DNA of 64,000 nt from Acidovorax sp. 1608163. Its GTDB lineage: Bacteria > Pseudomonadota > Gammaproteobacteria > Burkholderiales > Burkholderiaceae_C. Shown in pieces: positions 1 to 64,000 of this stretch. The notes beneath the pieces are model-generated. The model had not been told where the DNA came from. It searched no databases and worked only from the letters and a program-made list of their open reading frames with translations. The stretch is from NCBI RefSeq assembly GCF_003669015.1, contig NZ_CP033069.1, positions 3,420,501 to 3,484,500 on the forward strand, in the 5' to 3' direction. The position numbers and the translations under genes were made by a program. How positions within the stretch are numbered: the first letter of the stretch is position 1; each line of letters starts with the position of its first letter.

Positions 1-702
1 ATCGGCCAGCGGCGGCGCCAGGGAGCGGGCCAGCGCGTCTTCTTGCCGAGGCATGGTGAGCAGCGCCTGGCCCGCGGCGCGTTCCAGCGTCACTTGCAGC
101 CCTGCGATGTCCATGCCCTGGGTGAGTACACCCGCCAGCGCGCTGACCGGCACTTCGGCCACGGCCAACATCTGGGTGCCATCGACCAGCCGCATCTGCC
201 GGGCCAGGTACAGCACACGCTCGGCGCTGACAAAGCTCACGGCCGGTGCGCTGACCATCAGCATCGAGACCGGTTGTTCAAACACCGATGCCGCAAAGCC
301 CGCAGGCAGTGACACCGATAGCGAGGCCCCGGCCGCGTCAGACGAAGCGAACACGCGCCCCTGCGTGTCCAACAGCGCCACATAGCGCACCATCAGGTTC
401 TGGCGGGCAGAGCTGCGCAGGCGTTGGCTGGCTACCTCAGGGTCCAGCCACTCGGGGCGCGCGCCTGACAGCTCCAGCATCTCGTCCATGCTGGCCAACA
501 ATACGTCCACCGCCAGCAAGGAGCGGTTGAGCGCCGACTCCGCGCTGGACACAAATCGACTGGCACCGCTGGCACTATCGGCCAGCGCCACCTGCCGGGC
601 GTTCAGGATGAGGGTAACGGCCACGGCCACCACGGCCAGCACGAACGACGCGACACCGCCCCACACGAAAAGTTTGATGCGCCGGGGTACCGCCACGTTC
701 AT
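1..702 (-). CDS. Membrane-bound sensor protein, N-terminal part (runs off window)
   Basis: These are the first 234 codons of a protein whose output domain lies outside the window. The ATG at 702 overlaps the stop codon of the upstream binding-protein gene (ATGA), so the two are probably translationally coupled. A single hydrophobic segment (about residues 12-33, core VLAVVAVAVTLIL) follows a short basic N-terminus. It is followed by at least 200 residues without another membrane segment, including VRYVALLDTQGRVFASSD and YLARQMRLVDGTQMLAV, which resemble Cache/PDC-type extracytoplasmic sensor folds. A histidine kinase or GGDEF/EAL protein would fit this layout, but no output domain is visible. 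The pairing with a solute-binding protein suggests that protein could deliver the ligand signal. That role is inference. Confidence 0.6.
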   Translation of the reverse strand, partial: MNVAVPRRIKLFVWGGVASFVLAVVAVAVTLILNARQVALADSASGASRFVSSAESALNRSLLAVDVLLASMDEMLELSGARPEWLDPEVASQRLRSSARQNLMVRYVALLDTQGRVFASSDAAGASLSVSLPAGFAASVFEQPVSMLMVSAPAVSFVSAERVLYLARQMRLVDGTQMLAVAEVPVSALAGVLTQGMDIAGLQVTLERAAGQALLTMPRQEDALARSLAPPLAD

Positions 703-1792
703 GGGGCTTTAGGGGCCATGATGCCGCGCACCGGCCCGATGGTGGAGTTCCAGACCTGGGCACAGCGGGCGCCACAGCGCTGCAGCCAACGTGGGAGCAC
801 GGTCGATGCCAGGATCTCACTGCGGCGGCGCTCATCCTGCGCCGACACAGGCACCACCACCAGACGCCCCTTGCGCCCACCAACGCACTCTGCCGCCCCC
901 CGGTTGCAGGCCATGCCATCGGCTGTTTCCCGCTCGGACTCCGCCCAGATGGAGGACTCCAGCTTGGGCAACTCGCGCCGCAACAACTCGCGCAGGTCTG
1001 CAGGCAACGCCGCCCAGGCCGTGCGATTGGCCCCAAACACCGCCAGCCCCCAAGTCACAGGCAGGGCGTGCACATGGGTCATGAGGGTGTGCAAACCCAA
1101 GGTGTTGCCCGACATGGTGCCGGTGATGGCGCAGTCGGTGTTGCCCGCCGTGAAGCTGGGCACGATCTGCGCAAACCCCGTCAGTACGGGCTCTGCGCCC
1201 AGGGCGCTCACAAAATCAGCCTGGGTGGACGAGGACACACGCACCCGCCGCCCCGACAAGTCCGACAGCCCACGCAATGGCTTGCCGCAAAACACCACCT
1301 GGGCTGGGTATACGTAAATGGCCAGAGGCTCCACCCCATGCTGCTCGCGCAGTGTCTTTTCCAGGTAGGGGCGGAATGCCGCCAGCGTGCTGCGCAGGGT
1401 GGCAATGTCAGGGTTCAACCCCGCCAGATCGGGGGCGGTGTACTCGGGGTACTGCGCCGTGAAGGAGCTCATCAGCGCCGTGCCAAACGGCACCACCCCC
1501 AGCTGCAACAAGCGCAGCATTTCGGTGCCCGGCACGCCAGCACGGTCAAAAGGGACGATCTCAGCGCTGTAGCGCCCACCGCTCAGGCGGGCGAGGTCAT
1601 GCTTCCAAAACGGCTCTTCGCGGCGCGTGTATTGGCTCAGGTCTGCCAAGCCCCCACGACACGCAGGTGGTAAGGCGCCGCCTGCGGCTTGGCCTGGGGC
1701 CATGCCGCCGTAGCCACCAAACCGCCCGCGCAGCAGCACGCCAGAGCAGCGCAGTGGCGAAGCAATCGCAGCGGACGTGATAGGCGAAACAT
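699..1792 (-). CDS. TRAP-type (DctP-like) solute-binding protein, interrupted by a one-base frameshift
   Basis: This is a periplasmic binding protein of the TRAP dicarboxylate family, about 364 residues after correction. The start at 1792 gives a basic, hydrophobic signal sequence (RLLRHCAALACCCAGGLVAT). The first ~45 residues are in one frame and the rest (from DLSQYTRREEPFWKHDLARL) in another. They join exactly if the C5 run at 1651-1655 is read as C6, restoring LRVVGGLADLSQY. Family features in the body include RYSAEIVPFDRAGVPGTEML, the ligand-arginine region SGRRVRVSSSTQADFVSALG and the PVLTGFAQIVPSFTAGNTDCA stretch in two parts. The stop overlaps the ATG of the sensor gene downstream. 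No TRAP permease genes are nearby, so a signalling role is possible. It is either a true frameshift or a base-calling error; I favour error because five other genes here share the pattern. Confidence 0.75.
1651..1655. other. Homopolymer C5, probable site of a missing base
   Basis: Adding one C here (one G on the coding strand) fuses the signal-peptide frame to the body of the TRAP-type binding protein without any other change. Confidence 0.7.
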
Positions 1793-2014
1793 GGCAGCCG
1801 GACAACCCTGGTTTGTGAGGAGTCTTGCTTCTCCCAATCGGAAAAGCCAAAAAGCACCACCCTGCGGGCCACAGGCGTAGCGGCGCCCATTGTGCCTACG
1901 CTACGCCCGCACCATCCCCCAAATAACCACGTTTGGACACATTTAATTGACACTAATCAAGAGCAGGCGCCCACCTCGAGCACCGCTCACCTGCGTTGCA
2001 CGACTTGACCGGGC

Positions 2015-2842
2015 TCAAGCCCCTGGGTAAGCGCCGCCGTCGGCCAACACATTCTGGCCCGTCATGTAGGCAGCATGCACGCTGCACAAAAATGCGCAAA
2101 TAGCCCCGAACTCCTCAGGCGTGCCATACCGCCCGGCGGGAATCTGCGCCTGCTGCGACGCGCGGATTTCATCCAGTGCCTTGCCCGTCTTGGCCGCAGC
2201 CGCGCCGATGGTGGCTGCGAGCCGGTCGGTATCGAACTTGCCGGGCAGCAGGTTGTTGATGGTGACACCCTGCGCAGCCAGCTTGCTGCGGGCCACACCC
2301 GCCACAAAGCCCGTGAGGCCGCTGCGCGCACCGTTGGACAAACCCAACACGTCAATCGGCGCCTTCACCGCGCTGGAGGTGATGTTGATCACCCGACCAA
2401 AACCGCGCGCCGCCATGCCATCCACAGTGGCCTTGATCAGCTCAATGGGCGTGAGCATATTGGCGTCCACCGCTTTGATCCAAGCATCTCGGCCCCAGTC
2501 ACGAAAGTCCCCTGGGGGTGGCCCACCCGCATTGGTGACCACAATGTCAAAGTCGCGCCCCGGCCCGCCTGCTGCGGCAAACACCGCATCACGGCCCTGC
2601 GCCGTGGTGATGTCGGCCGCGACGGCGATCACCACAGGTTGCGGGTGTTTCAGCCCTCCAGCGCTGATCTGAATGGCGCTGTCAGCTATCAATTTTGCAG
2701 CAGACTGAGCCAGCACATCGGCGTTGCGAGCGTTGATCACCACGTTCACACCCTCGCGCACCAAGGCCTGCGCGCACCCCAACCCCAAGCCTTTGCTGGC
2801 ACCACACACCAGCGCCCATTTGCCCGCAATTCCCAAATCCAT
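2015..2842 (-). CDS. Short-chain dehydrogenase/reductase family protein with an atypical active site
   Basis: This is a 275-residue Rossmann-fold SDR protein. The start at 2842 has a GGAG box 8 bases upstream and begins MDLGIAGKWALVCGASKGLG, which carries the nucleotide-binding TGxxxGxG-type turn (GASKGLGLG). The NAGG motif (VVTNAGGPPPGDF) and the strand ending in ITSS, with the catalytic-region serine, are present. At the usual YxxxK position the protein reads SNGARSG, so the canonical Tyr and Lys are absent. Some SDR subfamilies share this feature, and catalysis by the usual mechanism is doubtful. Residues about 48-65 (KLIADSAIQISAGG) are encoded by a copy of the local palindromic repeat, an in-frame insertion. 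It stands alone, divergent from the SH3 gene. Substrate unknown. Confidence 0.85.
   Translation of the reverse strand: MDLGIAGKWALVCGASKGLGLGCAQALVREGVNVVINARNADVLAQSAAKLIADSAIQISAGGLKHPQPVVIAVAADITTAQGRDAVFAAAGGPGRDFDIVVTNAGGPPPGDFRDWGRDAWIKAVDANMLTPIELIKATVDGMAARGFGRVINITSSAVKAPIDVLGLSNGARSGLTGFVAGVARSKLAAQGVTINNLLPGKFDTDRLAATIGAAAAKTGKALDEIRASQQAQIPAGRYGTPEEFGAICAFLCSVHAAYMTGQNVLADGGAYPGA
2646..2698. repeat. Palindromic Comamonad-type repeat, copy 1 (inside a coding region)
   Basis: It contains CCAGCGCTGATCTGAATGGC and GTCAGCTATCAATTTT, a degenerate version of the repeat core (CTAGCGCTT arm, AGCTATCAA tail). It is unusual in lying wholly inside the dehydrogenase gene and being translated. 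Confidence 0.7.
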
Positions 2843-2904
2843 AACAATCTCCGGTTTGAATGTTGATGCTTGATTCCAAAGCATCATAAATTGAGGCATC
2901 CACC

Positions 2905-3600
2905 ATGAACTGGCTGAACCACCTAGCCCTTGCCAGCGGCTTGGCTTTGACTGTTGCGATCCCCTTTGGCACGGCGCACGCGCAGACTGCCGTGGTCAAA
3001 CGCTCGACGGAACTGCGCGAATCCCCCGCAGACAACGCCCCCAGTCTGGGCTCCATCCCCGCCAACACGCAGGTCACGCGGACTTCCGAGCGCAATGGCC
3101 CGTGGGTCAAGGTGCAAACCCCTGAGGGCGCCAGCGGCTGGGTGCACAACTTCGACATGGGGGCCGCCAACTCAGCAGCCCCATCGGGCAACAACAACGC
3201 CAGCACCGGCAACATGCGCACCCTGGGCGGCGTGCTGGGCCGGGGCGGCACCAGCACCACCACCCCCACCAGCACCGCCGGCACGCGGGGCTGGGGGAAT
3301 GGCAAAGGCGCACAGGCCCCCGCCGGAGCCCACCAGTCGCAAGATGGGGAAGATGACGACATGGGCGAAGAGACCCCCGCCCCCACCAAGGGACAGCAAG
3401 GGGCACGCAACGCCAACACGGGCAATGGCAACAAGGCATCGGCCTACCAGCGCCCTCCCAGCAACAACCCACAAGCCCCTGCGGCCCCGGGCCTGTCGAC
3501 CTATTCGTCGGGCAACAATAACAACTGGGGCATGGGCAACAACAACAACAACAACAACAACAACAACGGTGGTGCCAACAGCTGGGGCAACAACAAGTAA
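2905..3600 (+). CDS. Secreted bacterial SH3-domain protein with Asn-rich tail
   Basis: This is a 231-residue exported protein. Residues 1-27 are a signal peptide (hydrophobic core LALASGLALTVAIPFG, cleavage near AHA-QT). Residues about 28-90 are a bacterial SH3 (SH3b) domain with the typical TELRESPADNAPSLG start and GPWVKVQ...GASGWVHNFDM end. Such domains usually bind cell-wall or peptide ligands. The remaining 140 residues are low complexity, rich in Gly, Asn, Thr and Ala. They end in a run of ten Asn encoded by ten AAC codons and then GGANSWGNNK. It diverges from the dehydrogenase gene. Function is unknown; a periplasmic or envelope location is inferred from the signal peptide. Confidence 0.85.
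   Translation: MNWLNHLALASGLALTVAIPFGTAHAQTAVVKRSTELRESPADNAPSLGSIPANTQVTRTSERNGPWVKVQTPEGASGWVHNFDMGAANSAAPSGNNNASTGNMRTLGGVLGRGGTSTTTPTSTAGTRGWGNGKGAQAPAGAHQSQDGEDDDMGEETPAPTKGQQGARNANTGNGNKASAYQRPPSNNPQAPAAPGLSTYSSGNNNNWGMGNNNNNNNNNNGGANSWGNNK
3538..3567 (+). repeat. (AAC)10 trinucleotide microsatellite
   Basis: Ten tandem AAC units encode ten consecutive Asn near the C-terminus of the SH3-domain protein. Copy-number changes would lengthen or shorten the Asn run without shifting frame. Confidence 0.95.
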
Positions 3601-3610
3601 GGCAGCCCCC

Positions 3611-3644
3611 CAAAAAAGCAGGGGCCCGCGCTGCGGGCTCCTGG
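3611..3644 (-). terminator. Intrinsic terminator of the EamA gene
   Basis: On the minus strand the hairpin GCCCGCAGCGCGGGC is followed by CCCTGC and six T. It sits directly after the EamA stop, in the gap between two convergent genes, and may also serve the SH3 gene. Confidence 0.7.
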
Positions 3645-4586
3645 CTAGCCTCCCACCGCCTTGCGCGCCAGGCGGGTGAACACAAAGATCCCCGCCACCA
3701 CCAGGCAGGTGCCCACGGCCAGCCACAGCGTGAAGGGCTCCCCCAAGATCCAGATGCCCATGAAGATGGTGGACAAGGGCCCCACCATGCCAGCCTGCGC
3801 CGCCATACCGGCCCCAATGCGCTCAATGGCCATCATCACCATGAGCACCGGTGCCGCCGTGCACAGCGTGGCGTTGAGCACCGACAACCACAGCACCTGC
3901 GGGGCCACGATGGCGGCACTGAGCGGCCGCAGCACCACAAACTGAACCAGACAGCAGATGCACGCCACGGTGGTGGCGAGCCCGACCAGGCGCAATGCGC
4001 CGATGCGCTGGACCATCTCTCCGCTGTACACAAGGTAAACGGCATAGCTCACAGCGCTGAGAAACACCAGCAACGCCCCCCACGCCGCCTGCCCGCCCTG
4101 CGATTGGGCCTCTAGCCCAAAGACCAGCACCACCCCGCAGTAGCTGATGAGCATGCCCACCGCCTGCCCCCAATGGATGCGCTTGCCGTACAGCGCCCAG
4201 CCCAGCAGCACCACCAAGGTGGGGTTGAGATAGAGAATCAGCCGCTCCAGGCTGGCCGTGATGTAGACCAGCCCGGCAAAATCCAGAAAGCTGGCCAGGT
4301 AATACCCCGTCACCCCCAGCCCCAGCACCCCCCACACATCCTTGCGCGACAACGGCGGCTTGCCCCGGCTGGCCCACCAGGCCATCGCGGCAAAGATGGG
4401 CAGCGCAAACAGCATGCGGTACATGATGAGCGTGACCGCATCCACCCCATGCCGGTAGGCCAACTTGACGATGATGGCCTTGGCGCTGAAGGCGATGGAG
4501 CCCAGCAACGCCAGCGCAAGACCTACCGCCAAGCCAGAGGCAGGAGGTTTGGCTGGCGATGCGGGGGCGGGATTGGACACGGGCAT
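3645..4586 (-). CDS. EamA/DMT-family permease
   Basis: This is an inner-membrane drug/metabolite transporter superfamily protein, 313 residues, with about ten hydrophobic segments. The two EamA repeats cover roughly residues 15-150 and 165-300. I chose the ATG at 4586 because an AGGAAG box sits just before it and the longer frame upstream lacks hydrophobic or conserved character. Family-typical features are GSIAFSAKAIIVKLAYRHGV, with a polar residue in the first helix, and the LERLILYLNPTLVVLLGW turn in the middle. Members export small metabolites such as amino acids; the substrate cannot be read from sequence. It follows DUF3422 on the same strand, 222 bp downstream. Confidence 0.85.
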   Translation of the reverse strand: MPVSNPAPASPAKPPASGLAVGLALALLGSIAFSAKAIIVKLAYRHGVDAVTLIMYRMLFALPIFAAMAWWASRGKPPLSRKDVWGVLGLGVTGYYLASFLDFAGLVYITASLERLILYLNPTLVVLLGWALYGKRIHWGQAVGMLISYCGVVLVFGLEAQSQGGQAAWGALLVFLSAVSYAVYLVYSGEMVQRIGALRLVGLATTVACICCLVQFVVLRPLSAAIVAPQVLWLSVLNATLCTAAPVLMVMMAIERIGAGMAAQAGMVGPLSTIFMGIWILGEPFTLWLAVGTCLVVAGIFVFTRLARKAVGG

Positions 4587-4808
4587 TCTTCCTAGCAAAG
4601 GGGCAAGCGACGGGGTAAGCAACGGCCGACACATCGGCACACGCCGAGTGCATCGCAAACAGCACCGGCACGTGCCAGTGTGGCACGGCCCCGAGCCTGA
4701 CGGGCATCGGAACTGAGGGTGGCGGGCCACGCCGCACAAGATGCCTGCAAAGCGCACACCTCGGGCAGCCTCACAGGAGCCCAAAGGGCAAGCAGCCCTG
4801 TAAAAACC

Positions 4809-6104
4809 TCAGTGCTTGCGGAACAGCCGGTGGTGCAAGCGCCGCAGCGACCACCAGACCCCCAGGGCCACCACAGGGATGGCGATGGCCGCGGTGGATT
4901 CTGGTGACAGCGGCCACCCCAGCGCTTTGCCCCCTTTGGCCAGGTAAGACACCAAGCCCACGATGTAGTAGGTGATGGCAGCCACCGACAGGCCCTCCAC
5001 CGTGGACTGCAGCTTGAGCTGCAAATCCTGCCGCTGGTTCATGGTGGCCAGCAAGGCCTGGCTGCTTTGCTGCTGCTCGATCTCGACCCGGGTGCGCAGC
5101 AGATTGCTCATGCGCGAGACCCGCTGCGACAGCGCATCCTGGCGGCGCGCGGCCCACTCACAGGTGCTGCGCGCAGGGGTCAGGCGCCGGTCCATGAACT
5201 CACCGATGGTCTGCATGCCTGCCAGGCGCGACTCGGCAATGTCCTGGATGCGCTTGTCCACCAGTTCAAAGTAAGCGCTGCTGGCCGAGAAGCGGGAATG
5301 CGTGGCCGCGTACTGGCTCTCCACCTGCCCGGCCAGCCGGGTCAGGCGGTCCAGCAGCGCGGGCTCATCGTCGCGGTTGGCCGTGCGGATGGCGTTGGCC
5401 AGCTCGGCCAGCTCGCGCTCGGCAAAGGCCAGTACAGAAGAAGCCTCGCGCGCAGCAGGCAGGCCCAGCAGCGCGGCCATGCGGTAGGTTTCAATTTCCA
5501 GCAGGCGCTGCACCAGGCGGCCCAGGCGGCGGGGCGTCATGCCACCGGCCAGCAGCACCATGCGCGAAAAACCATCGGCATGGATGGCGAAGTCGGTGTA
5601 CACCTCACCGTGCCCATCGGCCACGGTCGATGCCACCAGCGTGTCTTCGTGCAGCACATGCTTGACGAGCGTGCCGGACCCAAACTGGTGCGTGGGCAAC
5701 GCCCACAAGTTCAGGCTACAAAGGCACTGCCCCGGCAAAGCGGCCAGCCACTCACGCGGCACCGCCGTCGTCGCACTCACGGGCTCGCGCTCTCCAAACG
5801 CGTCCATGGCCGTGGGCACCATGAAGGTCCAGGAGACAAACTCGGTGTGCAGTTCCCAGCGAATGCGAAAGGCCCCCAGGTCCATGCGCAAGTGGGTGGT
5901 GTCTGCATCGGGCAAAGCCAGATGGTGGTCTCTGAGCAGCGCGGCCACATGCGCCCGGCTGGCCTCGCGTTCTGCGGCATCGGCCAGCATCACGACATGG
6001 GCGATGGCCAGGGGCGAAGACATGGCCTCTGGCGGGCGGGCGTGGATTTCGTTGTGCAGCAAGACCCGGTGCGGGTGCTGCGTGGGGCGGATCGTGGGTG
6101 GCAT
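4809..6104 (-). CDS. DUF3422 family membrane protein
   Basis: This is a 431-residue protein of the DUF3422 family, common in beta- and alpha-proteobacteria and of unknown function. The start at 6104 (MPPTIRPTQHPHRVLLHNEI) follows an AGGGA box. The family-specific N-terminal pattern HRVLLHNEIHARPPEAM is present. The middle (about residues 200-350) is rich in charged helices (ERELAELANAIRTANRDDEP, ARRQDALSQRVSRMSNLLR). Two hydrophobic segments near the C-terminus (LSVAAITYYIVGLVSYLAKG and TAAIAIPVVALGVWWSLRRL) would anchor it in the membrane. That is the layout of a cytoplasmic domain on a C-terminal anchor. No partner gene is evident. Confidence 0.85.
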   Translation of the reverse strand: MPPTIRPTQHPHRVLLHNEIHARPPEAMSSPLAIAHVVMLADAAEREASRAHVAALLRDHHLALPDADTTHLRMDLGAFRIRWELHTEFVSWTFMVPTAMDAFGEREPVSATTAVPREWLAALPGQCLCSLNLWALPTHQFGSGTLVKHVLHEDTLVASTVADGHGEVYTDFAIHADGFSRMVLLAGGMTPRRLGRLVQRLLEIETYRMAALLGLPAAREASSVLAFAERELAELANAIRTANRDDEPALLDRLTRLAGQVESQYAATHSRFSASSAYFELVDKRIQDIAESRLAGMQTIGEFMDRRLTPARSTCEWAARRQDALSQRVSRMSNLLRTRVEIEQQQSSQALLATMNQRQDLQLKLQSTVEGLSVAAITYYIVGLVSYLAKGGKALGWPLSPESTAAIAIPVVALGVWWSLRRLHHRLFRKH

Positions 6105-6173
6105 GGAAATCCCTGAAGGCTGGCCACCATTGTGTACCGAGCCCCTTGCACGACCTGAGACCCAACGACAAAA

Positions 6174-6201
6174 AACAACGGCACCCGAAGGTGCCGTTGT
6201 T
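6174..6201 (-). terminator. Intrinsic terminator of tctBA
   Basis: A perfect 12-bp stem (AACAACGGCACC against GGTGCCGTTGTT) has a four-base loop and is followed on the minus strand by a T-rich tract. It lies about 50 bp after the tctA stop. Confidence 0.9.
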
Positions 6202-6253
6202 TTGGTAGGGCGCAAGTCCAAAGGGGCGCGGGCCTTTGCCCCGCCCCACTGGC

Positions 6254-7764
6254 TTATTCCTCGACGAAGGCTTCTTCGCGCTTGTTCTTCACGGCAGGCA
6301 GCAGCACGATGATCAGCAGCAGCAGAGCAGCTGCCAACAAACCGGCCGACAGCGGACGCGTGACAAACACGCTCCAGTCACCACGCGACAGCAGCAGCGC
6401 ACGGCGCAGGTTTTCTTCCATCATCGGGCCCAGGATGAAGCCCAGCAGCAACGGTGCAGGCTCGGTACCCAGCTTGTGGAAGATGTAGCCAATCAAGCCA
6501 AACGCGCCCACCATCCACACGTCAAACGTGTTGTTGTTGGTGGAGTACACACCCACCGCGCAGAACAGCACGATGGAGGGGAACAACCAGCGGTAAGGCA
6601 CGGTGAGCAGCTTGATCCAGATGCCGATCAGCGGCAGGTTCAGGATCACGAGCATGGCGTTGCCGATCCACATCGAAGCGATCAGGCCCCAGAACAGTTC
6701 TGGGTTGCTGGTCATCACCTGGGGACCAGGCTGGATGTTGTGGATGGTCATCGCACCCACCATCAGCGCCATCACTGCGTTGGGGGGATACCCAGGGTCA
6801 GCAGTGGAATGAACGAGGTTTGCGAACCCGCGTTGTTGGCAGACTCAGGCGAGGCCACACCACGGATGTTGCCTTGGCCGAAAGGCACTTCGCCAGGACG
6901 CAGCTTGGTCTTCTTTTCGAGCGTGTAGGCAGCAAACGCGGCCAGCAACGCACCGCCGCCGGGCAAGATACCCAGAGCAGAGCCCAGCAACGTACCGCGC
7001 AGCACGGCTGGCACCATGTTCTTGAAGTCTTCCTTGGTGGGGAACAGGCCTTCCACCTTGGCTGTGAACACTTCGCGGTCTTCATCAGGGCGCGACAGGT
7101 TGGCAATGATTTCGCCGTAACCAAACACGCCCATGGCGATGGTCACGAAGCCAATGCCGTCGGTCAGTTCAGGGATGTCGAAGCTGAAACGGGCCACACC
7201 CGAGTTCACGTCGGTACCCACCAAACCCAGCAGCAGACCCAATACGATCATGGCCACAGCCTTGAGCAGCGAGCCCGAGGCCAGCACCACGGCGCCAATC
7301 AGGCCCAGCACCATCAGCGAGAAGTATTCGGCAGGGCCGAACTTGAAGGCCACTTCGGTCAGCGGAGGAGCGAAGGCCGCCAGGATCAGCGTGCCCACGC
7401 AGCCAGCGAAGAACGAGCCCAGGCCCGCAGCCGCCAACGCAGGACCCGCTCGGCCCTTGCGCGCCATCTGATAGCCATCGATCACCGTCACCACCGACGA
7501 AGACTCGCCAGGCAAGTTCACCAAGATGGCGGTGGTCGAACCACCGTATTGCGCGCCGTAGTAAATACCGGCCAGCATGATCAGCGCAGCCACAGGGGGC
7601 AGCGCGTAAGTGGCGGGCAGCAGCATGGCGATGGTGGCCACAGGGCCAATGCCTGGCAACACACCAATCAGCGTGCCCAACAGGCAGCCGATAAAGCAGT
7701 AAACGAGGTTTTGGAACGTAAAGGCGACGCCGAAGCCGAGCGCCAGGTTGTTAATCAAGTCCAT
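6254..7764 (-). CDS. tctA: Tripartite tricarboxylate transporter large permease TctA, interrupted by a one-base frameshift
   Basis: TctA is the large multi-pass permease of the TTT family, which takes up citrate-like carboxylates with a TctC binding protein. The 7764 start has an AGGAG box and gives MDLINNLALGFGVAF. Family motifs are GVLPGIGPVATIAMLLPATY and GGSTTAILVNLPGESSSVVT. The frame breaks after LLTLGIPP at the G6 run 6782-6787. Reading G7 restores GIPPNAVMALMVGAMTIHN and an uninterrupted protein of about 503 residues, the normal family size. As written, translation would stop two codons later, losing about a third of the protein. It lies 15 bp downstream of tctB. No tctC is in the window, so the binding protein must come from elsewhere. 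A sequencing error is the likeliest cause of the break. Confidence 0.9.
6782..6787. other. Homopolymer G6, probable site of a missing base
   Basis: One more G here restores the conserved TctA segment GIPPNAVMALMVG across the two frames. Confidence 0.8.
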
Positions 7765-7779
7765 GGAGGTGCTCCTGCC

Positions 7780-8268
7780 TTAACCCGAAATGAAACTAGG
7801 CCACACCGGGAACTGCAACTTCAGCGCCCACACGAAAGCCACATAGCTGCCAGCCGCCAACACGGTGGCCAGCACAAACACGGCCTTGGCATTGAACTCA
7901 TTGCCCGCCAGGCTGGCAATGAAGGTCAAGGCGTAGATGCCAACGATCAGGCCCATGGCGGGGACACCGATGCTGGGCAGGCCGCCGAGCAAGATGCCAA
8001 ACGCAAAGTTGGCTGCCAGGATGAAGAACAGCGGCTTCCAGGCCCACTTGCCGATCTTGTCGCCATCGGCGGTCTCCACGGTGGTCGCCTTGAAGGTGAT
8101 CACCAAGCCGATGATGGCCAGCAAGATACCCAGGATCAGTGGGAAATAGCCGGGGCCCATGCGGGCTCCATTGCCGATGTTGTACGTGGTCGCTCCCCAC
8201 GCAAACGCTGTCCCGACGCCCATAAACATGAGGCCGGAAAAAAAGTCTTTCTGACTCTTGATATTCAC
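7780..8268 (-). CDS. tctB: Tripartite tricarboxylate transporter small membrane subunit TctB
   Basis: TctB is the small four-helix subunit that pairs with TctA. I chose GTG at 8268 (VNIKSQKDFFSGLMFMGVGT), with GGGG upstream, because homologous proteins begin at this amphipathic stretch and the longer frame before it is non-hydrophobic. The 162 residues contain MGPGYFPLILGILLAIIGLV, typical of the family, and three further hydrophobic segments (PLFFILAANFAFGILLGGL, GLIVGIYALTFIASLAG, AVFVLATVLAAGSYVAFVW). It is the first gene of a two-gene operon, 15 bp ahead of tctA, with a 142-bp leader separating it from the ATPase gene upstream. Confidence 0.85.
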   Translation of the reverse strand: MNIKSQKDFFSGLMFMGVGTAFAWGATTYNIGNGARMGPGYFPLILGILLAIIGLVITFKATTVETADGDKIGKWAWKPLFFILAANFAFGILLGGLPSIGVPAMGLIVGIYALTFIASLAGNEFNAKAVFVLATVLAAGSYVAFVWALKLQFPVWPSFISG

Positions 8269-8410
8269 GAGTGTGTCCCCTTCAGGAAATTCGGATCGGC
8301 CGATTGTGGTGGCCCGGGTCCAGCGACTCGATGTGGATTCCACCTACATTCGGTAACGCCCCTATGGGAGAGGAGACACACCCCGGGAAAACCCCGACCC
8401 TTGCAATGCT

Positions 8411-10204
8411 CTATTCAAGCGGCGGCGTGGCCGCGATCACCTCGTCCAGCGAAGTCACGCCCTCGGCCACGCGCAGTGCCCCAGCCAGGCGCAGCGGGCG
8501 CATGCCGTCTTGCACTGCCTGGCGGCGCAGCGCGTCGATGGAAGGGGCCTGGTTGATCTTGTCCTTGAGCGTCTCGGTCACCGTGAGCAACTCATACAGC
8601 CCCATGCGCCCCTGAAAGCCCGTCATGCGGCAGTCCACGCAGCCCACGGCCTTGTAGGGCTGGTAGGCACCATTGAGCTTCCAGGGCTTGACCACATCGG
8701 CCAGCGTCTCGCGCTGGGCCGCCTCGTCAGGCTGCTTGCAGTGCTTGCAAAAGGTGCGCACCAGCCGCTGGGCCAGCACACCCAGCAGCGTGGCGTTGAT
8801 GAGGTAGGACGGAACACCCAGCTCCATCATCCGCGTGATGGCGCTCGGAGCGTCGTTGGTGTGCAGGGTCGAGAACACCAAGTGCCCCGTCAGCGCCGCC
8901 TGGATCGCCATCTCCGCGGTTTCCAGATCGCGGATTTCGCCCACCATGATGATGTCGGGGTCCTGCCGCATGAGGGCGCGCAGGCCTTCGGCAAAATTGA
9001 AGTCGAGCTGGGGCTGCACCTGCGTCTGGTTGAAGCTGGGCTCGATCATTTCGATCGGGTCTTCCACCGTGCTCACATTGACCTCTTCGGTGGCCACGCG
9101 CTTGAGCGTGGAGTACAGCGTGGTCGTCTTGCCCGAGCCCGTGGGCCCCGTCACCAAAATGATGCCGTGCGGGCGCTTGACCAAGCCTTCCCAGCGCTGC
9201 GCATCGTGCAGCGAAAAGCCCAGCGCATCCAGGTCTTTCACGGCGTTGTCGGGGTCAAAAATCCGCATCACCATCTTCTCGCCAAACGCCGTGGGCAGCG
9301 TGGACAAGCGCATTTCCACCTCTTCGCCGCGCGGGTTGCGGGTCTTGATGCGGCCGTCCTGCGGGCGGCGCTTTTCCACCACGTCGATGCGGCCCAGCAG
9401 CTTGATGCGCGAGACCATGGCGTTGTGCACACCCATGGGCATCTGGTAGACAGGGTGCAGCACACCGTCGATGCGAAACCGGATCACGCCCTGCTCGCGC
9501 CGGGGCTCCAGGTGGATGTCGCTGGCGCGCTGGTCAAAGGCGTACTGCCACAGCCAGTCCACCACCTTGACCACGCCCTGGTCATTGGCATCGAGCTGCT
9601 TGTTGGTCTTGCCCAGCTCCACCAGCTGCTCAAAGCTGCTGCCCGCATTGGCGCCACCCGCCTTTTGGGCAGAGCGCACGGACTTGGCGAGCGCAAAAAA
9701 CTCGGCCGTGAAGCGGTGGATGTCTTGCGGGTTGGCCACCACGCGGCGCACCGTGCGGCGCGACTGGCGCTCGACCTCGCCCACCCAATCGGTGATGAAG
9801 GGCTCGGCCGTGGCCACCACCACCTCCTTGGGCGTCACCTGCACGGGCAGCACCTTGTGGCGCTCGGCGTATGAGGCGCTCATGGTGTCGGCCACGCGGC
9901 CCACATCCACCTTCAGCGGGTCAATGCGCAGGTAGGGCAGGCCCGCGCGCTTGGCCAGGTATTCGGTCAGGGCCTCGATATCGAGTGGCCGGCCATCGCT
10001 GGCCCGAGACATGGCCACGTTGGCCAGGCGCACCAGCGGGTTTTGTGCGCTCTCGGCCTGAGAGCAGCGGGCAATGGTGCGCTGCGCTTCTTCGGCAGAT
10101 ATCACACCGTCCGCGCTCAGCCAGTCCACCACCTTGCGCCAGACCAGCGGGCCTGAAAAAGAGGTGGCAGAAGTACGTGCAGCGGTCGCAGTGTGAGGGG
10201 ACAT
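8411..10204 (-). CDS. GspE/PulE/PilB-family secretion ATPase
   Basis: This is a 597-residue cytoplasmic hexameric ATPase of the type II secretion / type IV pilus assembly family. The N-terminal ~190 residues contain the MshEN-like domain (RAGLPYLRIDPLKVDVGRVA). The catalytic half has Walker A (GPTGSGKTTTLYSTL), the Asp box (TVEDPIEMIEPSFNQTQVQP), Walker B (MRQDPDIIMVGEIRDLETAE) and the His box (TGHLVFSTLHTNDAPSAITR). The GspE/PilB zinc-binding cysteines are seen in CKHCKQ and CVDCRMTGFQGRMGLYEL. No pilin, PilC or secretin genes are adjacent, so it is an orphan in this neighbourhood and may serve a system encoded elsewhere. Three 10-bp tandem repeats lie in its leader. Confidence 0.9.
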   Translation of the reverse strand: MSPHTATAARTSATSFSGPLVWRKVVDWLSADGVISAEEAQRTIARCSQAESAQNPLVRLANVAMSRASDGRPLDIEALTEYLAKRAGLPYLRIDPLKVDVGRVADTMSASYAERHKVLPVQVTPKEVVVATAEPFITDWVGEVERQSRRTVRRVVANPQDIHRFTAEFFALAKSVRSAQKAGGANAGSSFEQLVELGKTNKQLDANDQGVVKVVDWLWQYAFDQRASDIHLEPRREQGVIRFRIDGVLHPVYQMPMGVHNAMVSRIKLLGRIDVVEKRRPQDGRIKTRNPRGEEVEMRLSTLPTAFGEKMVMRIFDPDNAVKDLDALGFSLHDAQRWEGLVKRPHGIILVTGPTGSGKTTTLYSTLKRVATEEVNVSTVEDPIEMIEPSFNQTQVQPQLDFNFAEGLRALMRQDPDIIMVGEIRDLETAEMAIQAALTGHLVFSTLHTNDAPSAITRMMELGVPSYLINATLLGVLAQRLVRTFCKHCKQPDEAAQRETLADVVKPWKLNGAYQPYKAVGCVDCRMTGFQGRMGLYELLTVTETLKDKINQAPSIDALRRQAVQDGMRPLRLAGALRVAEGVTSLDEVIAATPPLE

Positions 10205-10220
10205 GGCAAAAACCTAGAAA

Positions 10221-10250
10221 AGACCAAAAGAGACCAGAAGAGACCGAAAG
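10221..10250. repeat. Three tandem 10-bp repeats in the GspE-type leader
   Basis: AGACCAAAAG, AGACCAGAAG and AGACCGAAAG follow each other without gaps 17-46 bp upstream of the ATPase start, with partial units on both sides. Confidence 0.8.
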
Positions 10251-10301
10251 AAAACCGGAAAAATCAAAAAGGCCCAGGGAGCACCAGCCCCATCCGGCCC
10301 G

Positions 10302-11066
10302 CTATGCCGCAACGGGTTTGAACACGCGCACCCACTTGGTGGCAGGCAAGCCCCAACGCTCTTGCACCACCTCGGCCCGCGCCATCAGCTCGGCACGCTT
10401 GGGGCGCGAGGGGGTGCGCTGTGCCAGCACCACGGTGTTGCCCTCGCGGGTGGGCTTGAAGGCCCACAGCGCGTCTTCGCCAAACGCGCTGGCCATGCTT
10501 TTAAGGCTGCGCTCATAGCTCGACGAGCGGCCGAACAGGTTCACCGTCATGCAGCCATCGTCCGACAGCAGCGCGCGGCAGTCGGCGTAAAAATCGGGGC
10601 TGTCGAGCACCGGGGCTGCGGCCTCATGGTCGTACAGGTCCACCGCCAGTGCGTCCACCGTGCCCAGCCACATGGGGTTCTTGATTTCCTCGGCCGCATC
10701 GGCCAGCACCACGCGCAGCTTGGCGCCATCGGGCGGCAGCTTGAACCACTGGCGGCACACGGCCAGCACCTGCGGGTTCAGCTCGATGGCAGTGGCGCAC
10801 AGGCGCAGCTTTTTGTGGCAGAACTTGGTGATGGCCCCGGCCCCCAGCCCCAGCTGCATGGCGTGGCGCTTGGTGACGGAGGTGGGCTCCACAAACAGCA
10901 GCCAAGCCATCATGCGCTGCACGTATTCCAGCTCGAGCACAAAGGGGTCGTCCACGCGCATGGAGCCCTGGATCCAGGGCGTGCCCAGGTGCAGGTGGCG
11001 CACTTCGCCATCGTCAGAGACGCTGACTTCTGGCAGCTCGGGGAGGGTATTTTTTTTGCGGGTCAT
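10302..11066 (-). CDS. Spermidine-synthase-like class I methyltransferase-fold protein
   Basis: This is a 254-residue protein with the spermidine synthase fold. The nucleotide-binding glycine loop is AMQLGLGAGAITKFCHKKLR, followed by the acidic strand end AIELNPQVL and the catalytic-region ADAAEEI and VDALAVDLYDHEAAAPVL, where aminopropyltransferases carry Asp. Spermidine-synthase-like proteins without a clear polyamine assignment are common in beta-proteobacteria. No speD or speE neighbour supports polyamine synthesis. It is 4 bp downstream of the DNA glycosylase gene on the same strand, so the two are probably co-transcribed. Confidence 0.8.
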   Translation of the reverse strand: MTRKKNTLPELPEVSVSDDGEVRHLHLGTPWIQGSMRVDDPFVLELEYVQRMMAWLLFVEPTSVTKRHAMQLGLGAGAITKFCHKKLRLCATAIELNPQVLAVCRQWFKLPPDGAKLRVVLADAAEEIKNPMWLGTVDALAVDLYDHEAAAPVLDSPDFYADCRALLSDDGCMTVNLFGRSSSYERSLKSMASAFGEDALWAFKPTREGNTVVLAQRTPSRPKRAELMARAEVVQERWGLPATKWVRVFKPVAA

Positions 11067-11070
11067 GGGT

Positions 11071-11718
11071 TCAAAGCAATCCGTGCGCGGCCATCAACTG
11101 GGCCCACGCGGTCTGTTTACGTTCAAAGCTCCAAGAGGCGTTGGCCGGGCTGGTAGAGGGCAGAAGGGCCGACTGCACCTGGGCATCGGCATGCACACCC
11201 GCCCACTGCTGGCGCACCGCCGCACTGTGCTTGAAGCTTTCCCCGCCATTGTGGGCGATGGCGCGCAGCGCGGGGCATTCGCGCAGCAACTGCGCAAAAT
11301 CATTGACCACAGCGCGGCGGATGCTGGTGTCCAGGCTGCCCTCGCGCTCGCAGCTCGCGTACACATCCCACACACCCAGGCGACGCTCCAGCAGCCAGGC
11401 ACAGCGCTGGGCATAGTGCTGCGGCCCCGCAGGCGGCAGCGGGTGCTGGGGCCACAGGCTTTGCAAAATGCGCCAAAAGTGGTTTTGCGGGTGGCCGTAA
11501 TACTGCTGCGCCTTGAGCGACGCCGCCCCTGGGAAGCTGCCCAGTATCAACACCACCGTGCGGCCCGACACCACCGGCGGCAACCCCACCAGCCGGGTGG
11601 GCGCGCCAGGGGCCGCCAACGAGGGGGCGGCTGCGACGGATGGGGGGAGGTCGGCGAAACCTGGGGATTTGGGGGCTTTCACGGGCACACCGCCCTCCAT
11701 CTTTTTCATGCCCAGCAT
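11071..11718 (-). CDS. DNA-deoxyinosine glycosylase (uracil-DNA glycosylase superfamily, family 6)
   Basis: This enzyme is predicted to excise hypoxanthine, and perhaps other deaminated bases, from DNA. It is 215 residues long. The active-site segment GSFPGAASLKAQQYYGHPQN followed by HFWRIL is the family 6 signature, with Asn in the motif and the YY-H-N-FW pattern. The motif RLGVWDVYASCEREGSLDTS and the C-terminal LLPSTSPANASW loop complete the fold. The first ~45 residues (Ala/Pro rich) are variable, and initiation at 11709 or 11700 is also possible since no strong ribosome site is visible. It forms a short operon with the spermidine-synthase-like gene. Confidence 0.85.
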   Translation of the reverse strand: MLGMKKMEGGVPVKAPKSPGFADLPPSVAAAPSLAAPGAPTRLVGLPPVVSGRTVVLILGSFPGAASLKAQQYYGHPQNHFWRILQSLWPQHPLPPAGPQHYAQRCAWLLERRLGVWDVYASCEREGSLDTSIRRAVVNDFAQLLRECPALRAIAHNGGESFKHSAAVRQQWAGVHADAQVQSALLPSTSPANASWSFERKQTAWAQLMAAHGLL

Positions 11719-11765
11719 TGTGATGCGCTCACGTATCTGGAATGTATCCCGCCGGTGTCCGCTCT

Positions 11766-11832
11766 TGAAATGCTACCAAAACCGTAGCTGCCAGCGCTTA
11801 TAGGTAAAGCGCTAGGGCCATTTTTTATTGAA
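11766..11832. repeat. Palindromic Comamonad-type repeat, copy 2 (overlaps tatD end)
   Basis: It contains GCTACCAAAACCGTAGCTGC, AGCGCTTATAGGTAAAGCGC and TAGGGCCATTTTTTATTG. The stop codon and last seven codons of tatD (reading FNKKWP) are made from the repeat. Confidence 0.85.
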
Positions 11833-12648
11833 AATTAAAGACAGCCCCGGCAAGGCGGCACAGGCGTTGGCGGTGGTCGCCTGCGCCAGCTCTGGCAGCG
11901 CCATGCCGCGCAGCTGGGCCACCACCTGCGCAATGCGGGGCAGCTCGGCGGGGGTGTTGCGCCCCTGGGCCTGGCCCTGTGCGCGCTGCGCAGCGGTGGT
12001 GTACAGCCAGTGGGGCGGTATGTCGGGGGCATCGGTCTCCATCACCAGGCTGTCCAGTGGCAACTCGGCCGCCAGGCGGCGCAGCTGCAGGGCCCGGTCG
12101 TACGTCACGGCGCCGCCAAACCCCAGCTTGAAGCCCAGATCGATGAAAGCCTGTGCCTGCTGCAAGCTGCCATTGAAGGCGTGCGCGATGCCCCCGCGCA
12201 CCTTCACCTCGCGCAGGGCCTTGAGCAGCAAGTCGGCCGAGCGGCGCACATGCAGAATCACCGGCAGATCCAGTTGCCGCGCCAGCACCAGTTGCGCGCG
12301 GTAAAAGCGCTGCTGGCGCGCGTTGTCCAGCCCCGGCACAAAGAAGTCGAGCCCGATCTCGCCCACCGCCACCAAGCGCGGGTCGCTGCGGTGCTGCTGC
12401 AGGGCGTCGGCCAGGTGCTGCAGGTCTTCGTCCTGCGCGCGGCCGGTGTACAGGGGGTGAATGCCCAGGGCGTAGCTGTCACCATGCCGGTGGGCCAGCA
12501 GGCGCACGGTGTCCCAGTTGCTGCGCTCCACGGCGGGCAGCACGCAGTGCGCCACCCCGGCCTGCGCGGCGTGCTGGCGCACCGCGTCTACGTCGTGCGC
12601 CAGTTCGGGGGCGTCCAGATGAGCGTGGGTGTCTATCCAGAAAGTCAT
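11812..12648 (-). CDS. TatD-family metal-dependent deoxyribonuclease
   Basis: This is a cytoplasmic TIM-barrel nuclease of the TatD family, 278 residues. I chose the start at 12648 because it opens directly on MTFWIDTHAHLDAPELAHD, the first metal-binding motif (THAHLD). Other ligands and motifs are AVGEIGLDFFVP, PVILHVRRSADLLL, GGIAHAFNGSLQQAQAF and the closing SLVMETDAPDIPPHW. The C-terminal residues LIFNKKWP come from a palindromic repeat, so the natural end was probably replaced. It starts 24 bp after the diguanylate cyclase stop on the same strand. Family members act in DNA repair and turnover, usually on 3' ends of single-stranded DNA. Confidence 0.93.
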   Translation of the reverse strand: MTFWIDTHAHLDAPELAHDVDAVRQHAAQAGVAHCVLPAVERSNWDTVRLLAHRHGDSYALGIHPLYTGRAQDEDLQHLADALQQHRSDPRLVAVGEIGLDFFVPGLDNARQQRFYRAQLVLARQLDLPVILHVRRSADLLLKALREVKVRGGIAHAFNGSLQQAQAFIDLGFKLGFGGAVTYDRALQLRRLAAELPLDSLVMETDAPDIPPHWLYTTAAQRAQGQAQGRNTPAELPRIAQVVAQLRGMALPELAQATTANACAALPGLSLIFNKKWP

Positions 12649-12672
12649 GGCGGCATGATGCCCCAAGGGCGC

Positions 12673-15228
12673 TCACGCCTCCCCGGGCGGCCCCTCGAAG
12701 CGCCCGCGCCCGTTGCGCTTGGCCAGGTAGAGCTTGGCGTCGGCACGGGCGATCAGGTCTGTGGCGCCTTTGGCGGGGTCCACGCCAAACGCCAGCCCCA
12801 CGCTGGCGCCCACAAAGACGGTGGCAGCCTGAAGCTCGAAAGGCGCCTGGGCCGCCTCCACAATCTTGGCGGCCACGGTGCGGGCGTGGTCCAGCTCGCG
12901 CACCTGCTCCAGCACCACGGCAAACTCATCGCCGCCCAGGCGGGCCACCGCGTCGCGCGGGCGCACCAGCGAGCGCAGGCGCTGGGCAAACAGCTTGAGC
13001 AGCTCATCCCCCACGGGGTGGCCGTAGGTGTCGTTCACGGGCTTGAAACAGTCCAGATCAATGTACAACAGCGCCATGTGGGCACCGCCGCCCTGGGCCA
13101 GGCTGCGCTGCATGTAGGCGTCCAGCCCGGCGCGGTTGAGCAGGCCCGTGAGGGGGTCGCGCTGCGACAAGGCCAGCAGCCGCCCGGCTTCTTGGCGGTG
13201 CTCGGTAATGTCCTGGGCCATGGCCACAAAACCATCGACCTCGCCCGACTCGGTGCGCAGGGGCATGTAGTGGATGGACAGGTGGCTCGCAGGCGCGCGG
13301 TGCGCATAGTCTTTTTCAAAGGTGACCGTCTCTCCCGCCAACACGCGCTGCACCATGGGCAGGCTGCGCTGGTGCTCGGCCTCGCCCAGCACCTCTTGCA
13401 GCAAATGGCCCACCACCTCGTCGCGCCGCTTGCCATGCCAGCGCTCAAAGGCGCTGTTGATGAAGCGGTATCGCAAATCGGAGCCCACCACGGCCACTTG
13501 GGCAGGCACCACCTCGGTCACCGAGCGCAAGGTGTTGGTCTGGCGCAGCAGCTCCTGGCGGGCCTGCTCGGCGTGCGAGATGTCGCGCATCACCCCGGAC
13601 AAGTGCTCCAGCTTGCCCTGCAGGTCACGGTGCCCGATCACCATGTGGCTCACCGGCAGCAGGCGCCCGCCTGCGCCGCACACCGTGATCTCGCCCGTCC
13701 ACAGGCTGTTGCGCTGCACCTCGGGCACCACCACCTCGGCATGCAGCTGCAGCATGTCGGGCGGCAGCAGTTGGGAGAGCTGCACGCTGGACGCAGGCAC
13801 CTCGGGCGCCAACCCCAGCAGGGCCCTTGCAGCGGGGTTGAGGTAGGTGATTTCACCCTGCACCGAGGCCTGCACCACAAAGTCCGACGTGCTCTCGATG
13901 ATGTCGGACAGCATGCGCCGTGCACGCTCGGCCTGCACACGCTGGGTGATGTCTTGTACCGCCCCCACCAGGCGCACGGTGACGCCGTCGCGCCGCTCTG
14001 CCTCGCCAAACGAGCGCAGCCACAGGCGCTTGCCCTTGGCGGTGACGGCGGGCAGCTCCAGGTCCCACGGCTCGCCGGTCTGGACGGCGCGCTCCACCGC
14101 CTTGTGGATCAATGGGCGGGCATGGGGCTCGTAAAAATCCAGGGCATCCCGCATGGCGGGCACCACGCCCGGCTCGGTTTCGTGGATGCGCTGCATCTGC
14201 ACCGTCCAGGCCGAATGGCCAGTGACCAAATCGCGCTCCCACCCGCCCACGCCCGCCACGTTGCCAATGCGTTCGAGCAGCTGCTCGCTGGCACGCAAAG
14301 CACGTGCAGCCTCTTTCTGGGCAGAAATGTCCCGCCCCACCGAGTGCAGATAGGGCCGCCCCTGGGGGTCACGCAACAGGCTGTTGATCCAGGAGACCCA
14401 GCGTTCCCCGCCCTCTTTGGGGGTGTGGACCATGCGGTCTTCACCTTCACAGCGCTGGCCGGTGCGAAACACATCGGCCAGGCGCTGGCGCAAAACATCG
14501 CGGTCTTGGGGCTTCACATAGTCGTACAGGTTGCACCCCACCATGCTCTGCCCTTCCATGCCCGCGAGCCTCGCGTAGGCCGGATTGGCATAAAAAATCT
14601 CGCCATCGGCCCACGACAGCGCGACCATCTCGCCCTGCCCCTCCACCATGGTGCGGTAACGGGCTTCGCTTTCGGCCAGCGCTTTTTCGTAATCGTCACG
14701 CACGCTGAAGGCCCGCGTCAGCAAGTCGCGGCGCATGGCCAGGGCCTGTGCAGCCAGGTGTGAGAGCGATTGCAGTGCCGCACGCTGCTGCGCGCTCAAC
14801 TGCCGCGCTTGGCGGTCAATCACACACAACGTGCCCACCCGTTCACCGCCGGGCGCATGCAGCGGCGCTCCGGCGTAAAAACGGATATGGGGCTCCGCCG
14901 TGACCAAGGGGTTGCATACAAAGCGGGTGTCCAGGGTGGCATCACCCACCTCCATGACGTCGGGCGTGAGGATGGCGTGCGCGCAAAACGCCACATCGCG
15001 CGCGGTCTCTGTCACCCCAGGCAACCCCACGTTGGACTTGAACCATTGCCGGTGCTCGTCCAGCAGACTGATCAGCGCAATGGGGGCCCCGCACATCTCG
15101 GCGGCCATGTGGGCGATGGAATCAAACAGAGGCTCGGGCGAAGTGTCCAGCACCAGCAGGTCGCGCAAAGCGGCCAGCCGCCGGGCCTCTTCCTGGTCCT
15201 GGGTCTGGTTTGGCAAGGAACCCTCCAT
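12673..15228 (-). CDS. GAF-PAS(x4)-GGDEF diguanylate cyclase
   Basis: This is a soluble multidomain signalling protein of 851 residues that should make cyclic di-GMP. I chose the ATG at 15228 (AAGGG box) because the frame upstream has no domain character. Order of domains: GAF at about 15-170 (WFKSNVGLPGVTETARDVAF, VGTLCVIDRQARQLS); four PAS/PAC units at about 180-680 (ARYRTMVEGQGEMVALSWAD, VGRDISAQKEAARAL, AVQDITQRVQAERAR, GVMRDISHAEQ, MAQDITEHRQEAGRL); GGDEF at about 690-850. The active site RLGGDEFAVVLEQ is intact near residue 765. An RPRD five residues upstream matches the product-inhibition I-site. No membrane segment or EAL domain is present. GAF domains of this shape commonly sense small ligands or redox state, but the signal is unknown. 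Confidence 0.92.
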   Translation of the reverse strand: MEGSLPNQTQDQEEARRLAALRDLLVLDTSPEPLFDSIAHMAAEMCGAPIALISLLDEHRQWFKSNVGLPGVTETARDVAFCAHAILTPDVMEVGDATLDTRFVCNPLVTAEPHIRFYAGAPLHAPGGERVGTLCVIDRQARQLSAQQRAALQSLSHLAAQALAMRRDLLTRAFSVRDDYEKALAESEARYRTMVEGQGEMVALSWADGEIFYANPAYARLAGMEGQSMVGCNLYDYVKPQDRDVLRQRLADVFRTGQRCEGEDRMVHTPKEGGERWVSWINSLLRDPQGRPYLHSVGRDISAQKEAARALRASEQLLERIGNVAGVGGWERDLVTGHSAWTVQMQRIHETEPGVVPAMRDALDFYEPHARPLIHKAVERAVQTGEPWDLELPAVTAKGKRLWLRSFGEAERRDGVTVRLVGAVQDITQRVQAERARRMLSDIIESTSDFVVQASVQGEITYLNPAARALLGLAPEVPASSVQLSQLLPPDMLQLHAEVVVPEVQRNSLWTGEITVCGAGGRLLPVSHMVIGHRDLQGKLEHLSGVMRDISHAEQARQELLRQTNTLRSVTEVVPAQVAVVGSDLRYRFINSAFERWHGKRRDEVVGHLLQEVLGEAEHQRSLPMVQRVLAGETVTFEKDYAHRAPASHLSIHYMPLRTESGEVDGFVAMAQDITEHRQEAGRLLALSQRDPLTGLLNRAGLDAYMQRSLAQGGGAHMALLYIDLDCFKPVNDTYGHPVGDELLKLFAQRLRSLVRPRDAVARLGGDEFAVVLEQVRELDHARTVAAKIVEAAQAPFELQAATVFVGASVGLAFGVDPAKGATDLIARADAKLYLAKRNGRGRFEGPPGEA

Positions 15229-15378
15229 CGATAGCCCTTCCCCTCCTGACTGCCCTGCCCTGGTCGGCGACTGCACTGCGCTGATGGCAGCGCACGGAGG
15301 ATGCCCCATTCTGCACACGTTCTGTAACAAAACAACCCAAATACGGCCGGGTTGTCTGGTGCGAGCCCAAAATGAGAG

Positions 15379-15406
15379 ACGCCCGTGGGCACAAAGCCAC
15401 GGGCGC
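15379..15406 (-). terminator. Probable terminator after lolD
   Basis: An 8-bp stem (GCCCGTGG against CCACGGGC) with an eight-base loop lies 65 bp after the lolD stop. It is followed on the minus strand by a weakly T-rich stretch (TCTCTCATTTT). Confidence 0.5.
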
Positions 15407-15469
15407 CTATACACGGATGCCTATAGCCAGGAGCCTGTTGACGATCTCGCAGGGGACCGTCAACCGCTT

Positions 15470-16222
15470 TTACGCAGAGGGCTCGGACAGCCGCCCTTGC
15501 ACCAGGCGCACCACCCGGTGGCAGCGCGCCGCCAGCGATTCGTCGTGCGTCACCATCACAAACGCCGTGCCTTGGTCGCGGGCGAGTTGCAGCATCAGGT
15601 CAAACACGCCATCGGCGGTGTTGCGGTCCAGGTTGCCGGTGGGCTCATCGGCCAGCACGCAGCCGGGGCGGGTGACCAGGGCGCGGGCGATGGCCACGCG
15701 CTGGCGCTCGCCGCCGGACAGCTCGGCCGGGCGGTGTTGCAGGCGATCCTTCAAGCCCACGGCGGTGAGCACGCGCGCCGCCTCGGCATGGCACTGCACC
15801 AGCGGCAGGCGGCGAATGCGCAGCGGCATGGCCACGTTGTCGAGCGCACTGAACTCCGGCAGCAGGTGGTGGAACTGGTAGATAAAGCCCAGGTGCTGGT
15901 TACGCAACTGGCCCTGCCGCTCGGGCGAGAGGGTGGACAACTCTGAGCCCTTGAGCCGCACCGAGCCTGCCGTGGGCGCATCCAGCCCGCCCAGCAAGTG
16001 CAGCAGCGTGCTCTTGCCCGAGCCCGAAGCGCCGACGATGGCCAACGCCTCGCCCGCACGGATCTGCAGGTCCACACCGTGCAGCACCGTGACATCCAGG
16101 CGGCCTTCGGTGAAGCGCTTGGTCAGGCCCTTGGCTTCGAGCACCACCTCACCACTCAGAGAATTTTGGCCATTTTGGCCTGTAGCGCCCTCTGAATAAG
16201 CGCGAGCAGCTACATTATTCAT
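15470..16222 (-). CDS. lolD: Lipoprotein-releasing ABC transporter ATPase LolD
   Basis: LolD is the cytoplasmic ATPase that drives release of outer-membrane lipoproteins from the inner membrane. It is 250 residues, with Walker [19 protein letters not shown], the Q-loop region [20 protein letters not shown], signature [15 protein letters not shown], Walker [16 protein letters not shown] and the H-loop MVTHDE. The ATG at 16222 overlaps the lolC stop by eight bases (ATGAATAA). The first ~20 residues ([20 protein letters not shown]) are translated from a copy of the palindromic repeat and have no counterpart in the ATPase fold, so the repeat supplies the start codon and N-terminal extension. Confidence 0.95.
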
Positions 16223-16226
16223 AGCG
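16161..16226. repeat. Palindromic Comamonad-type repeat, copy 3 (lolC/lolD junction)
   Basis: It contains ATTTTGGCCTGTAGCGCC, TAAGCGCGAGCAGCTAC and ATTATTCATAGC. It covers the last codons of lolC and the first ~20 codons of lolD. Confidence 0.75.
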
Positions 16227-17468
16227 GAGTGCCTCTGCGGGATTGACGCGGCTGGCGCGCCAGCTGGGGTACAGCGTGGCCACAAAGGCCAGCACCAAAG
16301 AAATGACGCCGATGGGCACGATGTCGCTGGCCTGCGGCTCGCTGGGCATCTTGCTGATGAGGTAAATGTCCTTGGGCAGGAAGCTGGCGTTCAGCGCCCG
16401 CTCAATGGCCGGGACGATCACATCGATGTTGGCGGCAATACCCAGGCCCAGCAGCAGGCCCACGCAGGTGCCGATCACGCCCACCATGGCGCCCTGCACC
16501 ACAAAGATGCCCATGATGCTTTTCGGGCTGGCGCCCAGCGTGCGCAGGATGGCGATGTCCGCGCGCTTGTCCGTCACCGTCATCACCAGCGTGCTCACCA
16601 GGTTGAACGCGGCCACCGCCACGATCAGCGTGAGGATGATGAACATCATGCGTTTTTCGAGCTGCACGGCGGCAAACCAAGTGCGGTTTTGCTGCGTCCA
16701 GTCGCGGATCAGCAGGTCGCCACTCAGGCTGCCCACCAGCTGCTGCGCCACCTCGCGGGCTTGGTGCAGGTCCTTGAGCTTCAGGCGCACGCCTGTGGGA
16801 CCTTCGAGGCGAAAGATGCGCTGAGCGTCTTCGTGGTGCAGCATGACCAGGGCCGAGTCGTACTCGTAGTGGCCCGAATCGAACGTGCCCACCACCGTCA
16901 TCTGCTTGAGGCGGGGCACCACGCCCGCAGGCGTGACCTGCCCGGCCGGTGCGATCAGCGTGACGGCATCGCCCACACGCGCGCCCAGCGAACGGGCCAG
17001 CTCACGCCCCAGCACCACATGGAACGCGCCCGGCACCAGTTGCTTGAGCACGTCGGCATTCGTGGCAGCCAGGTCAGTCACGGCGCCTTCCTTGTCCGGG
17101 TCAATGCCGCGCACCAACGTGCCCTTCATGTCCTCACCACGCGCCAGCAGCGCCTGTGCCGCCACAAAGGGGGCTGCGCCGATGACGGCAGGGTTTTGCT
17201 GCGCCTCGGCCAGCGTGCGGGCTGGGTCGGGCAGCGCTGCGCCGTGGGGCGCAAAAATCTCGATGTGCGAGACCACGCTCAGCATGCGGTCGCGCACCTC
17301 TTTTTGGAAGCCGTTCATCACGCTCAGCACGATGATGAGCGCCGCCACCCCCAGCGCAATGCCCAGCATGGACACGCCCGAGATGAACGAGATAAAGCCA
17401 TTGCGCCGCGTGGCGCGGCCAGCGCGCGTGTAGCGCCAGCCCAAGGCCAGTTCGTAAGGAAGTTGCAT
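16215..17468 (-). CDS. lolC: Lipoprotein-releasing ABC transporter permease (LolC/LolE type)
   Basis: This is an inner-membrane permease of the LolCDE lipoprotein sorting machine, 417 residues (LolC and LolE are 400-415). The start at 17468 gives [20 protein letters not shown], the usual family opening. A first membrane helix ([20 protein letters not shown]) is followed by a periplasmic domain of about 200 residues with the characteristic [13 protein letters not shown]. Three C-terminal helices and the FtsX-type motif [20 protein letters not shown] follow. Only one permease gene accompanies lolD, so the transporter may use a homodimer (LolF-type) or a partner elsewhere. It is divergent from the mutase-like gene, with 106 bp between starts. 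Confidence 0.92.
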
Positions 17469-17574
17469 AGTCACCTGAAATTTCGCCCGCCACGGCGCCC
17501 GAACTGGGCGACGTGGGGAATGTAGGGGGAAGTGGGCGACGCGGATTGTGGCATCCCGGACAATACCGGCACCT

Positions 17575-18543
17575 ATGCACCTGTCAGACCCCCACCATTT
17601 GCTCATCCCCTGCGCGGCCAGCACCGCCGACGGAGCCCAGCAAACCCTGGACAGCCTGGCGCTGCCCCATCTGGCCGCCCTGCTCGCCCGCCTCACCCCC
17701 GACACCGCCCGCGCCCACTGGGGCGACGAGAACAGCTACTCCAGCCCCGCCGAAGTGGCCCTGGCCCACAGCCTGGGCCTGCCCACCGAAGACGGCCGCA
17801 TCCCCTGGGCCGCCTGGCACCGGGTGCAGCAGGGCCTGGGCGCCGACAGCACCGCCTGGGCGTTCATCACCCCCTGCCAGTGGCAGGTCAGCACCAACCA
17901 CGTCACCCTGAGCGACCCCGCCCAACTGGCGCTGGACGAAACCGCCTCGCGCGCGCTGCTGGATATCGTGGCGCCCTGGTTTGCCGAAGACGGCATCGCC
18001 CTCACCTACGACCAGCCCACCCGATGGCTGGCCCAGGGCGCGCCCCTGCAGGGCCTGGCCACCGCATCGCTGGAGCGCGTGCTGTGCCGCGACGTGCGCA
18101 CCTGGATGCCCCAGGGCACCGACAAACAAGCCACCCGCACCCTGCAGCGCCTGTTCAGCGAGATGCAGATGCTGCTCTACACCCACGCCTTCAACGACGA
18201 GCGCAGCAGCCAGGGCCTGCCCACCGTCAATTCCTTCTGGGTGCACGGCGCGGGCCAGTTGCCCAGCCCCCCCGCCGCAACGGCCGCGCCACACATTGAC
18301 GCCTCCCTGCAAACCCCGGCCCTGGGCGAAGACTGGCGCACCTGGGTCGCAGCCTGGCAAGCGCTGGACGCAGGCCCCCTGGCCCAACTGCGCCAGCAGG
18401 CCGAGCAAGGCCGCCCCGTGCGCCTGACCCTGTGCGGCGACCGTGGCGTGCAGAGCTTTCACACCGCGCCCCGCGGCCTGCTGCAAAAAATTCAAAGCCT
18501 TTTAAGCCCCCAGCGCTTGAAAGACGTGCGCGAAAAGCTATGA
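17575..18543 (+). CDS. Conserved protein annotated in relatives as phosphoglycerate-mutase-like
   Basis: This is a 322-residue cytoplasmic protein. I took the ATG at 17575 (MHLSDPHHLLIPCAASTADG), which matches the usual start in beta-proteobacterial relatives. Visible conserved patches include GRIPWAAWHRVQQGLGADST, WAFITPCQWQVSTNHVTL, a Glu/Asp-rich region LDIVAPWFAEDGIALTYDQP, and MQMLLYTHAFNDERSSQGLP with VNSFWVHGAG. No RHG motif of the histidine phosphatase mutases is present, and the alkaline-phosphatase-type iPGM motifs are only weakly suggested, so enzymatic activity is unproven. It overlaps recJ by four bases (ATGA). Its C-terminal codons lie in a degenerate palindromic repeat. Confidence 0.65.
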   Translation: MHLSDPHHLLIPCAASTADGAQQTLDSLALPHLAALLARLTPDTARAHWGDENSYSSPAEVALAHSLGLPTEDGRIPWAAWHRVQQGLGADSTAWAFITPCQWQVSTNHVTLSDPAQLALDETASRALLDIVAPWFAEDGIALTYDQPTRWLAQGAPLQGLATASLERVLCRDVRTWMPQGTDKQATRTLQRLFSEMQMLLYTHAFNDERSSQGLPTVNSFWVHGAGQLPSPPAATAAPHIDASLQTPALGEDWRTWVAAWQALDAGPLAQLRQQAEQGRPVRLTLCGDRGVQSFHTAPRGLLQKIQSLLSPQRLKDVREKL

Positions 18544-18555
18544 AAATAATAGCAA
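18484..18555. repeat. Palindromic Comamonad-type repeat, copy 4 (degenerate; gene junction)
   Basis: AAAATTCAAAGCC, CCAGCGCTTGAAAG and AGCTATGAAAATAATAGC match arms and tail of the family. It spans the end of the mutase-like gene and the start codon of recJ. Confidence 0.55.
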
Positions 18556-20264
18556 GAGACATCCCTCCCCGCGCCGCCTGGGCACTGGAGCAAGCGGGCG
18601 TGCACCCCCTGCTGGCGCGCCTGTACGCCGCGCGCGGCGTGCACAGCAAAGACGAGCTGGACGACGGCCTGGCCCGCCTGCTCCCCCCCAGCGGCGAAAA
18701 AGGCCTGAAGGGCATTGACGCCGCCGCCCGCCTGCTGGCCGACGCCATGGCGCAGAACCTGCGCCTGGTCATCGTGGCCGACTACGACTGCGACGGCGCC
18801 ACCGCCTGCGCCGTGGGCGTGCGTGGCCTGCGCATGTTGGGCGCAAAAAACGTGGACTACCTCGTGCCCGACCGCGTGACCGACGGCTACGGCCTCACCC
18901 CCCCTATCGCTCGCCGCGTGGCCGAGCGCGGGGCCGATGTGCTCATTACCGTGGACAACGGCATCGCCAGCGTGGAAGGCGTGGCCGAGGCCAAGGCCCT
19001 GGGCCTGCAGGTGCTGGTGACCGACCACCACCTGCCTGGCCCCGCGCTGCCTGCGGCCGATGCCATCGTCAACCCCAACCAGCCCGGCTGCACGTTCGAG
19101 AGCAAGTCCATGGCCGGCGTGGGCGTGATGTTTTACGTGCTGCTGGCCCTGCGTGCGGAGCTGCGCGCACGCGGAGTCTTCGACGCCGCCACGCAACCCA
19201 AGCTCGACCCGCTGCTCACGCTGGTGGCACTGGGCACGGTGGCCGACGTGGTCAAGCTCGACGCCAACAACCGCCGCCTGGTCGCCCAGGGCCTGAAGCG
19301 CATTCGCATGGGCCAGATGCCTGCCGGTGTGGCCGCGCTGTTCACCGCCGCCGGCCGCAAAGCGCCTGCCGCCACCACGTTCGACTTTGGCTTTGCCCTG
19401 GGCCCACGCATCAACGCCGCAGGCCGCCTGGCCGACATGACGCTGGGCATCGAATGCCTGCTGACCGACGACACCGGCCGCGCCGCCGAGCTGGCCGCCA
19501 CGCTGGACGGCATCAACCGCGAGCGCCGAGATATTGAAAGCGGCATGCGCGACCAAGCCATGCTGATGGCCGAAAGCCTGTTCCAGGAAGACGAAGAACC
19601 GCCCCCGGCCATCAGCGTGTTCGACCCCGACTTCCACGAAGGCGTGGTCGGCATCGTGGCCAGCCGCATCAAGGACAAGCTGCACCGCCCCACCTTTGTG
19701 TTTGCCGCCAGCAGCGCGCCGGGCAAAGAGCACGAACTCAAGGGCTCAGGCCGCTCCATCCCCGGCTTTCACCTGCGCGACGCGCTGGACCTCGTGGCCA
19801 AGCGCCACCCCGGCGTGCTCCTCAAATTCGGCGGCCACGCCATGGCCGCAGGCTGCACGGTGGCCGAGGAGCACTTCGAGGTGTTTGAGCAAGGCCTGGC
19901 CCAGGTGGCGCAAGAATGGCTGGACGCCGCCACCCTCACCCGCAAGATCGAAACCGACGGCCCCCTGGCCCCCGAATACTGCCGCGCCGATATCGTGGAC
20001 ACCCTGCACCGCGAGGTCTGGGGCCAGGGCTTTTTGCCCCCCACCTTCAGCGAAGAGGTGCAAGTGCTAAGCCAGCGCCTGGTGGGCGAAGCGAAGAACC
20101 ACCTCTCGCTCAAGCTCATCCACCAGGGCAACCCGGTGGACGCCATCTGGTTCGGCCACACCGAGCAACTGCCTGCGCGGGTGCTACTGGCCTTCCGCCT
20201 CGACGTGAACGAGTGGAAGGGGGAGCGCAAGGTGCAGTTTCTGGTGGAAGGAGCGCAGCTCTGA
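18540..20264 (+). CDS. recJ: Single-stranded-DNA-specific 5'-3' exonuclease RecJ
   Basis: RecJ degrades single-stranded DNA 5' to 3' in mismatch repair and RecF-pathway recombination. It is 574 residues; family members are about 570-580. The DHH phosphoesterase motifs are in order: VIVADYDCDGATACAVG (motif I), DVLITVDNGIAS (II), LVTDHHLPGPALPAA with DHH (III), and GTVADVVKLDANNR (IV). The DHHA1 domain contains GFHLRDALDLVAK and KFGGHAMAAGCTV, followed by the OB domain. The start MKIIARDIPPRAAWALEQAG overlaps the preceding stop as ATGA, so translation is coupled. The start codon is part of a repeat copy. A strong terminator follows. Confidence 0.96.
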   Translation: MKIIARDIPPRAAWALEQAGVHPLLARLYAARGVHSKDELDDGLARLLPPSGEKGLKGIDAAARLLADAMAQNLRLVIVADYDCDGATACAVGVRGLRMLGAKNVDYLVPDRVTDGYGLTPPIARRVAERGADVLITVDNGIASVEGVAEAKALGLQVLVTDHHLPGPALPAADAIVNPNQPGCTFESKSMAGVGVMFYVLLALRAELRARGVFDAATQPKLDPLLTLVALGTVADVVKLDANNRRLVAQGLKRIRMGQMPAGVAALFTAAGRKAPAATTFDFGFALGPRINAAGRLADMTLGIECLLTDDTGRAAELAATLDGINRERRDIESGMRDQAMLMAESLFQEDEEPPPAISVFDPDFHEGVVGIVASRIKDKLHRPTFVFAASSAPGKEHELKGSGRSIPGFHLRDALDLVAKRHPGVLLKFGGHAMAAGCTVAEEHFEVFEQGLAQVAQEWLDAATLTRKIETDGPLAPEYCRADIVDTLHREVWGQGFLPPTFSEEVQVLSQRLVGEAKNHLSLKLIHQGNPVDAIWFGHTEQLPARVLLAFRLDVNEWKGERKVQFLVEGAQL

Positions 20265-20305
20265 AGGGATGCGCAAGGCCGCGCCCCCTGTGGGGTGCCT
20301 CAAAC

Positions 20306-20346
20306 AAAAACCCTGGAAGGGCAGCGTCGCCATTCCAGGGTTTTTT
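20306..20346 (+). terminator. Intrinsic terminator of recJ
   Basis: The stem AAAAACCCTGGAA pairs with TTCCAGGGTTTTT around a 14-base loop and ends in six T, about 45 bp after the recJ stop. The A-rich left arm makes it potentially bidirectional. Confidence 0.85.
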
Positions 20347-20363
20347 CATTGGCAAGCAAAGTA

Positions 20364-20431
20364 AATCTTCAAGCCAAATCACCCTCTAGCGATTTATCTA
20401 TAAGCGCTAGCAGCTATTACTTCAATAGCAA
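20364..20431. repeat. Palindromic Comamonad-type repeat, copy 5
   Basis: CCCTCTAGCGATTTATC, TATAAGCGCTAGCAGCTATT and TTCAATAGCAAA lie between recJ and the chemoreceptor gene, which converge here. Confidence 0.9.
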
Positions 20432-20450
20432 ACCCTTGCCCCGCACTGCC

Positions 20451-22199
20451 TCAGAAGCTCTCCCACTCATCGTCATTGCCCTTGGCTGCCGCTGGCGCCG
20501 GGGCCTTGGCCGGGGCGGGTGCCTTAGCGCTGCTGGTGAGCTTGGCCGCTGGCGCCGCCTTGCTGCCCGCCACTGCGGCCCGGGCGGGGGCCGGAGCAAA
20601 GCGCTGGGCAGGCGCAGGCCGGGGGGCCGGGGCGCTCGCGCTCGCGCGGGTGCTGGCGCCCACGTTGAAGACGCTCACCACTTCGGCCAGCCGCTGCGCC
20701 TGGTCGCGCATGGAGGCGGCGGCTGCGGTGGATTCCTCGACCAGCGCGGCGTTTTGCTGGGTCATCTGGTCCAGGTTGGCCACGGCTTGGTTGACTTGGC
20801 CGATGCCGTCGCGTTGTTCGGTGGACGATGCCGTGATTTCTCCAATGAGGTCGCTCACGCGGCGCACGCTGGCGACGATTTCGTCCATGCTTTTGCCTGC
20901 CTGGGTGACTTGTTCGGAGCCGCTTTCAACGTTTTCGACCGATTTGCCGATGAGGGTTTTGATTTCCTTGGCGGCTTCGGCGCTGCGCCCGGCCAGGCTG
21001 CGTACTTCGCTGGCCACCACGGCAAAGCCTCGGCCTTGCTCTCCGGCCCGGGCGGCTTCCACCGCTGCGTTCAGCGCCAGGATGTTGGTCTGGAAGGCGA
21101 TGCCGTCGATCACGCCGATGATGTCGCTGATCTTGCGGCTGCTTTCGGTGATCTGCTGCATGCTGGTGACCACTTGGCCCACCACTTCTCCGCCGCGGGC
21201 TGCCGCCTGGGCGGCGGTGCCTGCGAGCTGGTTGGCCTGGCGGGCGGTGTCGGCCGATTGGGTGACGGTGGCTGTGAGCTCTTCCATGCTCGATGCGGTC
21301 TCTTCCAGGTTGGCGGCGGTTTGCTCGGTGCGGGCCGAGAGGTCGTGGTTGCCGTTGGCGATCTGTACCGAGGCGCTGGAGACGGAGTCCACGCCCTGGC
21401 GCACTTCGCTCACCACGCCGCGCAGGCGCGCAGACATGTCCGAGAGGGCACGCAGCATCTGGCCGAGTTCGTCTTTGCGGGTGGATTGCAGCTCGCGGGT
21501 GAGGTCGCCTGCGGCGATGGCATTGGCCGTGTCCACCGCACGGTGCAGCGGGCCCGTGACAGAGCGCACCAGCAAGGCCGCCAAGCCCATGCCCAGCAAC
21601 ATCAAAACCAACACCACGGCGCCAGCCACCCACACCATCTTGGTGCTGGCAGCTTTGGCTGCTTGCACTGCCTCGTCACGCTGGCGCTCTTGCAGCGCTA
21701 CGAACTTGTCGATGGACTCCAGGTACAGCGCAATCTTGGGGCGGTAGACGGTCTCCAGGAATTTCTGCTTGGCTGCCGGGTCTCCCGCCTCGACCAGCTC
21801 TTTGATCTTGTCGCCCTGGCCGCGCACGTCGGCACGCGCAGCCGCCACGGCGGCCAGCGCGGCCTTGTCAGCGTCCGAGATGGCCGATTTGTTGATCTTT
21901 TCCTGCACCGGGGTGATGCGGGCGGTGAGCGCTGGCACCCGGGCGTCAAAGTCTTCTTTGAGCTTGGCGTCGGTGGTGACGAAGCCGGACATCGACATCG
22001 TCACCGCCAGCTCCGCCAAGCCACGCCAGCTCACCGCCGTGGTGATGGCGCTTTCGTACCGCTCCACCAGGGCCTCGGTCTTGTCGGTCACGCTGCGGCT
22101 GTACAGCTGGATGCTCACAGCGGCCGCCAACATCAGCAGCAAGAGACCGAGGATCACGCTCCACATCTTGTGGGCTACACGCAGGTCGTTGAATTTCAT
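20451..22199 (-). CDS. Methyl-accepting chemotaxis protein with C-terminal CheR-docking motif
   Basis: This is a transmembrane chemoreceptor of 582 residues. TM1 spans about residues 12-33 ([19 protein letters not shown]). The periplasmic part (about 34-185) is a four-helix-bundle-like sensor. TM2 is about 188-210 ([20 protein letters not shown]), followed by HAMP. The signalling hairpin is highly conserved ([38 protein letters not shown]). An Ala/Pro-rich linker of about 60 residues ends in DDEWESF, matching the xWxxF pentapeptide that tethers CheR and CheB in some receptors. It is monocistronic and convergent with recJ. Ligand unknown. Confidence 0.95.
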
Positions 22200-22367
22200 A
22201 GTTTTTCGTGGGTGGGCTGAGAAAAAGAGACGGCTTGGGGCTGCACACAGCCACCAGGCAACGAGAGTGAGGCATGATGCATCATATTTATCATTTGTTT
22301 TATTTTATTCAAAATAATAGAAGCTATACCACCCTCGTGGTCTGGGGCAAACCCGTAGAATGAAACC

Positions 22368-23231
22368 GTGACTACCTACCTCAACGCTGATCTGCACTGC
22401 CACTCCGTGGTGTCCGACGGGACTTTGACGCCCGAAGACCTCGCAGCCCGCGCCAAAGCCAATGGCGTCGAGCTGTGGGCCCTGACCGACCACGACGAAA
22501 TTGGCGGCCAACACCGCGCGGCCGCTGCAGCGCACAGCCAGGGGCTAGCGTATCTGACAGGCACCGAAATCTCTGTCACCTTTGCGGACACCACGGTGCA
22601 CATCGTGGGGCTGGGGTTTGACCCCGACAACACCGCCCTGGCCCAGGGACTGGCCGCCACACGCGGCGGACGCGGCCAGCGTGCCCAGGAGATGGCGGCG
22701 CAATTGGCCCAGGTGGGCATTGCAGGCGCCTACGAGGGCGCGTTGCAGTTTGTGGGCAACCCCGAACTCATCTCGCGCACCCACTTTGCGCGCTTTCTGG
22801 TCGAAACCAAGGTCTGCCGCGACACGGCCGAGGTGTTTCGCAAGTACCTGATCGAGGGCAAACCCGGCTACGTGCCCCACCGCTGGGCCACCCTGGGCGA
22901 TGCCGTGCGCTGGATCACCGAGGCTGGCGGCGTGGCGGTGATTGCGCACCCCGCGCGCTACAAGTTCACCGCCACCGAGGAATACGCGCTGTTCTCCGAA
23001 TTCAAGGCCCATGGCGGCACGGGGGTAGAGGTGGTCACAGGCAGCCACAGCGCCGCCGAATACCTGACCTATGCCGACATGGCGCAGGAATTCGGTCTGG
23101 CTGCCTCACGCGGCAGCGACTTCCACAGCCCCGACGAATCCCACACCGACCTGGGCGCCCTGCCCCTGCTGCCGGGCCACCTCACGCCCGTCTGGGAAAC
23201 GCTGGCCCACCGCGTGCGGCCCGCCGCCTGA
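22368..23231 (+). CDS. PHP-domain phosphoesterase (YciV/RNase AM-like)
   Basis: This is a 287-residue PHP-domain enzyme matching the family of 3',5'-nucleotide bisphosphate phosphatases and 5'-3' exoribonuclease RNase AM. It starts with GTG (VTTYLNADLHCHSVVSDGTL). Metal ligands are visible in ADLHCHSVVSDGTLTPEDLA, LTDHDEIGGQ, TGTEISVTFADTTVHIVGLG, RTHFARFLV, VAVIAHPARYK, GVEVVTGSHS and the C-terminal GSDFHSPDE. It may belong with the YciO-type gene that follows 21 bp later; in E. coli yciV and yciO are also adjacent. That conserved pairing supports the assignment. Confidence 0.88.
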   Translation: MTTYLNADLHCHSVVSDGTLTPEDLAARAKANGVELWALTDHDEIGGQHRAAAAAHSQGLAYLTGTEISVTFADTTVHIVGLGFDPDNTALAQGLAATRGGRGQRAQEMAAQLAQVGIAGAYEGALQFVGNPELISRTHFARFLVETKVCRDTAEVFRKYLIEGKPGYVPHRWATLGDAVRWITEAGGVAVIAHPARYKFTATEEYALFSEFKAHGGTGVEVVTGSHSAAEYLTYADMAQEFGLAASRGSDFHSPDESHTDLGALPLLPGHLTPVWETLAHRVRPAA

Positions 23232-23252
23232 GGGCCCCAGAACACCCAAGCC

Positions 23253-23888
23253 ATGGCCCAATACTTCGAAGTTCACCCCGACAACCCACAGCCCCGCCTG
23301 CTCAAGCAGGCTGCCGCGTTGCTGCAAAAAGGCGGCATTGTGGCCGTGCCCACAGACTCCAGCTACGCCCTGGTGTGCCACCTGGACGACAAGGACGCCG
23401 TGGACCGCCTGCGACGCATTCGCCAGGTGGATGACAAGCACCACCTGACGCTGCTGTGCCGCGACCTGTCTGAGCTGGCCAACTATGCGCGGGTGGACAA
23501 CCGCCAGTACCGCTTGCTCAAGCTGGGCACGCCGGGGCCTTACACCTTCATCCTGGAAGCCACCAAGGAAGTGCCCCGCCGGGTGAGCCACCCCTCACGC
23601 AAAACGATTGGCCTGCGCGTGCCCGACCGCAAGGGCCTGCAATTGCTGCTGGAGCTGCATGGCGCGCCGCTGCTGGCCACCACCTTCATCCCGGCGGGCG
23701 AGAGCGAGCCCCTGAACGACCCCGAGCAGATCCGCGAACGCTACGAAAAGGTGCTGGACGCCATCGTGGACGCTGGCGCCTGCCCGCTAGAGCCCACCAC
23801 CGTGATCGACCTGACCCCCATGGGCACCGGCGGCGACCCCGAAGTGGTGCGCGAAGGCCGGGGCAGCCTGCAAGCCCTGGGGCTTTAA
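23253..23888 (+). CDS. YciO/Sua5/YrdC-family protein
   Basis: This is a 211-residue protein of the YrdC/Sua5 fold, whose founding members make threonylcarbamoyl-AMP for tRNA t6A modification. The nucleotide-binding pattern GGIVAVPTDSSYALVCHLDD, the KxR-like RIRQVDDKHHLTLLCRDLSE, and GPYTFILEATKEVPRRV with GLRVPDRKGLQLLLE are all present. Sequence flavour (PTDSSYAL rather than PTETVYGL) and the yciV-like neighbour point to the YciO subgroup, whose exact role is less certain than that of TsaC. It is convergent with the second chemoreceptor gene. Confidence 0.85.
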   Translation: MAQYFEVHPDNPQPRLLKQAAALLQKGGIVAVPTDSSYALVCHLDDKDAVDRLRRIRQVDDKHHLTLLCRDLSELANYARVDNRQYRLLKLGTPGPYTFILEATKEVPRRVSHPSRKTIGLRVPDRKGLQLLLELHGAPLLATTFIPAGESEPLNDPEQIRERYEKVLDAIVDAGACPLEPTTVIDLTPMGTGGDPEVVREGRGSLQALGL

Positions 23889-23937
23889 GAGCGCGGACAG
23901 TGGCAGGCTGCGGCACCTGCCGCCCCGCCCCCACGGA

Positions 23938-25134
23938 TTACAGCTTGAACGCGCCCACCGCGCGCTGCAGTTCCTGAGCCCGCCCTGCCAGGCCCGAGGC
24001 CGCGCTGGCCGCCTGCTCCACCAAGGCCGCGTTTTGCTGGGTGGCGCCATCCATGTGGGCCACGGCCTGGTTCACATGCTCAATGCCCGCCGTCTGCGCA
24101 TGCAGCGCGCCCGAGATATCGCCCAGCAGTGTGGTGACCTGGCCCACGGCCTGCACGATCTCTTGCATGGTCTCGCCCGCCTTGCCCACCAGCCCGGAGC
24201 CGTTTTCCACCTGATCCACCGACTGGCTGATCAGCGTCTTGATCTCGCGCGCGGCCACAGCACTGCGCTGGGCCAAGCTGCGCACTTCGCTGGCCACCAC
24301 GGCAAAGCCGCGCCCCTGCTCCCCTGCCCGCGCGGCCTCCACCGCCGCATTCAGGGCCAGGATGTTGGTCTGGAACGCGATGCCCTCGATCACCTGAATG
24401 ATGTCCACGATCTTGCGCGAGCTGCTGCTGATGGCGTCCATGGTCTGCACCACATCACCCACCACGGCGCCGCCGCGCTCGGCAATGTGCGACGCGTTCA
24501 CGGCCAGGGTGCTGGCCGAACGGGCGCGGTCGGCGTTTTCGCGCACCGTCACCGTCAACTGCGACATGCTGGCCGCCGTGTCGGCCAAGGAGGCAACCTG
24601 GTCCTGGGTCCGCCGGGCCAGGTCGCTGTTGCCTGAATCAATTTCGCCGGTGGCGTCCGAGATGGAGTCGGAAGACTGTTTGATGCCCGTGACCAGCTCG
24701 GTCAACGTGTCTTCCATGGACCCGAGCGCCGTGAGCAAACGCCCAAAGTCGCCATGCAGGTCAGACGAAAACTCCTGGCTCAAATCCCCGGCCGCCACGG
24801 TCTCGGCAATCAGCAAGGCTTGCTTGAGCGGCGACACGATGGCGCTGCGCAGCACGCCAAACGCCACCACAGCCACCACGCATGCCGCCAGGCCCAGCAC
24901 CACCAGCCACACCCGCATGTTTTGCAGCAGGCCATGGGCCTGGTCAGCGGCCCGCAGCAGGGGCAGCTTTTGCGCTTGCTCCAGTCCCGACACCGAGGCT
25001 ACCGCCGTGCGGTAGGCGTCTTCCGCCTGGCCCATGCCCAGCCACACCACGCCCACCAACACCGCCACCAGCAAAGCCACCGTTCCAAAACCCAGCAGCA
25101 GCAGCGTTCCAATCCGCAGTCGATCCAATCCCAT
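23938..25134 (-). CDS. Methyl-accepting chemotaxis protein with a very short periplasmic region
   Basis: This is a 398-residue chemoreceptor. I chose the ATG at 25134 (GGAG box) over a longer frame with no domain content. TM1 is about residues 7-29 (LLLLGFGTVALLVAVLVGVVW) and TM2 about 75-97 (VWLVVLGLAACVVAVVAFGV), leaving only ~45 residues between them, too few for a normal sensor domain. HAMP-like sequence, methylation helices and the invariant tip ([37 protein letters not shown]) are intact. The receptor probably senses membrane or cytoplasmic cues, or works in mixed arrays; that is inference. It diverges from the M50 protease gene. Confidence 0.93.
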   Translation of the reverse strand: MGLDRLRIGTLLLLGFGTVALLVAVLVGVVWLGMGQAEDAYRTAVASVSGLEQAQKLPLLRAADQAHGLLQNMRVWLVVLGLAACVVAVVAFGVLRSAIVSPLKQALLIAETVAAGDLSQEFSSDLHGDFGRLLTALGSMEDTLTELVTGIKQSSDSISDATGEIDSGNSDLARRTQDQVASLADTAASMSQLTVTVRENADRARSASTLAVNASHIAERGGAVVGDVVQTMDAISSSSRKIVDIIQVIEGIAFQTNILALNAAVEAARAGEQGRGFAVVASEVRSLAQRSAVAAREIKTLISQSVDQVENGSGLVGKAGETMQEIVQAVGQVTTLLGDISGALHAQTAGIEHVNQAVAHMDGATQQNAALVEQAASAASGLAGRAQELQRAVGAFKL

Positions 25135-25375
25135 GTCTTTGTCTCCGTCCTTTGGTTTTTTGCGGTGCGCGCGGCTGGCAAACGCCAGCGGTGGCACCGC
25201 AGTGTGTTGCGGCATCGTACCCACGAACGCGGTCTGGCGCTGGCGAGCACCGACCGTCGTCGCACATCCGAGACAATCTGCAGCGTGCCGCCGCGGCGAG
25301 CAAAGCCCCGGGCCCACACAAGCCTGCAGGCCAGCACACGCCAGAGGCACGGGCACCTTCTGAGACAATCTTCGC

Positions 25376-26047
25376 GTGGACACCTCCAATCTCATCCAAA
25401 CCATCCTGATCTACGCCCTGCCCGTGCTGCTTGCCATCACAGTGCACGAGGCGGCCCACGGCTACGCAGCGCGCCACTTTGGCGACAACACGGCGTACAT
25501 GCTGGGACGCATCACCCTCAACCCCGTCAAGCACATCGACCCGGTCGGCACCATCCTGATGCCACTGCTGCTGCTCTTCGCAACCTCGGGGGCCTTTGTT
25601 TTTGGCTACGCCCGGCCTGTGCCGGTGAATGTGGGCGCCTTGCGCAACCCCAAGCGCGACATGATCTGGGTGGCCCTGGCGGGTCCCGCGTCCAACTTTG
25701 CGCAGGCCGTGGCCTGGGCGGCCCTGTGGGCAGTGCTGGCTGGTGTGGGCGTTGAGGAAGAGTTTTTCATCGGCATGGCCCGCGCGGGCGTGCTGGTCAA
25801 CCTGTCGATGTGGGCCTTCAACCTGTTTCCACTGCCGCCCTTGGATGGCGGGCGCATCCTGGTCGGCCTGCTGCCCTGGAAGGCATCGCAAATACTGTCC
25901 CGCGTCGAGCCCTACGGCTTTTTCGTGGTCATGGCCCTGGTCTATTTCCAGATCGTCTCGCAGTTCTGGATGACGCCCCTCATGACCATGGGCCTGAACC
26001 TGATCAAAGCCCTGGTGCTGTCCCCGCTCAACGCATTGCTGCGCTGA
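25376..26047 (+). CDS. Site-2-protease (M50) family zinc metalloprotease
   Basis: This is a 223-residue integral membrane protease of the M50B type. The start is GTG at 25376 (VDTSNLIQTILIYALPVLLA). Zinc ligands are in ITVHEAAHGYAARHFGD (HExxH at about residues 24-28) and the third ligand in NLFPLPPLDGGRILVGLLPW. There are about five hydrophobic segments and no PDZ or CBS domain, so it belongs to the compact peptidase group found next to trpS in many beta-proteobacteria. It is 66 bp upstream of trpS, probably in one transcript. Substrate unknown. Confidence 0.9.
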   Translation: MDTSNLIQTILIYALPVLLAITVHEAAHGYAARHFGDNTAYMLGRITLNPVKHIDPVGTILMPLLLLFATSGAFVFGYARPVPVNVGALRNPKRDMIWVALAGPASNFAQAVAWAALWAVLAGVGVEEEFFIGMARAGVLVNLSMWAFNLFPLPPLDGGRILVGLLPWKASQILSRVEPYGFFVVMALVYFQIVSQFWMTPLMTMGLNLIKALVLSPLNALLR

Positions 26048-26113
26048 GCGCGCAGACCACACCGGCCCTAGCCGCCAGACCCCATTGTCCTTTTTGACCC
26101 CGTTTTTCCCTCC

Positions 26114-27412
26114 ATGAGCACTACCCGTTTTCTGACCGGCATCACCACCACAGGCACGCCCCACCTGGGCAACTTTGTGGGCTCCATCCGCCCCTCGGTG
26201 CAAGCCAGCCTGCGTCCGGGCGTACAGAGTTTTTACTTTCTGGCCGACTACCACGCGCTCATCAAATGCGAGGACCCCGTGCGCATCCAGCGCTCTACGC
26301 TGGAGATTGCGGCCAGCTGGCTGGCTGCGGGCCTGAACCCCGAACACGTCACCTTCTACCGCCAGTCCGACATCCCTGAAATCCCCGAGTTGAACTGGAT
26401 GCTCAGCTGCGTGACGGGCAAGGGCTTGCTCAACCGGGCGCATGCCTACAAGGCCTCGCAAGACAAGAACACCGAAGCCGGCCGTGAAGCCGACGACGGC
26501 GTGACCGCCGGGCTGTTCATGTACCCCGTGCTCATGGGTGCGGACATCCTCATGTTCAAGGCCCACAAGGTGCCCGTGGGACGCGACCAGGTGCAGCACA
26601 TCGAGATGGCGCGCGACATGGCCAGCAGCTTCAACCACCTGTACGGCGAGCACTTTGTGCTGCCCGAAGCCGTCATCGACGACAACGTGGCCACCCTGCC
26701 CGGGCTGGACGGCCGCAAGATGAGCAAGAGCTACAACAACACCATCCCGCTGTTCTCGTCGCGCGAGCAGCTAAAGAAGCTCATCGGCAGCCTGCTGACC
26801 GACTCGCGCGCGCCCGGCGAGCCCAAGGACACCGAAGGCTCCGCCCTCTTCCAGATCTACCAGGCCTTTGCCAGCGCCGATGAAACCGAGGCCCTGCGCC
26901 GCGCCTACGCCGACGGCATTGCCTGGGGCGACGCCAAGCAACTGCTGCTGGAGCGGGTGGACCAGGTGATTGCCCCCATGCGCGAGCAGTACGACGCGCT
27001 GATCAACGACCCCGCGCGCATTGAGCAAACCCTGCTGGCCGGCGCCGAACGCGCCCGCGCACTGGCCACGCCGTTCATCAAAGAACTGCGCTCGGCCGTG
27101 GGCCTGCGCAGCCTGTCGCAAGCCAGCACCGCCAAAGCCACCAAGGCAGCCAAAGTGGCGCTGCCCTCGTTCAAGCAATACCGCGAGGCCGATGGCAAGT
27201 TCTACTTCAAGCTGCTGGCCGCCGACGGGCGCCTGCTGCTGCAAAGCACGGGCTTTGATGCCCCCAAGGAAGCAGGCCAGGCGATTGCACAGCTGCAAAG
27301 CCAGCCCGACGCGCTGAGCATCTTGGCCGCCAAGCTGCCTGCGGTGGCCGGTGTGGACCCGGCCGACGTGCGCGCCGCGCTGCAAGCCCTGGCAGAGGCC
27401 AACGCCGCCTGA
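26114..27412 (+). CDS. trpS: Tryptophanyl-tRNA synthetase with a C-terminal YegP/DUF1508-like extension
   Basis: This class I aminoacyl-tRNA synthetase charges tRNA-Trp. It is 432 residues against about 330 for the E. coli enzyme. The HIGH-type motif is TGTPHLGNFVGS and the KMSKS motif GRKMSKSYNN lies near residue 202. The catalytic core and anticodon region end near residue 335. After an Ala/Lys-rich linker, a ~45-residue unit (LPSFKQYREADGKFYFKLLA then ADGRLLLQSTGFDAPKEAG) resembles the YegP/DUF1508 fold, a small module of unknown function. Function as synthetase is firm; the role of the tail is open. It follows the M50 gene on the same strand. Confidence 0.96.
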   Translation: MSTTRFLTGITTTGTPHLGNFVGSIRPSVQASLRPGVQSFYFLADYHALIKCEDPVRIQRSTLEIAASWLAAGLNPEHVTFYRQSDIPEIPELNWMLSCVTGKGLLNRAHAYKASQDKNTEAGREADDGVTAGLFMYPVLMGADILMFKAHKVPVGRDQVQHIEMARDMASSFNHLYGEHFVLPEAVIDDNVATLPGLDGRKMSKSYNNTIPLFSSREQLKKLIGSLLTDSRAPGEPKDTEGSALFQIYQAFASADETEALRRAYADGIAWGDAKQLLLERVDQVIAPMREQYDALINDPARIEQTLLAGAERARALATPFIKELRSAVGLRSLSQASTAKATKAAKVALPSFKQYREADGKFYFKLLAADGRLLLQSTGFDAPKEAGQAIAQLQSQPDALSILAAKLPAVAGVDPADVRAALQALAEANAA

Positions 27413-27439
27413 AGCGTGGCGGTGACAGCACCGCCCATC

Positions 27440-27504
27440 CAAAACGCTATCAAATCAATAGCTTCTAGCGCTTACCAATCAGGCGCTAGAGGCTATTTTT
27501 CATC
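27440..27504. repeat. Palindromic Comamonad-type repeat, copy 6
   Basis: Opposite orientation to most copies: CGCTATCAAATCAATAGC, TTCTAGCGCTTACCAATC and AGGCGCTAGAGGCTATTTTT, between trpS and the small lipoprotein gene. Confidence 0.92.
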
Positions 27505-27619
27505 AAGCCCCAACACATCTGCAAGCGCGACCAACACTCGTCGCGCAGCTGCAAGGTCCAGGGTCAGGCACACCGCAAACGCCTTGCCTTACACTGCCCC
27601 TCACGTCTTGAGGCCCTCC

Positions 27620-27880
27620 ATGCAAGCACCCTTTCATGTTGCACCGCTGATCGCCGCACTGGTCCTGGTGGGGGGCTGCAGCACCGCGCCCAGCCGCTCC
27701 TCAGGCCCGCCCCTGGCGCCTGACCGGACCTTCACCGTGCCCGTGTACGCCAACGAACCAGGCCGGGCAGACGCCACCGCCAAAGCCGAGTGCCGCAGAC
27801 AAGGCCTGCACCACAAACTGCTGCGCAACGACGGCGCCCGCATGACCTACCAGTGCGTGAACGAGGCGCCAGCGCGCTGA
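27620..27880 (+). CDS. Small predicted lipoprotein
   Basis: This is an 86-residue protein. Residues 1-20 form a signal sequence ending in the lipobox LVGG-C (MQAPFHVAPLIAALVLVGGC), so Cys20 should be lipidated. The mature part is polar with two further Cys (KAECRRQG, TYQCVNE) that could pair in the periplasm. I do not recognise a family. It is 25 bp ahead of the formylglycine-enzyme-fold gene, and the two may be co-expressed. Confidence 0.7.
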   Translation: MQAPFHVAPLIAALVLVGGCSTAPSRSSGPPLAPDRTFTVPVYANEPGRADATAKAECRRQGLHHKLLRNDGARMTYQCVNEAPAR

Positions 27881-27905
27881 CCATCCCACCTCACCCCGGC
27901 ACACC

Positions 27906-28988
27906 ATGACCACCCCTCACGCCCTCTGGCAACGCCTCATCGCATGGGGGCTTTACGGTGGGCTGGCCTGGGCCTGTGCCGCCTGCACCACCACACCCAT
28001 CACGGACCACACGCCTGCGGCGACCAGCCAGCCAGCGGTCACACGATTGACCAACTCGCTCGGCATGGAGTTTGTGCCAGTGCCCGCAGGCAGCTTCTGG
28101 ATGGGCAGCGACGAGGCTCCGGGCGAGCTGGCCCTGGCGTTTCCGCTGCTGGGCGCCGCACGCTTCACGGCCCTGGCCGATGAAGCCCCGGTGCACCCAG
28201 TGCGCATCAGCCAGCCGTTTTACCTGGGGCGGCACGAGGTCACGGTGGGGCAGTTCCGCCGGTTTCTGGAGCTGTCTGGCTACCAGCCCGAATCCGTGGC
28301 CGACGGCACGGGCGGCTACGGCTACAACGCCCAGTACGACCCCGCCAGCACGGCGCGTGGCGACGCCTTTGAGGGGCGCAACCCCCGCTACAGCTGGGCC
28401 CAGCCCGGCTTTGCGCAAAGCGACGAACACCCCGTGGTCAATGTCACCTGGAACGATGCCCAGGCCCTGGCCCGCTGGCTGACTGAGCGCGAAGGCGTGC
28501 GCTACCGCCTGCCCACCGAGGCCGAGTGGGAATACGCCTGCCGCGCCAACACCCGCACCCGCTACCCCCACGGCAACGACCCGGCCCAGCTCACCCAGCA
28601 CGCCAACGTGTTCGACCAGACGGCCGCCCCCCTGTGGCCGCGCTGGCAGCAGCACGCACTGCCCGGCAGCGATGGCCAGGCCTTCACCGCCCCGGCGGGC
28701 AGCTACCCGCCCAACGCCTTTGGCCTGCACGACATGCTGGGCAACGTGTGGGAATGGGTGGCCGACTGGCATGACGAGGGCTACTACGCCCAATCCCCCG
28801 CCACCGACCCGCAGGGCCCGGCCACGGGCTCGGTGCGGGTGCGCCGGGGTGGCTCGTGGCACACCTGGGCGTTTTATGCGCGCTGCAGCTACCGCAACTG
28901 GAACAGCCCGGAGACCCGCTACACGCTGGTCGGCATGCGCCTGCTGCGGGAGTGGGGCGAGGCCACTGGCGCCGCCAGCCGCCCTTGA
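27906..28988 (+). CDS. Exported formylglycine-generating-enzyme-fold (SUMF1) protein
   Basis: This is a 360-residue protein with an N-terminal signal (WGLYGGLAWACAAC, possibly a lipoprotein signal with Cys22 or so) and a C-type-lectin-like SUMF1 domain covering residues 45-350. Typical features are MEFVPVPAGSFWMGSDEAPG, GRHEVTVGQFRRFLELSGY, PVVNVTWNDAQALARWLTE, YRLPTEAEWEYACRANTRTR, GLHDMLGNVWEWVADWH and VRRGGSWHTWAFYARCSYRN. Catalytic FGEs carry a cysteine pair after GGSW; here only one Cys (ARCSYRN) is seen. Sulfatase activation is therefore unlikely and a structural or binding role is more plausible. No sulfatase gene is nearby. Confidence 0.85.
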   Translation: MTTPHALWQRLIAWGLYGGLAWACAACTTTPITDHTPAATSQPAVTRLTNSLGMEFVPVPAGSFWMGSDEAPGELALAFPLLGAARFTALADEAPVHPVRISQPFYLGRHEVTVGQFRRFLELSGYQPESVADGTGGYGYNAQYDPASTARGDAFEGRNPRYSWAQPGFAQSDEHPVVNVTWNDAQALARWLTEREGVRYRLPTEAEWEYACRANTRTRYPHGNDPAQLTQHANVFDQTAAPLWPRWQQHALPGSDGQAFTAPAGSYPPNAFGLHDMLGNVWEWVADWHDEGYYAQSPATDPQGPATGSVRVRRGGSWHTWAFYARCSYRNWNSPETRYTLVGMRLLREWGEATGAASRP

Positions 28989-29127
28989 CCGCCCTTGACC
29001 TGGCGTCAAGATTCAAGAATCGCAAAACGTAAACAACCGTCAACTCACCCCGCCTGTTACACAGGCAGGGCGAGAAAACGGCAGGCCCTCGGAAATAATG
29101 GGCCATGACTTATCCGACAGGCAACCC

Positions 29128-29826
29128 ATGCGCATAGCCGCGCTGGACGACGACGCGCTTCAGCTCGATCTCTTCAAACAGGCCCTGGAAGCCATGGGCC
29201 ACATCTGTCACACCCACCTGACCGGAGCCGATCTGCTGCGCGAACTGCGCCGCGAGACGTTTGACCTGCTCATCGTGGACTGGCACCTGCCCGACACCAC
29301 CGGCCCCGAGGTGGTGCGCTGGGTGCGCGAACATGTGGACGCCCCAATGCCCATCCTGTTCGTGACCCACCGCCAGGAAGAGCGTGACATCGTGGAAGGA
29401 CTGGGCAGCGGCGCCGACGACTTCATGACCAAGCCCGTGCGCATTGGCGAGCTGCGTGCCCGCGTGGGCGCCCTGCTGCGCCGCGCCTACCCCGACGCCC
29501 GAGACGAAGTGCTGGAGTTCGGCCCCTACCGCTTCTTCCCCGAATCGCGCTCGATTGAAATCAGCGGCAAGCCGGTTGAGCTGAAGAACCGCGAGTACGA
29601 TCTGGCCCTGTTCCTGTTTCAAAACATGGGGCGGCTGCTGTCACGCGATCACCTCAAGGAAATCATCTGGGGCCAGGTGCCCGATGTGATGTCCCGTTCA
29701 CTGGACACTCACATCTCCCGCCTGCGCACGCAACTGGATTTGCGACCCGCCAATGGTTTCATGGTGACGGCGGTGTACGGTGTGGGCTATCGGTTTGAAG
29801 CGGTGGAGAAAGAGCGCAGAGCCTGA
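29128..29826 (+). CDS. OmpR-family response regulator
   Basis: This is a two-component response regulator of 232 residues. I chose the ATG at 29128 (MRIAALDDDALQLDLFKQAL) because it places the receiver fold at its usual start; an in-frame ATG at 29098 would add ten residues. The acidic pocket is D7-D9, the phospho-acceptor is D51 in LLIVDWHLPDTTG, the switch Thr lies in PILFVTHRQEERD, and the conserved Lys is K102 (DFMTKPVRIGEL). The C-terminal winged helix (SRDHLKEIIWGQ, SRSLDTHISRLRTQLDLRPA, YGVGYRFEAV) binds DNA. It heads a likely operon with the LysM-FecR gene and the CHASE2 kinase. Confidence 0.93.
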   Translation: MRIAALDDDALQLDLFKQALEAMGHICHTHLTGADLLRELRRETFDLLIVDWHLPDTTGPEVVRWVREHVDAPMPILFVTHRQEERDIVEGLGSGADDFMTKPVRIGELRARVGALLRRAYPDARDEVLEFGPYRFFPESRSIEISGKPVELKNREYDLALFLFQNMGRLLSRDHLKEIIWGQVPDVMSRSLDTHISRLRTQLDLRPANGFMVTAVYGVGYRFEAVEKERRA

Positions 29827-29970
29827 GAACCTGTTCAAAGAAGCGGGTTTCACAACCTGCGTCGGGCCATGGTGCCGCAGGGGGTGCAGTCCAACCGCCG
29901 CACGCCCGCCTCTCCCGCTATTTGCACCGCAGTCCAGAAGCCCTTGCCGCCCGCCCCTACCAAGGATACC

Positions 29971-29985
29971 AAGGAGTCTCTTTTG
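29971..29985 (+). promoter_or_regulatory. Ribosome binding site that sets a TTG start
   Basis: AAGGAG at 29971-29976, followed by a six-base spacer and TTG at 29983. It decides the start of the LysM-FecR protein at the point where its signal peptide begins. Confidence 0.75.
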
Positions 29986-31719
29986 CACCTCAGTGCCCCC
30001 TTCCAACGCCTGCCTTCTGCCTTACTGGTGGCCGGTCTGGCGCTCAGCGCCTTTGCCGCGCCCCTGGCCCTTGCGGCCGAGCGGGGCGACGAAATTCCCC
30101 ACACCGTTCAACCCGGCGACACGCTGGAAGGGCTGGCCCAAAGCTACCTGGCCGCCCCCCAGCTGTGGCCGCGCCTGCAGGCACGCAACAAGGTCAAAGA
30201 CCCCAAGCACCTGCAGCCGGGCTCGGTGGTGTGGATTCCGGTGGGCCTGCAACCGGTGGAATCGGCCAGCGTGGAGTTTGTGCACGGCAACGTCAAAGCG
30301 CTGCCGCCCGCACCCGACGGAAAGGCTGGCAACGCGGCACCGGCCAGCGCCCCCCTGGCCGCAGGCAGCACCTTGGCCGAAGGCACCAAGCTGGAAGTCG
30401 GGCCCGATGGCTTTGTCGCCGTGCGCCTGGCCGATGGCTCCATCGTGCGGGTGAATGCCCAGTCGGACGTGCAACTGCGCCAGCTGCGCCGCCGGGGCCG
30501 CGCAGGGTCCGTGCAGTCGGTGCTGGAGGTCCAGCGCGGCAGCGTCGAATCCACCGTCTCCCCCAGCAGCGACAAACTGCGACGCTTTGAAGTGCGCACA
30601 CCCCGTGCCGTGACCAGCGTGCGCGGCACCCGTTTTGGCGTGGCCCTGAGCGAGGACGGCAAAACCACGGCAGCAGTGCTGCAAGGTGCCGTGGCCGTGC
30701 AGTCGCGCACCGGCGAAATCCCCGTGCCTGGCAGCCCTGCCGCCCTGCTGCAGCCCGGCCAAGGCCTGGCGGTGCAGGCCGACGGCACGGTGGGCAGCCC
30801 CCGCCCTCTGCTGCCCGCCCCCGACCTGCAAACCCTGCCCAAAGCCGTGCACGAGCCCGGCCTGCTGGCGCTGGACGTGCCCCCGCAGCCCGAAGCCACG
30901 GCCTACCAGGCCGTTGTGGCGCGCGATGCAGACCTGACCCAGGTGCTGCGCTCAGGCACCTTTGCCAACGGCCGTTTGCGCTGGCCGGGGCTGGAAGATG
31001 GGCCGTACTACCTCTCCGTGCGCTCGGTCGATGCGGCAGGCATTGCGGGCCTGCCGAGCACCCAGCCGCTCACCGTCAAGACCCAGCCGGTGCCGCCGCT
31101 GTACCAGCAGCCCGCCGCCGCGGGCGTGGTGTCCAACGCCGGTGGCCAACTGCTGTGCACCCAGGTGCCCGGCGTGCGCTGGTACCGCATCCAGGTGGCG
31201 GCAGACGCGGCCTTCACCCAGCCTGCGCTGGACGAAGCCCGCCTGGACAACTGCAAGCTCTCGGTCGCCTCGCTGCCCGTGGGCAACTACTTCTGGCGCG
31301 CAGCCAGCGTGCGTGAGCTGGCCCAGGGCAAGGCCGACCAAGGCCCGTTTGCGGCCGCCCAAAGCTTCGTGCTGGCGCAGCAGCCCCCCACCCTCTCGGC
31401 CCAGTCCATGCAGGCCAGCGATGGGGACACCACCGTGAACCTGCGCTGGCAGGCCCAGGCCGGGCAACGCTTTCGCCTGCAATTGGCACGCGACATAGGC
31501 TTTGACAAGCCCACGCTGGACACGACGCTGGACGCCCCCCAATGGACCGCAACCGACCTGGCGGCGGGCACCTACTTTGTGCGCATCCAGGTGCTGGACC
31601 CCTCCGGCCTGCAAAGCGACTTCTCGCCACCACGCTCCATCCGCGTGGGCACGGGCTTCAGCACCAGCTCCGGCCTGCCGGTGTCGGACTCCAGCGGCGA
31701 GGCTGTGCGGCGCCCCTGA
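29983..31719 (+). CDS. Exported LysM-FecR-domain protein
   Basis: This is a periplasmic or envelope protein of 578 residues. It starts at TTG with a clean signal peptide (LPSALLVAGLALSAFAAPLA, cleavage near LAA-ER). Residues about 33-82 are a LysM domain for peptidoglycan (HTVQPGDTLEGLAQSYLAAP, LQPGSVVWIPVG). Residues about 130-235 are a FecR domain (FVAVRLADGSIVRVNAQSDV, TPRAVTSVRGTRFGVALSED). The C-terminal half has two or three fibronectin-III-like units (DGPYYLSVRSVDAAGIAG, AGTYFVRIQVLDPSGLQSDF). It lies between a response regulator and a CHASE2 histidine kinase, so it may relay a cell-wall signal to the kinase; that is inference from operon position and the known link of FecR and CHASE2 proteins. 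Confidence 0.85.
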   Translation: MHLSAPFQRLPSALLVAGLALSAFAAPLALAAERGDEIPHTVQPGDTLEGLAQSYLAAPQLWPRLQARNKVKDPKHLQPGSVVWIPVGLQPVESASVEFVHGNVKALPPAPDGKAGNAAPASAPLAAGSTLAEGTKLEVGPDGFVAVRLADGSIVRVNAQSDVQLRQLRRRGRAGSVQSVLEVQRGSVESTVSPSSDKLRRFEVRTPRAVTSVRGTRFGVALSEDGKTTAAVLQGAVAVQSRTGEIPVPGSPAALLQPGQGLAVQADGTVGSPRPLLPAPDLQTLPKAVHEPGLLALDVPPQPEATAYQAVVARDADLTQVLRSGTFANGRLRWPGLEDGPYYLSVRSVDAAGIAGLPSTQPLTVKTQPVPPLYQQPAAAGVVSNAGGQLLCTQVPGVRWYRIQVAADAAFTQPALDEARLDNCKLSVASLPVGNYFWRAASVRELAQGKADQGPFAAAQSFVLAQQPPTLSAQSMQASDGDTTVNLRWQAQAGQRFRLQLARDIGFDKPTLDTTLDAPQWTATDLAAGTYFVRIQVLDPSGLQSDFSPPRSIRVGTGFSTSSGLPVSDSSGEAVRRP

Positions 31720-31763
31720 GGCTCCAGCACCGGCACCGCATCACCCCAACCGCCCGCACGGCC

Positions 31764-34121
31764 ATGCTCAAAGCCGCACGCACGCGCGCCCAGCAGCGAC
31801 GCTTTGAATGGACCCTGCTGGCGCTGGCGCTGCTGGCCCTGGTGGCCTGGCTGAGCCCTCCGGGGCAGTTGGCAGGCCCCAACCACCTGATCCAGGACCT
31901 GGGGCTGCGCGCCCTGGCGCGGCCACCCCACCCCGACATCGTGCTGGTGGCGGTGGACGACCGCAGCATCGCCACCATCGGCCGCTGGCCCTGGCGGCGC
32001 GCGCTGCATGCGCAGTTGCTGGAGGCCATCAGCGCACAACAACCCCAGGCCATCGGCCTGGACATTCTGTTCAGCGAGGCCGATGCCGACTACCCGCTGG
32101 ACGATGCCCTGCTGGCCCAGGCCATTGCGGCGAGCCACCGGGTGGCGCTGCCTGTGCTGCAGCGCAACTATGCGGGGCTGTCTGCAGGGGGATCTGAAGG
32201 GATGTCCGAGCTGCCCCTGGACATGTTCGCCCAGGCCGCAGCCGCCCTGGGCCATGTGCACGTGGCCCCCGATGGCGACGGCGTGGTGCGCGGCCTGTAC
32301 CTACAAGAAGGCCCGGCGGATGCGCCCTGGAGCCACCTCAGCCAGGCGCTGCAATGCATTGCACAGCCCCCAGCGCAAGGCTGCAAACCGCAGGCTCCGT
32401 CAGACCCCGCCAGCGCCTTGGGCAACAGCACCCCCGCCCCCTGGGCCGTGCGCCAGCATGAGCTGATTGCCTACGCCGGCGGGCCCGCCCACTACCCCAC
32501 CTATTCCTACATCGATGTACTGCGCGGGCAGGTGCCCAGCAGCGCCTTTCGCGGCAAATACGTGCTGGTGGGCGCAGCGGCATCGGGCCTGGGCGACATG
32601 TTTGCCACTCCGGTCAGCAGCGGTTCCCGGCTGATGCCCGGCGTCGAAGTCGTCGCCCATGTGCTCGACAGCCACCTGGCCCAGGTGCGGCTGCAGACCG
32701 CCCCCACCGCCGCCAACATCGCCTTCAATTTGGTGCCTGTCGCGGCGGCCCTGCTGGCCTTGCTGGTGACGGGCCCCTTGGCGGCCTTGCTCACCAGTGC
32801 GGGGCTGGCGCTGGTCACGCTGCTGCTGTCGATGTTGCTGCCTGCCTGGACGGGATGGCAGTTTGCCCCCGCCGCCGCGCTGCTGGGCCTGGTGCTGGCC
32901 TACCCGCTGTGGAGCTGGCGGCGGCTCAGCGCCGCCGCCCAGTTTTTGCGCACCGAAATCGAACACCTGCAGCGCGAAGGCATGCTGGTGCTGAAGACCC
33001 CCACGGCAGGCACCGGTGATTTTCTGGAGCGGCGCATCAACGCGGTCGAGAGCGCATCGCGCCAGCTGCGCGACCTGCACCAGTTTGTGAGCACCAGCCT
33101 GCAGCAACTGCCCTCACCCAACTTTGTCTGCGATGCGCAAGGGCGCATCCTGCTGGCCAATCTGGCGGCGCAGCGCCACACCGGCCTGGGGGCGTTCGAG
33201 CCGCCATCGGCACTGCAGGGCAAACCCATCACCCAGGTGCTGCACGACCTGCAAGACCCGCGCACCCAAGAGCCCCTGATCACCCAGGACAAATTGCGCA
33301 GCGGCCAATTGCCCGCACAAAGCGAAGGACAAGACGGGCAAAGCCGCAACCTGCTCATGCTGTGCAAACCGTTCACCGACTTTGCCAACGTGGGCTGGCT
33401 CATCACGCTGGTGGACATGACCGAAATCCGCCGCGCCTTGCAGCAACGCGACCAGGCGCTGCACTTCATCTCGCACGACATCCGCGCGCCCAACGCCTCG
33501 ATCCTGACGCTGCTGGAGATGCAGCGCGCCTACCCTGGCCGCATGCCCGCAGACACGCTGATGCAGCGCATCGAGCGGTACGCGCAGGCGTCCCTCGGCA
33601 TGGCAGAAAACTTTGTGCGCCTGGCCAGTGCGCAAACGCAGGAATACCGCATGGCCCCCCTGGACCTGGTGGCCGTGCTGAACGAAACCGTGGACGACGC
33701 CTGGGCCCTGGCCAGCGAACGCGACGTGCAAGTCACCCTGCAATCACTGCCCGACACCGCGCCCTGCCTGGGCGACCGGGCCTTGCTGTGCCGCGCCGTG
33801 GCCAACGTGCTGAACAACGCCATCAAATACAGCCCGGAAAACGGCGTGGTGCAGTGCAGTCTGCAAGCACGCGGCACGCACTGGGTGTTGGCGGTGCGCG
33901 ATGAAGGCCCCGGCATTGCCCCAGGCCAGCAAGACCGCCTGTTTGCCCCCTTTGCCCGCCTGCACGACCAAAGCCACCCCCACATCTCTGGCGTAGGCCT
34001 GGGGCTGGCCCTGGTGCACACCGTGGTGCAACGGCACGGCGGCAGCCTGGAAGTGGAAAGCGAAGAGGGCCGGGGTGCTGAATTCAGGCTGGTGCTGCCG
34101 CTGGAGAGCCATACGGCGTGA
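31764..34121 (+). CDS. CHASE2-PAS sensor histidine kinase
   Basis: This is a membrane-bound sensor kinase of 785 residues. After TM1 (LLALALLALVAWL) the periplasmic CHASE2 domain covers about 50-310 (PHPDIVLVAVDDRSIATIGR, AIGLDILFSEADADYPLDDA, GKYVLVGAAASGLGDMFATP). Three membrane helices (about 320-395) follow, then a PAS domain (about 445-560). The kinase core carries the phospho-acceptor in LHFISHDIRAPNASIL (His about 571) and the ATP lid in VANVLNNAIKYSPENG, VRDEGPGIAPGQQ and ISGVGLGLALVHTVV. It is the natural partner of the response regulator two genes upstream. Its 3' end overlaps the convergent regulator gene by 38 bp. Confidence 0.92.
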   Translation: MLKAARTRAQQRRFEWTLLALALLALVAWLSPPGQLAGPNHLIQDLGLRALARPPHPDIVLVAVDDRSIATIGRWPWRRALHAQLLEAISAQQPQAIGLDILFSEADADYPLDDALLAQAIAASHRVALPVLQRNYAGLSAGGSEGMSELPLDMFAQAAAALGHVHVAPDGDGVVRGLYLQEGPADAPWSHLSQALQCIAQPPAQGCKPQAPSDPASALGNSTPAPWAVRQHELIAYAGGPAHYPTYSYIDVLRGQVPSSAFRGKYVLVGAAASGLGDMFATPVSSGSRLMPGVEVVAHVLDSHLAQVRLQTAPTAANIAFNLVPVAAALLALLVTGPLAALLTSAGLALVTLLLSMLLPAWTGWQFAPAAALLGLVLAYPLWSWRRLSAAAQFLRTEIEHLQREGMLVLKTPTAGTGDFLERRINAVESASRQLRDLHQFVSTSLQQLPSPNFVCDAQGRILLANLAAQRHTGLGAFEPPSALQGKPITQVLHDLQDPRTQEPLITQDKLRSGQLPAQSEGQDGQSRNLLMLCKPFTDFANVGWLITLVDMTEIRRALQQRDQALHFISHDIRAPNASILTLLEMQRAYPGRMPADTLMQRIERYAQASLGMAENFVRLASAQTQEYRMAPLDLVAVLNETVDDAWALASERDVQVTLQSLPDTAPCLGDRALLCRAVANVLNNAIKYSPENGVVQCSLQARGTHWVLAVRDEGPGIAPGQQDRLFAPFARLHDQSHPHISGVGLGLALVHTVVQRHGGSLEVESEEGRGAEFRLVLPLESHTA

Positions 34122-35508
34122 ACCGGCTCTGGTTCTCATCCACCTGCAGCGCCCGGCCCACGTACGGGAAGGCGCGCTGCGTGCAGTGCTCGCGTTCGCA
34201 CACCTTGCACCCCATGCCGATCGGTACCGCCGCCTCGGGGTCTTGCAGGTCCAGGCCTTTGGCGTACACCAGGCGCGCGGCATGGCGCACATCGCAGCCC
34301 AAGCCGATGGAGAAGGTTTTTTGCGGTGCGCCGTACCCGCCCGCGCAGGTGGATACGGTGCGCGCAATCCACAGGTAGCGGCGCCCATCGGGCATGCTGG
34401 CCAGCTGCGCCTGCACGCGATCAGGGCGCGCAAAGGCCTCGTACACGTTCCACAGCGGGCAAGTGCCCCCAGCGCGGCTGAAGTGGAAATGCGTGGCCGA
34501 CTGGCGCTTGGAGATGTTGCCCGCGCGGTCCACCCGGATGAAGAAAAACGGCACCCCCGGCGCACCCGGGCGCTGCAAGGTGCTTAGCCGGTGGCACACG
34601 GTCTCAAAGCCCACGCCAAATTGCTGGTCGAGCAAATCGATGTCGTAGCGCAGCGCCTCGGCCGCGCTGAGAAAGGCCTGGTAGGGCAACAACAGCGCCC
34701 CGGCAAAGTAGTTGGCCAGGCCCACGCGGGCCAACTTGCGTGAGGCCGGGTCGGCGGTGAATGGCGCCACCTGGATGAGGGCGTTGATGGCCTGCTCGCA
34801 CTCCAGCAAGGCCAATTGCGTGCCCAGCTGAAAGGCCCGCTGCGAGGCATCGAGCGTGTGCGACAGCCGCAGCAGCCGCGTGTCGGGGTCAAACTGCCGC
34901 TTGCCTGCCGCGGGGTCTTGCGTCAGCGCCACCCGCACGCCATGGAGTTGCTGCAGCCGCACGGTCAGCCAATCGGCCAGGGGGCCGGGGTGGGCTTGGG
35001 CCTGCACGGCCAAGGCTTCTGCCGCACGGTCCAGTCCATCGAAGTAGTTCTGGTGCGCAAAGAAGAAATCCCGAACCACCTCAAACGCCATGGCCCGGGG
35101 CGCCGATGCGGCCGAGCGGTCGTCCCCCAGCTGCAGCGACAGCGCCTCCAGCCGCTCCATCGCCTCCAGGTTGCGGCGGTGCAAGGCGATGACGGCGCGC
35201 CCCACCCCGGGCATCTGCGCGGCGATCTCCTGCAGCTCGGGCAGCCCGATAGGCTCAGCGCTGCCTGCCAGGGCCTCTTTGAGCCCGGCCATCAGCCGCG
35301 CCTCTTCGTCTTCAGAAAACTGCTGGATGTCCACGCCCAAAGTGCGGTGCAACTTGAGCAGCACCGACACCGTCAAGGGCCGCTGGTTTTGCTCCAGCTG
35401 GTTGAGGTAGCTGGGGGACAGCCCCAGCGCCTGCGCCAACGCAATTTGGGACAGCCCCTGCTCAGCCCGCAGCTTGCGCAGCTTGACGCCCATGAATGTC
35501 TTTTTCAA
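34084..35508 (-). CDS. PrpR/RamB-type regulator of propionate metabolism (XRE HTH, degenerate IrrE, Cys-rich C-terminus)
   Basis: This is a 474-residue transcription factor of the short-chain-fatty-acyl regulator family (mycobacterial PrpR and RamB). Residues about 7-62 are a helix-turn-helix (KLRKLRAEQGLSQIALAQAL, GLSPSYLNQLEQNQRPLTVS). The middle corresponds to an IrrE/ImmA-like domain but has no HExxH (RAFQLGTQLALLECEQ), as expected for the regulators. The C-terminal domain carries Cys in GGTCPLW, ARTVSTCAGGYG, IGLGCDVR and GMGCKVCEREHCTQRAF; in M. tuberculosis PrpR such residues hold an Fe-S cluster. It diverges from the methylcitrate genes, whose leader holds repeated TTCGCAAA boxes, so it very likely controls them. 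Confidence 0.88.
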   Translation of the reverse strand: MKKTFMGVKLRKLRAEQGLSQIALAQALGLSPSYLNQLEQNQRPLTVSVLLKLHRTLGVDIQQFSEDEEARLMAGLKEALAGSAEPIGLPELQEIAAQMPGVGRAVIALHRRNLEAMERLEALSLQLGDDRSAASAPRAMAFEVVRDFFFAHQNYFDGLDRAAEALAVQAQAHPGPLADWLTVRLQQLHGVRVALTQDPAAGKRQFDPDTRLLRLSHTLDASQRAFQLGTQLALLECEQAINALIQVAPFTADPASRKLARVGLANYFAGALLLPYQAFLSAAEALRYDIDLLDQQFGVGFETVCHRLSTLQRPGAPGVPFFFIRVDRAGNISKRQSATHFHFSRAGGTCPLWNVYEAFARPDRVQAQLASMPDGRRYLWIARTVSTCAGGYGAPQKTFSIGLGCDVRHAARLVYAKGLDLQDPEAAVPIGMGCKVCEREHCTQRAFPYVGRALQVDENQSRFTPYGSPAAAPA

Positions 35509-35580
35509 ACCCTGCCCCTTTTTGCGCGCATGGATTGCGCCTTGATCGCGTATTTGCAGCGCACTTTTCGCTCATCGAAA

Positions 35581-35596
35581 TTCGCAAAATTTGCAA
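35581..35596. promoter_or_regulatory. Putative PrpR/RamB-type operator 1
   Basis: TTCGCAAAATTTGCAA is an imperfect palindrome of the TTTGCAAA type bound by PrpR and RamB in actinobacteria. It is located between the divergent regulator and prp genes. Confidence 0.6.
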
Positions 35597-35610
35597 TTTG
35601 AAGGTTTGCT

Positions 35611-35625
35611 TTCGCAAAAATTCGC
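35611..35625. promoter_or_regulatory. Putative PrpR/RamB-type operator 2
   Basis: TTCGCAAAAATTCGC repeats the TTCGCAAA half site 30 bp from operator 1, about three helix turns. Confidence 0.6.
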
Positions 35626-35652
35626 CCTTTTAGCCCTTCTTCGAGGCGTGTA

Positions 35653-35670
35653 TTTTGCGTAAATTGCGAA
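35653..35670. promoter_or_regulatory. Putative PrpR/RamB-type operator 3
   Basis: TTTTGCGTAAATTGCGAA lies directly before the thioesterase start codon, so a bound regulator would block ribosome or polymerase access. Confidence 0.5.
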
Positions 35671-35672
35671 TC

Positions 35673-36071
35673 ATGACAACACCTTTTGGAACGATGGAAC
35701 TGCACGAACTGGTGCTGCCCATGCACAGCAACCACCATGGCCAGCTGTTTGCAGGGCAAGGGCTTCAGTGGCTGGCCAAGGCTGCGTTTCTGACGGCCCG
35801 TGGCCTGGCGCAGCGCGAGGTCGTCATGGCGGGTGTGACCCGCGTGGACTTCCTCGCGCCAGTGCCCGTGGGCTGCCAGCTCACGCTGCGCGGCTGGGCG
35901 AGCCGAATCGGTCGCAGTTCGATGACCGTGTGCATCCACTGCCTGGCCGTGCGGCCCCACATGCCGGGCGAAGACGTTCTCAAAGGGGTGTTCGAGATGG
36001 TTGCGGTGGATGCCACCGGCCGCCCCGTCGCCATCCACCCTTCGCACTTGAACCAGGAGACAACACCATGA
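35673..36071 (+). CDS. Hotdog-fold acyl-CoA thioesterase, first gene of the prp operon
   Basis: This is a 132-residue single hotdog-domain thioesterase of the YciA/acyl-CoA hydrolase type. I chose ATG at 35673; an in-frame TTG at 35655 lies inside an operator-like box and has no ribosome site. Family features are [19 protein letters not shown] (with the catalytic-region Asn-His and Gly-Gly-like turn), [23 protein letters not shown] sequence (read here as [18 protein letters not shown]) and the ending [18 protein letters not shown]. The stop overlaps prpC as ATGA, so it is translationally coupled to methylcitrate synthase. A role in relieving excess propionyl-CoA or freeing CoA is inferred from position only. 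Confidence 0.85.
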
Positions 36072-37258
36072 ACACCACCCTCGCGGGCACGGCCCCCTCT
36101 GCACCTTCAGCCCCTTCGGCCCCACTCCCCAAGCCCAAAAAATCCGTCGCCCTCTCGGGTGTGACGGCGGGCAACACCGCCCTGTGCACCGTGGGCCGCA
36201 CCGGCAACGACCTGCATTACCGGGGCTACGACATCCTGGACATTGCCGAGGTATGCGAGTTTGAAGAGATTGCCCACCTGCTGGTGCATGGCAAGCTGCC
36301 CACGCGTGCCGAGCTGAAGGCCTACAAGGCCAAGCTGCGCGCCCTGCGTGGCCTGCCGGGCAGCGTAAAGGCCGCGCTGGAGCAACTGCCCGCCGCCAGC
36401 CACCCCATGGACGTGATGCGCACCGGCGTCTCGGCCCTGGGCTGTGCGCTGCCCGAGAAGGACGACCACAACCTGCCAGGCAGCAGAGACATTGCCGACC
36501 GCCTGATGGCATCGCTGGGCAGCATGCTGCTGTACTGGTACCACTTCAGCAACTCGGGCCGCCGCATTGCGGTGGAGACGGATGACGACTCGATTGGCGG
36601 CCACTTCCTGCACCTGCTGCACGGTACCCCGCCGCCCGAGGGTTGGGTGCGCGCCATGCACACCTCGCTCAACCTGTATGCCGAGCACGAGTTCAACGCC
36701 AGCACCTTCACCGCCCGGGTGATTGCGGGCACGGGCAGCGACATGTATTCGAGCATTGCTGGCGCAATTGGCGCGCTGCGCGGCCCCAAGCACGGCGGCG
36801 CCAACGAGGTGGCGTTCGAGATCCAGAAGCGCTATGACAACCCCACCGAAGCCGAGGCCGACATCCGCCGCCGCGTGGAGGCCAAGGAGGTGGTGATCGG
36901 CTTTGGCCACCCGGTCTACACCGTGAGCGACCCACGCAACGTCGTCATCAAAGGCGTGGCACAACGCCTGTCGCAAGAGGCGGGCAGCACCAAGATGTTC
37001 GACATTGCCGAGCGGCTGGAGAGCGTGATGTGGGAGGTGAAGAAGATGTTCCCCAACCTCGACTGGTTCAGCGCCGTGAGCTACCACATGATGCAGGTGC
37101 CCACCGCCATGTTCACGCCGCTGTTCGTCATCGCGCGCACCAGCGGCTGGGCAGCGCATGTGATCGAGCAGCGCGTGGACAACAAGATCATCCGCCCCAG
37201 CGCCCACTACACCGGGCCAGAGGACCAGGTGTTCGTGCCCATTGAAGAACGCTGCTGA
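36068..37258 (+). CDS. prpC: 2-methylcitrate synthase
   Basis: PrpC condenses propionyl-CoA with oxaloacetate to give 2-methylcitrate, the first step of the methylcitrate cycle. It is 396 residues; typical length is 375-390. The start overlaps the thioesterase stop. The first ~25 residues are Ala/Pro rich ([20 protein letters not shown]). Citrate-synthase catalytic elements are [29 protein letters not shown] and [16 protein letters not shown], giving the two His and the Asp region. PrpC is distinguished from GltA by context: acnD, prpF and prpB follow in order. Confidence 0.95.
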
Positions 37259-37261
37259 CAA

Positions 37262-37358
37262 AAAACGATAGCAGCCAGCGCTGGTTGGACGCCACTTTCA
37301 AGCCATTCATGCTTGAAAATCGCACACAACAAGCGCTAGCAGCTATCAAAAAAATAGT
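37262..37358. repeat. Palindromic Comamonad-type repeat, copy 7 (long or double form)
   Basis: GATAGCAGCCAGCGCTGG, an inner TTCAAGCC...TGCTTGAA hairpin, then CAAGCGCTAGCAGCTATC and AAAAAAATAG, between prpC and acnD. Confidence 0.88.
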
Positions 37359-37373
37359 GAACCACTCTGCCCC

Positions 37374-40001
37374 ATGACGAACACCGCCCACCGCAAACCC
37401 CTGCCCGGCACCACGCTGCAGTACTTCGACGCCCGCGATGCCGTCGAACAGCTCCAGCCCGGCGCCTGGGCCGCCCTGCCCTACACCGCCCGCGTGCATG
37501 CCGAAAACCTGGTGCGGCGCGCCGACCCCGCGCAGCTGGGTGCCTACCTGCGCCAGCTCATCGAGCGCCAGCGCACCATCGACTTCCCTTGGTACCCCGT
37601 TCGCGTGGTGTGCCACGACATCCTGGGCCAGACGGCGCTGGTGGACCTGGCGGGACTGCGCGATGCGATTGCGAAAGAAGGGGGCGACCCTGCCGCCGTG
37701 AACCCGGTGGTGCCGGTGCAGCTCATCGTGGACCATTCGCTGGCCGTGGAGTGCGGCGGTTTTGACCCCGATGCCTTTGCCAAGAACCGCGCCATTGAAG
37801 ACCGTCGCAACGAGGACCGCTTTCACTTCATCGAGTGGACGAAGAAGGCCTTTGCCAACGTGGAGGTGATCCCGGCGGGCAACGGGATCATGCACCAGAT
37901 CAACCTGGAGAAGATGTCGCCCGTGGTCTATGTTCAGGAAGGCGTGGCCTTCCCCGACACCTGCGTGGGCACCGACAGCCACACGCCCCATGTGGATGCG
38001 CTGGGCGTGATTGCCGTGGGCGTGGGCGGGCTCGAAGCCGAGAACGTGATGCTGGGCCGCGCCAGCTGGATGCGCCTGCCCGATATCGTGGGCGTGGAGC
38101 TGACGGGCCAGCGCCCAAGCGGCATCACCGCCACCGACATCGTGCTGGCGCTCACCGAATTTTTGCGCCACGAGAAGGTGGTGGGCGCCTACGTAGAGTT
38201 CTACGGTGCAGGCGCCGAGAGCCTGTCGATTGGCGACCGCGCCACCATCAGCAACATGTGCCCCGAGTACGGCGCCACCGCAGCGCTCTTCGCCATCGAC
38301 GCGCAGACGCTGCAGTACCTGCGCCTGACGGGCCGCGAGGAGGCGCAGGTGCAGCTGGTGGAGACCTATGCCAAGGCCGCGGGCCTGTGGGCCGACACGC
38401 TGCGCGAGGTGCAGTACGAGCGTGTGCTGCGCTTTGACCTCAGCAGCGTGGTGCGCAACATGGCTGGCCCCAGCAACCCGCACCGCCGCCTGCCCACCAC
38501 CGCGCTGGCCGAGCGCGGCATTGCCGCCCACTGGGTGCAAGAGCCCGGCCGCATGCCCGATGGCGCCGTGGTCATCGCGGCCATCACCAGCTGCACCAAC
38601 ACCAGCAACCCGCGCAACGTCATCGCTGCCGCCCTGCTGGCGCGCAACGCCCGCCGCCTGGGCCTCACGCGCAAGCCGTGGGTCAAGACCTCGCTCGCGC
38701 CCGGCTCCAAAGCGGTGGAGCTGTATTTGAAAGAAGCCGGTCTGCTGGCCGACCTGGAGGCGCTGGGCTTTGGCATCGTGGCCTTTGCCTGCACCACCTG
38801 CAACGGCATGAGCGGCGCTCTCGACCCCGCCATCCAGCAAGAGATCATCGACCGCGATCTGTACGCAACGGCCGTGCTTTCGGGCAACCGCAACTTCGAT
38901 GGGCGCATCCACCCGTACGCCAAGCAGGCCTTCCTGGCCAGCCCACCGCTGGTGGTGGCGTACGCCCTTGCGGGCACGGTGCGCTTTGACATTGAGAACG
39001 ACGCCTTTGCGGTAGTGAATGGCCAGCCCGTGCGCCTGAAGGACCTGTGGCCCAGCGATGCAGAGATCGACGCCATCGTGGCCCAGGCGGTGAAGCCCGC
39101 GCAGTTCCGCGCCGTGTACGGGCCCATGTTTGCGATACGCCAGGACGATGGCGAGGCAGTGAGCCCGCAGTACGACTGGCGCCCCCAGTCCACCTACATC
39201 CGACGCCCGCCGTACTGGGACACTGAGGGCGTGGGCGCTTTGGCCGCCAGCCCGCGCAACTTGAAGGGCATGCGAGCGCTGGCCCTGCTGGGCGACAACA
39301 TCACCACCGACCACCTCTCGCCGTCCAACGCCATCTTGGCCGACAGCGCGGCGGGCGAGTACTTGGCGAAGATGGGCGTGCCCGAGGAGGACTTCAACTC
39401 CTACGCCACGCACCGGGGCGACCACCTCACCGCCATGCGCGCCACGTTTGCCAACCCGCAGCTCGTCAACGAGATGGCGGTGGTGGATGGGCAGGTGAAG
39501 AAGGGGTCGCTCGCCCGCATCGAGCCCGAGGGCCGCGTGGTGCGCATGTGGGAGGCGATGGAGACGTACCTGCACCGCCGCCAGCCGCTCCTCATCATCG
39601 CCGGGGCCGACTACGGCCAGGGGTCGAGCCGCGACTGGGCCGCCAAGGGCGTGCGCCTGGCGGGCGTGGAGACCGTGGTGGCCGAGGGCTTTGAACGCAT
39701 CCACCGCACCAACCTGATCGGCATGGGCGTGCTGCCGCTGGAGTTCACGCCCGGTGTGACCCGCCTGACACTGGGACTGGATGGCACCGAGACCTACGAT
39801 GTGCTGGGCGAGCGCACGCCGCGCGCCACCCTCACGCTGGTGGTGCACCGGCGCAATGGCGAAGTGCTGCGGGTGCCGGTGACCTGCCGCCTCGATACGG
39901 CCGAGGAAGTCTCGGTGTACGAAGCGGGTGGCGTGCTGCAGCGCTTTGCACAGGACTTTTTGGAATCCAATGCCAAATCAGCCGCTAGCGCGCTTTCTTA
40001 A
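37374..40001 (+). CDS. acnD: Fe-S-dependent 2-methylcitrate dehydratase AcnD
   Basis: AcnD is an aconitase-family [4Fe-4S] enzyme that, with PrpF, dehydrates 2-methylcitrate. It is 875 residues, close to the usual 860-ish. Cluster-ligating cysteines are in AITSCTNTSNPRNVIAA and FACTTCNGMSGALD. The family start reads LPGTTLQYFDARDAVEQL and the substrate-binding arginine region is GADYGQGSSRDWAAKGV. A repeat copy encodes the last residues (KSAASALS), so the C-terminal end is repeat-derived. It is placed between prpC and prpF, which separates it from house-keeping AcnA. Confidence 0.95.
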   Translation: MTNTAHRKPLPGTTLQYFDARDAVEQLQPGAWAALPYTARVHAENLVRRADPAQLGAYLRQLIERQRTIDFPWYPVRVVCHDILGQTALVDLAGLRDAIAKEGGDPAAVNPVVPVQLIVDHSLAVECGGFDPDAFAKNRAIEDRRNEDRFHFIEWTKKAFANVEVIPAGNGIMHQINLEKMSPVVYVQEGVAFPDTCVGTDSHTPHVDALGVIAVGVGGLEAENVMLGRASWMRLPDIVGVELTGQRPSGITATDIVLALTEFLRHEKVVGAYVEFYGAGAESLSIGDRATISNMCPEYGATAALFAIDAQTLQYLRLTGREEAQVQLVETYAKAAGLWADTLREVQYERVLRFDLSSVVRNMAGPSNPHRRLPTTALAERGIAAHWVQEPGRMPDGAVVIAAITSCTNTSNPRNVIAAALLARNARRLGLTRKPWVKTSLAPGSKAVELYLKEAGLLADLEALGFGIVAFACTTCNGMSGALDPAIQQEIIDRDLYATAVLSGNRNFDGRIHPYAKQAFLASPPLVVAYALAGTVRFDIENDAFAVVNGQPVRLKDLWPSDAEIDAIVAQAVKPAQFRAVYGPMFAIRQDDGEAVSPQYDWRPQSTYIRRPPYWDTEGVGALAASPRNLKGMRALALLGDNITTDHLSPSNAILADSAAGEYLAKMGVPEEDFNSYATHRGDHLTAMRATFANPQLVNEMAVVDGQVKKGSLARIEPEGRVVRMWEAMETYLHRRQPLLIIAGADYGQGSSRDWAAKGVRLAGVETVVAEGFERIHRTNLIGMGVLPLEFTPGVTRLTLGLDGTETYDVLGERTPRATLTLVVHRRNGEVLRVPVTCRLDTAEEVSVYEAGGVLQRFAQDFLESNAKSAASALS

Positions 40002-40022
40002 AACGCAAGCAGCTATCAAAAC
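39970..40022. repeat. Palindromic Comamonad-type repeat, copy 8 (acnD end)
   Basis: TGCCAAATCAGCCGCTAGCG, CTTTCTTAAAACGCAAGC and AGCTATCAAAAC. It covers the acnD stop and ends at the prpF start codon. Confidence 0.85.
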
Positions 40023-41225
40023 ATGAGCAAACCCCAAATCAAAATCCCCGCCACCTACCTGCGCGGCGGCACCAGCAAGGGCGTTTTTTTTCGCCTGCAA
40101 GACTTGCCCCCGGCCGCACAGCAGCCCGGCCCAGCGCGCGACGCGCTGCTGCTGCGCGTGGTGGGCAGCCCCGATCCGTATGGCAAGCAGACCGATGGCA
40201 TGGGCGGCGCCACCTCGTCCACGTCCAAGGTGGTGATCCTCTCGCCCGCCACGCAGCCGGGGCACGATGTGGACTACCTGTTTGGCCAGGTGTCCATCGA
40301 CCAGCCTTTTGTGGACTGGAGCGGCAACTGCGGCAACCTCTCGGCCGCCGTGGGGCCCTGCGCCATCCACATGGGCTTGATCGATGCCGCGCGCATTCCG
40401 CACAGCGGCGTGTGCACCGTGCGCATCTGGCAGGCCAACATCGGCAAGACCATCGTGGCGCATGTGCCGATCACCGAGGGGCAGGTGCAGGAGACGGGCG
40501 ACTTTGAGCTGGACGGCGTGACCTTCCCGGCCGCCGAGGTAGCGCTGGAGTTTCTGGACCCGGCGGACGACAGTGAGGGCGATGGTGGCGGCGCGATGTT
40601 CCCCACGGGCAACGTGGTCGATGCGCTGGAGGTGCCGGGCGTCGGCAGCTTCCAGGCCACGCTCATCAACGCGGGCATTCCCACCATCTTCCTCAACGCC
40701 CGTGACCTGGGCTACACCGGCACCGAGATGCAGAGCGACATCAACGAAGACAAGGCGGCCCTCGCCCGCCTGGAAACCATTCGCGCCTGGGGCGCCGTGA
40801 AGATGGGGCTGATCCGCGACGTGGCCGAAGCCGCCACGCGCCAGCACACACCCAAGATCGCCTTCGTGGCACCGCCTGCGGCCTACACGGCATCCAGCGG
40901 CAAAGCTGTGCAGGCAGGCGATGTGGACCTGCTGGTGCGGGCCCTGTCCATGGGCAAACTGCACCACGCCATGATGGGCACAGCGGCTGTGGCGATTGGC
41001 ACCGCCGCCGCAGTGCCCGGCACGCTGGTGCACCGGGCGGCCAGTGGCGGCACGCGCAACGCCATGCCAGGCTCCGTGCGATTCGGCCACCCCTCTGGCA
41101 CGCTGCGCGTGGGCGCAGAGGCAGCACAAATCAACGGCCAGTGGACGGTGACCAAGGCCCTGATGAGCCGCAGCGCACGCATCCTGATGGAAGGCTGGGT
41201 GCGGGTGCCGGGCGATCTGGCCTGA
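40023..41225 (+). CDS. prpF: 2-methylaconitate cis-trans isomerase PrpF
   Basis: PrpF isomerises the product of AcnD so that the next hydration can occur. It is 400 residues with a diaminopimelate-epimerase-like fold. Family features are ATYLRGGTSKGVFFRLQDLP, KQTDGMGGATSSTSKVVILS, the catalytic-region WSGNCGNLSAAVGPCAIHMG, and DVDLLVRALSMGKLHHAMMG. It begins 21 bp after acnD, inside the tail of a repeat copy, so its ribosome binding region may come from that repeat. Same strand and order as known acnD-type methylcitrate operons. Confidence 0.95.
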   Translation: MSKPQIKIPATYLRGGTSKGVFFRLQDLPPAAQQPGPARDALLLRVVGSPDPYGKQTDGMGGATSSTSKVVILSPATQPGHDVDYLFGQVSIDQPFVDWSGNCGNLSAAVGPCAIHMGLIDAARIPHSGVCTVRIWQANIGKTIVAHVPITEGQVQETGDFELDGVTFPAAEVALEFLDPADDSEGDGGGAMFPTGNVVDALEVPGVGSFQATLINAGIPTIFLNARDLGYTGTEMQSDINEDKAALARLETIRAWGAVKMGLIRDVAEAATRQHTPKIAFVAPPAAYTASSGKAVQAGDVDLLVRALSMGKLHHAMMGTAAVAIGTAAAVPGTLVHRAASGGTRNAMPGSVRFGHPSGTLRVGAEAAQINGQWTVTKALMSRSARILMEGWVRVPGDLA

Positions 41226-41243
41226 AGCCCCACAGCAGTCACT

Positions 41244-41301
41244 CCTGATTTGATAGCTGCTAGCGATTATTTAGTGAGCGCTAGCGGCCCTTTTTATTCA
41301 A
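41244..41301. repeat. Palindromic Comamonad-type repeat, copy 9
   Basis: GATTTGATAGCTGCTAGCG, ATTATTTAGTGAGCGCTAGC and GGCCCTTTTTATTC, between prpF and prpB. Confidence 0.9.
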
Positions 41302-41307
41302 AACACC

Positions 41308-42168
41308 ATGTCTACCCGCAAACAACTCAAGCAACTCGTCGAAGCCCGCAACGGCCTGATCGTGCCTGGCGCTTTCAACGCCCTCTCCGCCAAGGTGATT
41401 GCCGACCTGGGCTTTAAAGCCATCTACGTGACGGGCGCAGGCGTGACCAACATGTGGTTCGGCATGCCCGACCAGGGCTTCATAGGCCTGCACGAGATTG
41501 CCGACCACACGGCCCGCATCCGCGACGCCGTGGATGTGCCGCTGATCGTGGACGCCGACACCGGCTTTGGCAATGCCCTGAACGTGGTGCACACCGTGCG
41601 CACGCTGGAGCGTGCCGGGGCCGACTGCATCCAGCTTGAAGACCAGGTGGCGCCCAAGCGCTGCGGGCACTTCAGCGGCAAGGAGGTCATCAGCACCGAA
41701 GAGGCCGTCAGCAAGATCAAGGCGGCAGTGGACGCACGGCGCGACCCAGACTTCCTCATCATGGCGCGCACCGACGCTGCCGCCACGCACGGCTTTGAGG
41801 CGGCGGTGGAGCGCGCACAGAGGTTTGCCGAGGCGGGGGCCGACATCCTGTTTGTAGAGGCGGTGACCCAAGCCGAAGAAGTGCGCGCCCTGCCCCAGCG
41901 GTTGCACAAGCCCCAGTTGATGAACATGGTGATTGGCGGCAAAACGCCCCTCTTCAACGCCGACCAGCTGGGCGAGCTGGGCTACGGCATCGTGCTGTAC
42001 GCCAATGCGGCGCTGCAGGGCGCAGTGATGGGCATGCAAAACGCGCTGACCACGCTGCGCGACGCCAAGGAAGTGCGCGAGGACAGTGGCCTCGTCACCC
42101 CGTTTGCAGAGCGCCAGCGCCTGGTCGGCAAGCCTGCGTGGGACGCGCTGGAAAAGCGCTACACCTGA
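41308..42168 (+). CDS. prpB: 2-methylisocitrate lyase
   Basis: PrpB cleaves 2-methylisocitrate into pyruvate and succinate, closing the cycle. It is 286 residues, a TIM barrel of the isocitrate lyase superfamily. Visible motifs are VPGAFNALSAKVIADLGFKA, VPLIVDADTGFGNALNVVHT with metal-binding acidic residues, the active-site LEDQVAPKRCGHFSGKEV (KRCGH), and DFLIMARTDAAATHGFEAA. It is the last gene of the cluster. Only 100 bp separate it from the convergent ABC ATPase gene, and I see no clear terminator there. Confidence 0.96.
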   Translation: MSTRKQLKQLVEARNGLIVPGAFNALSAKVIADLGFKAIYVTGAGVTNMWFGMPDQGFIGLHEIADHTARIRDAVDVPLIVDADTGFGNALNVVHTVRTLERAGADCIQLEDQVAPKRCGHFSGKEVISTEEAVSKIKAAVDARRDPDFLIMARTDAAATHGFEAAVERAQRFAEAGADILFVEAVTQAEEVRALPQRLHKPQLMNMVIGGKTPLFNADQLGELGYGIVLYANAALQGAVMGMQNALTTLRDAKEVREDSGLVTPFAERQRLVGKPAWDALEKRYT

Positions 42169-42267
42169 CGATCCTCCTCACCCGCAGGGATGCCAGGGGG
42201 TGACTGCGATCTCGCAGCGCAGCGGCCTTGGGCAGACCCGCTAGCGGAGTGGCTGACGCAGCTCGAC

Positions 42268-43593
42268 TCAGGCTGACGCATCATCTCCTGCAGGCAAGCG
42301 CATGACCCTTGTGCGCGCGTCATATTCAAACACCTCCCCGTGGCGTGCCCAGGTGATGGCGGTGCGCAGCACACGTTCGGCCTCTGCGTCTCCATGCTGC
42401 TCACTCAGCAGGTGCAAGAAGGGCTCTTCGCGCAGCTCACCTGTCGGCTCCTGCTCCAGGCTGTGGCGAATGTGTGCCACCAACGGAACGTGGGCCAGCA
42501 ATTGCTGCCCGAAAATGTCTTGTCGCAGGCTGTGGCTGCCCTCCACATAGCGACGGCCCAGCGGGGTCATCTGCAAGTCGCCACCCGCCAGCGTTGCCAG
42601 CCCCAGCTGTGCCACTGCATGGGCCAGAGGCAGCAGCTCCGCATCGGTCAGGCTGGTTTCCTCAGCCAGCTGCGGCAGGTCCGCACGGCCATCGAAGGGC
42701 GGCTCGGCCAAGAGCTCCAACAACCCGTCCATGCGCACCACGTCTGCGGCGGGCAGGCGGTCGGTCAGCAGGGCGAGTTCTTCCGGCTGCTCGGTCTCGG
42801 CATCACCGGGTGTGGCGCCATGGCGTGTGGCACCGGCGGTCATGAACGCGTAGACCTCATCGATCAGCGCACGCACGTGGGCGCTGTCTGCGTTGCGGGG
42901 TCTTGGCAGCTGGATCGCCAGCTGAAAGCGGATGCGGCCCGGGTCGCTCGCGAAGATCAGCACACGGTCGGCCATCATCACGGCCTCTTCAATGTTGTGC
43001 GAGACGACGAGCATGGCTTTGGTGGGCATGGTGCCACTGCGCCACAACTGCAAGATGTCTTCACGCAGGCGTTCGCCAGTCAATACGTCCAGGGCAGAGA
43101 AGGCCTCGTCCATCAACAGCACGTCCGGCTCGGTCACCAGCGCGCGGGCAATGCCCACACGCTGGCGCATGCCGCCCGACAGCTCCCGTGGCAGCGCCCC
43201 TTCAAAGCCCGCAAGGCCAATCAAGCCGATGGCCGCAGCCACCCGCGCGTCGCTCTCCACCTGCGGCACACCGCGCGCCTCCAGCCCCAGCGCCACGTTC
43301 TGCTGCACCGTGAGCCAGGGGAACAAAGCAAACGACTGAAACACCATGCTGATCGCGCGCGCAGGACCGTGCAACGGTTGCCCGCGGTATTGCACGTCCC
43401 CCTGGTCGGCGGGCACCAGGCCAGCCATGATGCGCAGCAAGGTGCTCTTGCCCGAGCCCGACTGGCCTAGAAGCGCGACGATCTCGCCTTCCTTCAGGGT
43501 GAAGTCCACGCCATGCAATACGGGCCGCTCTCGGCCGTCTGAAGAGCGAAAGGTTTTCCCAACGCCTCGAAGTTCAATGATGGATTGCGTCAT
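42268..43593 (-). CDS. ABC transporter ATPase with C-terminal AAA-associated domain
   Basis: This is a 441-residue ATPase of the nitrate/sulfonate/taurine-type importer family. The nucleotide-binding half (about 1-250) has Walker [20 protein letters not shown], signature LSGGMRQRVGIARALV, Walker B DVLLMDEAFSALD and H-loop LVVSHN. About 180 further residues form a C-terminal domain of the AAA-associated type (AEETSLTDAELLPLAHAVAQ, GDLQMTPLGRRYVEGSHS, DIFGQQLLAHVPLVAHIR), probably regulatory with a winged-helix-like fold. It is 43 bp downstream of the double permease gene. No binding-protein gene is linked. Confidence 0.88.
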   Translation of the reverse strand: MTQSIIELRGVGKTFRSSDGRERPVLHGVDFTLKEGEIVALLGQSGSGKSTLLRIMAGLVPADQGDVQYRGQPLHGPARAISMVFQSFALFPWLTVQQNVALGLEARGVPQVESDARVAAAIGLIGLAGFEGALPRELSGGMRQRVGIARALVTEPDVLLMDEAFSALDVLTGERLREDILQLWRSGTMPTKAMLVVSHNIEEAVMMADRVLIFASDPGRIRFQLAIQLPRPRNADSAHVRALIDEVYAFMTAGATRHGATPGDAETEQPEELALLTDRLPAADVVRMDGLLELLAEPPFDGRADLPQLAEETSLTDAELLPLAHAVAQLGLATLAGGDLQMTPLGRRYVEGSHSLRQDIFGQQLLAHVPLVAHIRHSLEQEPTGELREEPFLHLLSEQHGDAEAERVLRTAITWARHGEVFEYDARTRVMRLPAGDDASA

Positions 43594-43636
43594 GGTGGCA
43601 GCAGTTGCGGTCTTGTGCGGTCTTTTCCCTGGGGCG

Positions 43637-45373
43637 TCAGAAATGCATGCGGTCTTCCGCCAAGCGGTAGAGCCTTCGCCACAGGAAGTGGTTCAGTCCC
43701 ATGACGAACACCACCATGGCGCCAATGCCCAGCGCGATGCGAGGAAAGTCGCCGCTGGCCGTCATCTGGGCGATGTAGCTGCCCAGGCCTTGGGCCTGCA
43801 AGGTGGTGTCACCCCAGGTCACATATTCGGCCACGATGCTGGCGTTCCATGAGCCACCACTGGCGGTGATGGCCCCTGTCACAAAGCTGGGAAATACGGC
43901 GGGCAAGAGGTAACGCTTCCAGCGCAGCCAGCCCTTGAGGCCCAGGTTTTGCGCGGCCAGGCGCAGTTCGTTCGGAATGCTGGAGGCCCCGGCAATCACG
44001 TTAAAGAGGATGTACCACTGCGTCCCCAGGATCATGAGTGGCGAGAGCCATATGTCGGGGTCCAATTTCCAGTGCACCATCAGCATCACGGCAATCGGAA
44101 AGAACAGATTGGCAGGAAACGCTGCCAGAAACTGCGCCACCGCCTGCAAACGCCCAGACCAGCGCGGGCTCATGCCCACCCACACCCCAATAGGCACCCA
44201 CACCAGCGCCGCCAGCGCAATCAGCACCAGCACGCGGACCAGCGTGTAGCCACCCAGGACGAAGACATGTGCCACCTCAGTCCAGCCCACCTCGGTGTGC
44301 ACAAACTGCACCAACCGCGCCACGGCAAACAGCACACAAGCCGCCAACAACGCATCCCACACCCGCTCGGCCCTGGTAGAGACTGCGCGTGGTCTCGCGC
44401 GGATCGAGGTGCCGTCGTAGCTGCGCCGAAACCAGCCCAAGGTGCGGCCCAACAACCGTTGCCCGCCCCCCGCCAGGCTCTGCACGGCATGTGCGCGGCG
44501 CAGCCAGCTCAACAGCCAGGAGCGCGGTGCGGCATCGGCGCCGCTTTCTTCGAAACGAAACTTGTCGGCCCACGCCACCAGTGGCCTGAACAGCAACTGG
44601 TCATACAGCAAGATGGCCACCAGCATGCAGCCAATGGCCCAGCCGATGGCACCCAGATCGCGGGCCTCAATGGCCAGCGCAATGTAGGAGCCCACACCAG
44701 GCAGCTTGATGTCCTGGTGCGAAACGGAAATGGCCTCGGAGGCGACCACAAAGAACCAGCCCCCGGACATTGACATCATCATGTTCCACAGCAGTCCTGG
44801 CATGGCGAAGGGCAACTCCAGGCGCCAAAACCGCTGCCAGCCCGACAACTGGAACACGCGCGCTGCTTCCTGCAGTTCTGCAGGCACCGTGCGCAGCGAC
44901 TGGTACAGACTGAACGCCATGTTCCAGGCCTGTGAAGTGAATATCGCAAAGATGGCTGCACACTCCACCCCCAGCAAGCTGCCGGGAAACAAGGCAATGA
45001 ACCCTGTCACGGTAATGGACAGGAAGCCCAGGATGGGAATGGACTGCAATATGTCCAGCAATGGCACCAGCACGCGCTCGGCCCAGCGGTATTTGGCCGC
45101 CAGCACGGCAAACACGGCGCTGAAAATCAGTGCCGCCCCCATGGCGATGAACATGCGCAGCGTGGTGCGCAGCAGGTAGTAGGGCAGTTGCCAGGGATCG
45201 AGCGACAGCGGCAGCGTGTCGCCCATTTGAAAGGGCTTGGCCATCTGCGCCGCACCATAGGCCAGCACCACCACGACGGCGAGCACCAAGGGCAACAAGG
45301 CCCAGTCCCAGCGATTGGGCGACGCCTCCACTATCTGGCGGGGAAGAAACTCACGGCGTCGGGGCTGAGTCAT
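43637..45373 (-). CDS. ABC transporter permease with two fused BPD domains
   Basis: This is an inner-membrane permease of 578 residues. The start at 45373 (MTQPRRREFLPRQIVEASPN) avoids a long non-hydrophobic upstream frame. It contains two complete permease domains in tandem, each with about six helices and an EAA-type loop (LQEAARVFQLSGWQRFWRLE near 190, RLAAQNLGLKGWLRWKRYLL near 490). The joint is a charged linker of about 80 residues (SWLRRAHAVQSLAGGG, SIRARPRAVSTRAERVW). Fusing the two halves into one chain is less common in this family than a homodimer. It pairs with the ATPase gene 43 bp downstream. Confidence 0.85.
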   Translation of the reverse strand: MTQPRRREFLPRQIVEASPNRWDWALLPLVLAVVVVLAYGAAQMAKPFQMGDTLPLSLDPWQLPYYLLRTTLRMFIAMGAALIFSAVFAVLAAKYRWAERVLVPLLDILQSIPILGFLSITVTGFIALFPGSLLGVECAAIFAIFTSQAWNMAFSLYQSLRTVPAELQEAARVFQLSGWQRFWRLELPFAMPGLLWNMMMSMSGGWFFVVASEAISVSHQDIKLPGVGSYIALAIEARDLGAIGWAIGCMLVAILLYDQLLFRPLVAWADKFRFEESGADAAPRSWLLSWLRRAHAVQSLAGGGQRLLGRTLGWFRRSYDGTSIRARPRAVSTRAERVWDALLAACVLFAVARLVQFVHTEVGWTEVAHVFVLGGYTLVRVLVLIALAALVWVPIGVWVGMSPRWSGRLQAVAQFLAAFPANLFFPIAVMLMVHWKLDPDIWLSPLMILGTQWYILFNVIAGASSIPNELRLAAQNLGLKGWLRWKRYLLPAVFPSFVTGAITASGGSWNASIVAEYVTWGDTTLQAQGLGSYIAQMTASGDFPRIALGIGAMVVFVMGLNHFLWRRLYRLAEDRMHF

Positions 45374-45580
45374 GGGAAGGCCAACAGCAAGCCTTGGCCA
45401 CACCGAGGGATTCGACTGTGCGCCGGGCACCGGATGGTACGCGTTTTCACGCGGTTCATGGGGGTCGGCGGCGCTACCGCTACGGAGTCCGTGCATCGCA
45501 TGGTGCCACCCGCCTGAGCCGACTTGATCCGTCCATCCGACAAAACGGCTCGCACTTAAAAAACGCTCGCTACGGGAGAC

Positions 45581-45613
45581 ATGTCACACCCAGGTCACAC
45601 CCATGTCACACAA
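45581..45613 (+). promoter_or_regulatory. Putative Pho box: three 11-bp direct repeats
   Basis: ATGTCACACCC, AGGTCACACCC and ATGTCACACAA repeat with an exact 11-bp period. The period and TGTCA core match PhoB binding sites (CTGTCAT-type heptamers every 11 bp). They end 11 bp before a -10-like hexamer, as activator sites at -35 do. The spacers are more GC-rich than in enterobacterial Pho boxes. Confidence 0.55.
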
Positions 45614-45623
45614 GCGCGGCCCA

Positions 45624-45639
45624 ATGTAATCGATTACAT
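45624..45639. promoter_or_regulatory. Perfect 16-bp LacI-family operator overlapping a -10 hexamer
   Basis: ATGTAATCGATTACAT is a perfect palindrome centred on CG, as LacI/GalR-family operators are. TGTAAT within it matches the -10 consensus at five of six positions, so bound repressor would block the promoter. It lies 17 bp before the regulator start. Confidence 0.75.
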
Positions 45640-45655
45640 CAGGCCCAGGAGCTGC

Positions 45656-46672
45656 GTGAATATCCAGGATGTTGCCCAGGCTGCGGGCGTTTCGGTCGCT
45701 ACGGTCTCGCGGGTTTTCAACCTGCCGGACAAGGTCACACCCGCCACGCGTGCGCATGTGGCACAGGTGGCCCGCACCCTGGGCTACCAGCCCAATGCCA
45801 GCGCCCGCACGCTGCGCACGCAGCGCAGCCGCGTCGTGGGCGTGGTGCTGCCCACCCTCACCAACCCGGTCTTTGCCGAATGCCTTGAAGGCATTGCCCG
45901 CGCTGCGGCTGCGGCGGGCTACGCCATCTTGCCCTTCACCACCGACTACCGGCTGGACCAGGAAGAGCGGGCGGCGTCCCTGCTCATCGCGGGCAATGTG
46001 GACGGGATGATCCTGACCGTGTCCAACCCCGGCACCTCTCTGGCGCTGCGCCGCTTGGCAGACACGGGCCTGCCCTATGTGCTGGTCTACAACCGGCATG
46101 CCGAGCACCCCTGCGTGTCGGTGGACGGCGAGCAGGCCGTGGCCGAACTGGTGGCGCGCCTTGCGGGCCTGGGCCACCGGCGCATCGCCATGGTGACGGG
46201 CCAACTCCACGCCTCAGACCGCGCGCAGCAACGCTGCCGGGGCTTTCAGCGCGGCATGGCGCAAGCAGGGCTGGGCGATGGCACCAGTGCCACGGTGCTG
46301 GAGGTGCCCTTTGTGGACACGGCCATCCAGTCCATCTGCGGCCTGCTGCAAGCCCGCGAACGCCCCACCGCACTGGTGTGCTCCAACGACCTGCTGGCCA
46401 TCCGCGCGCTGCGCAGCGCCCATTTGGCGGGCCTGTCGGTGCCGCGCGATGTGAGCGTGGTGGGCTTCGACGGCATTGCGCTGGGCGAAGACCTGGCGCC
46501 GCAGCTGAGCACCGTGGCCCAACCCAATGCCGACCTGGGCCACGCCAGTGTGGAGCTGCTGGTGCAAGCCATGGCCAACCAGGCGCTGCTGCCTGCCCAG
46601 GCCAGCTTGACGCTGCCGCATGCCTGGCGTGCGGGCGAATCGTGCGGCCAGGCACCCAAAGGCTCTGCCTGA
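45656..46672 (+). CDS. LacI-family transcriptional regulator
   Basis: This is a 338-residue repressor. The GTG start at 45656 has AGGAG just upstream and opens on the DNA-binding domain (VNIQDVAQAAGVSVATVSRV, NLPDKVTPATRAHV), including the hinge (YQPNASARTLRTQRS). Residues 60-330 form a periplasmic-binding-protein-like effector domain (VVGVVLPTLTNPVFAECLEG, VCSNDLLAIRALRSAHLAGL, VSVVGFDGIALGEDLAP). A perfect palindrome before the gene is probably its own operator. The transporter genes follow 52 bp later on the same strand, so it likely regulates their expression and its own. Effector unknown; LacI proteins usually sense sugars or nucleosides, which would fit a glycerol- or nucleoside-bearing phosphodiester. 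Confidence 0.92.
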   Translation: MNIQDVAQAAGVSVATVSRVFNLPDKVTPATRAHVAQVARTLGYQPNASARTLRTQRSRVVGVVLPTLTNPVFAECLEGIARAAAAAGYAILPFTTDYRLDQEERAASLLIAGNVDGMILTVSNPGTSLALRRLADTGLPYVLVYNRHAEHPCVSVDGEQAVAELVARLAGLGHRRIAMVTGQLHASDRAQQRCRGFQRGMAQAGLGDGTSATVLEVPFVDTAIQSICGLLQARERPTALVCSNDLLAIRALRSAHLAGLSVPRDVSVVGFDGIALGEDLAPQLSTVAQPNADLGHASVELLVQAMANQALLPAQASLTLPHAWRAGESCGQAPKGSA

Positions 46673-46724
46673 CAACCGAGATTTCTCATTCACCTTTTTT
46701 CCCTCAACCCACGGAGCTTCTTCC

Positions 46725-47738
46725 ATGCGTTCCATGCTGCCTTCCCTCTTGCGCACCACAGCGCTGGCCATTGGCCTCACCGCCTCCACCCTGGCCATGG
46801 CCCAGACGGCCATTTGCTACAACTGCCCGCCCGAATGGGCCGACTGGGGCAGCCAGATCAAGGCCATCAAGGCCAAGACGGGCGTCACCGTGCCGCCTGA
46901 CAACAAGAACTCGGGCCAGTCGCTGGCGCAGCTGGTGGCCGAGAAGGCCCGCCCCGTGGCCGACGTGACCTACCTCGGCGTCACCTTCGCCATCCAGGCG
47001 CAAAAGGACGGCGTGGTGGGCAGCTACAAGCCCGCCGCCTGGGCCGATATCCCTGACGGTCTCAAGGACCCCAACGGCCAGTGGTTCACCATCCACTCAG
47101 GCACCCTCGGCTTCATGGTCAATGTCGATGCGCTCAAGGGCAAGCCGGTGCCCACATCGTGGGCCGATTTGCTCAAGCCTGACTACAAGGGCCTGATCGG
47201 CTACCTGGACCCCGCCTCGGCCTTCGTGGGCTATGTGGGCGCCGTGGCCGTAAACCAGGCGCGCGGCGGCACTCTGGACAACTTTGCCCCGGGCATCGAC
47301 TACTTCAAGGCACTGCAAAAGAACGAGCCCATCGTGCCCAAGCAGACCTCGTATGCCCGCGTGCTGTCGGGCGAGATCGCCATCTTGCTGGACTACGACT
47401 TCAACGCCTACCGCGCCAAGTACAAGGACCAGGCCAATGTGCAGTTTGTGATCCCTGCCGAAGGCACGGTGGTGGTGCCCTATGTGATGAGCCTGGTGGC
47501 CAACGCCCCGCACGAGGTCGATGGCAAGAAGGTGCTGGACTTTGTGCTGTCGGACGAAGGCCAGGCCATCTGGGCCAATGCCTACCTGCGCCCGGTGCGT
47601 GCAGCGGCCATGCCCAAGGAGGTGCAGGCCCGCTTCCTGCCCGCCAGCGAATACGCCCGCGCCAAGACGGTGGACTACCAAAAAATGGCCACCGTGCAAA
47701 AGGCGTTCTCTGAGCGCTATCTGAAGGACGTGCAGTAA
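46725..47738 (+). CDS. ABC transporter substrate-binding protein
   Basis: This is a periplasmic binding protein of 337 residues. Residues 1-26 are a signal peptide (LLRTTALAIGLTASTLAMAQ). The mature protein belongs to the family 1 extracellular solute-binding group used for iron, polyamines, thiamine and phosphonates (NSGQSLAQLVAEKARPVADV, GTLGFMVNVDALKGKPVPTS, ADLLKPDYKGLIGYLDPASA). Its C-terminal lobe includes LSGEIAILLDYDFNAYRAKY. Its first permease partner starts 51 bp later. Context with a phosphodiesterase suggests a phosphorylated ligand. Confidence 0.9.
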   Translation: MRSMLPSLLRTTALAIGLTASTLAMAQTAICYNCPPEWADWGSQIKAIKAKTGVTVPPDNKNSGQSLAQLVAEKARPVADVTYLGVTFAIQAQKDGVVGSYKPAAWADIPDGLKDPNGQWFTIHSGTLGFMVNVDALKGKPVPTSWADLLKPDYKGLIGYLDPASAFVGYVGAVAVNQARGGTLDNFAPGIDYFKALQKNEPIVPKQTSYARVLSGEIAILLDYDFNAYRAKYKDQANVQFVIPAEGTVVVPYVMSLVANAPHEVDGKKVLDFVLSDEGQAIWANAYLRPVRAAAMPKEVQARFLPASEYARAKTVDYQKMATVQKAFSERYLKDVQ

Positions 47739-47789
47739 GCCGCTGCGGCCACTGCCTTCAGCGACCTCCTCTTGCAATCTGCCATCGCC

Positions 47790-48604
47790 ATGCGCTCCGG
47801 CTTTGCTCCTTCCCGCACGCTGCTGCTGGCCTGCGCCGCACCGGCGGCGGCCTTCTTTGCCGCGTTCTGGCTGCTGCCGGTGGCGCGGCTGCTGGCGCTG
47901 CCCGCCCACCAAGGCTGGGCCACGTACTTTGCCGTGCTCAGCCATGGCCGCTATCTGCAAAGCCTGCTGCAAACGCTGGGCCTGTCCATCGTGGTCACCC
48001 TGGCCACGCTGGTGCTGGGGCCCTGGTGGGCATCACGCTGGCACGCCAGCGGTTTGCGGGGCGCAGGCTGCTGTTGTCGCTGCTCACGCTGCCGCTGTCG
48101 TTCCCGGGGGTGATCGTGGGGTTCTTCATGATCTTGCTGGGCGGGCGCCAGGGCGTAGTGGCGGACCTGTCTGCACACCTGGGCGGCGAGCGAATCACCT
48201 TTGCCTACGGGCTTGCGGGCTTGTTCCTGGCGTACCTGTACTTCTCGCTGCCCCGCGCCATCACCACCTACACCGCGGCCGCCGAGGCCATAGACGCGCA
48301 GCTGGAAGAGGCCGCGCGCTCTCTGGGCGCATCGCGCTGGCGTGTGGCGCGCGACGTGTGGATGCCCGAGCTGGCCCCCACCACGCTGGCCTGCGGTGCC
48401 ATCGTGTTCGCCACAGCCATGGGGGCGTTTGGCACAGCCTTCACGCTGGCCAGCAAATTTGAGGTGCTGCCCATCACCATTTACAACGAATTCACCAACT
48501 ACGCCAACTTTGCCCTGGCGGCCAGCCTGTCGATTGCGCTGGGGCTCATCACCTGGTTGGTGCTGTGGCTGGCGCGCCGCGTGGGCGGCAAGGAGGCGTT
48601 TTGA
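47790..48604 (+). CDS. ABC transporter permease 1, interrupted by a one-base frameshift
   Basis: This is an inner-membrane permease, about 271 residues after correction. The first part (MRSGFAPSRTLLLACAAPAA to TLGLSIVVTLATLVLG) and the remainder (ALVGITLARQRF...) lie in different frames that join if the G4 run at 48017-48020 is read as G5. The result has six helices and a permease EAA loop (LEEAARSLGASRWRVARDVW). As written the first fragment would end near 48113. The end overlaps the second permease start (TGATG). The same type of error in other genes argues against true inactivation. Confidence 0.85.
48017..48020. other. Homopolymer G4, probable site of a missing base
   Basis: Adding one G (or one C in the adjoining CCC) restores a continuous permease frame. 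Confidence 0.75.
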
Positions 48605-49419
48605 TGTCTACCCCACCCAACGCCTACAAAGCCCGCCAGGCCCCCTGGCTGCTCATCGCGCTCACCACGCTGGTGGCTATTTTCATGCTGGCGCCCATCG
48701 CCTTGTCGGTGATGACGGGGCTGGTGGTCAACTACAGCAAGGGCCTCGCCAGCGGGCTCACCACACGCTGGCTCGCCGAGGTGTGGGAGCTCTACGGCGG
48801 CACGGTGGGTGCATCGCTGTGGCTTGCGCTGCTGTGCGTGGCAGGCAATTTGCTGCTGGGCGTGCCCTGTGCCTACGCTCTGGCACGCAGTCCATCGCGC
48901 GCGGCGCGGTGGTTTGAAGAGCTGCTCACCCTGCCCGTGGCGGTGCCGGGCCTGGCCAGCGCGCTGGCGCTCATCCTGGTCTATGGCCAGCTTGCGGGCT
49001 TTCGCCAAAGCTTCGCCTTCATTCTGGTGGGCCACATGGTGTTCACGCTGCCCTTCATGGTGCGCACCGTGGGCGCGGCGTTTCGCAAGGGGGAGCTGCG
49101 CGCGCTTGAAGAGGCTGCACGCTCGCTGGGGGCCAGCTTTGCACAGCGCTTTTTGGGCGTGCTGGTGCCCGCCGTGCTGCCCGCTATCGTGGCAGGCAGC
49201 CTGATGGTGTTCACGCTGTCGGTGGGCGAATTCAACCTTACGTGGATGCTGCACACGCCGCTCACCCGCACTCTGCCCGTGGGCCTGGCAGACAGCTATG
49301 CCTCCATGCGCATCGAAATCGGATCGGCCTACACGCTGGTCTTCCTCATCGTCATCCTGCCCGTGCTCTGGGGCCTTCAGGCCATCGGCGCCCTCATCGA
49401 AAAACACCATGGAACTTGA
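48604..49419 (+). CDS. ABC transporter permease 2
   Basis: This is an inner-membrane permease of 271 residues with six predicted helices (LLIALTTLVAIFMLAPIALS, SLWLALLCVAGNLLLGVPCA, LLTLPVAVPGLASALALILV, FAFILVGHMVFTLPF and others). The EAA loop is LEEAARSLGASFAQRFLGVL, followed by the GEFNLTWML turn typical of phosphonate/iron-type permeases. It starts inside the stop of permease 1 (TGATG) and overlaps the ATPase gene by eleven bases, so all transporter subunits are tightly coupled. Confidence 0.92.
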   Translation: MSTPPNAYKARQAPWLLIALTTLVAIFMLAPIALSVMTGLVVNYSKGLASGLTTRWLAEVWELYGGTVGASLWLALLCVAGNLLLGVPCAYALARSPSRAARWFEELLTLPVAVPGLASALALILVYGQLAGFRQSFAFILVGHMVFTLPFMVRTVGAAFRKGELRALEEAARSLGASFAQRFLGVLVPAVLPAIVAGSLMVFTLSVGEFNLTWMLHTPLTRTLPVGLADSYASMRIEIGSAYTLVFLIVILPVLWGLQAIGALIEKHHGT

Positions 49420-50494
49420 ACGCACGCGCGTGGACATCGTCCAGTGCGCCAAAACCTATGCCGACGGCACACGCGGCCTGCAGCCCACCGACCTGGTGGT
49501 GGAGCCCGGCGAAGTGCTCGCGCTGCTCGGCCCCTCGGGCTGCGGCAAGACCACGCTGCTGCGCCTGATTGCGGGGCTGGAAGCCCCCGATGCGGGCAGC
49601 CGCATCGCCTTTGGCGGCAACGATGTGACGCAGTTGCCCATTGAGCAGCGCGGCGTGGGCATGGTGTTCCAGCACTACGCGCTGTTTCCGCAGATGAGCG
49701 TGGAGGCCAACATTGGCTACGGCCTCAAGATCCGCGGAGTGGCCGAAGACGAGCGCAGCCGCACGGTGGGCGAGCTGGTCGACCTGGTGCGCCTGAATGG
49801 CCTGGAGAAAAAACGCCCCGCCGAACTATCGGGCGGCCAACGCCAGCGCGTGGCCCTGGCCCGCGCCGTGGCCGTGCGCCCGCGTGTGCTGCTGCTGGAC
49901 GAACCGCTCACCGCGCTCGATGCCAAACTCAAGGAATCGCTGCGCGACGAGCTGGCCGAGCTGCTGCGCCGCCTGCACATCACCGCCATCCACGTCACGC
50001 ATGACCAGCAAGAAGCCCTGGCCATTGCCGACCGCCTGGCCGTGATGCGTGCGGGCCGCATCGTGCAAGTGGGCGATGGCGAGACGCTGTACCGCACCCC
50101 GGCGCACCCGTTTGTGGCGGCCTTTTTGGGCAAGGTGAATCGCCTTGAACGCAACGCCGCCGCCCGCGACCGCCAAGTGCTGCCCCTGGGCGGCATCGAC
50201 CTGCCCTGCACTGCATCCTGCCAAGGCCTGGACACCTTGCTAGCGCGCCCTGAAGACCTGGAAGTGGCCCTGGACACCACAGGCGACGCATTCACCATGG
50301 CCTGGGGCCGTGCCGAGGTGGTTCAGCGCAGCTTTCTGGGCGACCGCGTACAGCTCAGCCTGCGCGTGGCCGACCAAAGCGCCCTGCTGCACGCCGATGT
50401 GGCCCGCGACCACCCTGCACGCACGGGCGACACCGTCGGCATCCGCATCCACCCAGAACGCCTCATGCCCTTGGCCGAGGAATCCACGCAATGA
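49409..50494 (+). CDS. ABC transporter ATPase
   Basis: This is the importer ATPase, 361 residues. Walker A LLGPSGCGKTTLLRLIAGL, Q-loop MVFQHYALFPQMSVEANI, signature LSGGQRQRVALARAVAV, Walker B VLLLDEPLTALDAKLKESLR and H-loop IHVTHDQQEALAIADR are intact. The last ~110 residues form a TOBE-type domain (VAAFLGKVNRLERNA, LLARPEDLEVAL, AEVVQRSFLGDRVQLSLRVA), as in spermidine, iron and phosphonate importers. The start at 49409 overlaps permease 2; the stop overlaps the phosphodiesterase start (ATGA). Confidence 0.94.
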   Translation: MELERTRVDIVQCAKTYADGTRGLQPTDLVVEPGEVLALLGPSGCGKTTLLRLIAGLEAPDAGSRIAFGGNDVTQLPIEQRGVGMVFQHYALFPQMSVEANIGYGLKIRGVAEDERSRTVGELVDLVRLNGLEKKRPAELSGGQRQRVALARAVAVRPRVLLLDEPLTALDAKLKESLRDELAELLRRLHITAIHVTHDQQEALAIADRLAVMRAGRIVQVGDGETLYRTPAHPFVAAFLGKVNRLERNAAARDRQVLPLGGIDLPCTASCQGLDTLLARPEDLEVALDTTGDAFTMAWGRAEVVQRSFLGDRVQLSLRVADQSALLHADVARDHPARTGDTVGIRIHPERLMPLAEESTQ

Positions 50495-51338
50495 CCACCA
50501 CCTTGCTGCTGCAACTGTCCGATCTGCACATCCGCGAGCCAGGCCGCCTGGCCTATGGCCGCATCAACACGGCACCGTACCTGCAGCAGGCGGTGCAGAG
50601 CATCACCCGCCTGCCCCAGCGCCCCGATGCCGTGGTCATCACCGGCGACCTGACCGACTTTGGCCGCGCAGCCGAGTACGACCACTTGCGCGCCCTGCTG
50701 GCCCCGCTGGGGTCCATGCCCATCTACCTGCTGCCGGGCAACCACGACGACCGCAGCCAACTGCGCGCCAGCTTTCCAGAACACGCCCATTACCTGGGCA
50801 ACCACCTCGGTCACGACGGGTTTGTGCAATACAGCGTGCCCGTGGGTGACCTGCAATTGATTGCGCTGGACACCGTGGTGCCCAGGGCCAGCACCGGCAG
50901 CCTGTGCGCCCAACGCCTTGCGTGGCTGGAGGCCGAGCTGGAACGCCAGAGCCACCGCCCCGTGGTCATCGCCATGCACCACCCACCGTTTCAAACACTG
51001 ATCGGCCACATGGACCACATTGGCCTGCTCGAAGGCGCCCAGGCGCTAGAGGCCATCGTGGCCCGCCACCCCAACGTCGAACGCGTCATCTGCGGCCACC
51101 TGCACCGCAGCATCCAGGTGCGCTTTGGCGGCACCATCGCATCCACCGTGCCCGCCCCGCGCACCAGGTCAGCCTGGACCTGTCGCCGCAAGCGCCATCC
51201 ACCTGGATGCTGGAGCCCCCAGGCTTCGCCATCCACGCCCTGCCACACGGGTCGCGCATGGTGTCTCATCTGGCAGCCAGTGGGTCATTTGAAGGGCCGT
51301 TCCCCTTCCATGAGCCGGATGGGCAGCTTATCGATTGA
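50491..51338 (+). CDS. GpdQ/CpdA-like metallophosphoesterase, interrupted by a one-base frameshift
   Basis: This is a binuclear metal phosphodiesterase of about 282 residues after correction. Metal-binding motifs are in order: LLQLSDLHIREPG (DxH), VVITGDLTDFGRAAEYDHL (GDxxD), YLLPGNHDDRSQL (GNHD), VVIAMHHPPFQTL and RVICGHLHRSIQ (GHxH). The layout matches the glycerophosphodiesterase GpdQ and cyclic-nucleotide phosphodiesterase CpdA group; no signal peptide is visible. The frame breaks after ASTVPAP at the C4 run 51155-51158. Reading C5 gives AHQVSLDLSPQAPSTWMLEP and the normal end PFPFHEPDGQLID. Coupled to the ATPase gene, it would hydrolyse an imported diester in the cytoplasm. Confidence 0.85.
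51155..51158. other. Homopolymer C4, probable site of a missing base
   Basis: One more C joins ASTVPAP to AHQVSLDLSPQ in the phosphoesterase gene. Confidence 0.7.
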
Positions 51339-51398
51339 TAGGGTGGGGTTTTGATTCAACACCCCAGAGCGGGGTGGAAGTGTGGGCAGAAACAAAAA

Positions 51399-51416
51399 AG
51401 CACCCCGAGGGGTGCT
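51399..51416 (-). terminator. Terminator of tRNA-Ser
   Basis: AGCACCCCGAGGGGTGCT forms a 7-8-bp stem followed on the minus strand by six T, 16 bp after the tRNA. Confidence 0.88.
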
Positions 51417-51431
51417 TGTCTGTTTGCCTAT

Positions 51432-51521
<90 letters not shown>

Positions 51522-51544
51522 AATGTGTCGAAGCCTACGATTAT

Positions 51545-52204
<660 letters not shown>

Positions 52205-54082
52205 TCATTGCGGCGGCAGAACCTGTTTGACCCGCTGCGAGGAAGAGATTGCAACGGATGCACCCAAGGCAAGCAACAGCGAAAGAATAATCATGCCCCA
52301 CTCCGACAACGTGGGAATATTCTCAACGCTCGCAGCACCGGGCACACCAATGCCGCCCGGATCGCTGATGCTGCCGTTCGGCACGCCATCACTGTCCCCT
52401 GCGCCACCGTCGGTCAGCGTAAAGGTCACGCTGTTGGCGCCAAGCGTTGCAGGGTAACTTGCGTAGCTGCCATTTTGATATTTGTAGAAGGTGGCTCCGC
52501 TGGGCAGATTCTGCGAATAGGTCACCGTAACCGTTGCCGTACCACCAGTCGCACAGCCGGTGAGCGTAAAACCAAGCAGACCATAAGGAAAGCTGGCAGG
52601 CCCTCCAGCCGGTGCGGGCATGAAGGTCGGGCTGCTGATGCTAGAACAACCGACCACACTTAGCGAGGAGGTCACGCCTGCAGTGGTGGTCGGAATGCTC
52701 GCCTGATTCGCAACCGGCACCACCGTCACGCTGATCGTGCGCGTCGCTGTGCTGGTGCCATCGCTGACCTGCACTGTAAAGCTGTCAGTGCCAGCGTAGC
52801 CAGCCGTGGGGGCGTAGGTGATCACACCGCCAGGGGTAATGTCGGCGCTGCCGCTGCCGGCAGTAGCGCTGCTGAAGCTCAGCGTACCGTGCAAAGGCGC
52901 AGTGTTTTGCGACCAAGTGAGGGTTTGGCCGGAATTACTGTCGCTGGCGTGCAGCAGACTCTTGATGTCCGTGGCGCTGGCGTTTTGCAACACACTCAGG
53001 GTGGTGGTGGCACCAACAAAACTGGGAGCGGTGTTGGCAACCAACGTCACCGTGTTGTCGGTGCTCGTCGATGCAGGGTTAGTTTGATCAACGACGTTGC
53101 TTGGAATCGATGCGACCACGGTGCCATTGCCTGTCATGCCAGTGACCGCGATGTTGAATGTCGTCGGTCCACCAGTAACAGTAGCAACCAAGGTCCCGCC
53201 CACGGTGCTTCCAGCGAAGCTGACGTCTGTTCCCGTGAAACCGGTCACTCCTTGGTCAAAGACCGCCGTGAAGTTGATCGGTGACGCACCCGCCGGGTCT
53301 GCCTGACCAGAGGCCTGATTGATCGTGACGCTTGTTGGTACGAAAGACAGGCCACCGTCGGTCGTGCCCGACAGGGTAAGCACATTGCCCAGAACGGTTC
53401 CTGTACCGTTGACAAGTCCCTCCGGAACAATGCCGAGCTTGGCCGTGCCGGTCTGCTGGATACCCAGAAGCATCCGCACATCAATGCTGGCACCATTTGC
53501 CAGGGGCGTCCCCAACGTGACCGTCCCCACAGACATCGTGCTATTGAATCCCCCCCATTGGGTTGACTGGGAGGCTGCTCCAAGCTCGTTCCCTGGACGG
53601 TGACATTGCTGGTGCCACTGCCACAAGGTGTGCGATCCACGGTCACGACAACCGCCGTCGATGTGCGCGGGCGATAGTCAGCGAAACCAGACGGTGCGGG
53701 GAAGGTCGTGAGATCGACAACCCGGAAGCGCAGCCGTGTGATGTTGGCACCTGTGTTGTTTGTGAATGTCAGCCGCACGTCCGAAGTGCCGAAGGTCGAA
53801 TTGTTGGCTGGGTCGCTGGTGAAGTCACGCACATAGTTCGGGGCGCTCAACTGCGCGGCACAACTGTCAAGCGATGACGGGGCGACGCTCAAGCCGCCGT
53901 GTATCGGGCTGCTCATGTTCTGTGGGCCCGGTGCGCCAAGCCGTTGGCCTGCGCCAGCTGAGGTGCCGTTGGTATCGACGAAGATGAAATCCGCCGCGTT
54001 GTTGTTTGTGTCTTTCGGCGTTGAGATGGTGCATGCCCCCATCGCGGTGATGGAGCCGCTCTTTCCACACTCATCGCGGTAA
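52205..54082 (-). pseudogene. IPTL-CTERM surface protein, truncated at its 5' end by an IS element
   Basis: About 625 codons of an exported surface protein remain. The C-terminus is a clear IPTL-CTERM sorting tail: SVENIPTLSEWGMIILSLLL, a short hydrophobic span, then basic SSSQRVKQVLPPQ. Preceding it are bacterial-Ig/cadherin-like repeats (AGYAGTDSFTVQVSDGTSTA, VTGFTGTDVSFAGSTVGGTL). The 5' part (SGSITAMGACTISTPKDTNN) begins immediately at the IS boundary with no signal peptide, so the start was lost. The frame also breaks at the C7 run 53550-53556; one more base restores SQPNGGGFNSTMSVGTVTLG. Base composition is less GC-rich than the neighbours. Probably not expressed as an exported protein. 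Confidence 0.85.
53550..53556. other. Homopolymer C7, probable site of a missing base
   Basis: Reading C8 joins LEQPPSQPNGG to GFNSTMSVGTV in the IPTL-CTERM gene. Confidence 0.75.
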
Positions 54083-54108
54083 ATGGACTTCACCCGGTTC
54101 AATAGACA
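54083..54108 (+). repeat. IS3 element left inverted repeat
   Basis: ATGGACTTCACCCGGTT, then CAA, then TAGACA; matches the reverse complement of the right end at 23 of 26 positions. Confidence 0.9.
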
Positions 54109-54143
54109 CCTATCAAGGTCGAAATTGAACTGGAGAGTGAGAA

Positions 54144-54424
54144 ATGAAGAGAGTGCGATACCCGGCTGAGTTCAAGGCAGAAGCCGTCAAACAGGTGACC
54201 GAGCGTGGTCATGGGGTAGTGGATGTAGCCAAGCGATTGGGCATGTCGGACAAAAGCCTGTACCTGTGGGTGCGGCTTGCCAAAGAGCAATCGAGCGCAG
54301 GGGGGCAGAGACAAGCCAGCTCAAGGCCGAGGTATCCCGGCTCAAAGCGGAGCTCAAAAGGGCCAATGAGGAGCGCGACATCCTAAAAAAGGCCGCAACG
54401 TACTTTGCCAAGCTGTCCGGGTGA
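54144..54424 (+). CDS. IS3-family transposase OrfA, interrupted by a one-base frameshift
   Basis: OrfA carries the helix-turn-helix that recognises the inverted repeats (KRVRYPAEFKAEAVKQVTER, VDVAKRLGMSDKSLYLWVRL), then a leucine-zipper-like coiled coil (LKAEVSRLKAELKRANEERD, ILKKAATYFAKLSG). The two halves are in different frames and join if the G6 run at 54300-54305 is read as G7, giving about 93 residues. An A6G slippery heptamer at 54385-54391 is placed where IS3 elements shift -1 to make the OrfAB fusion. The stop overlaps the OrfB GTG. Confidence 0.85.
54300..54305. other. Homopolymer G6, probable site of a missing base
   Basis: Reading G7 joins SSAGG to AETSQLKAEV in OrfA. Confidence 0.75.
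54385..54391 (+). promoter_or_regulatory. A6G slippery heptamer for -1 frameshifting
   Basis: AAAAAAG near the end of orfA, the standard IS3-family recoding signal that yields the OrfAB transposase. Confidence 0.75.
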
Positions 54425-55281
54425 AGTACGCATTCATGGCCGAACATAAAGGCCAGTTCCGGCTCAGCAGCATGTGCCGCGTTCTGCGCGTACAGCGCAG
54501 TGGCTATTACGCTTGGAAGGCCAATCCAAAGTCCAAACGCGCCTTAGCCGACGATGTCTTGCTGGCAAGCATTCGGCAATCCTTTGACGACAGCCACGGG
54601 ATTTATGGAAGCCCACGCATCCTGCGGGACTTGCGAGAGGACGGTATGGCGTGCGGTCAAAAACGTGTAGCACGCCTGATGCGCCAGGCCCAACTGCGCT
54701 CAGTGCGTGGTTACAAGCGGCCACGCTACCGAGTCGGTCTTCCTGCGACTGCCGCACCGAACCGGTTGCAACGTGAGTTCACGGTCACGCTACCGAACCA
54801 AGTGTGGGTCACCGACATTACCTATATCCGAACCCATGAGGGCTGGTTGTACCTAACGGCCGTAATTGACCTGTACTCGCGCATGGTGGTCGGCTGGGCG
54901 ATGAACTCCAGCATGGCTACAGAGTTGGTGTTGGATGCGCTCACGATGGCAGTGTGGCGCAGGCGCCCAACGGGTCCAGTGATGATCCATTCCGACCAAG
55001 GAAGTCAGTTTGGCAGTGACGACTTCGCCCGCTGGTGCAAGGACAACCAATTGGTGCCAAGCATGAGCCGACGTGGAAACTGTTGGGACAACGCGGTAGC
55101 AGAGTCCTTCTTCAGCAGCTTGAAGAAGGAGAGAATCAAACGCCATATCTATGCCACCAGGCAAGACGCCAAGTCAGATGTGTTTGACTACATCGAAGGT
55201 TTTTACAATCGAATCCGTCGGCACAGTCACCTAGACCAACTGAGTCCGCTGGCATTCGAACAACTTCGAAACGGAAGTTGA
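54421..55281 (+). CDS. IS3-family transposase OrfB (DDE integrase core)
   Basis: This is a 286-residue catalytic subunit. An N-terminal HTH_21 region (RALADDVLLASIRQSFDDSH, GIYGSPRILRDLR) precedes the rve domain. The DDE residues are visible in VWVTDITYIRTHEGWLYLTA (first Asp), VMIHSDQGSQFGSDDF (second Asp) and NCWDNAVAESFFSSLKKE (Glu). It starts with GTG overlapping the OrfA stop and is normally made as an OrfAB fusion after -1 frameshifting. It appears intact, so the element could still be active once OrfA is confirmed. Confidence 0.95.
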   Translation: MKYAFMAEHKGQFRLSSMCRVLRVQRSGYYAWKANPKSKRALADDVLLASIRQSFDDSHGIYGSPRILRDLREDGMACGQKRVARLMRQAQLRSVRGYKRPRYRVGLPATAAPNRLQREFTVTLPNQVWVTDITYIRTHEGWLYLTAVIDLYSRMVVGWAMNSSMATELVLDALTMAVWRRRPTGPVMIHSDQGSQFGSDDFARWCKDNQLVPSMSRRGNCWDNAVAESFFSSLKKERIKRHIYATRQDAKSDVFDYIEGFYNRIRRHSHLDQLSPLAFEQLRNGS

Positions 55282-55285
55282 AATA

Positions 55286-55311
55286 TGTCTACGAAACCGG
55301 GTGAAGTCCAT
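55286..55311 (-). repeat. IS3 element right inverted repeat
   Basis: Reverse complement reads ATGGACTTCACCCGGTT, TCG, TAGACA. Confidence 0.9.
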
Positions 55312-55450
55312 GGCACGCCTTGGCGCCATAGGCCCCATCGCCACCCACGCTGGCAATCGATTCACCCGCTCAATAGAGAAGAAAAGTAGTGGCGGCGCTA
55401 CCGCCCACACGCGCTCTCCGAAAGTAGGCGAAACGATAGATAGAAATACA

Positions 55451-55472
55451 AAACGGGCACTTGGGCCCGTTT
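55451..55472 (-). terminator. Terminator after the pseudo-tRNA
   Basis: AAACGGGC pairs with GCCCGTTT across a six-base loop. It sits 12 bp from the pseudo-tRNA, the same arrangement as the intact tRNA-Ser and its terminator. Confidence 0.65.
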
Positions 55473-55484
55473 GACATGAATACT

Positions 55485-55567
55485 TGCAGGGGAATTTGAG
55501 CCCACGGTAGTACTGCCACCAAGCCTGACTTCGAGTCAGGCACATTCGACCACTCTACCGACTCTCG
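55485..55567 (-). pseudogene. Degenerate tRNA-Ser (CGA) copy
   Basis: Matches the intact tRNA over the D-arm (GTAGAGTGGTCGAATG) and anticodon arm (CCTGACTCGAAGTCAGG). The T-loop reads GGGCTCAAATTCCCC instead of GGGTTCGAATCCC, and the 5' acceptor CGAGAGT no longer pairs with the 3' CCTGCAAG. It is therefore very unlikely to be a working tRNA. Confidence 0.85.
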
Positions 55568-55663
55568 CTTGAGCCAACGCTGCCAATTTAGCAAGTGTTC
55601 AAAGCAGCACGTGCCTGTTCTTGTCTTGTATACCCAAGACTCCGCACTTGACACTCTGTCCGC

Positions 55664-56176
55664 TCAAACCTTGCCCATGTAGTCGCGCTTGCCCAGTTCC
55701 ACCCCGTTGTGGCGCGCCAGCGCATAGGCGGTGGTGACATGGAAGAAGAATTGCGGCAGGCCGTAGTGCAGCAAGTAGGCTTGGCCCACAAACTGCTTTT
55801 CACGCGGAGTGCCGGGCTGCAGGGTGATCTGGCGGGTGGCGGCTTCGGCGAAGTTCTCGGCGGGCAGGCCTTCGATGAATGCCAGCACCGCATCGATGCG
55901 TTCATTCAGCTCTGCAAAGCCAGGGCGCTCGCCGTCAGGAAACGATGGCACTTCAACGCCGGCCAGCCGGGCGCAGACGCCCTTGGCGAAGTCGCAGGCA
56001 ATCAGCACTTGGCGGGCCATGGGAAACATGTCGGGGTAGAGCCGGGCTTGCAGCAGGGCATCGGGCTCGATCTTGCGGGCGGTGGCGTGGGCCTCTGTCT
56101 TGGCAAGCACGTCCTTCAGGGCGCCCAGCATCTGGCGAAACACGGGGATGCTGGAGGTGTGCATGGGGTAGGTCAT
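55664..56176 (-). CDS. DUF1993 family protein
   Basis: This is a 170-residue soluble protein of the DUF1993 family, a DinB-like four-helix-bundle fold of unknown function. The start at 56176 (MTYPMHTSSIPVFRQMLGAL) is preferred over the next ATG because families begin near this helix. Conserved patches are ALLQARLYPDMFPMARQVLI, DFAKGVCARLAG, FAELNERIDAVLAFIEGL and the C-terminal HYGLPQFFFHVTTAYALARH with HNGVELGKRDYMGKV. It lies between the pseudo-tRNA and serS, with the serS terminator upstream, so it is probably transcribed on its own. Confidence 0.85.
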   Translation of the reverse strand: MTYPMHTSSIPVFRQMLGALKDVLAKTEAHATARKIEPDALLQARLYPDMFPMARQVLIACDFAKGVCARLAGVEVPSFPDGERPGFAELNERIDAVLAFIEGLPAENFAEAATRQITLQPGTPREKQFVGQAYLLHYGLPQFFFHVTTAYALARHNGVELGKRDYMGKV

Positions 56177-56302
56177 GGAAATCGGTCCTGGTAGGTGGGT
56201 GTGATCGCGACGCTGTGGCGTGGCGCCCGCAGCGGCAACGGATTGCACCACAACGCCCAGGATGCTGCTGGCGGCGCCACCCTAATACCTACCGGGCATG
56301 AA

Positions 56303-56322
56303 AAACGGGCCCGAAGGCCCGT
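56303..56322 (-). terminator. Terminator of serS
   Basis: AACGGGCC pairs with GGCCCGTT around a CGA loop, followed on the minus strand by five T, about 30 bp after the serS stop. Confidence 0.88.
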
Positions 56323-56351
56323 TGTGCAAAGAGCGCAGCAGAGGTTCCGAC

Positions 56352-57683
<1,332 letters not shown>

Positions 57684-57707
57684 TTAAAGGGGCGCTCGGC
57701 ACTGGGC

Positions 57708-58649
57708 TCAGGCCAGCGTTGTCGGATCGAAATTGGCACCACACAGGATCAGGCCCACGGTCTCCTGCGGCTGCGGCTTATAGACGCCGGTTTGCAGCGC
57801 TGCCAGGCCCAGCGCGGCAGCGGGTTCCACGGCCAGTTTCAGTTCTTTCCACAGCCACAACTGGGCGGCGCGGATGGCGTCATCGGGCAGCAGCAAGGCA
57901 TCGTGCACATGGCGCTGGCTCACTTCCCAGCCAATGGCGCCGATGCGCTTGGCCCCCAGGGAATCGGCGGCCACGCCGCCCACCGCCACATCCACCGGCT
58001 GGCCCGCCGCCCGCGCAGCGTGCAGCGTGGGCGCGCGCTCGGGCTCCAAGGCCACCACATGCGCGCGACTCTCGACCCATGCGGCCACACCGCCGATGAG
58101 GCCACCGCCGCCCACGCTGACCAGCACCGTGTCGGGGAGGCGGCCCGCTTGTTCTTCCAGCTCCAGCGCCAGGGTACCTGCACCGGCCACCACCTCGGGC
58201 TGGTCGTAGGCATGGGCCTGCAATGCGCCGGTGGCCTGTTGGCGCGCCACGCAGGCGTCAAACGCTTCGGAATAGGCTGCGCCGGTGACCACCACCTCGG
58301 CCCCCAGGGCGCGCAGGCGGGCGCGTTTGGCTTCGGGCGAGACCTCTGGCACGAAGACTTCGCAGCGCACACCCAGGGCCTGGGCTGCCGCCGCCACGGC
58401 AATGCCGGCATTACCGCCGGAGGCAATGACCACGCCGCTGCTGGGCACCGGGTTGGCGAGCAGGCGGTACAGCATGCCCCGGGCCTTGAAGCTGCCGCCC
58501 ACCTGCAGGTGCTCCAGCTTGAGCCAGACTTCTGCACAGTCCACCCCCAGCGTCTGCCCGGGCAGGCGCAGCAGCGGCGTGGTCCGCAAGAAGTGGGGCT
58601 GCAAGGCCAGGCGCTGGCGGGCGGCAGAGATGGCGGCGCGGTCGATCAT
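57708..58649 (-). CDS. Threonine/serine dehydratase-like PLP enzyme
   Basis: This is a 313-residue fold-type II pyridoxal-phosphate enzyme. The cofactor lysine is in LEHLQVGGSFKARGMLYRLL and the phosphate-binding loop in GGGGLIGGVAAW. The substrate-binding SGGNAGIAVAAAAQALGVRC replaces the common SSGNHGQ/A form. It lacks an ACT regulatory domain, so it is the short, catabolic or race-type of serine/threonine dehydratase. It precedes serS on the same strand, a suggestive but not decisive link with serine metabolism. Exact substrate not determinable. Confidence 0.9.
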   Translation of the reverse strand: MIDRAAISAARQRLALQPHFLRTTPLLRLPGQTLGVDCAEVWLKLEHLQVGGSFKARGMLYRLLANPVPSSGVVIASGGNAGIAVAAAAQALGVRCEVFVPEVSPEAKRARLRALGAEVVVTGAAYSEAFDACVARQQATGALQAHAYDQPEVVAGAGTLALELEEQAGRLPDTVLVSVGGGGLIGGVAAWVESRAHVVALEPERAPTLHAARAAGQPVDVAVGGVAADSLGAKRIGAIGWEVSQRHVHDALLLPDDAIRAAQLWLWKELKLAVEPAAALGLAALQTGVYKPQPQETVGLILCGANFDPTTLA

Positions 58650-58842
58650 TCAGAGGGCTCCGATGGGAAAGGGGCTTGCAGTGTAGGGTGCAACGGCCTT
58701 ACTGCCCCTCCGCAGCAGGACTCAATGGCCTGGCCCCGGATGCCGATACCATCCGCTAAAGGCCGATTGCGCACAGAGTGGGAGATTCGTTTGTCAACAA
58801 GCCCCTATTCGGTGCGCCAGCGCAGCCCCACAGGAGGTGGTG

Positions 58843-59541
58843 ATGTTTTTTGTATTCGGCCCATCGGGCCAGATCTACCGAGGGGGGCCTGAAAACCTGG
58901 CCCAGATTGCCGCAGTGCGGCGGGTGGAGCGCCCCCAGGCGCTGCGCACGCGGGGCATGGACATTCCCCCAGACGCAGCCGCGGCCCCTGCTCCGCAGGA
59001 TGCAAAGCATGCGCCCGCAGTCAACCTGCGTCTGCAGGATGCGGTGGCCGCCTATGTCCAGACGGGCAAGGGGCCCCAGCGCCGGCGCGAGCCCCTGACG
59101 CTGGTGCGCGATGTGATGAGCCACGGGGCCTTGAGTGTGGAGCCCGGCACGCGGGTGAACGACGCCTGGCAAACCCTGGCCGAACACAAGGTGGCGCAAG
59201 CCCCGGTGGTGGACGAGCGGGGCCGCGTGGTGGGGCTGCTGCTGCGCGCCGACATGGCCCCACTGGATTTGCTGCCCGAACCCGGGGCGGTGCAGCAGGC
59301 CATTGCCTTGGCGCGCCGCCCGGTGTCTGAAGTGATGATCAGCCCCGTGACCACGGTGGCGGCCGACACCGCCCTGCGCCGCGTGGCCAGCGTGCTGCTG
59401 ACCACTGGCTTGCCCGGTTTGCCGGTGACCGACGAGGCGGGCGTGCTAGCGGGGTTCATCTCGCGCACCGACATCTTGCGCGCCGTGGCGGCAGACCCGC
59501 CGCTGGATTTGTGGAGTGGACCTGCACCCCACCAACCTTGA
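58843..59541 (+). CDS. CBS-domain pair protein
   Basis: This is a 232-residue cytoplasmic protein. An AGGAGG box five bases ahead of 58843 fixes the start (MFFVFGPSGQIYRGGPENLA). The first ~90 residues are a variable region. Two CBS domains follow at about 95-150 (TLVRDVMSHGALSVEPGTRV, QAPVVDERGRVVGLLLRADM) and 165-225 (PVSEVMISPVTTVAADTALR, GLPVTDEAGVLAGFISRTDI). Such pairs bind adenosine nucleotides and act as regulatory modules; here there is no attached catalytic domain. Partner unknown. Confidence 0.9.
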   Translation: MFFVFGPSGQIYRGGPENLAQIAAVRRVERPQALRTRGMDIPPDAAAAPAPQDAKHAPAVNLRLQDAVAAYVQTGKGPQRRREPLTLVRDVMSHGALSVEPGTRVNDAWQTLAEHKVAQAPVVDERGRVVGLLLRADMAPLDLLPEPGAVQQAIALARRPVSEVMISPVTTVAADTALRRVASVLLTTGLPGLPVTDEAGVLAGFISRTDILRAVAADPPLDLWSGPAPHQP

Positions 59542-59542
59542 A

Positions 59543-59606
59543 GCAGAAAGTGCCTCTAGCGCTTTATCAGAAAGCGCTAGCAGCTACCAAATAGATAGCA
59601 AAAATC
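59543..59606. repeat. Palindromic Comamonad-type repeat, copy 10
   Basis: AGTGCCTCTAGCGCTTTATC, AGAAAGCGCTAGCAGCTACC and AAATAGATAGCAAAAAT, between the convergent CBS and ispH genes. One of the cleanest copies. Confidence 0.93.
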
Positions 59607-59608
59607 CC

Positions 59609-60604
59609 TCAATGCGCAGCCGGCCCCGTCTCCGGCATGCGCTGGGTAATCTCCAGCCCCGTGGCGGCGTCGATCTTGAGACCCTTGGGCAGCGGGAACT
59701 TGATGGTTTCTTCGATGCCCGACATGCTGCGCACCGACACCGCGCCCAGCGCCTTGATGCGGTCTATGACTTGTTGCACCAGGATTTCTGGTGCCGATGC
59801 CCCCGCCGTCAGGCCCACCCGGGCGGCGCCTGCAAACCATTCTGTGCGCAGCTCTTCGGCGCTGTCGACCATGTAGGCCTGGGTGCCCAGGCGCGCCGCC
59901 AGCTCGCGCAGGCGGTTGCTGTTGGAGCTGGTGGGGCTGCCCACCACAATCACCACGTCCACCTGCGGGCTCAGCACCTTCACGGCATCCTGGCGGTTTT
60001 GCGTGGCGTAGCAGATGTCTTGCTGCTTGGGCTCGCGCACGCTCGGAAAGCGCGCACGCACCGCCGCTGTGATCTCGGCAGCGTCGTCCACGCTCAGCGT
60101 GGTCTGCGTCACCACGGCCAGCTTGGCGGTTTGCGCAGGCTGCACGCGGGCCACGTCTTCCACGTCTTCCACCAGGTGGATGCCGTGGTCCAGCTGGCCC
60201 ATGGTGCCTTCGACCTCGGGGTGACCCTTGTGGCCGATCATGATGAATTCGTAGCCCTCTTTGGCGAGCTTGGCCACCTCGACGTGTACCTTGGTCACCA
60301 GAGGGCAGGTGGCGTCAAAAATGCTGAAGCCGCGCTGCTCGGCCTCTTGCTGCACCGCGCGGCTCACGCCGTGGGCACTGAAGACCAGCGTGGAGCCGGG
60401 CGGCACGTCGGCCAGCTCTTCGATGAAGATCGCGCCCTTGGCCTTGAGGTCGTTGACCACATAGGTGTTGTGCACGATTTCGTGGCGCACATAGATGGGG
60501 GCGCCAAACTTCTGGATGGCGCGCTCGACGATCTCGATGGCCCGGTCCACGCCCGCGCAAAAGCCGCGCGGCTCGGCCAGCAATACCTCCTGGGGGCTGA
60601 TCAT
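59609..60604 (-). CDS. ispH: 4-hydroxy-3-methylbut-2-enyl diphosphate reductase
   Basis: IspH makes IPP and DMAPP in the last step of the MEP isoprenoid pathway, using an iron-sulfur cluster. It is 331 residues. Conserved cysteines lie in [35 protein letters not shown] and [31 protein letters not shown] and [17 protein letters not shown] are further family motifs. The start overlaps the slpA stop by one base (TAATG), the usual slpA-ispH pairing in beta- and gamma-proteobacteria. Confidence 0.97.
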
Positions 60605-61068
60605 TACAAAACCCCGATCAACTGCACTTCAAACGTGACCGGCTGGCCCGCCAGCGGGTGGTTGAAGTCAAACAGCACCGCGCCGTCTTCACGCACCTGC
60701 TGCACGGCACCGGCGTAGCTGCCCAGGCCGTCAGGCGTGGGGAACTGCACCACATCGCCCACGTTGTATTTTTCGTCCGGGTCGCCCAGCTCATTGAGCA
60801 GCTTGCGCGCGACCCATTGCTGCATGTCGGCGTTGCGCTCGCCAAAGGCCTCGCCCGCAGGCAGCTCAAACGTGGTGCGCGTGCCCTCCGGCAGGCCCAG
60901 CAGGCGCTGCTCCATGGCGGGCGACAGCTCGCCCGTGCCCAGCGACAAAGTGGCGGGCTTGTCGGCAAACGTGTTGATCACATCGCCCGCCGGGCCAGCC
61001 AGGCGGTAGTGCAAAGTGAGAAAGGAGCCCGGCTGGACGGTGGGCAAAGCAGCAGCGGTTGTGGTCAT
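60604..61068 (-). CDS. slpA: SlpA-type FKBP peptidyl-prolyl cis-trans isomerase
   Basis: This is a 154-residue cytoplasmic FKBP-family chaperone of the SlpA/SlyD group. The start at 61068 is [24 protein letters not shown] features are [40 protein letters not shown] (the hydrophobic pocket), and the insert-in-flap region [20 protein letters not shown]. It lacks the His-rich metal tail of SlyD, which favours SlpA. It is directly upstream of, and coupled to, ispH. Confidence 0.93.
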
Positions 61069-61178
61069 GGCAGTCTCGATAAACTCCTGCGATTGTAGAA
61101 AACCGGGCAAACCCCTACTTTGCCACCCGCCCCGCCCGCCCTTCAGCCCCTCCCCCGCCTCTTCGACACACCCGCGCC

Positions 61179-61892
61179 ATGGCCCTCAAAGACCTGCCCA
61201 CCGACGCCCAGCCGCGCGAAAAACTGCTGGCCCGTGGCCCCGCCGCGCTGGCCGATGCCGAGCTGCTGGCCATCTTGCTGCGCACCGGCATCGTGGGCAA
61301 AGGCGTGCTGCAAATGGCGCAAGAGCTGCTGGAGCCGCCCGGCGTGGACCCGGACACTGGGTGCGTCACCGGCGGCTTTGGCGGCATTGCCGGGCTGCTG
61401 CACACCAGCGCGGCCGATTTGGAGCGCATCAAAGGCCTGGGCCCCGCCAAGCGCGCCGAGCTGGTCGCAGTGCTCGAACTCGCGCGCCGGGCCCTGGCCC
61501 AGCAACTGCGTGAGCGCGAAGTGTTCGACTCGCCCAACGCCGTCAAGCACTACCTGCAACTGCACCTGGCCGCCAAGGGACACGAGGTGTTTGCCGTGCT
61601 GTTTCTGGACGCGCAAAACCGCCTGCTGGCGCTGGAGGAGCTGTTTCGCGGCACGCTCACGCAGACCAGCGTCTACCCCCGCGAAGTGGTGCTGCGCGCC
61701 CTGCACCACCAGGCCGCCGCCGTGGTGCTGGCCCACAACCACCCCAGCGGCAGCGTGCAGCCCAGCCGCGCCGACGAGGCGCTGACGCAAACCCTCAAGA
61801 CCACGTTGGCCCTGGTCGATGTGCGCGTGCTCGACCACGTCATCGTGGCGCCGGGCCAGGCCTTGTCGATGGCAGAACAAGGGCTGGTGTGA
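61179..61892 (+). CDS. radC: RadC-family JAMM/MPN protein
   Basis: This is a 237-residue RadC-family protein. An N-terminal UPF0758/HhH-like part ([39 protein letters not shown]) is followed by the JAMM domain with the metal motif [20 protein letters not shown] (HxHPSGxxxxSxxD). The family name is historical; no role in DNA repair is established, and the JAMM fold suggests a metallohydrolase. The stop overlaps the GTG start of the Smr gene (GTGA), so the pair is coupled. Divergent from slpA. Confidence 0.93.
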
Positions 61893-62854
61893 CCCAGCCC
61901 ACCCCGCCACGGCAGCCGCCCGCAGCCCCCACGGCGCCAGAGCTTGGTGGCGCCCTGGCCGCTGCTTTGACACGCGCGGCGCAGCCCGCCGGCCCTGCCA
62001 AAGAACCCATAGAGCCAGCCGTGAAGACACCTGCGCCCCCCTCGCGTGCAGCGCGCCGGGCGGCCGCCGCAGCCCGCAAGGCGGCGCTGCAAGCCTGGCG
62101 CCAAACATCGCCACGCGCACAGGTGCCTAACACCCCAGGCGCGCAAGGCGCGGCACAGCCCACCAAGACCCGGCGCACGCCCACCGCCCCACGCCGCGCC
62201 AGCGTGCGCCTGCACGACTTGCACGACCTGGCCACCGTGGCCCGGCAACTGCGCGAGGAGCAGCAACGCGCCGAAGCCGAGGCCCAGACCCGCCGCGAAG
62301 CCGCAGCCCGGCAGGCGGCCGAGCGCACCCTGTTCAGCCGAGCCGTGGGGCCCATCACGCCCCTGCCCCAGCCCAACCTGGCGCGGCTGGAGCAGCAACT
62401 GCCCCCGCCCCTGCCGGTGCAGCACTGGCTGGACGAAGAGCGGGTGCTGATGGAATCCATCAGCGATGACTTTGACGTGAGCACCCTGCTCGACACCGAT
62501 GACCAGCTGAGTTTTCGCCGCACGGGCATCGGGGTGGAGATCACCCGCCGCCTGCGATCGGGCCACTGGAGCATTCAGCGCCAGCTGGACCTGCACGGCC
62601 TGCGCGTAGACGAGGCCCGCGAGGCCCTGGGCGACTTCATCCGCCACGCCCACAAACTGGGCGTGCGCTGCGTGCGCGTGGTGCACGGCAAGGGCCTGGG
62701 TTCGCCCGGCAAAAGCCCGGTGCTCAAAGGGCGCGTGCAGGGCTGGCTGGTGCAAAAGAAGGAAGTGCTGGCCTTTGTGCAGGCCCGCCCCATGGACGGC
62801 GGCGCCGGGGCGCTGCTGGTGCTGCTGCAGCCTGCGGGCGGGCGCAGCGCCTGA
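61889..62854 (+). CDS. Smr-domain (MutS2 C-terminal-like) endonuclease-family protein
   Basis: This is a 321-residue protein starting at GTG that overlaps the radC stop. The first ~200 residues are low-complexity and basic ([39 protein letters not shown]), likely flexible. Residues about 225-315 are the Smr domain, with [19 protein letters not shown] and [20 protein letters not shown] (the HGxG loop), as in MutS2 nickases and YdaL-type proteins. It could nick DNA or RNA; specific function is unknown. Confidence 0.9.
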
Positions 62855-62865
62855 GGCCCTGAATC

Positions 62866-62931
62866 TTTGATAAAAACAGGCTCTAGCGCTTTATCCACAA
62901 GCGCTAGCAGCTATATCTTTAATAGCAAAAA
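62866..62931. repeat. Palindromic Comamonad-type repeat, copy 11
   Basis: ACAGGCTCTAGCGCTTTATC, CACAAGCGCTAGCAGCTAT and ATCTTTAATAGCAAAAAA, between smr and the cpdB terminator. Confidence 0.93.
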
Positions 62932-62932
62932 A

Positions 62933-62966
62933 GGAACCACCCCGTAGATGCCTACGGAGTGGCTCC
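62933..62966 (-). terminator. Intrinsic terminator of cpdB
   Basis: GGAGCCACTCCGTAG pairs with CTACGGGGTGGTTCC (two mismatches) around GCAT and is followed on the minus strand by six T. Confidence 0.85.
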
Positions 62967-63016
62967 AATCCGATACCTCAGCAGCCGCCCGCCCATCAGG
63001 CGGACGGCCCACAGGC

Positions 63017-64000
63017 TTACTTGGACAAATCCACGGCGTACTTGGAAGTGCCCTTGCCACTGCCATCGTCCGCTGCCACCAGGCTCACATTGGCCAGGCC
63101 CGCAGCCTGCGCCACGGCCAGCCCGTTGGCGCCCGAGCTGAACACCACCGGCCCGGCCACGGTGGCCTTGGCAAAGCGCCAGCTCTTGGCAGCGCCGTTG
63201 GCGGTTCGCGTCACGGCGGGGTTCTTGCGGATGTACTCGATCACCACGTCGCGGTTGGCATCGGGCGAAGCCCAGATGGTGCCCGAGCCGTCGAGCTTGT
63301 CGATGAAGCTCTTGCCGCTGGTGGCGCGGTAGTTGTTGGTGGCGATCACGAACTCCTGTGCGGGGTCCATGGCCTTGCCCAGGTAGGTCAGGTTCTTGAT
63401 GCGGCCGCCCTTGGCCTGTGTCACGTCGATGTCGTACTGCACGTCGGCTGTGGTGAACATGTCGAAGTTGTAGCCAGGGAAGGTGCTGATGAGCGCCTGC
63501 TCGGTGGTCTTGACGGGGTCGATCTGGTTGAAGCGCTGGGCAGCGGCTTCCAGCCAGTTCTTGATGTCGGCGCCGTTCACCTTCACCGCGTACACGGTGT
63601 TGGGGTACAGGTACAGGTCGGCCGCATTGTTGATGGCCAGCGGGCCCACTGCCACGTCGGTGTAGTCCGCCCCGCCCTGGAAGCCGCTCTTGAACGGCGC
63701 GCTGACCGACAGCACCGGCAGCGCTGCGTACTGCGGCAAGTTGGCCTTGATGTAGGCGGCCACATAGGCCTGCTGGGCCTGGTTCACGATCTGGATCGCG
63801 CCGGGGTCGCCCACATCGGCAAACAGCGTGCTCATGCGGAAGTCGGTCTGGCCGATGGGTGTCTTCACGTACTTGATCGCGGCCTGGTGCTGGGTCTCGA
63901 TCAGCGGGGCGATGGTCGCATCCGCATCCACATAGACCGTGGCGCCTGCGGCATTCTTGCTCTGGATGTTGCGCAGCTCACTCTTGCTGGCAGTCTTGTT
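63017..64000 (-). CDS. cpdB: 2',3'-cyclic-nucleotide 2'-phosphodiesterase/3'-nucleotidase, C-terminal part
   Basis: The last 327 codons of a periplasmic bifunctional nucleotidase; the metallophosphatase half and signal peptide lie beyond the right edge. The visible part is the 5'-nucleotidase C-terminal (substrate-binding) domain: TPIGQTDFRMSTLFADVGDP, GAIQIVNQAQQAYVAAYIKA, VLSVSAPFKSGFQGGADYTD, LYLYPNTVYAVKVNGADIKN, and FDMFTTADVQYDIDVTQAKG. The nucleobase-stacking region is typical (PGYNFDMF). A C-terminal cap of about 60 residues follows (VVIEYIRKNPAVTRTANGA). CpdB scavenges phosphate and nucleosides from cyclic 2',3'-nucleotides. Confidence 0.9.
   Translation of the reverse strand, partial: NKTASKSELRNIQSKNAAGATVYVDADATIAPLIETQHQAAIKYVKTPIGQTDFRMSTLFADVGDPGAIQIVNQAQQAYVAAYIKANLPQYAALPVLSVSAPFKSGFQGGADYTDVAVGPLAINNAADLYLYPNTVYAVKVNGADIKNWLEAAAQRFNQIDPVKTTEQALISTFPGYNFDMFTTADVQYDIDVTQAKGGRIKNLTYLGKAMDPAQEFVIATNNYRATSGKSFIDKLDGSGTIWASPDANRDVVIEYIRKNPAVTRTANGAAKSWRFAKATVAGPVVFSSGANGLAVAQAAGLANVSLVAADDGSGKGTSKYAVDLSK

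Follow-up and report, generated by a model that had tools for sequence, protein, structure and literature searches.

Open reading frames and profile matches place six genes on the forward strand of Acidovorax sp. 1608163, downstream of a promoter (45656-51338; positions are those of the window, the whole stretch of 64,000 nucleotides that was analysed). These genes probably form a self-contained phosphorus-scavenging operon, in which PhoB and a LacI-type repressor would exert AND control over the import of a phosphodiester and its cleavage in the cytoplasm. Under low phosphate, PhoB would bind tandem GTCA repeats and bring RNA polymerase to a poor -10 hexamer. The operon's own LacI-family protein, seated on a single operator over the predicted start site, would block transcription until a putative inducer is bound, so that both signals would be needed. 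An organic phosphodiester would then be taken up by the binding protein in the periplasm and brought in uncut by the ABC transporter, and a GpdQ-like di-metal enzyme, predicted to be cytoplasmic, would split it into an alcohol and a phosphomonoester, from which general phosphatases would finally free phosphate.

The model is built on features read from the DNA: the promoter architecture and its conservation, the single operator, the conservation of the module, the protein families and the intact catalytic motifs. An earlier note on this DNA had proposed a dually controlled system that takes up a phosphodiester and hydrolyses it inside the cell. The conserved promoter, PhoB-type sites at phosphate genes of this genome, phosphate-related neighbours in several other genomes and the GpdQ-like fold speak for that proposal. 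Most of the distant loci sampled show no PhoB-type promoter at p<=0.01.

Gene cassette and predicted cargo

The palindrome, the repeats and the six one-strand genes described in the earlier note were all present on re-reading (Table 1), and the overlaps that join the last four genes were confirmed (1, 11 and 4 bp). The first gene product matched both LacI-family profiles above their cut-offs (PF00356, 63.2 bits; PF13377, 105.5 bits). Two frames of the window, those of permease 1 and of the esterase, are interrupted; both genes are intact in the relative G033, whose cassette is approximately 95% identical. Of 80 close loci, 61 have the complete six-gene set, as do 23 of the 28 loci of a phylum-wide sample; further loci carry a cassette that lacks lacI but retains the GpdQ-like esterase. 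Loci L042, L054 and L072 come from Variovorax paradoxus, a species with an intact cassette and the full promoter.

Table 1. Positions of the promoter elements and genes of the cassette in the window.
Feature	Position	Strand	Remarks
Three tandem 11-bp PhoB-type repeats	45581..45613	+	GTCA at 45583, 45594, 45605
Proposed -10 hexamer CCCAAT	45620..45625	+	15 bp after last GTCA; weak match in window
Putative LacI-type operator, perfect 16-bp palindrome ATGTAATCGATTACAT	45624..45639	+	Conserved; genome-unique at <=1 mismatch
LacI-family repressor gene	45656..46672	+	GTG start; PF00356, PF13377
Periplasmic binding protein, SBP_bac_6	46725..47738	+	Profile and structure matches
ABC permease 1	47790..48604	+	C-terminal part by profile, N-terminal part read; frame broken near 48020 (G033 copy intact)
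ABC permease 2	48604..49419	+	Profile matches
ABC ATPase with TOBE domain	49409..50494	+	Profile matches
GpdQ-like metallophosphoesterase	50491..51338	+	Profile, alignment, fold; frame broken near 51160 (G033 copy intact)

GpdQ was the best match to the esterase in both sequence and fold (near full-length, 32% identity; TM 0.88-0.92 for a model of the G033 copy), and the model comprised the GpdQ fold together with its C-terminal region. The metal motif (D-x-H, GD, GNHD, H, GHxH) was invariant in 46 aligned sequences, and in the window enzyme all of its elements precede the frame break. Full-length Rv0805 also aligned well. As GpdQ and its relatives are promiscuous, the fold leaves the substrate unfixed.

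The ligand-known structures closest to the binding protein bind hexose phosphates, PLP or 2-aminoethylphosphonate; AfuA, VcA0625, STM0429 and P5PA share 24-27% identity with it. Such relatives would suit a phosphonate or phosphomonoester cargo (e.g. 2-aminoethylphosphonate or a sugar phosphate), with the esterase serving as a broad phosphatase or having some other compound as its substrate. This reading, which can also point to PhnC/PhnD-type genes around locus L090 and to a DUF1045 gene around L051, is considered unlikely. The GpdQ-like diesterase is a constant partner of the transporter, both in the complete loci and in those devoid of lacI, and the cassette contains no C-P cleaving enzyme. 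When AfuA contacts were mapped with an inferred residue offset of 2, the phosphate contacts Ser37 and Thr150 corresponded to the invariant Ser63 and to Val168. The sugar contacts His205, Asp206 and Glu229 were replaced by Asn, Ala and Val, a loss that speaks against this reading. Binding protein and ATPase do match the PhnS/PhnT2 families, but a PhnS-type 2-aminoethylphosphonate transporter was rejected since the PhnS, phnS2, PhnT and PhnT2 profiles all stayed under cut-off (119 of 310, 102 of 395, 75 of 393, 265 of 499 and 344 of 458 bits).

Neighbouring genes were surveyed as 124 ORFs, some of which may be shadow ORFs, from 36 chosen loci situated mostly outside the main synteny group; ORFs of more than 700 residues were dropped. 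No catabolic family recurred among them, the commonest being TctC (6 of 124), nor did nucleoside genes recur beside the cassette. Phosphate-related genes occur near the cassette in several genomes: a Na/Pi cotransporter in one synteny group, PehA and PhnC/PhnD-type genes at L090, a CpdB-type gene at L030, and pstCAB-phoU-phoB, which a Roseovarius plasmid carries ahead of the cassette. A system for import of 2',3'-cNMP or RNA fragments under a CytR-like regulator is very improbable: its names, SpdA and CytR, were the top NCBIfam matches, and the CpdB-type gene of L030 follows the cassette, but both identities were rejected on score (SpdA, a 2',3'-cNMP diesterase, 143 bits for the window esterase and 159 bits for the G033 copy against a cut-off of 400; CytR, 193 of 436 bits), GpdQ is the better full-length match to the esterase, and no nucleoside genes recurred in the survey. 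Import of a phosphodiester, with a predicted inward flow, remains the favoured reading.

Promoter and operator

The earlier note had described three exact 11-bp repeats. The 11-bp period of GTCA was borne out, but the copies differ from one another (ATGTCACACCC, AGGTCACACCC and ATGTCACACAA). The in-phase GTCA triple is the sole one on both strands of the window and was never obtained in 30 mononucleotide shuffles. Conservation was assessed in 64 promoters, comprising that of the window and those of 63 close relatives, which as close kin are non-independent. In 51 of them GTCA-N7-GTCA lies no more than 60 bp from the operator, as compared with a mean of 0.02 and a maximum of 1 in the shuffle control; 45 share one fixed spacing. 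It is the two proximal repeats that are kept in this strict form (51 of 64); within the set, the distal repeat is confined to the window. Information content was 1.0-1.7 bits in the GTCA columns versus 0.1-0.5 bits in the 6-bp gap between repeats. A chance origin of the repeats was rejected on the shuffles and the conservation.

The hexamer TGTAAT (45625-45630) inside the palindrome, which the earlier note had taken as -10-like, was probably misplaced. In six Paracidovorax loci the operator lies 4-5 bp farther off, yet T(C/T)CAAT is still found 15 bp after the second GTCA, and loci L165, L167 and L180 carry GATAAT at this +15 position. TGTAAT was set aside because the shifted loci separate the two positions; CCCAAT is probably the -10 element and TGTAAT part of the operator only. 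Mean TATAAT scores over 52 sites (4.10 of 6 at the TGTAAT position of the operator, 3.94 at +15) leave the two positions unseparated, which counts against moving the -10. Tandem PhoB-type heptamers with an 11-bp period, at the correct spacing to a -10, are present in the window, where the -10 is weak, and in close relatives. A PhoB-like promoter was absent at p<=0.05 from nine of 12 loci of other classes and, within the same class, from L156-L160 and L174; at p<=0.01, nine of the 12 other-class loci showed no PhoB-type promoter, and among the more distant loci sampled from the same class this held for seven of 12.

The putative operator is a CG-centred palindrome near the promoter, and a search of the 5.05-Mb genome at <=1 mismatch gave this single site. 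As the window contains three perfect 16-bp palindromes, which are thus not rare, what gives this one weight is that it is conserved and unique.

PhoB is encoded in the genome, where one of 70 PhoB-profile matches passes the curated cut-off. In a motif scan of the genome, perfect PhoB-type sites were located at known phosphate genes (pstS, ppk1, ppk2 and a GlpQ-type gene) and at a PAS protein gene; at <=1 mismatch the motif was only about twice as frequent as its reversed control (41 versus 21). By eye, three of the five perfect sites have a -10-like hexamer at 15-bp spacing (TAGAGT, AATACT, TAGAGT) and the other two do not (CAGCAT, TGGCCG); the two GTCA pairs of the window each have one mismatch to the motif. 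Binding of the repeats by a different response regulator of the OmpR family, a reading favoured by the modest enrichment and the other 69 profile matches, is very improbable in view of the same motif at pstS, ppk1, ppk2 and the GlpQ-type gene, the hexamers at three of the five sites, and the cassette beside phoB in Roseovarius.

Significance and relation to known systems

Diesters of organic phosphate make up a large source of phosphorus that is still poorly charted. An importer-esterase module that is compact and conserved, and that has a repressor of its own, should indicate that these bacteria seek one specific diester, which the repressor and its operator could be used to sense. The case is also a warning that SBP_bac_6 proteins now annotated as parts of iron or aminoethylphosphonate transporters may serve the uptake of other phosphorus compounds. 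No description of the six-gene module was recognised in the literature searched, an absence that is weakly supported. A broader and more tentative proposal, which we regard as quite possible, is that the cassette represents a new phosphorus-acquisition route in several Pseudomonadota classes: one natural phosphodiester, perhaps a plant or algal sugar or polyol diester, would be imported intact, and the LacI-type repressor would sense the diester or its cleavage product via the single genomic operator overlapping the PhoB promoter, yielding an acc-like AND gate made of other protein families.

GpdQ of Enterobacter aerogenes (PDB 3d03, 2dxl) resembles the window enzyme in fold and over nearly its full length, but only about a third of the residues are identical. 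Delftia PdeA is described in PMC4320098 as a class III phosphodiesterase of a strain grown on phosphodiesters. In Phaeobacter sp. MED193, a predicted phosphodiesterase, binding protein and ATPase (MED193_11288-11308) were raised in the P-stress response, according to an excerpt of PMC10132767; judging from the locus tags, its genes are arranged in another order than in the window, and the set is annotated there as a sugar transporter.

The nearest working parallel appears to be the agrocinopine acc operon of pTiC58, a parallel of logic. AccA and AccR belong to protein families other than those of the window operon. Unlike the latter, the acc system includes the phosphatase AccG and has a link to plasmid transfer. 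According to PMC4086400 and PMC4526662, acc (AccR, AccA, AccBCDE, AccF, AccG) likewise combines a repressor, an ABC importer and a phosphodiesterase for a phosphodiester, and is switched on both by its ligand and by a shortage of phosphate.

Organization and promoter of the operon

The operon is real, conserved and functionally coherent. The window spans G000:C1:3420501-3484500 of a complete 5.05-Mb genome, which has Acidovorax and other Comamonadaceae as its closest named relatives. As proposed in the earlier note, six genes lie on one strand, the last four joined by overlaps (1, 11 and 4 bp), and the upstream palindrome is perfect. The three repeats were likewise recovered as GTCA with an 11-bp period, but they are not exact as had been claimed. 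The frames of permease 1 and the esterase, broken in this assembly, are intact in the close relative G033, which is ~95% identical to the window over the cassette.

Features of the operon (window positions)
Feature	Position	Remarks
GTCA repeats, three	45583, 45594, 45605	11-bp period; upstream of LacI-family gene
Perfect palindrome ATGTAATCGATTACAT (operator)	45624-45639	upstream of LacI-family gene
lacI-type gene	45656-46672	same strand as rest of cassette
SBP_bac_6 binding protein gene	46725-47738	same strand as rest of cassette
Two permease genes		after binding protein, same strand; permease 1 frame broken near 48020
ATPase gene	49409-50494	same strand as rest of cassette
Calcineurin-like phosphoesterase gene	from 50491	same strand; frame broken near 51160

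Promoters of the window and of the 63 of 80 close loci retaining a lacI-type gene (n = 64) were compared. A strict GTCA-N7-GTCA pair no more than 60 bp upstream of the operator was present in 51 promoters (shuffles: mean 0.02, maximum 1) and absent in 13. In 45 promoters the distances from the two repeat starts to the operator were exactly 30 and 19 bp, and in six the repeats were 4-5 bp more distant; a distal third repeat in strict phase occurred in the window alone. In this comparison the operator was near-invariant, GTCA columns carried 1.0-1.7 bits and six inter-repeat columns 0.1-0.5. No second operator site was found in the 5.05-Mb genome at up to one mismatch. The recognition helix covaries with the operator (GVSRATAARA with TGAGATC, 7/7; GVSVATVSR with TGTAA, 38/42), counted with 26 proteins outside the pattern left out and uncorrected for relatedness.

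The -10 element had been assigned to TGTAAT inside the palindrome. Mean TATAAT matches over 52 sites were similar 15 bp past the second GTCA (3.94/6) and at +20, the operator position (4.10/6), so only shifted and distant loci discriminate between the two. In six Paracidovorax loci the operator lies 4-5 bp farther from the repeats, and T(C/T)CAAT is still at +15; GATAAT occupies +15 in L165, L167 and L180, loci of another family of the same order. Despite the slightly contrary mean score, these loci favour a -10 at 45620-45625. With this -10, transcription would start inside the operator, and a repressor bound there would therefore directly block the start.

Spread of the module and reach of PhoB-type promoters

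Among 60 genomes covered as relatives, the window's own counted, 16 had the binding protein at E<=1e-60; across the phylum, it was detected at E<=1e-45 in 33 of 398 genomes. Identity was at least 62% in 30 of these 33 (own included) and just 33-40% in three, none of the matches listed falling between 41 and 62%. The distant sample comprised 28 of the 29 other genomes with at least 62% identity (G042 was left out): six genes were complete in 23, the lacI-type gene was missing in four and the esterase at L173. Among the 80 close loci, 61 were complete, 15 lacked the lacI-type gene (five at a contig end) and three were cut by a contig end. At locus L035 the binding protein (84% identical) stands alone; neither a transporter nor an esterase lies within 9 kb of it in either direction.

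Two boxes and a -10 were scored together as one composite, with a threshold of p<=0.05. This was reached in 62/64 close loci with and 9/16 testable close loci (17 in all) without the lacI-type gene, and in 16/27 distant loci with it (three plasmid loci included) and 0/4 without. Nine of 12 loci from other classes failed (set: L168, L170-L173, L175-L178 and the alphaproteobacterial L185, L186 and L189), as did L156-L160 and L174 from the window's class. Since results differ across groups, predicted PhoB control has good support in the window and close relatives, partial support in the remainder of the class, and is not supported for the module everywhere.

A genome scan for TGTCAY-N5-TGTCAY gave five perfect sites, and 41 at up to one mismatch versus 21 for the reversed control. 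The genes with perfect sites and, by eye, the +15 hexamers there are a GlpQ-type gene that scores under its cut-off, TAGAGT; ppk1, AATACT; pstS, TAGAGT; ppk2, where the site is at the 5' end of the called frame, CAGCAT; and a PAS-protein gene, TGGCCG. The last two hexamers are poor. Each of the window's two overlapping pairs has one mismatch. Of 70 matches to the PhoB profile, a single one exceeded the curated cut-off, and it lies 4.6 kb past the pstS site. A one-mismatch PhoB-type site also lies 5' of a NadN-like gene (L119, G000:C1:4039500-4042500; 325 bits against a cut-off of 436), which may be another member of the Pho regulon.

Genomic neighbourhood and probable local rearrangement

In Roseovarius sp. 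Pro17 the cassette, its first gene annotated merely "substrate-binding domain protein", follows pstC-pstA-pstB-phoU-phoB by ~120 bp on the same strand. A same-strand Na/Pi cotransporter gene lies downstream in 46 of 76 close loci having binding protein and esterase, which is one group's shared synteny and not 46 independent events; the one representative checked has a PhoU domain. Three repressor-less loci were picked as telling-looking. Near the cassette at L090 are PehA, a HAD phosphatase, and PhnC-type and PhnD-type genes; L051 has a DUF1045 gene close by, besides genes weakly matching LpxH and diglucosyl-diacylglycerol synthase; at L030 a CpdB-type gene follows the cassette. No recurring catabolic family was found among 124 neighbour ORFs; four encode GGDEF proteins, diguanylate cyclase genes following the cassette at L163:2743-4341 (-) and L166:2662-4320 (-).

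Downstream of the window's operon, tRNA-Ser (anticodon CGA, 51432-51521, -) adjoins what by eye seems just the 3' part of serS (~51570-51954), and similarity to G033 ends near 51954, which suggests a rearrangement edge directly after the operon. A transposase-like integrase frame, IS3 type by eye, is close to this edge (54421-55281, +). In many relatives the cassette lies between ileS and the Na/Pi cotransporter gene; here these genes are close together ~57 kb before the cassette with no cassette between them (L184, G000:C1:3405471-3410834), so the cassette has probably moved. Read by eye, the minus strand directly upstream (42268-45496) encodes a divergent ABC ATPase of the nitrate/sulfonate type together with a long fused permease; L169 has similar genes at the same place. 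A further frame (41308-42168, +) resembles, by eye, an isocitrate-lyase/PEP-mutase family protein.

Comparison with known systems

The earlier reading, a phosphodiester import and hydrolysis operon under phosphate-limitation and LacI-type control, is right in outline, substrate and regulation being predicted. New are the conserved composite PhoB-LacI promoter (predicted), whose operator is single in the genome, the occurrence of the six-gene module in several classes, and the phosphate-related neighbours of the module in several genomes. Most effectors of the LacI family are reported to be sugars, sugar phosphates, nucleosides or nucleobases (PMC4052901); a reasonable but unproven candidate inducer is therefore a diester of a sugar or polyol, or the product of such a diester. 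The acc operon of pTiC58 shares the logic of repressor, ABC importer and phosphodiesterase, the likeness being one of logic alone, and is reported to respond both to its ligand and to limiting phosphate. It is induced by the cleavage product rather than by the diester itself, and by analogy the window's operon could also be induced by a cleavage product.
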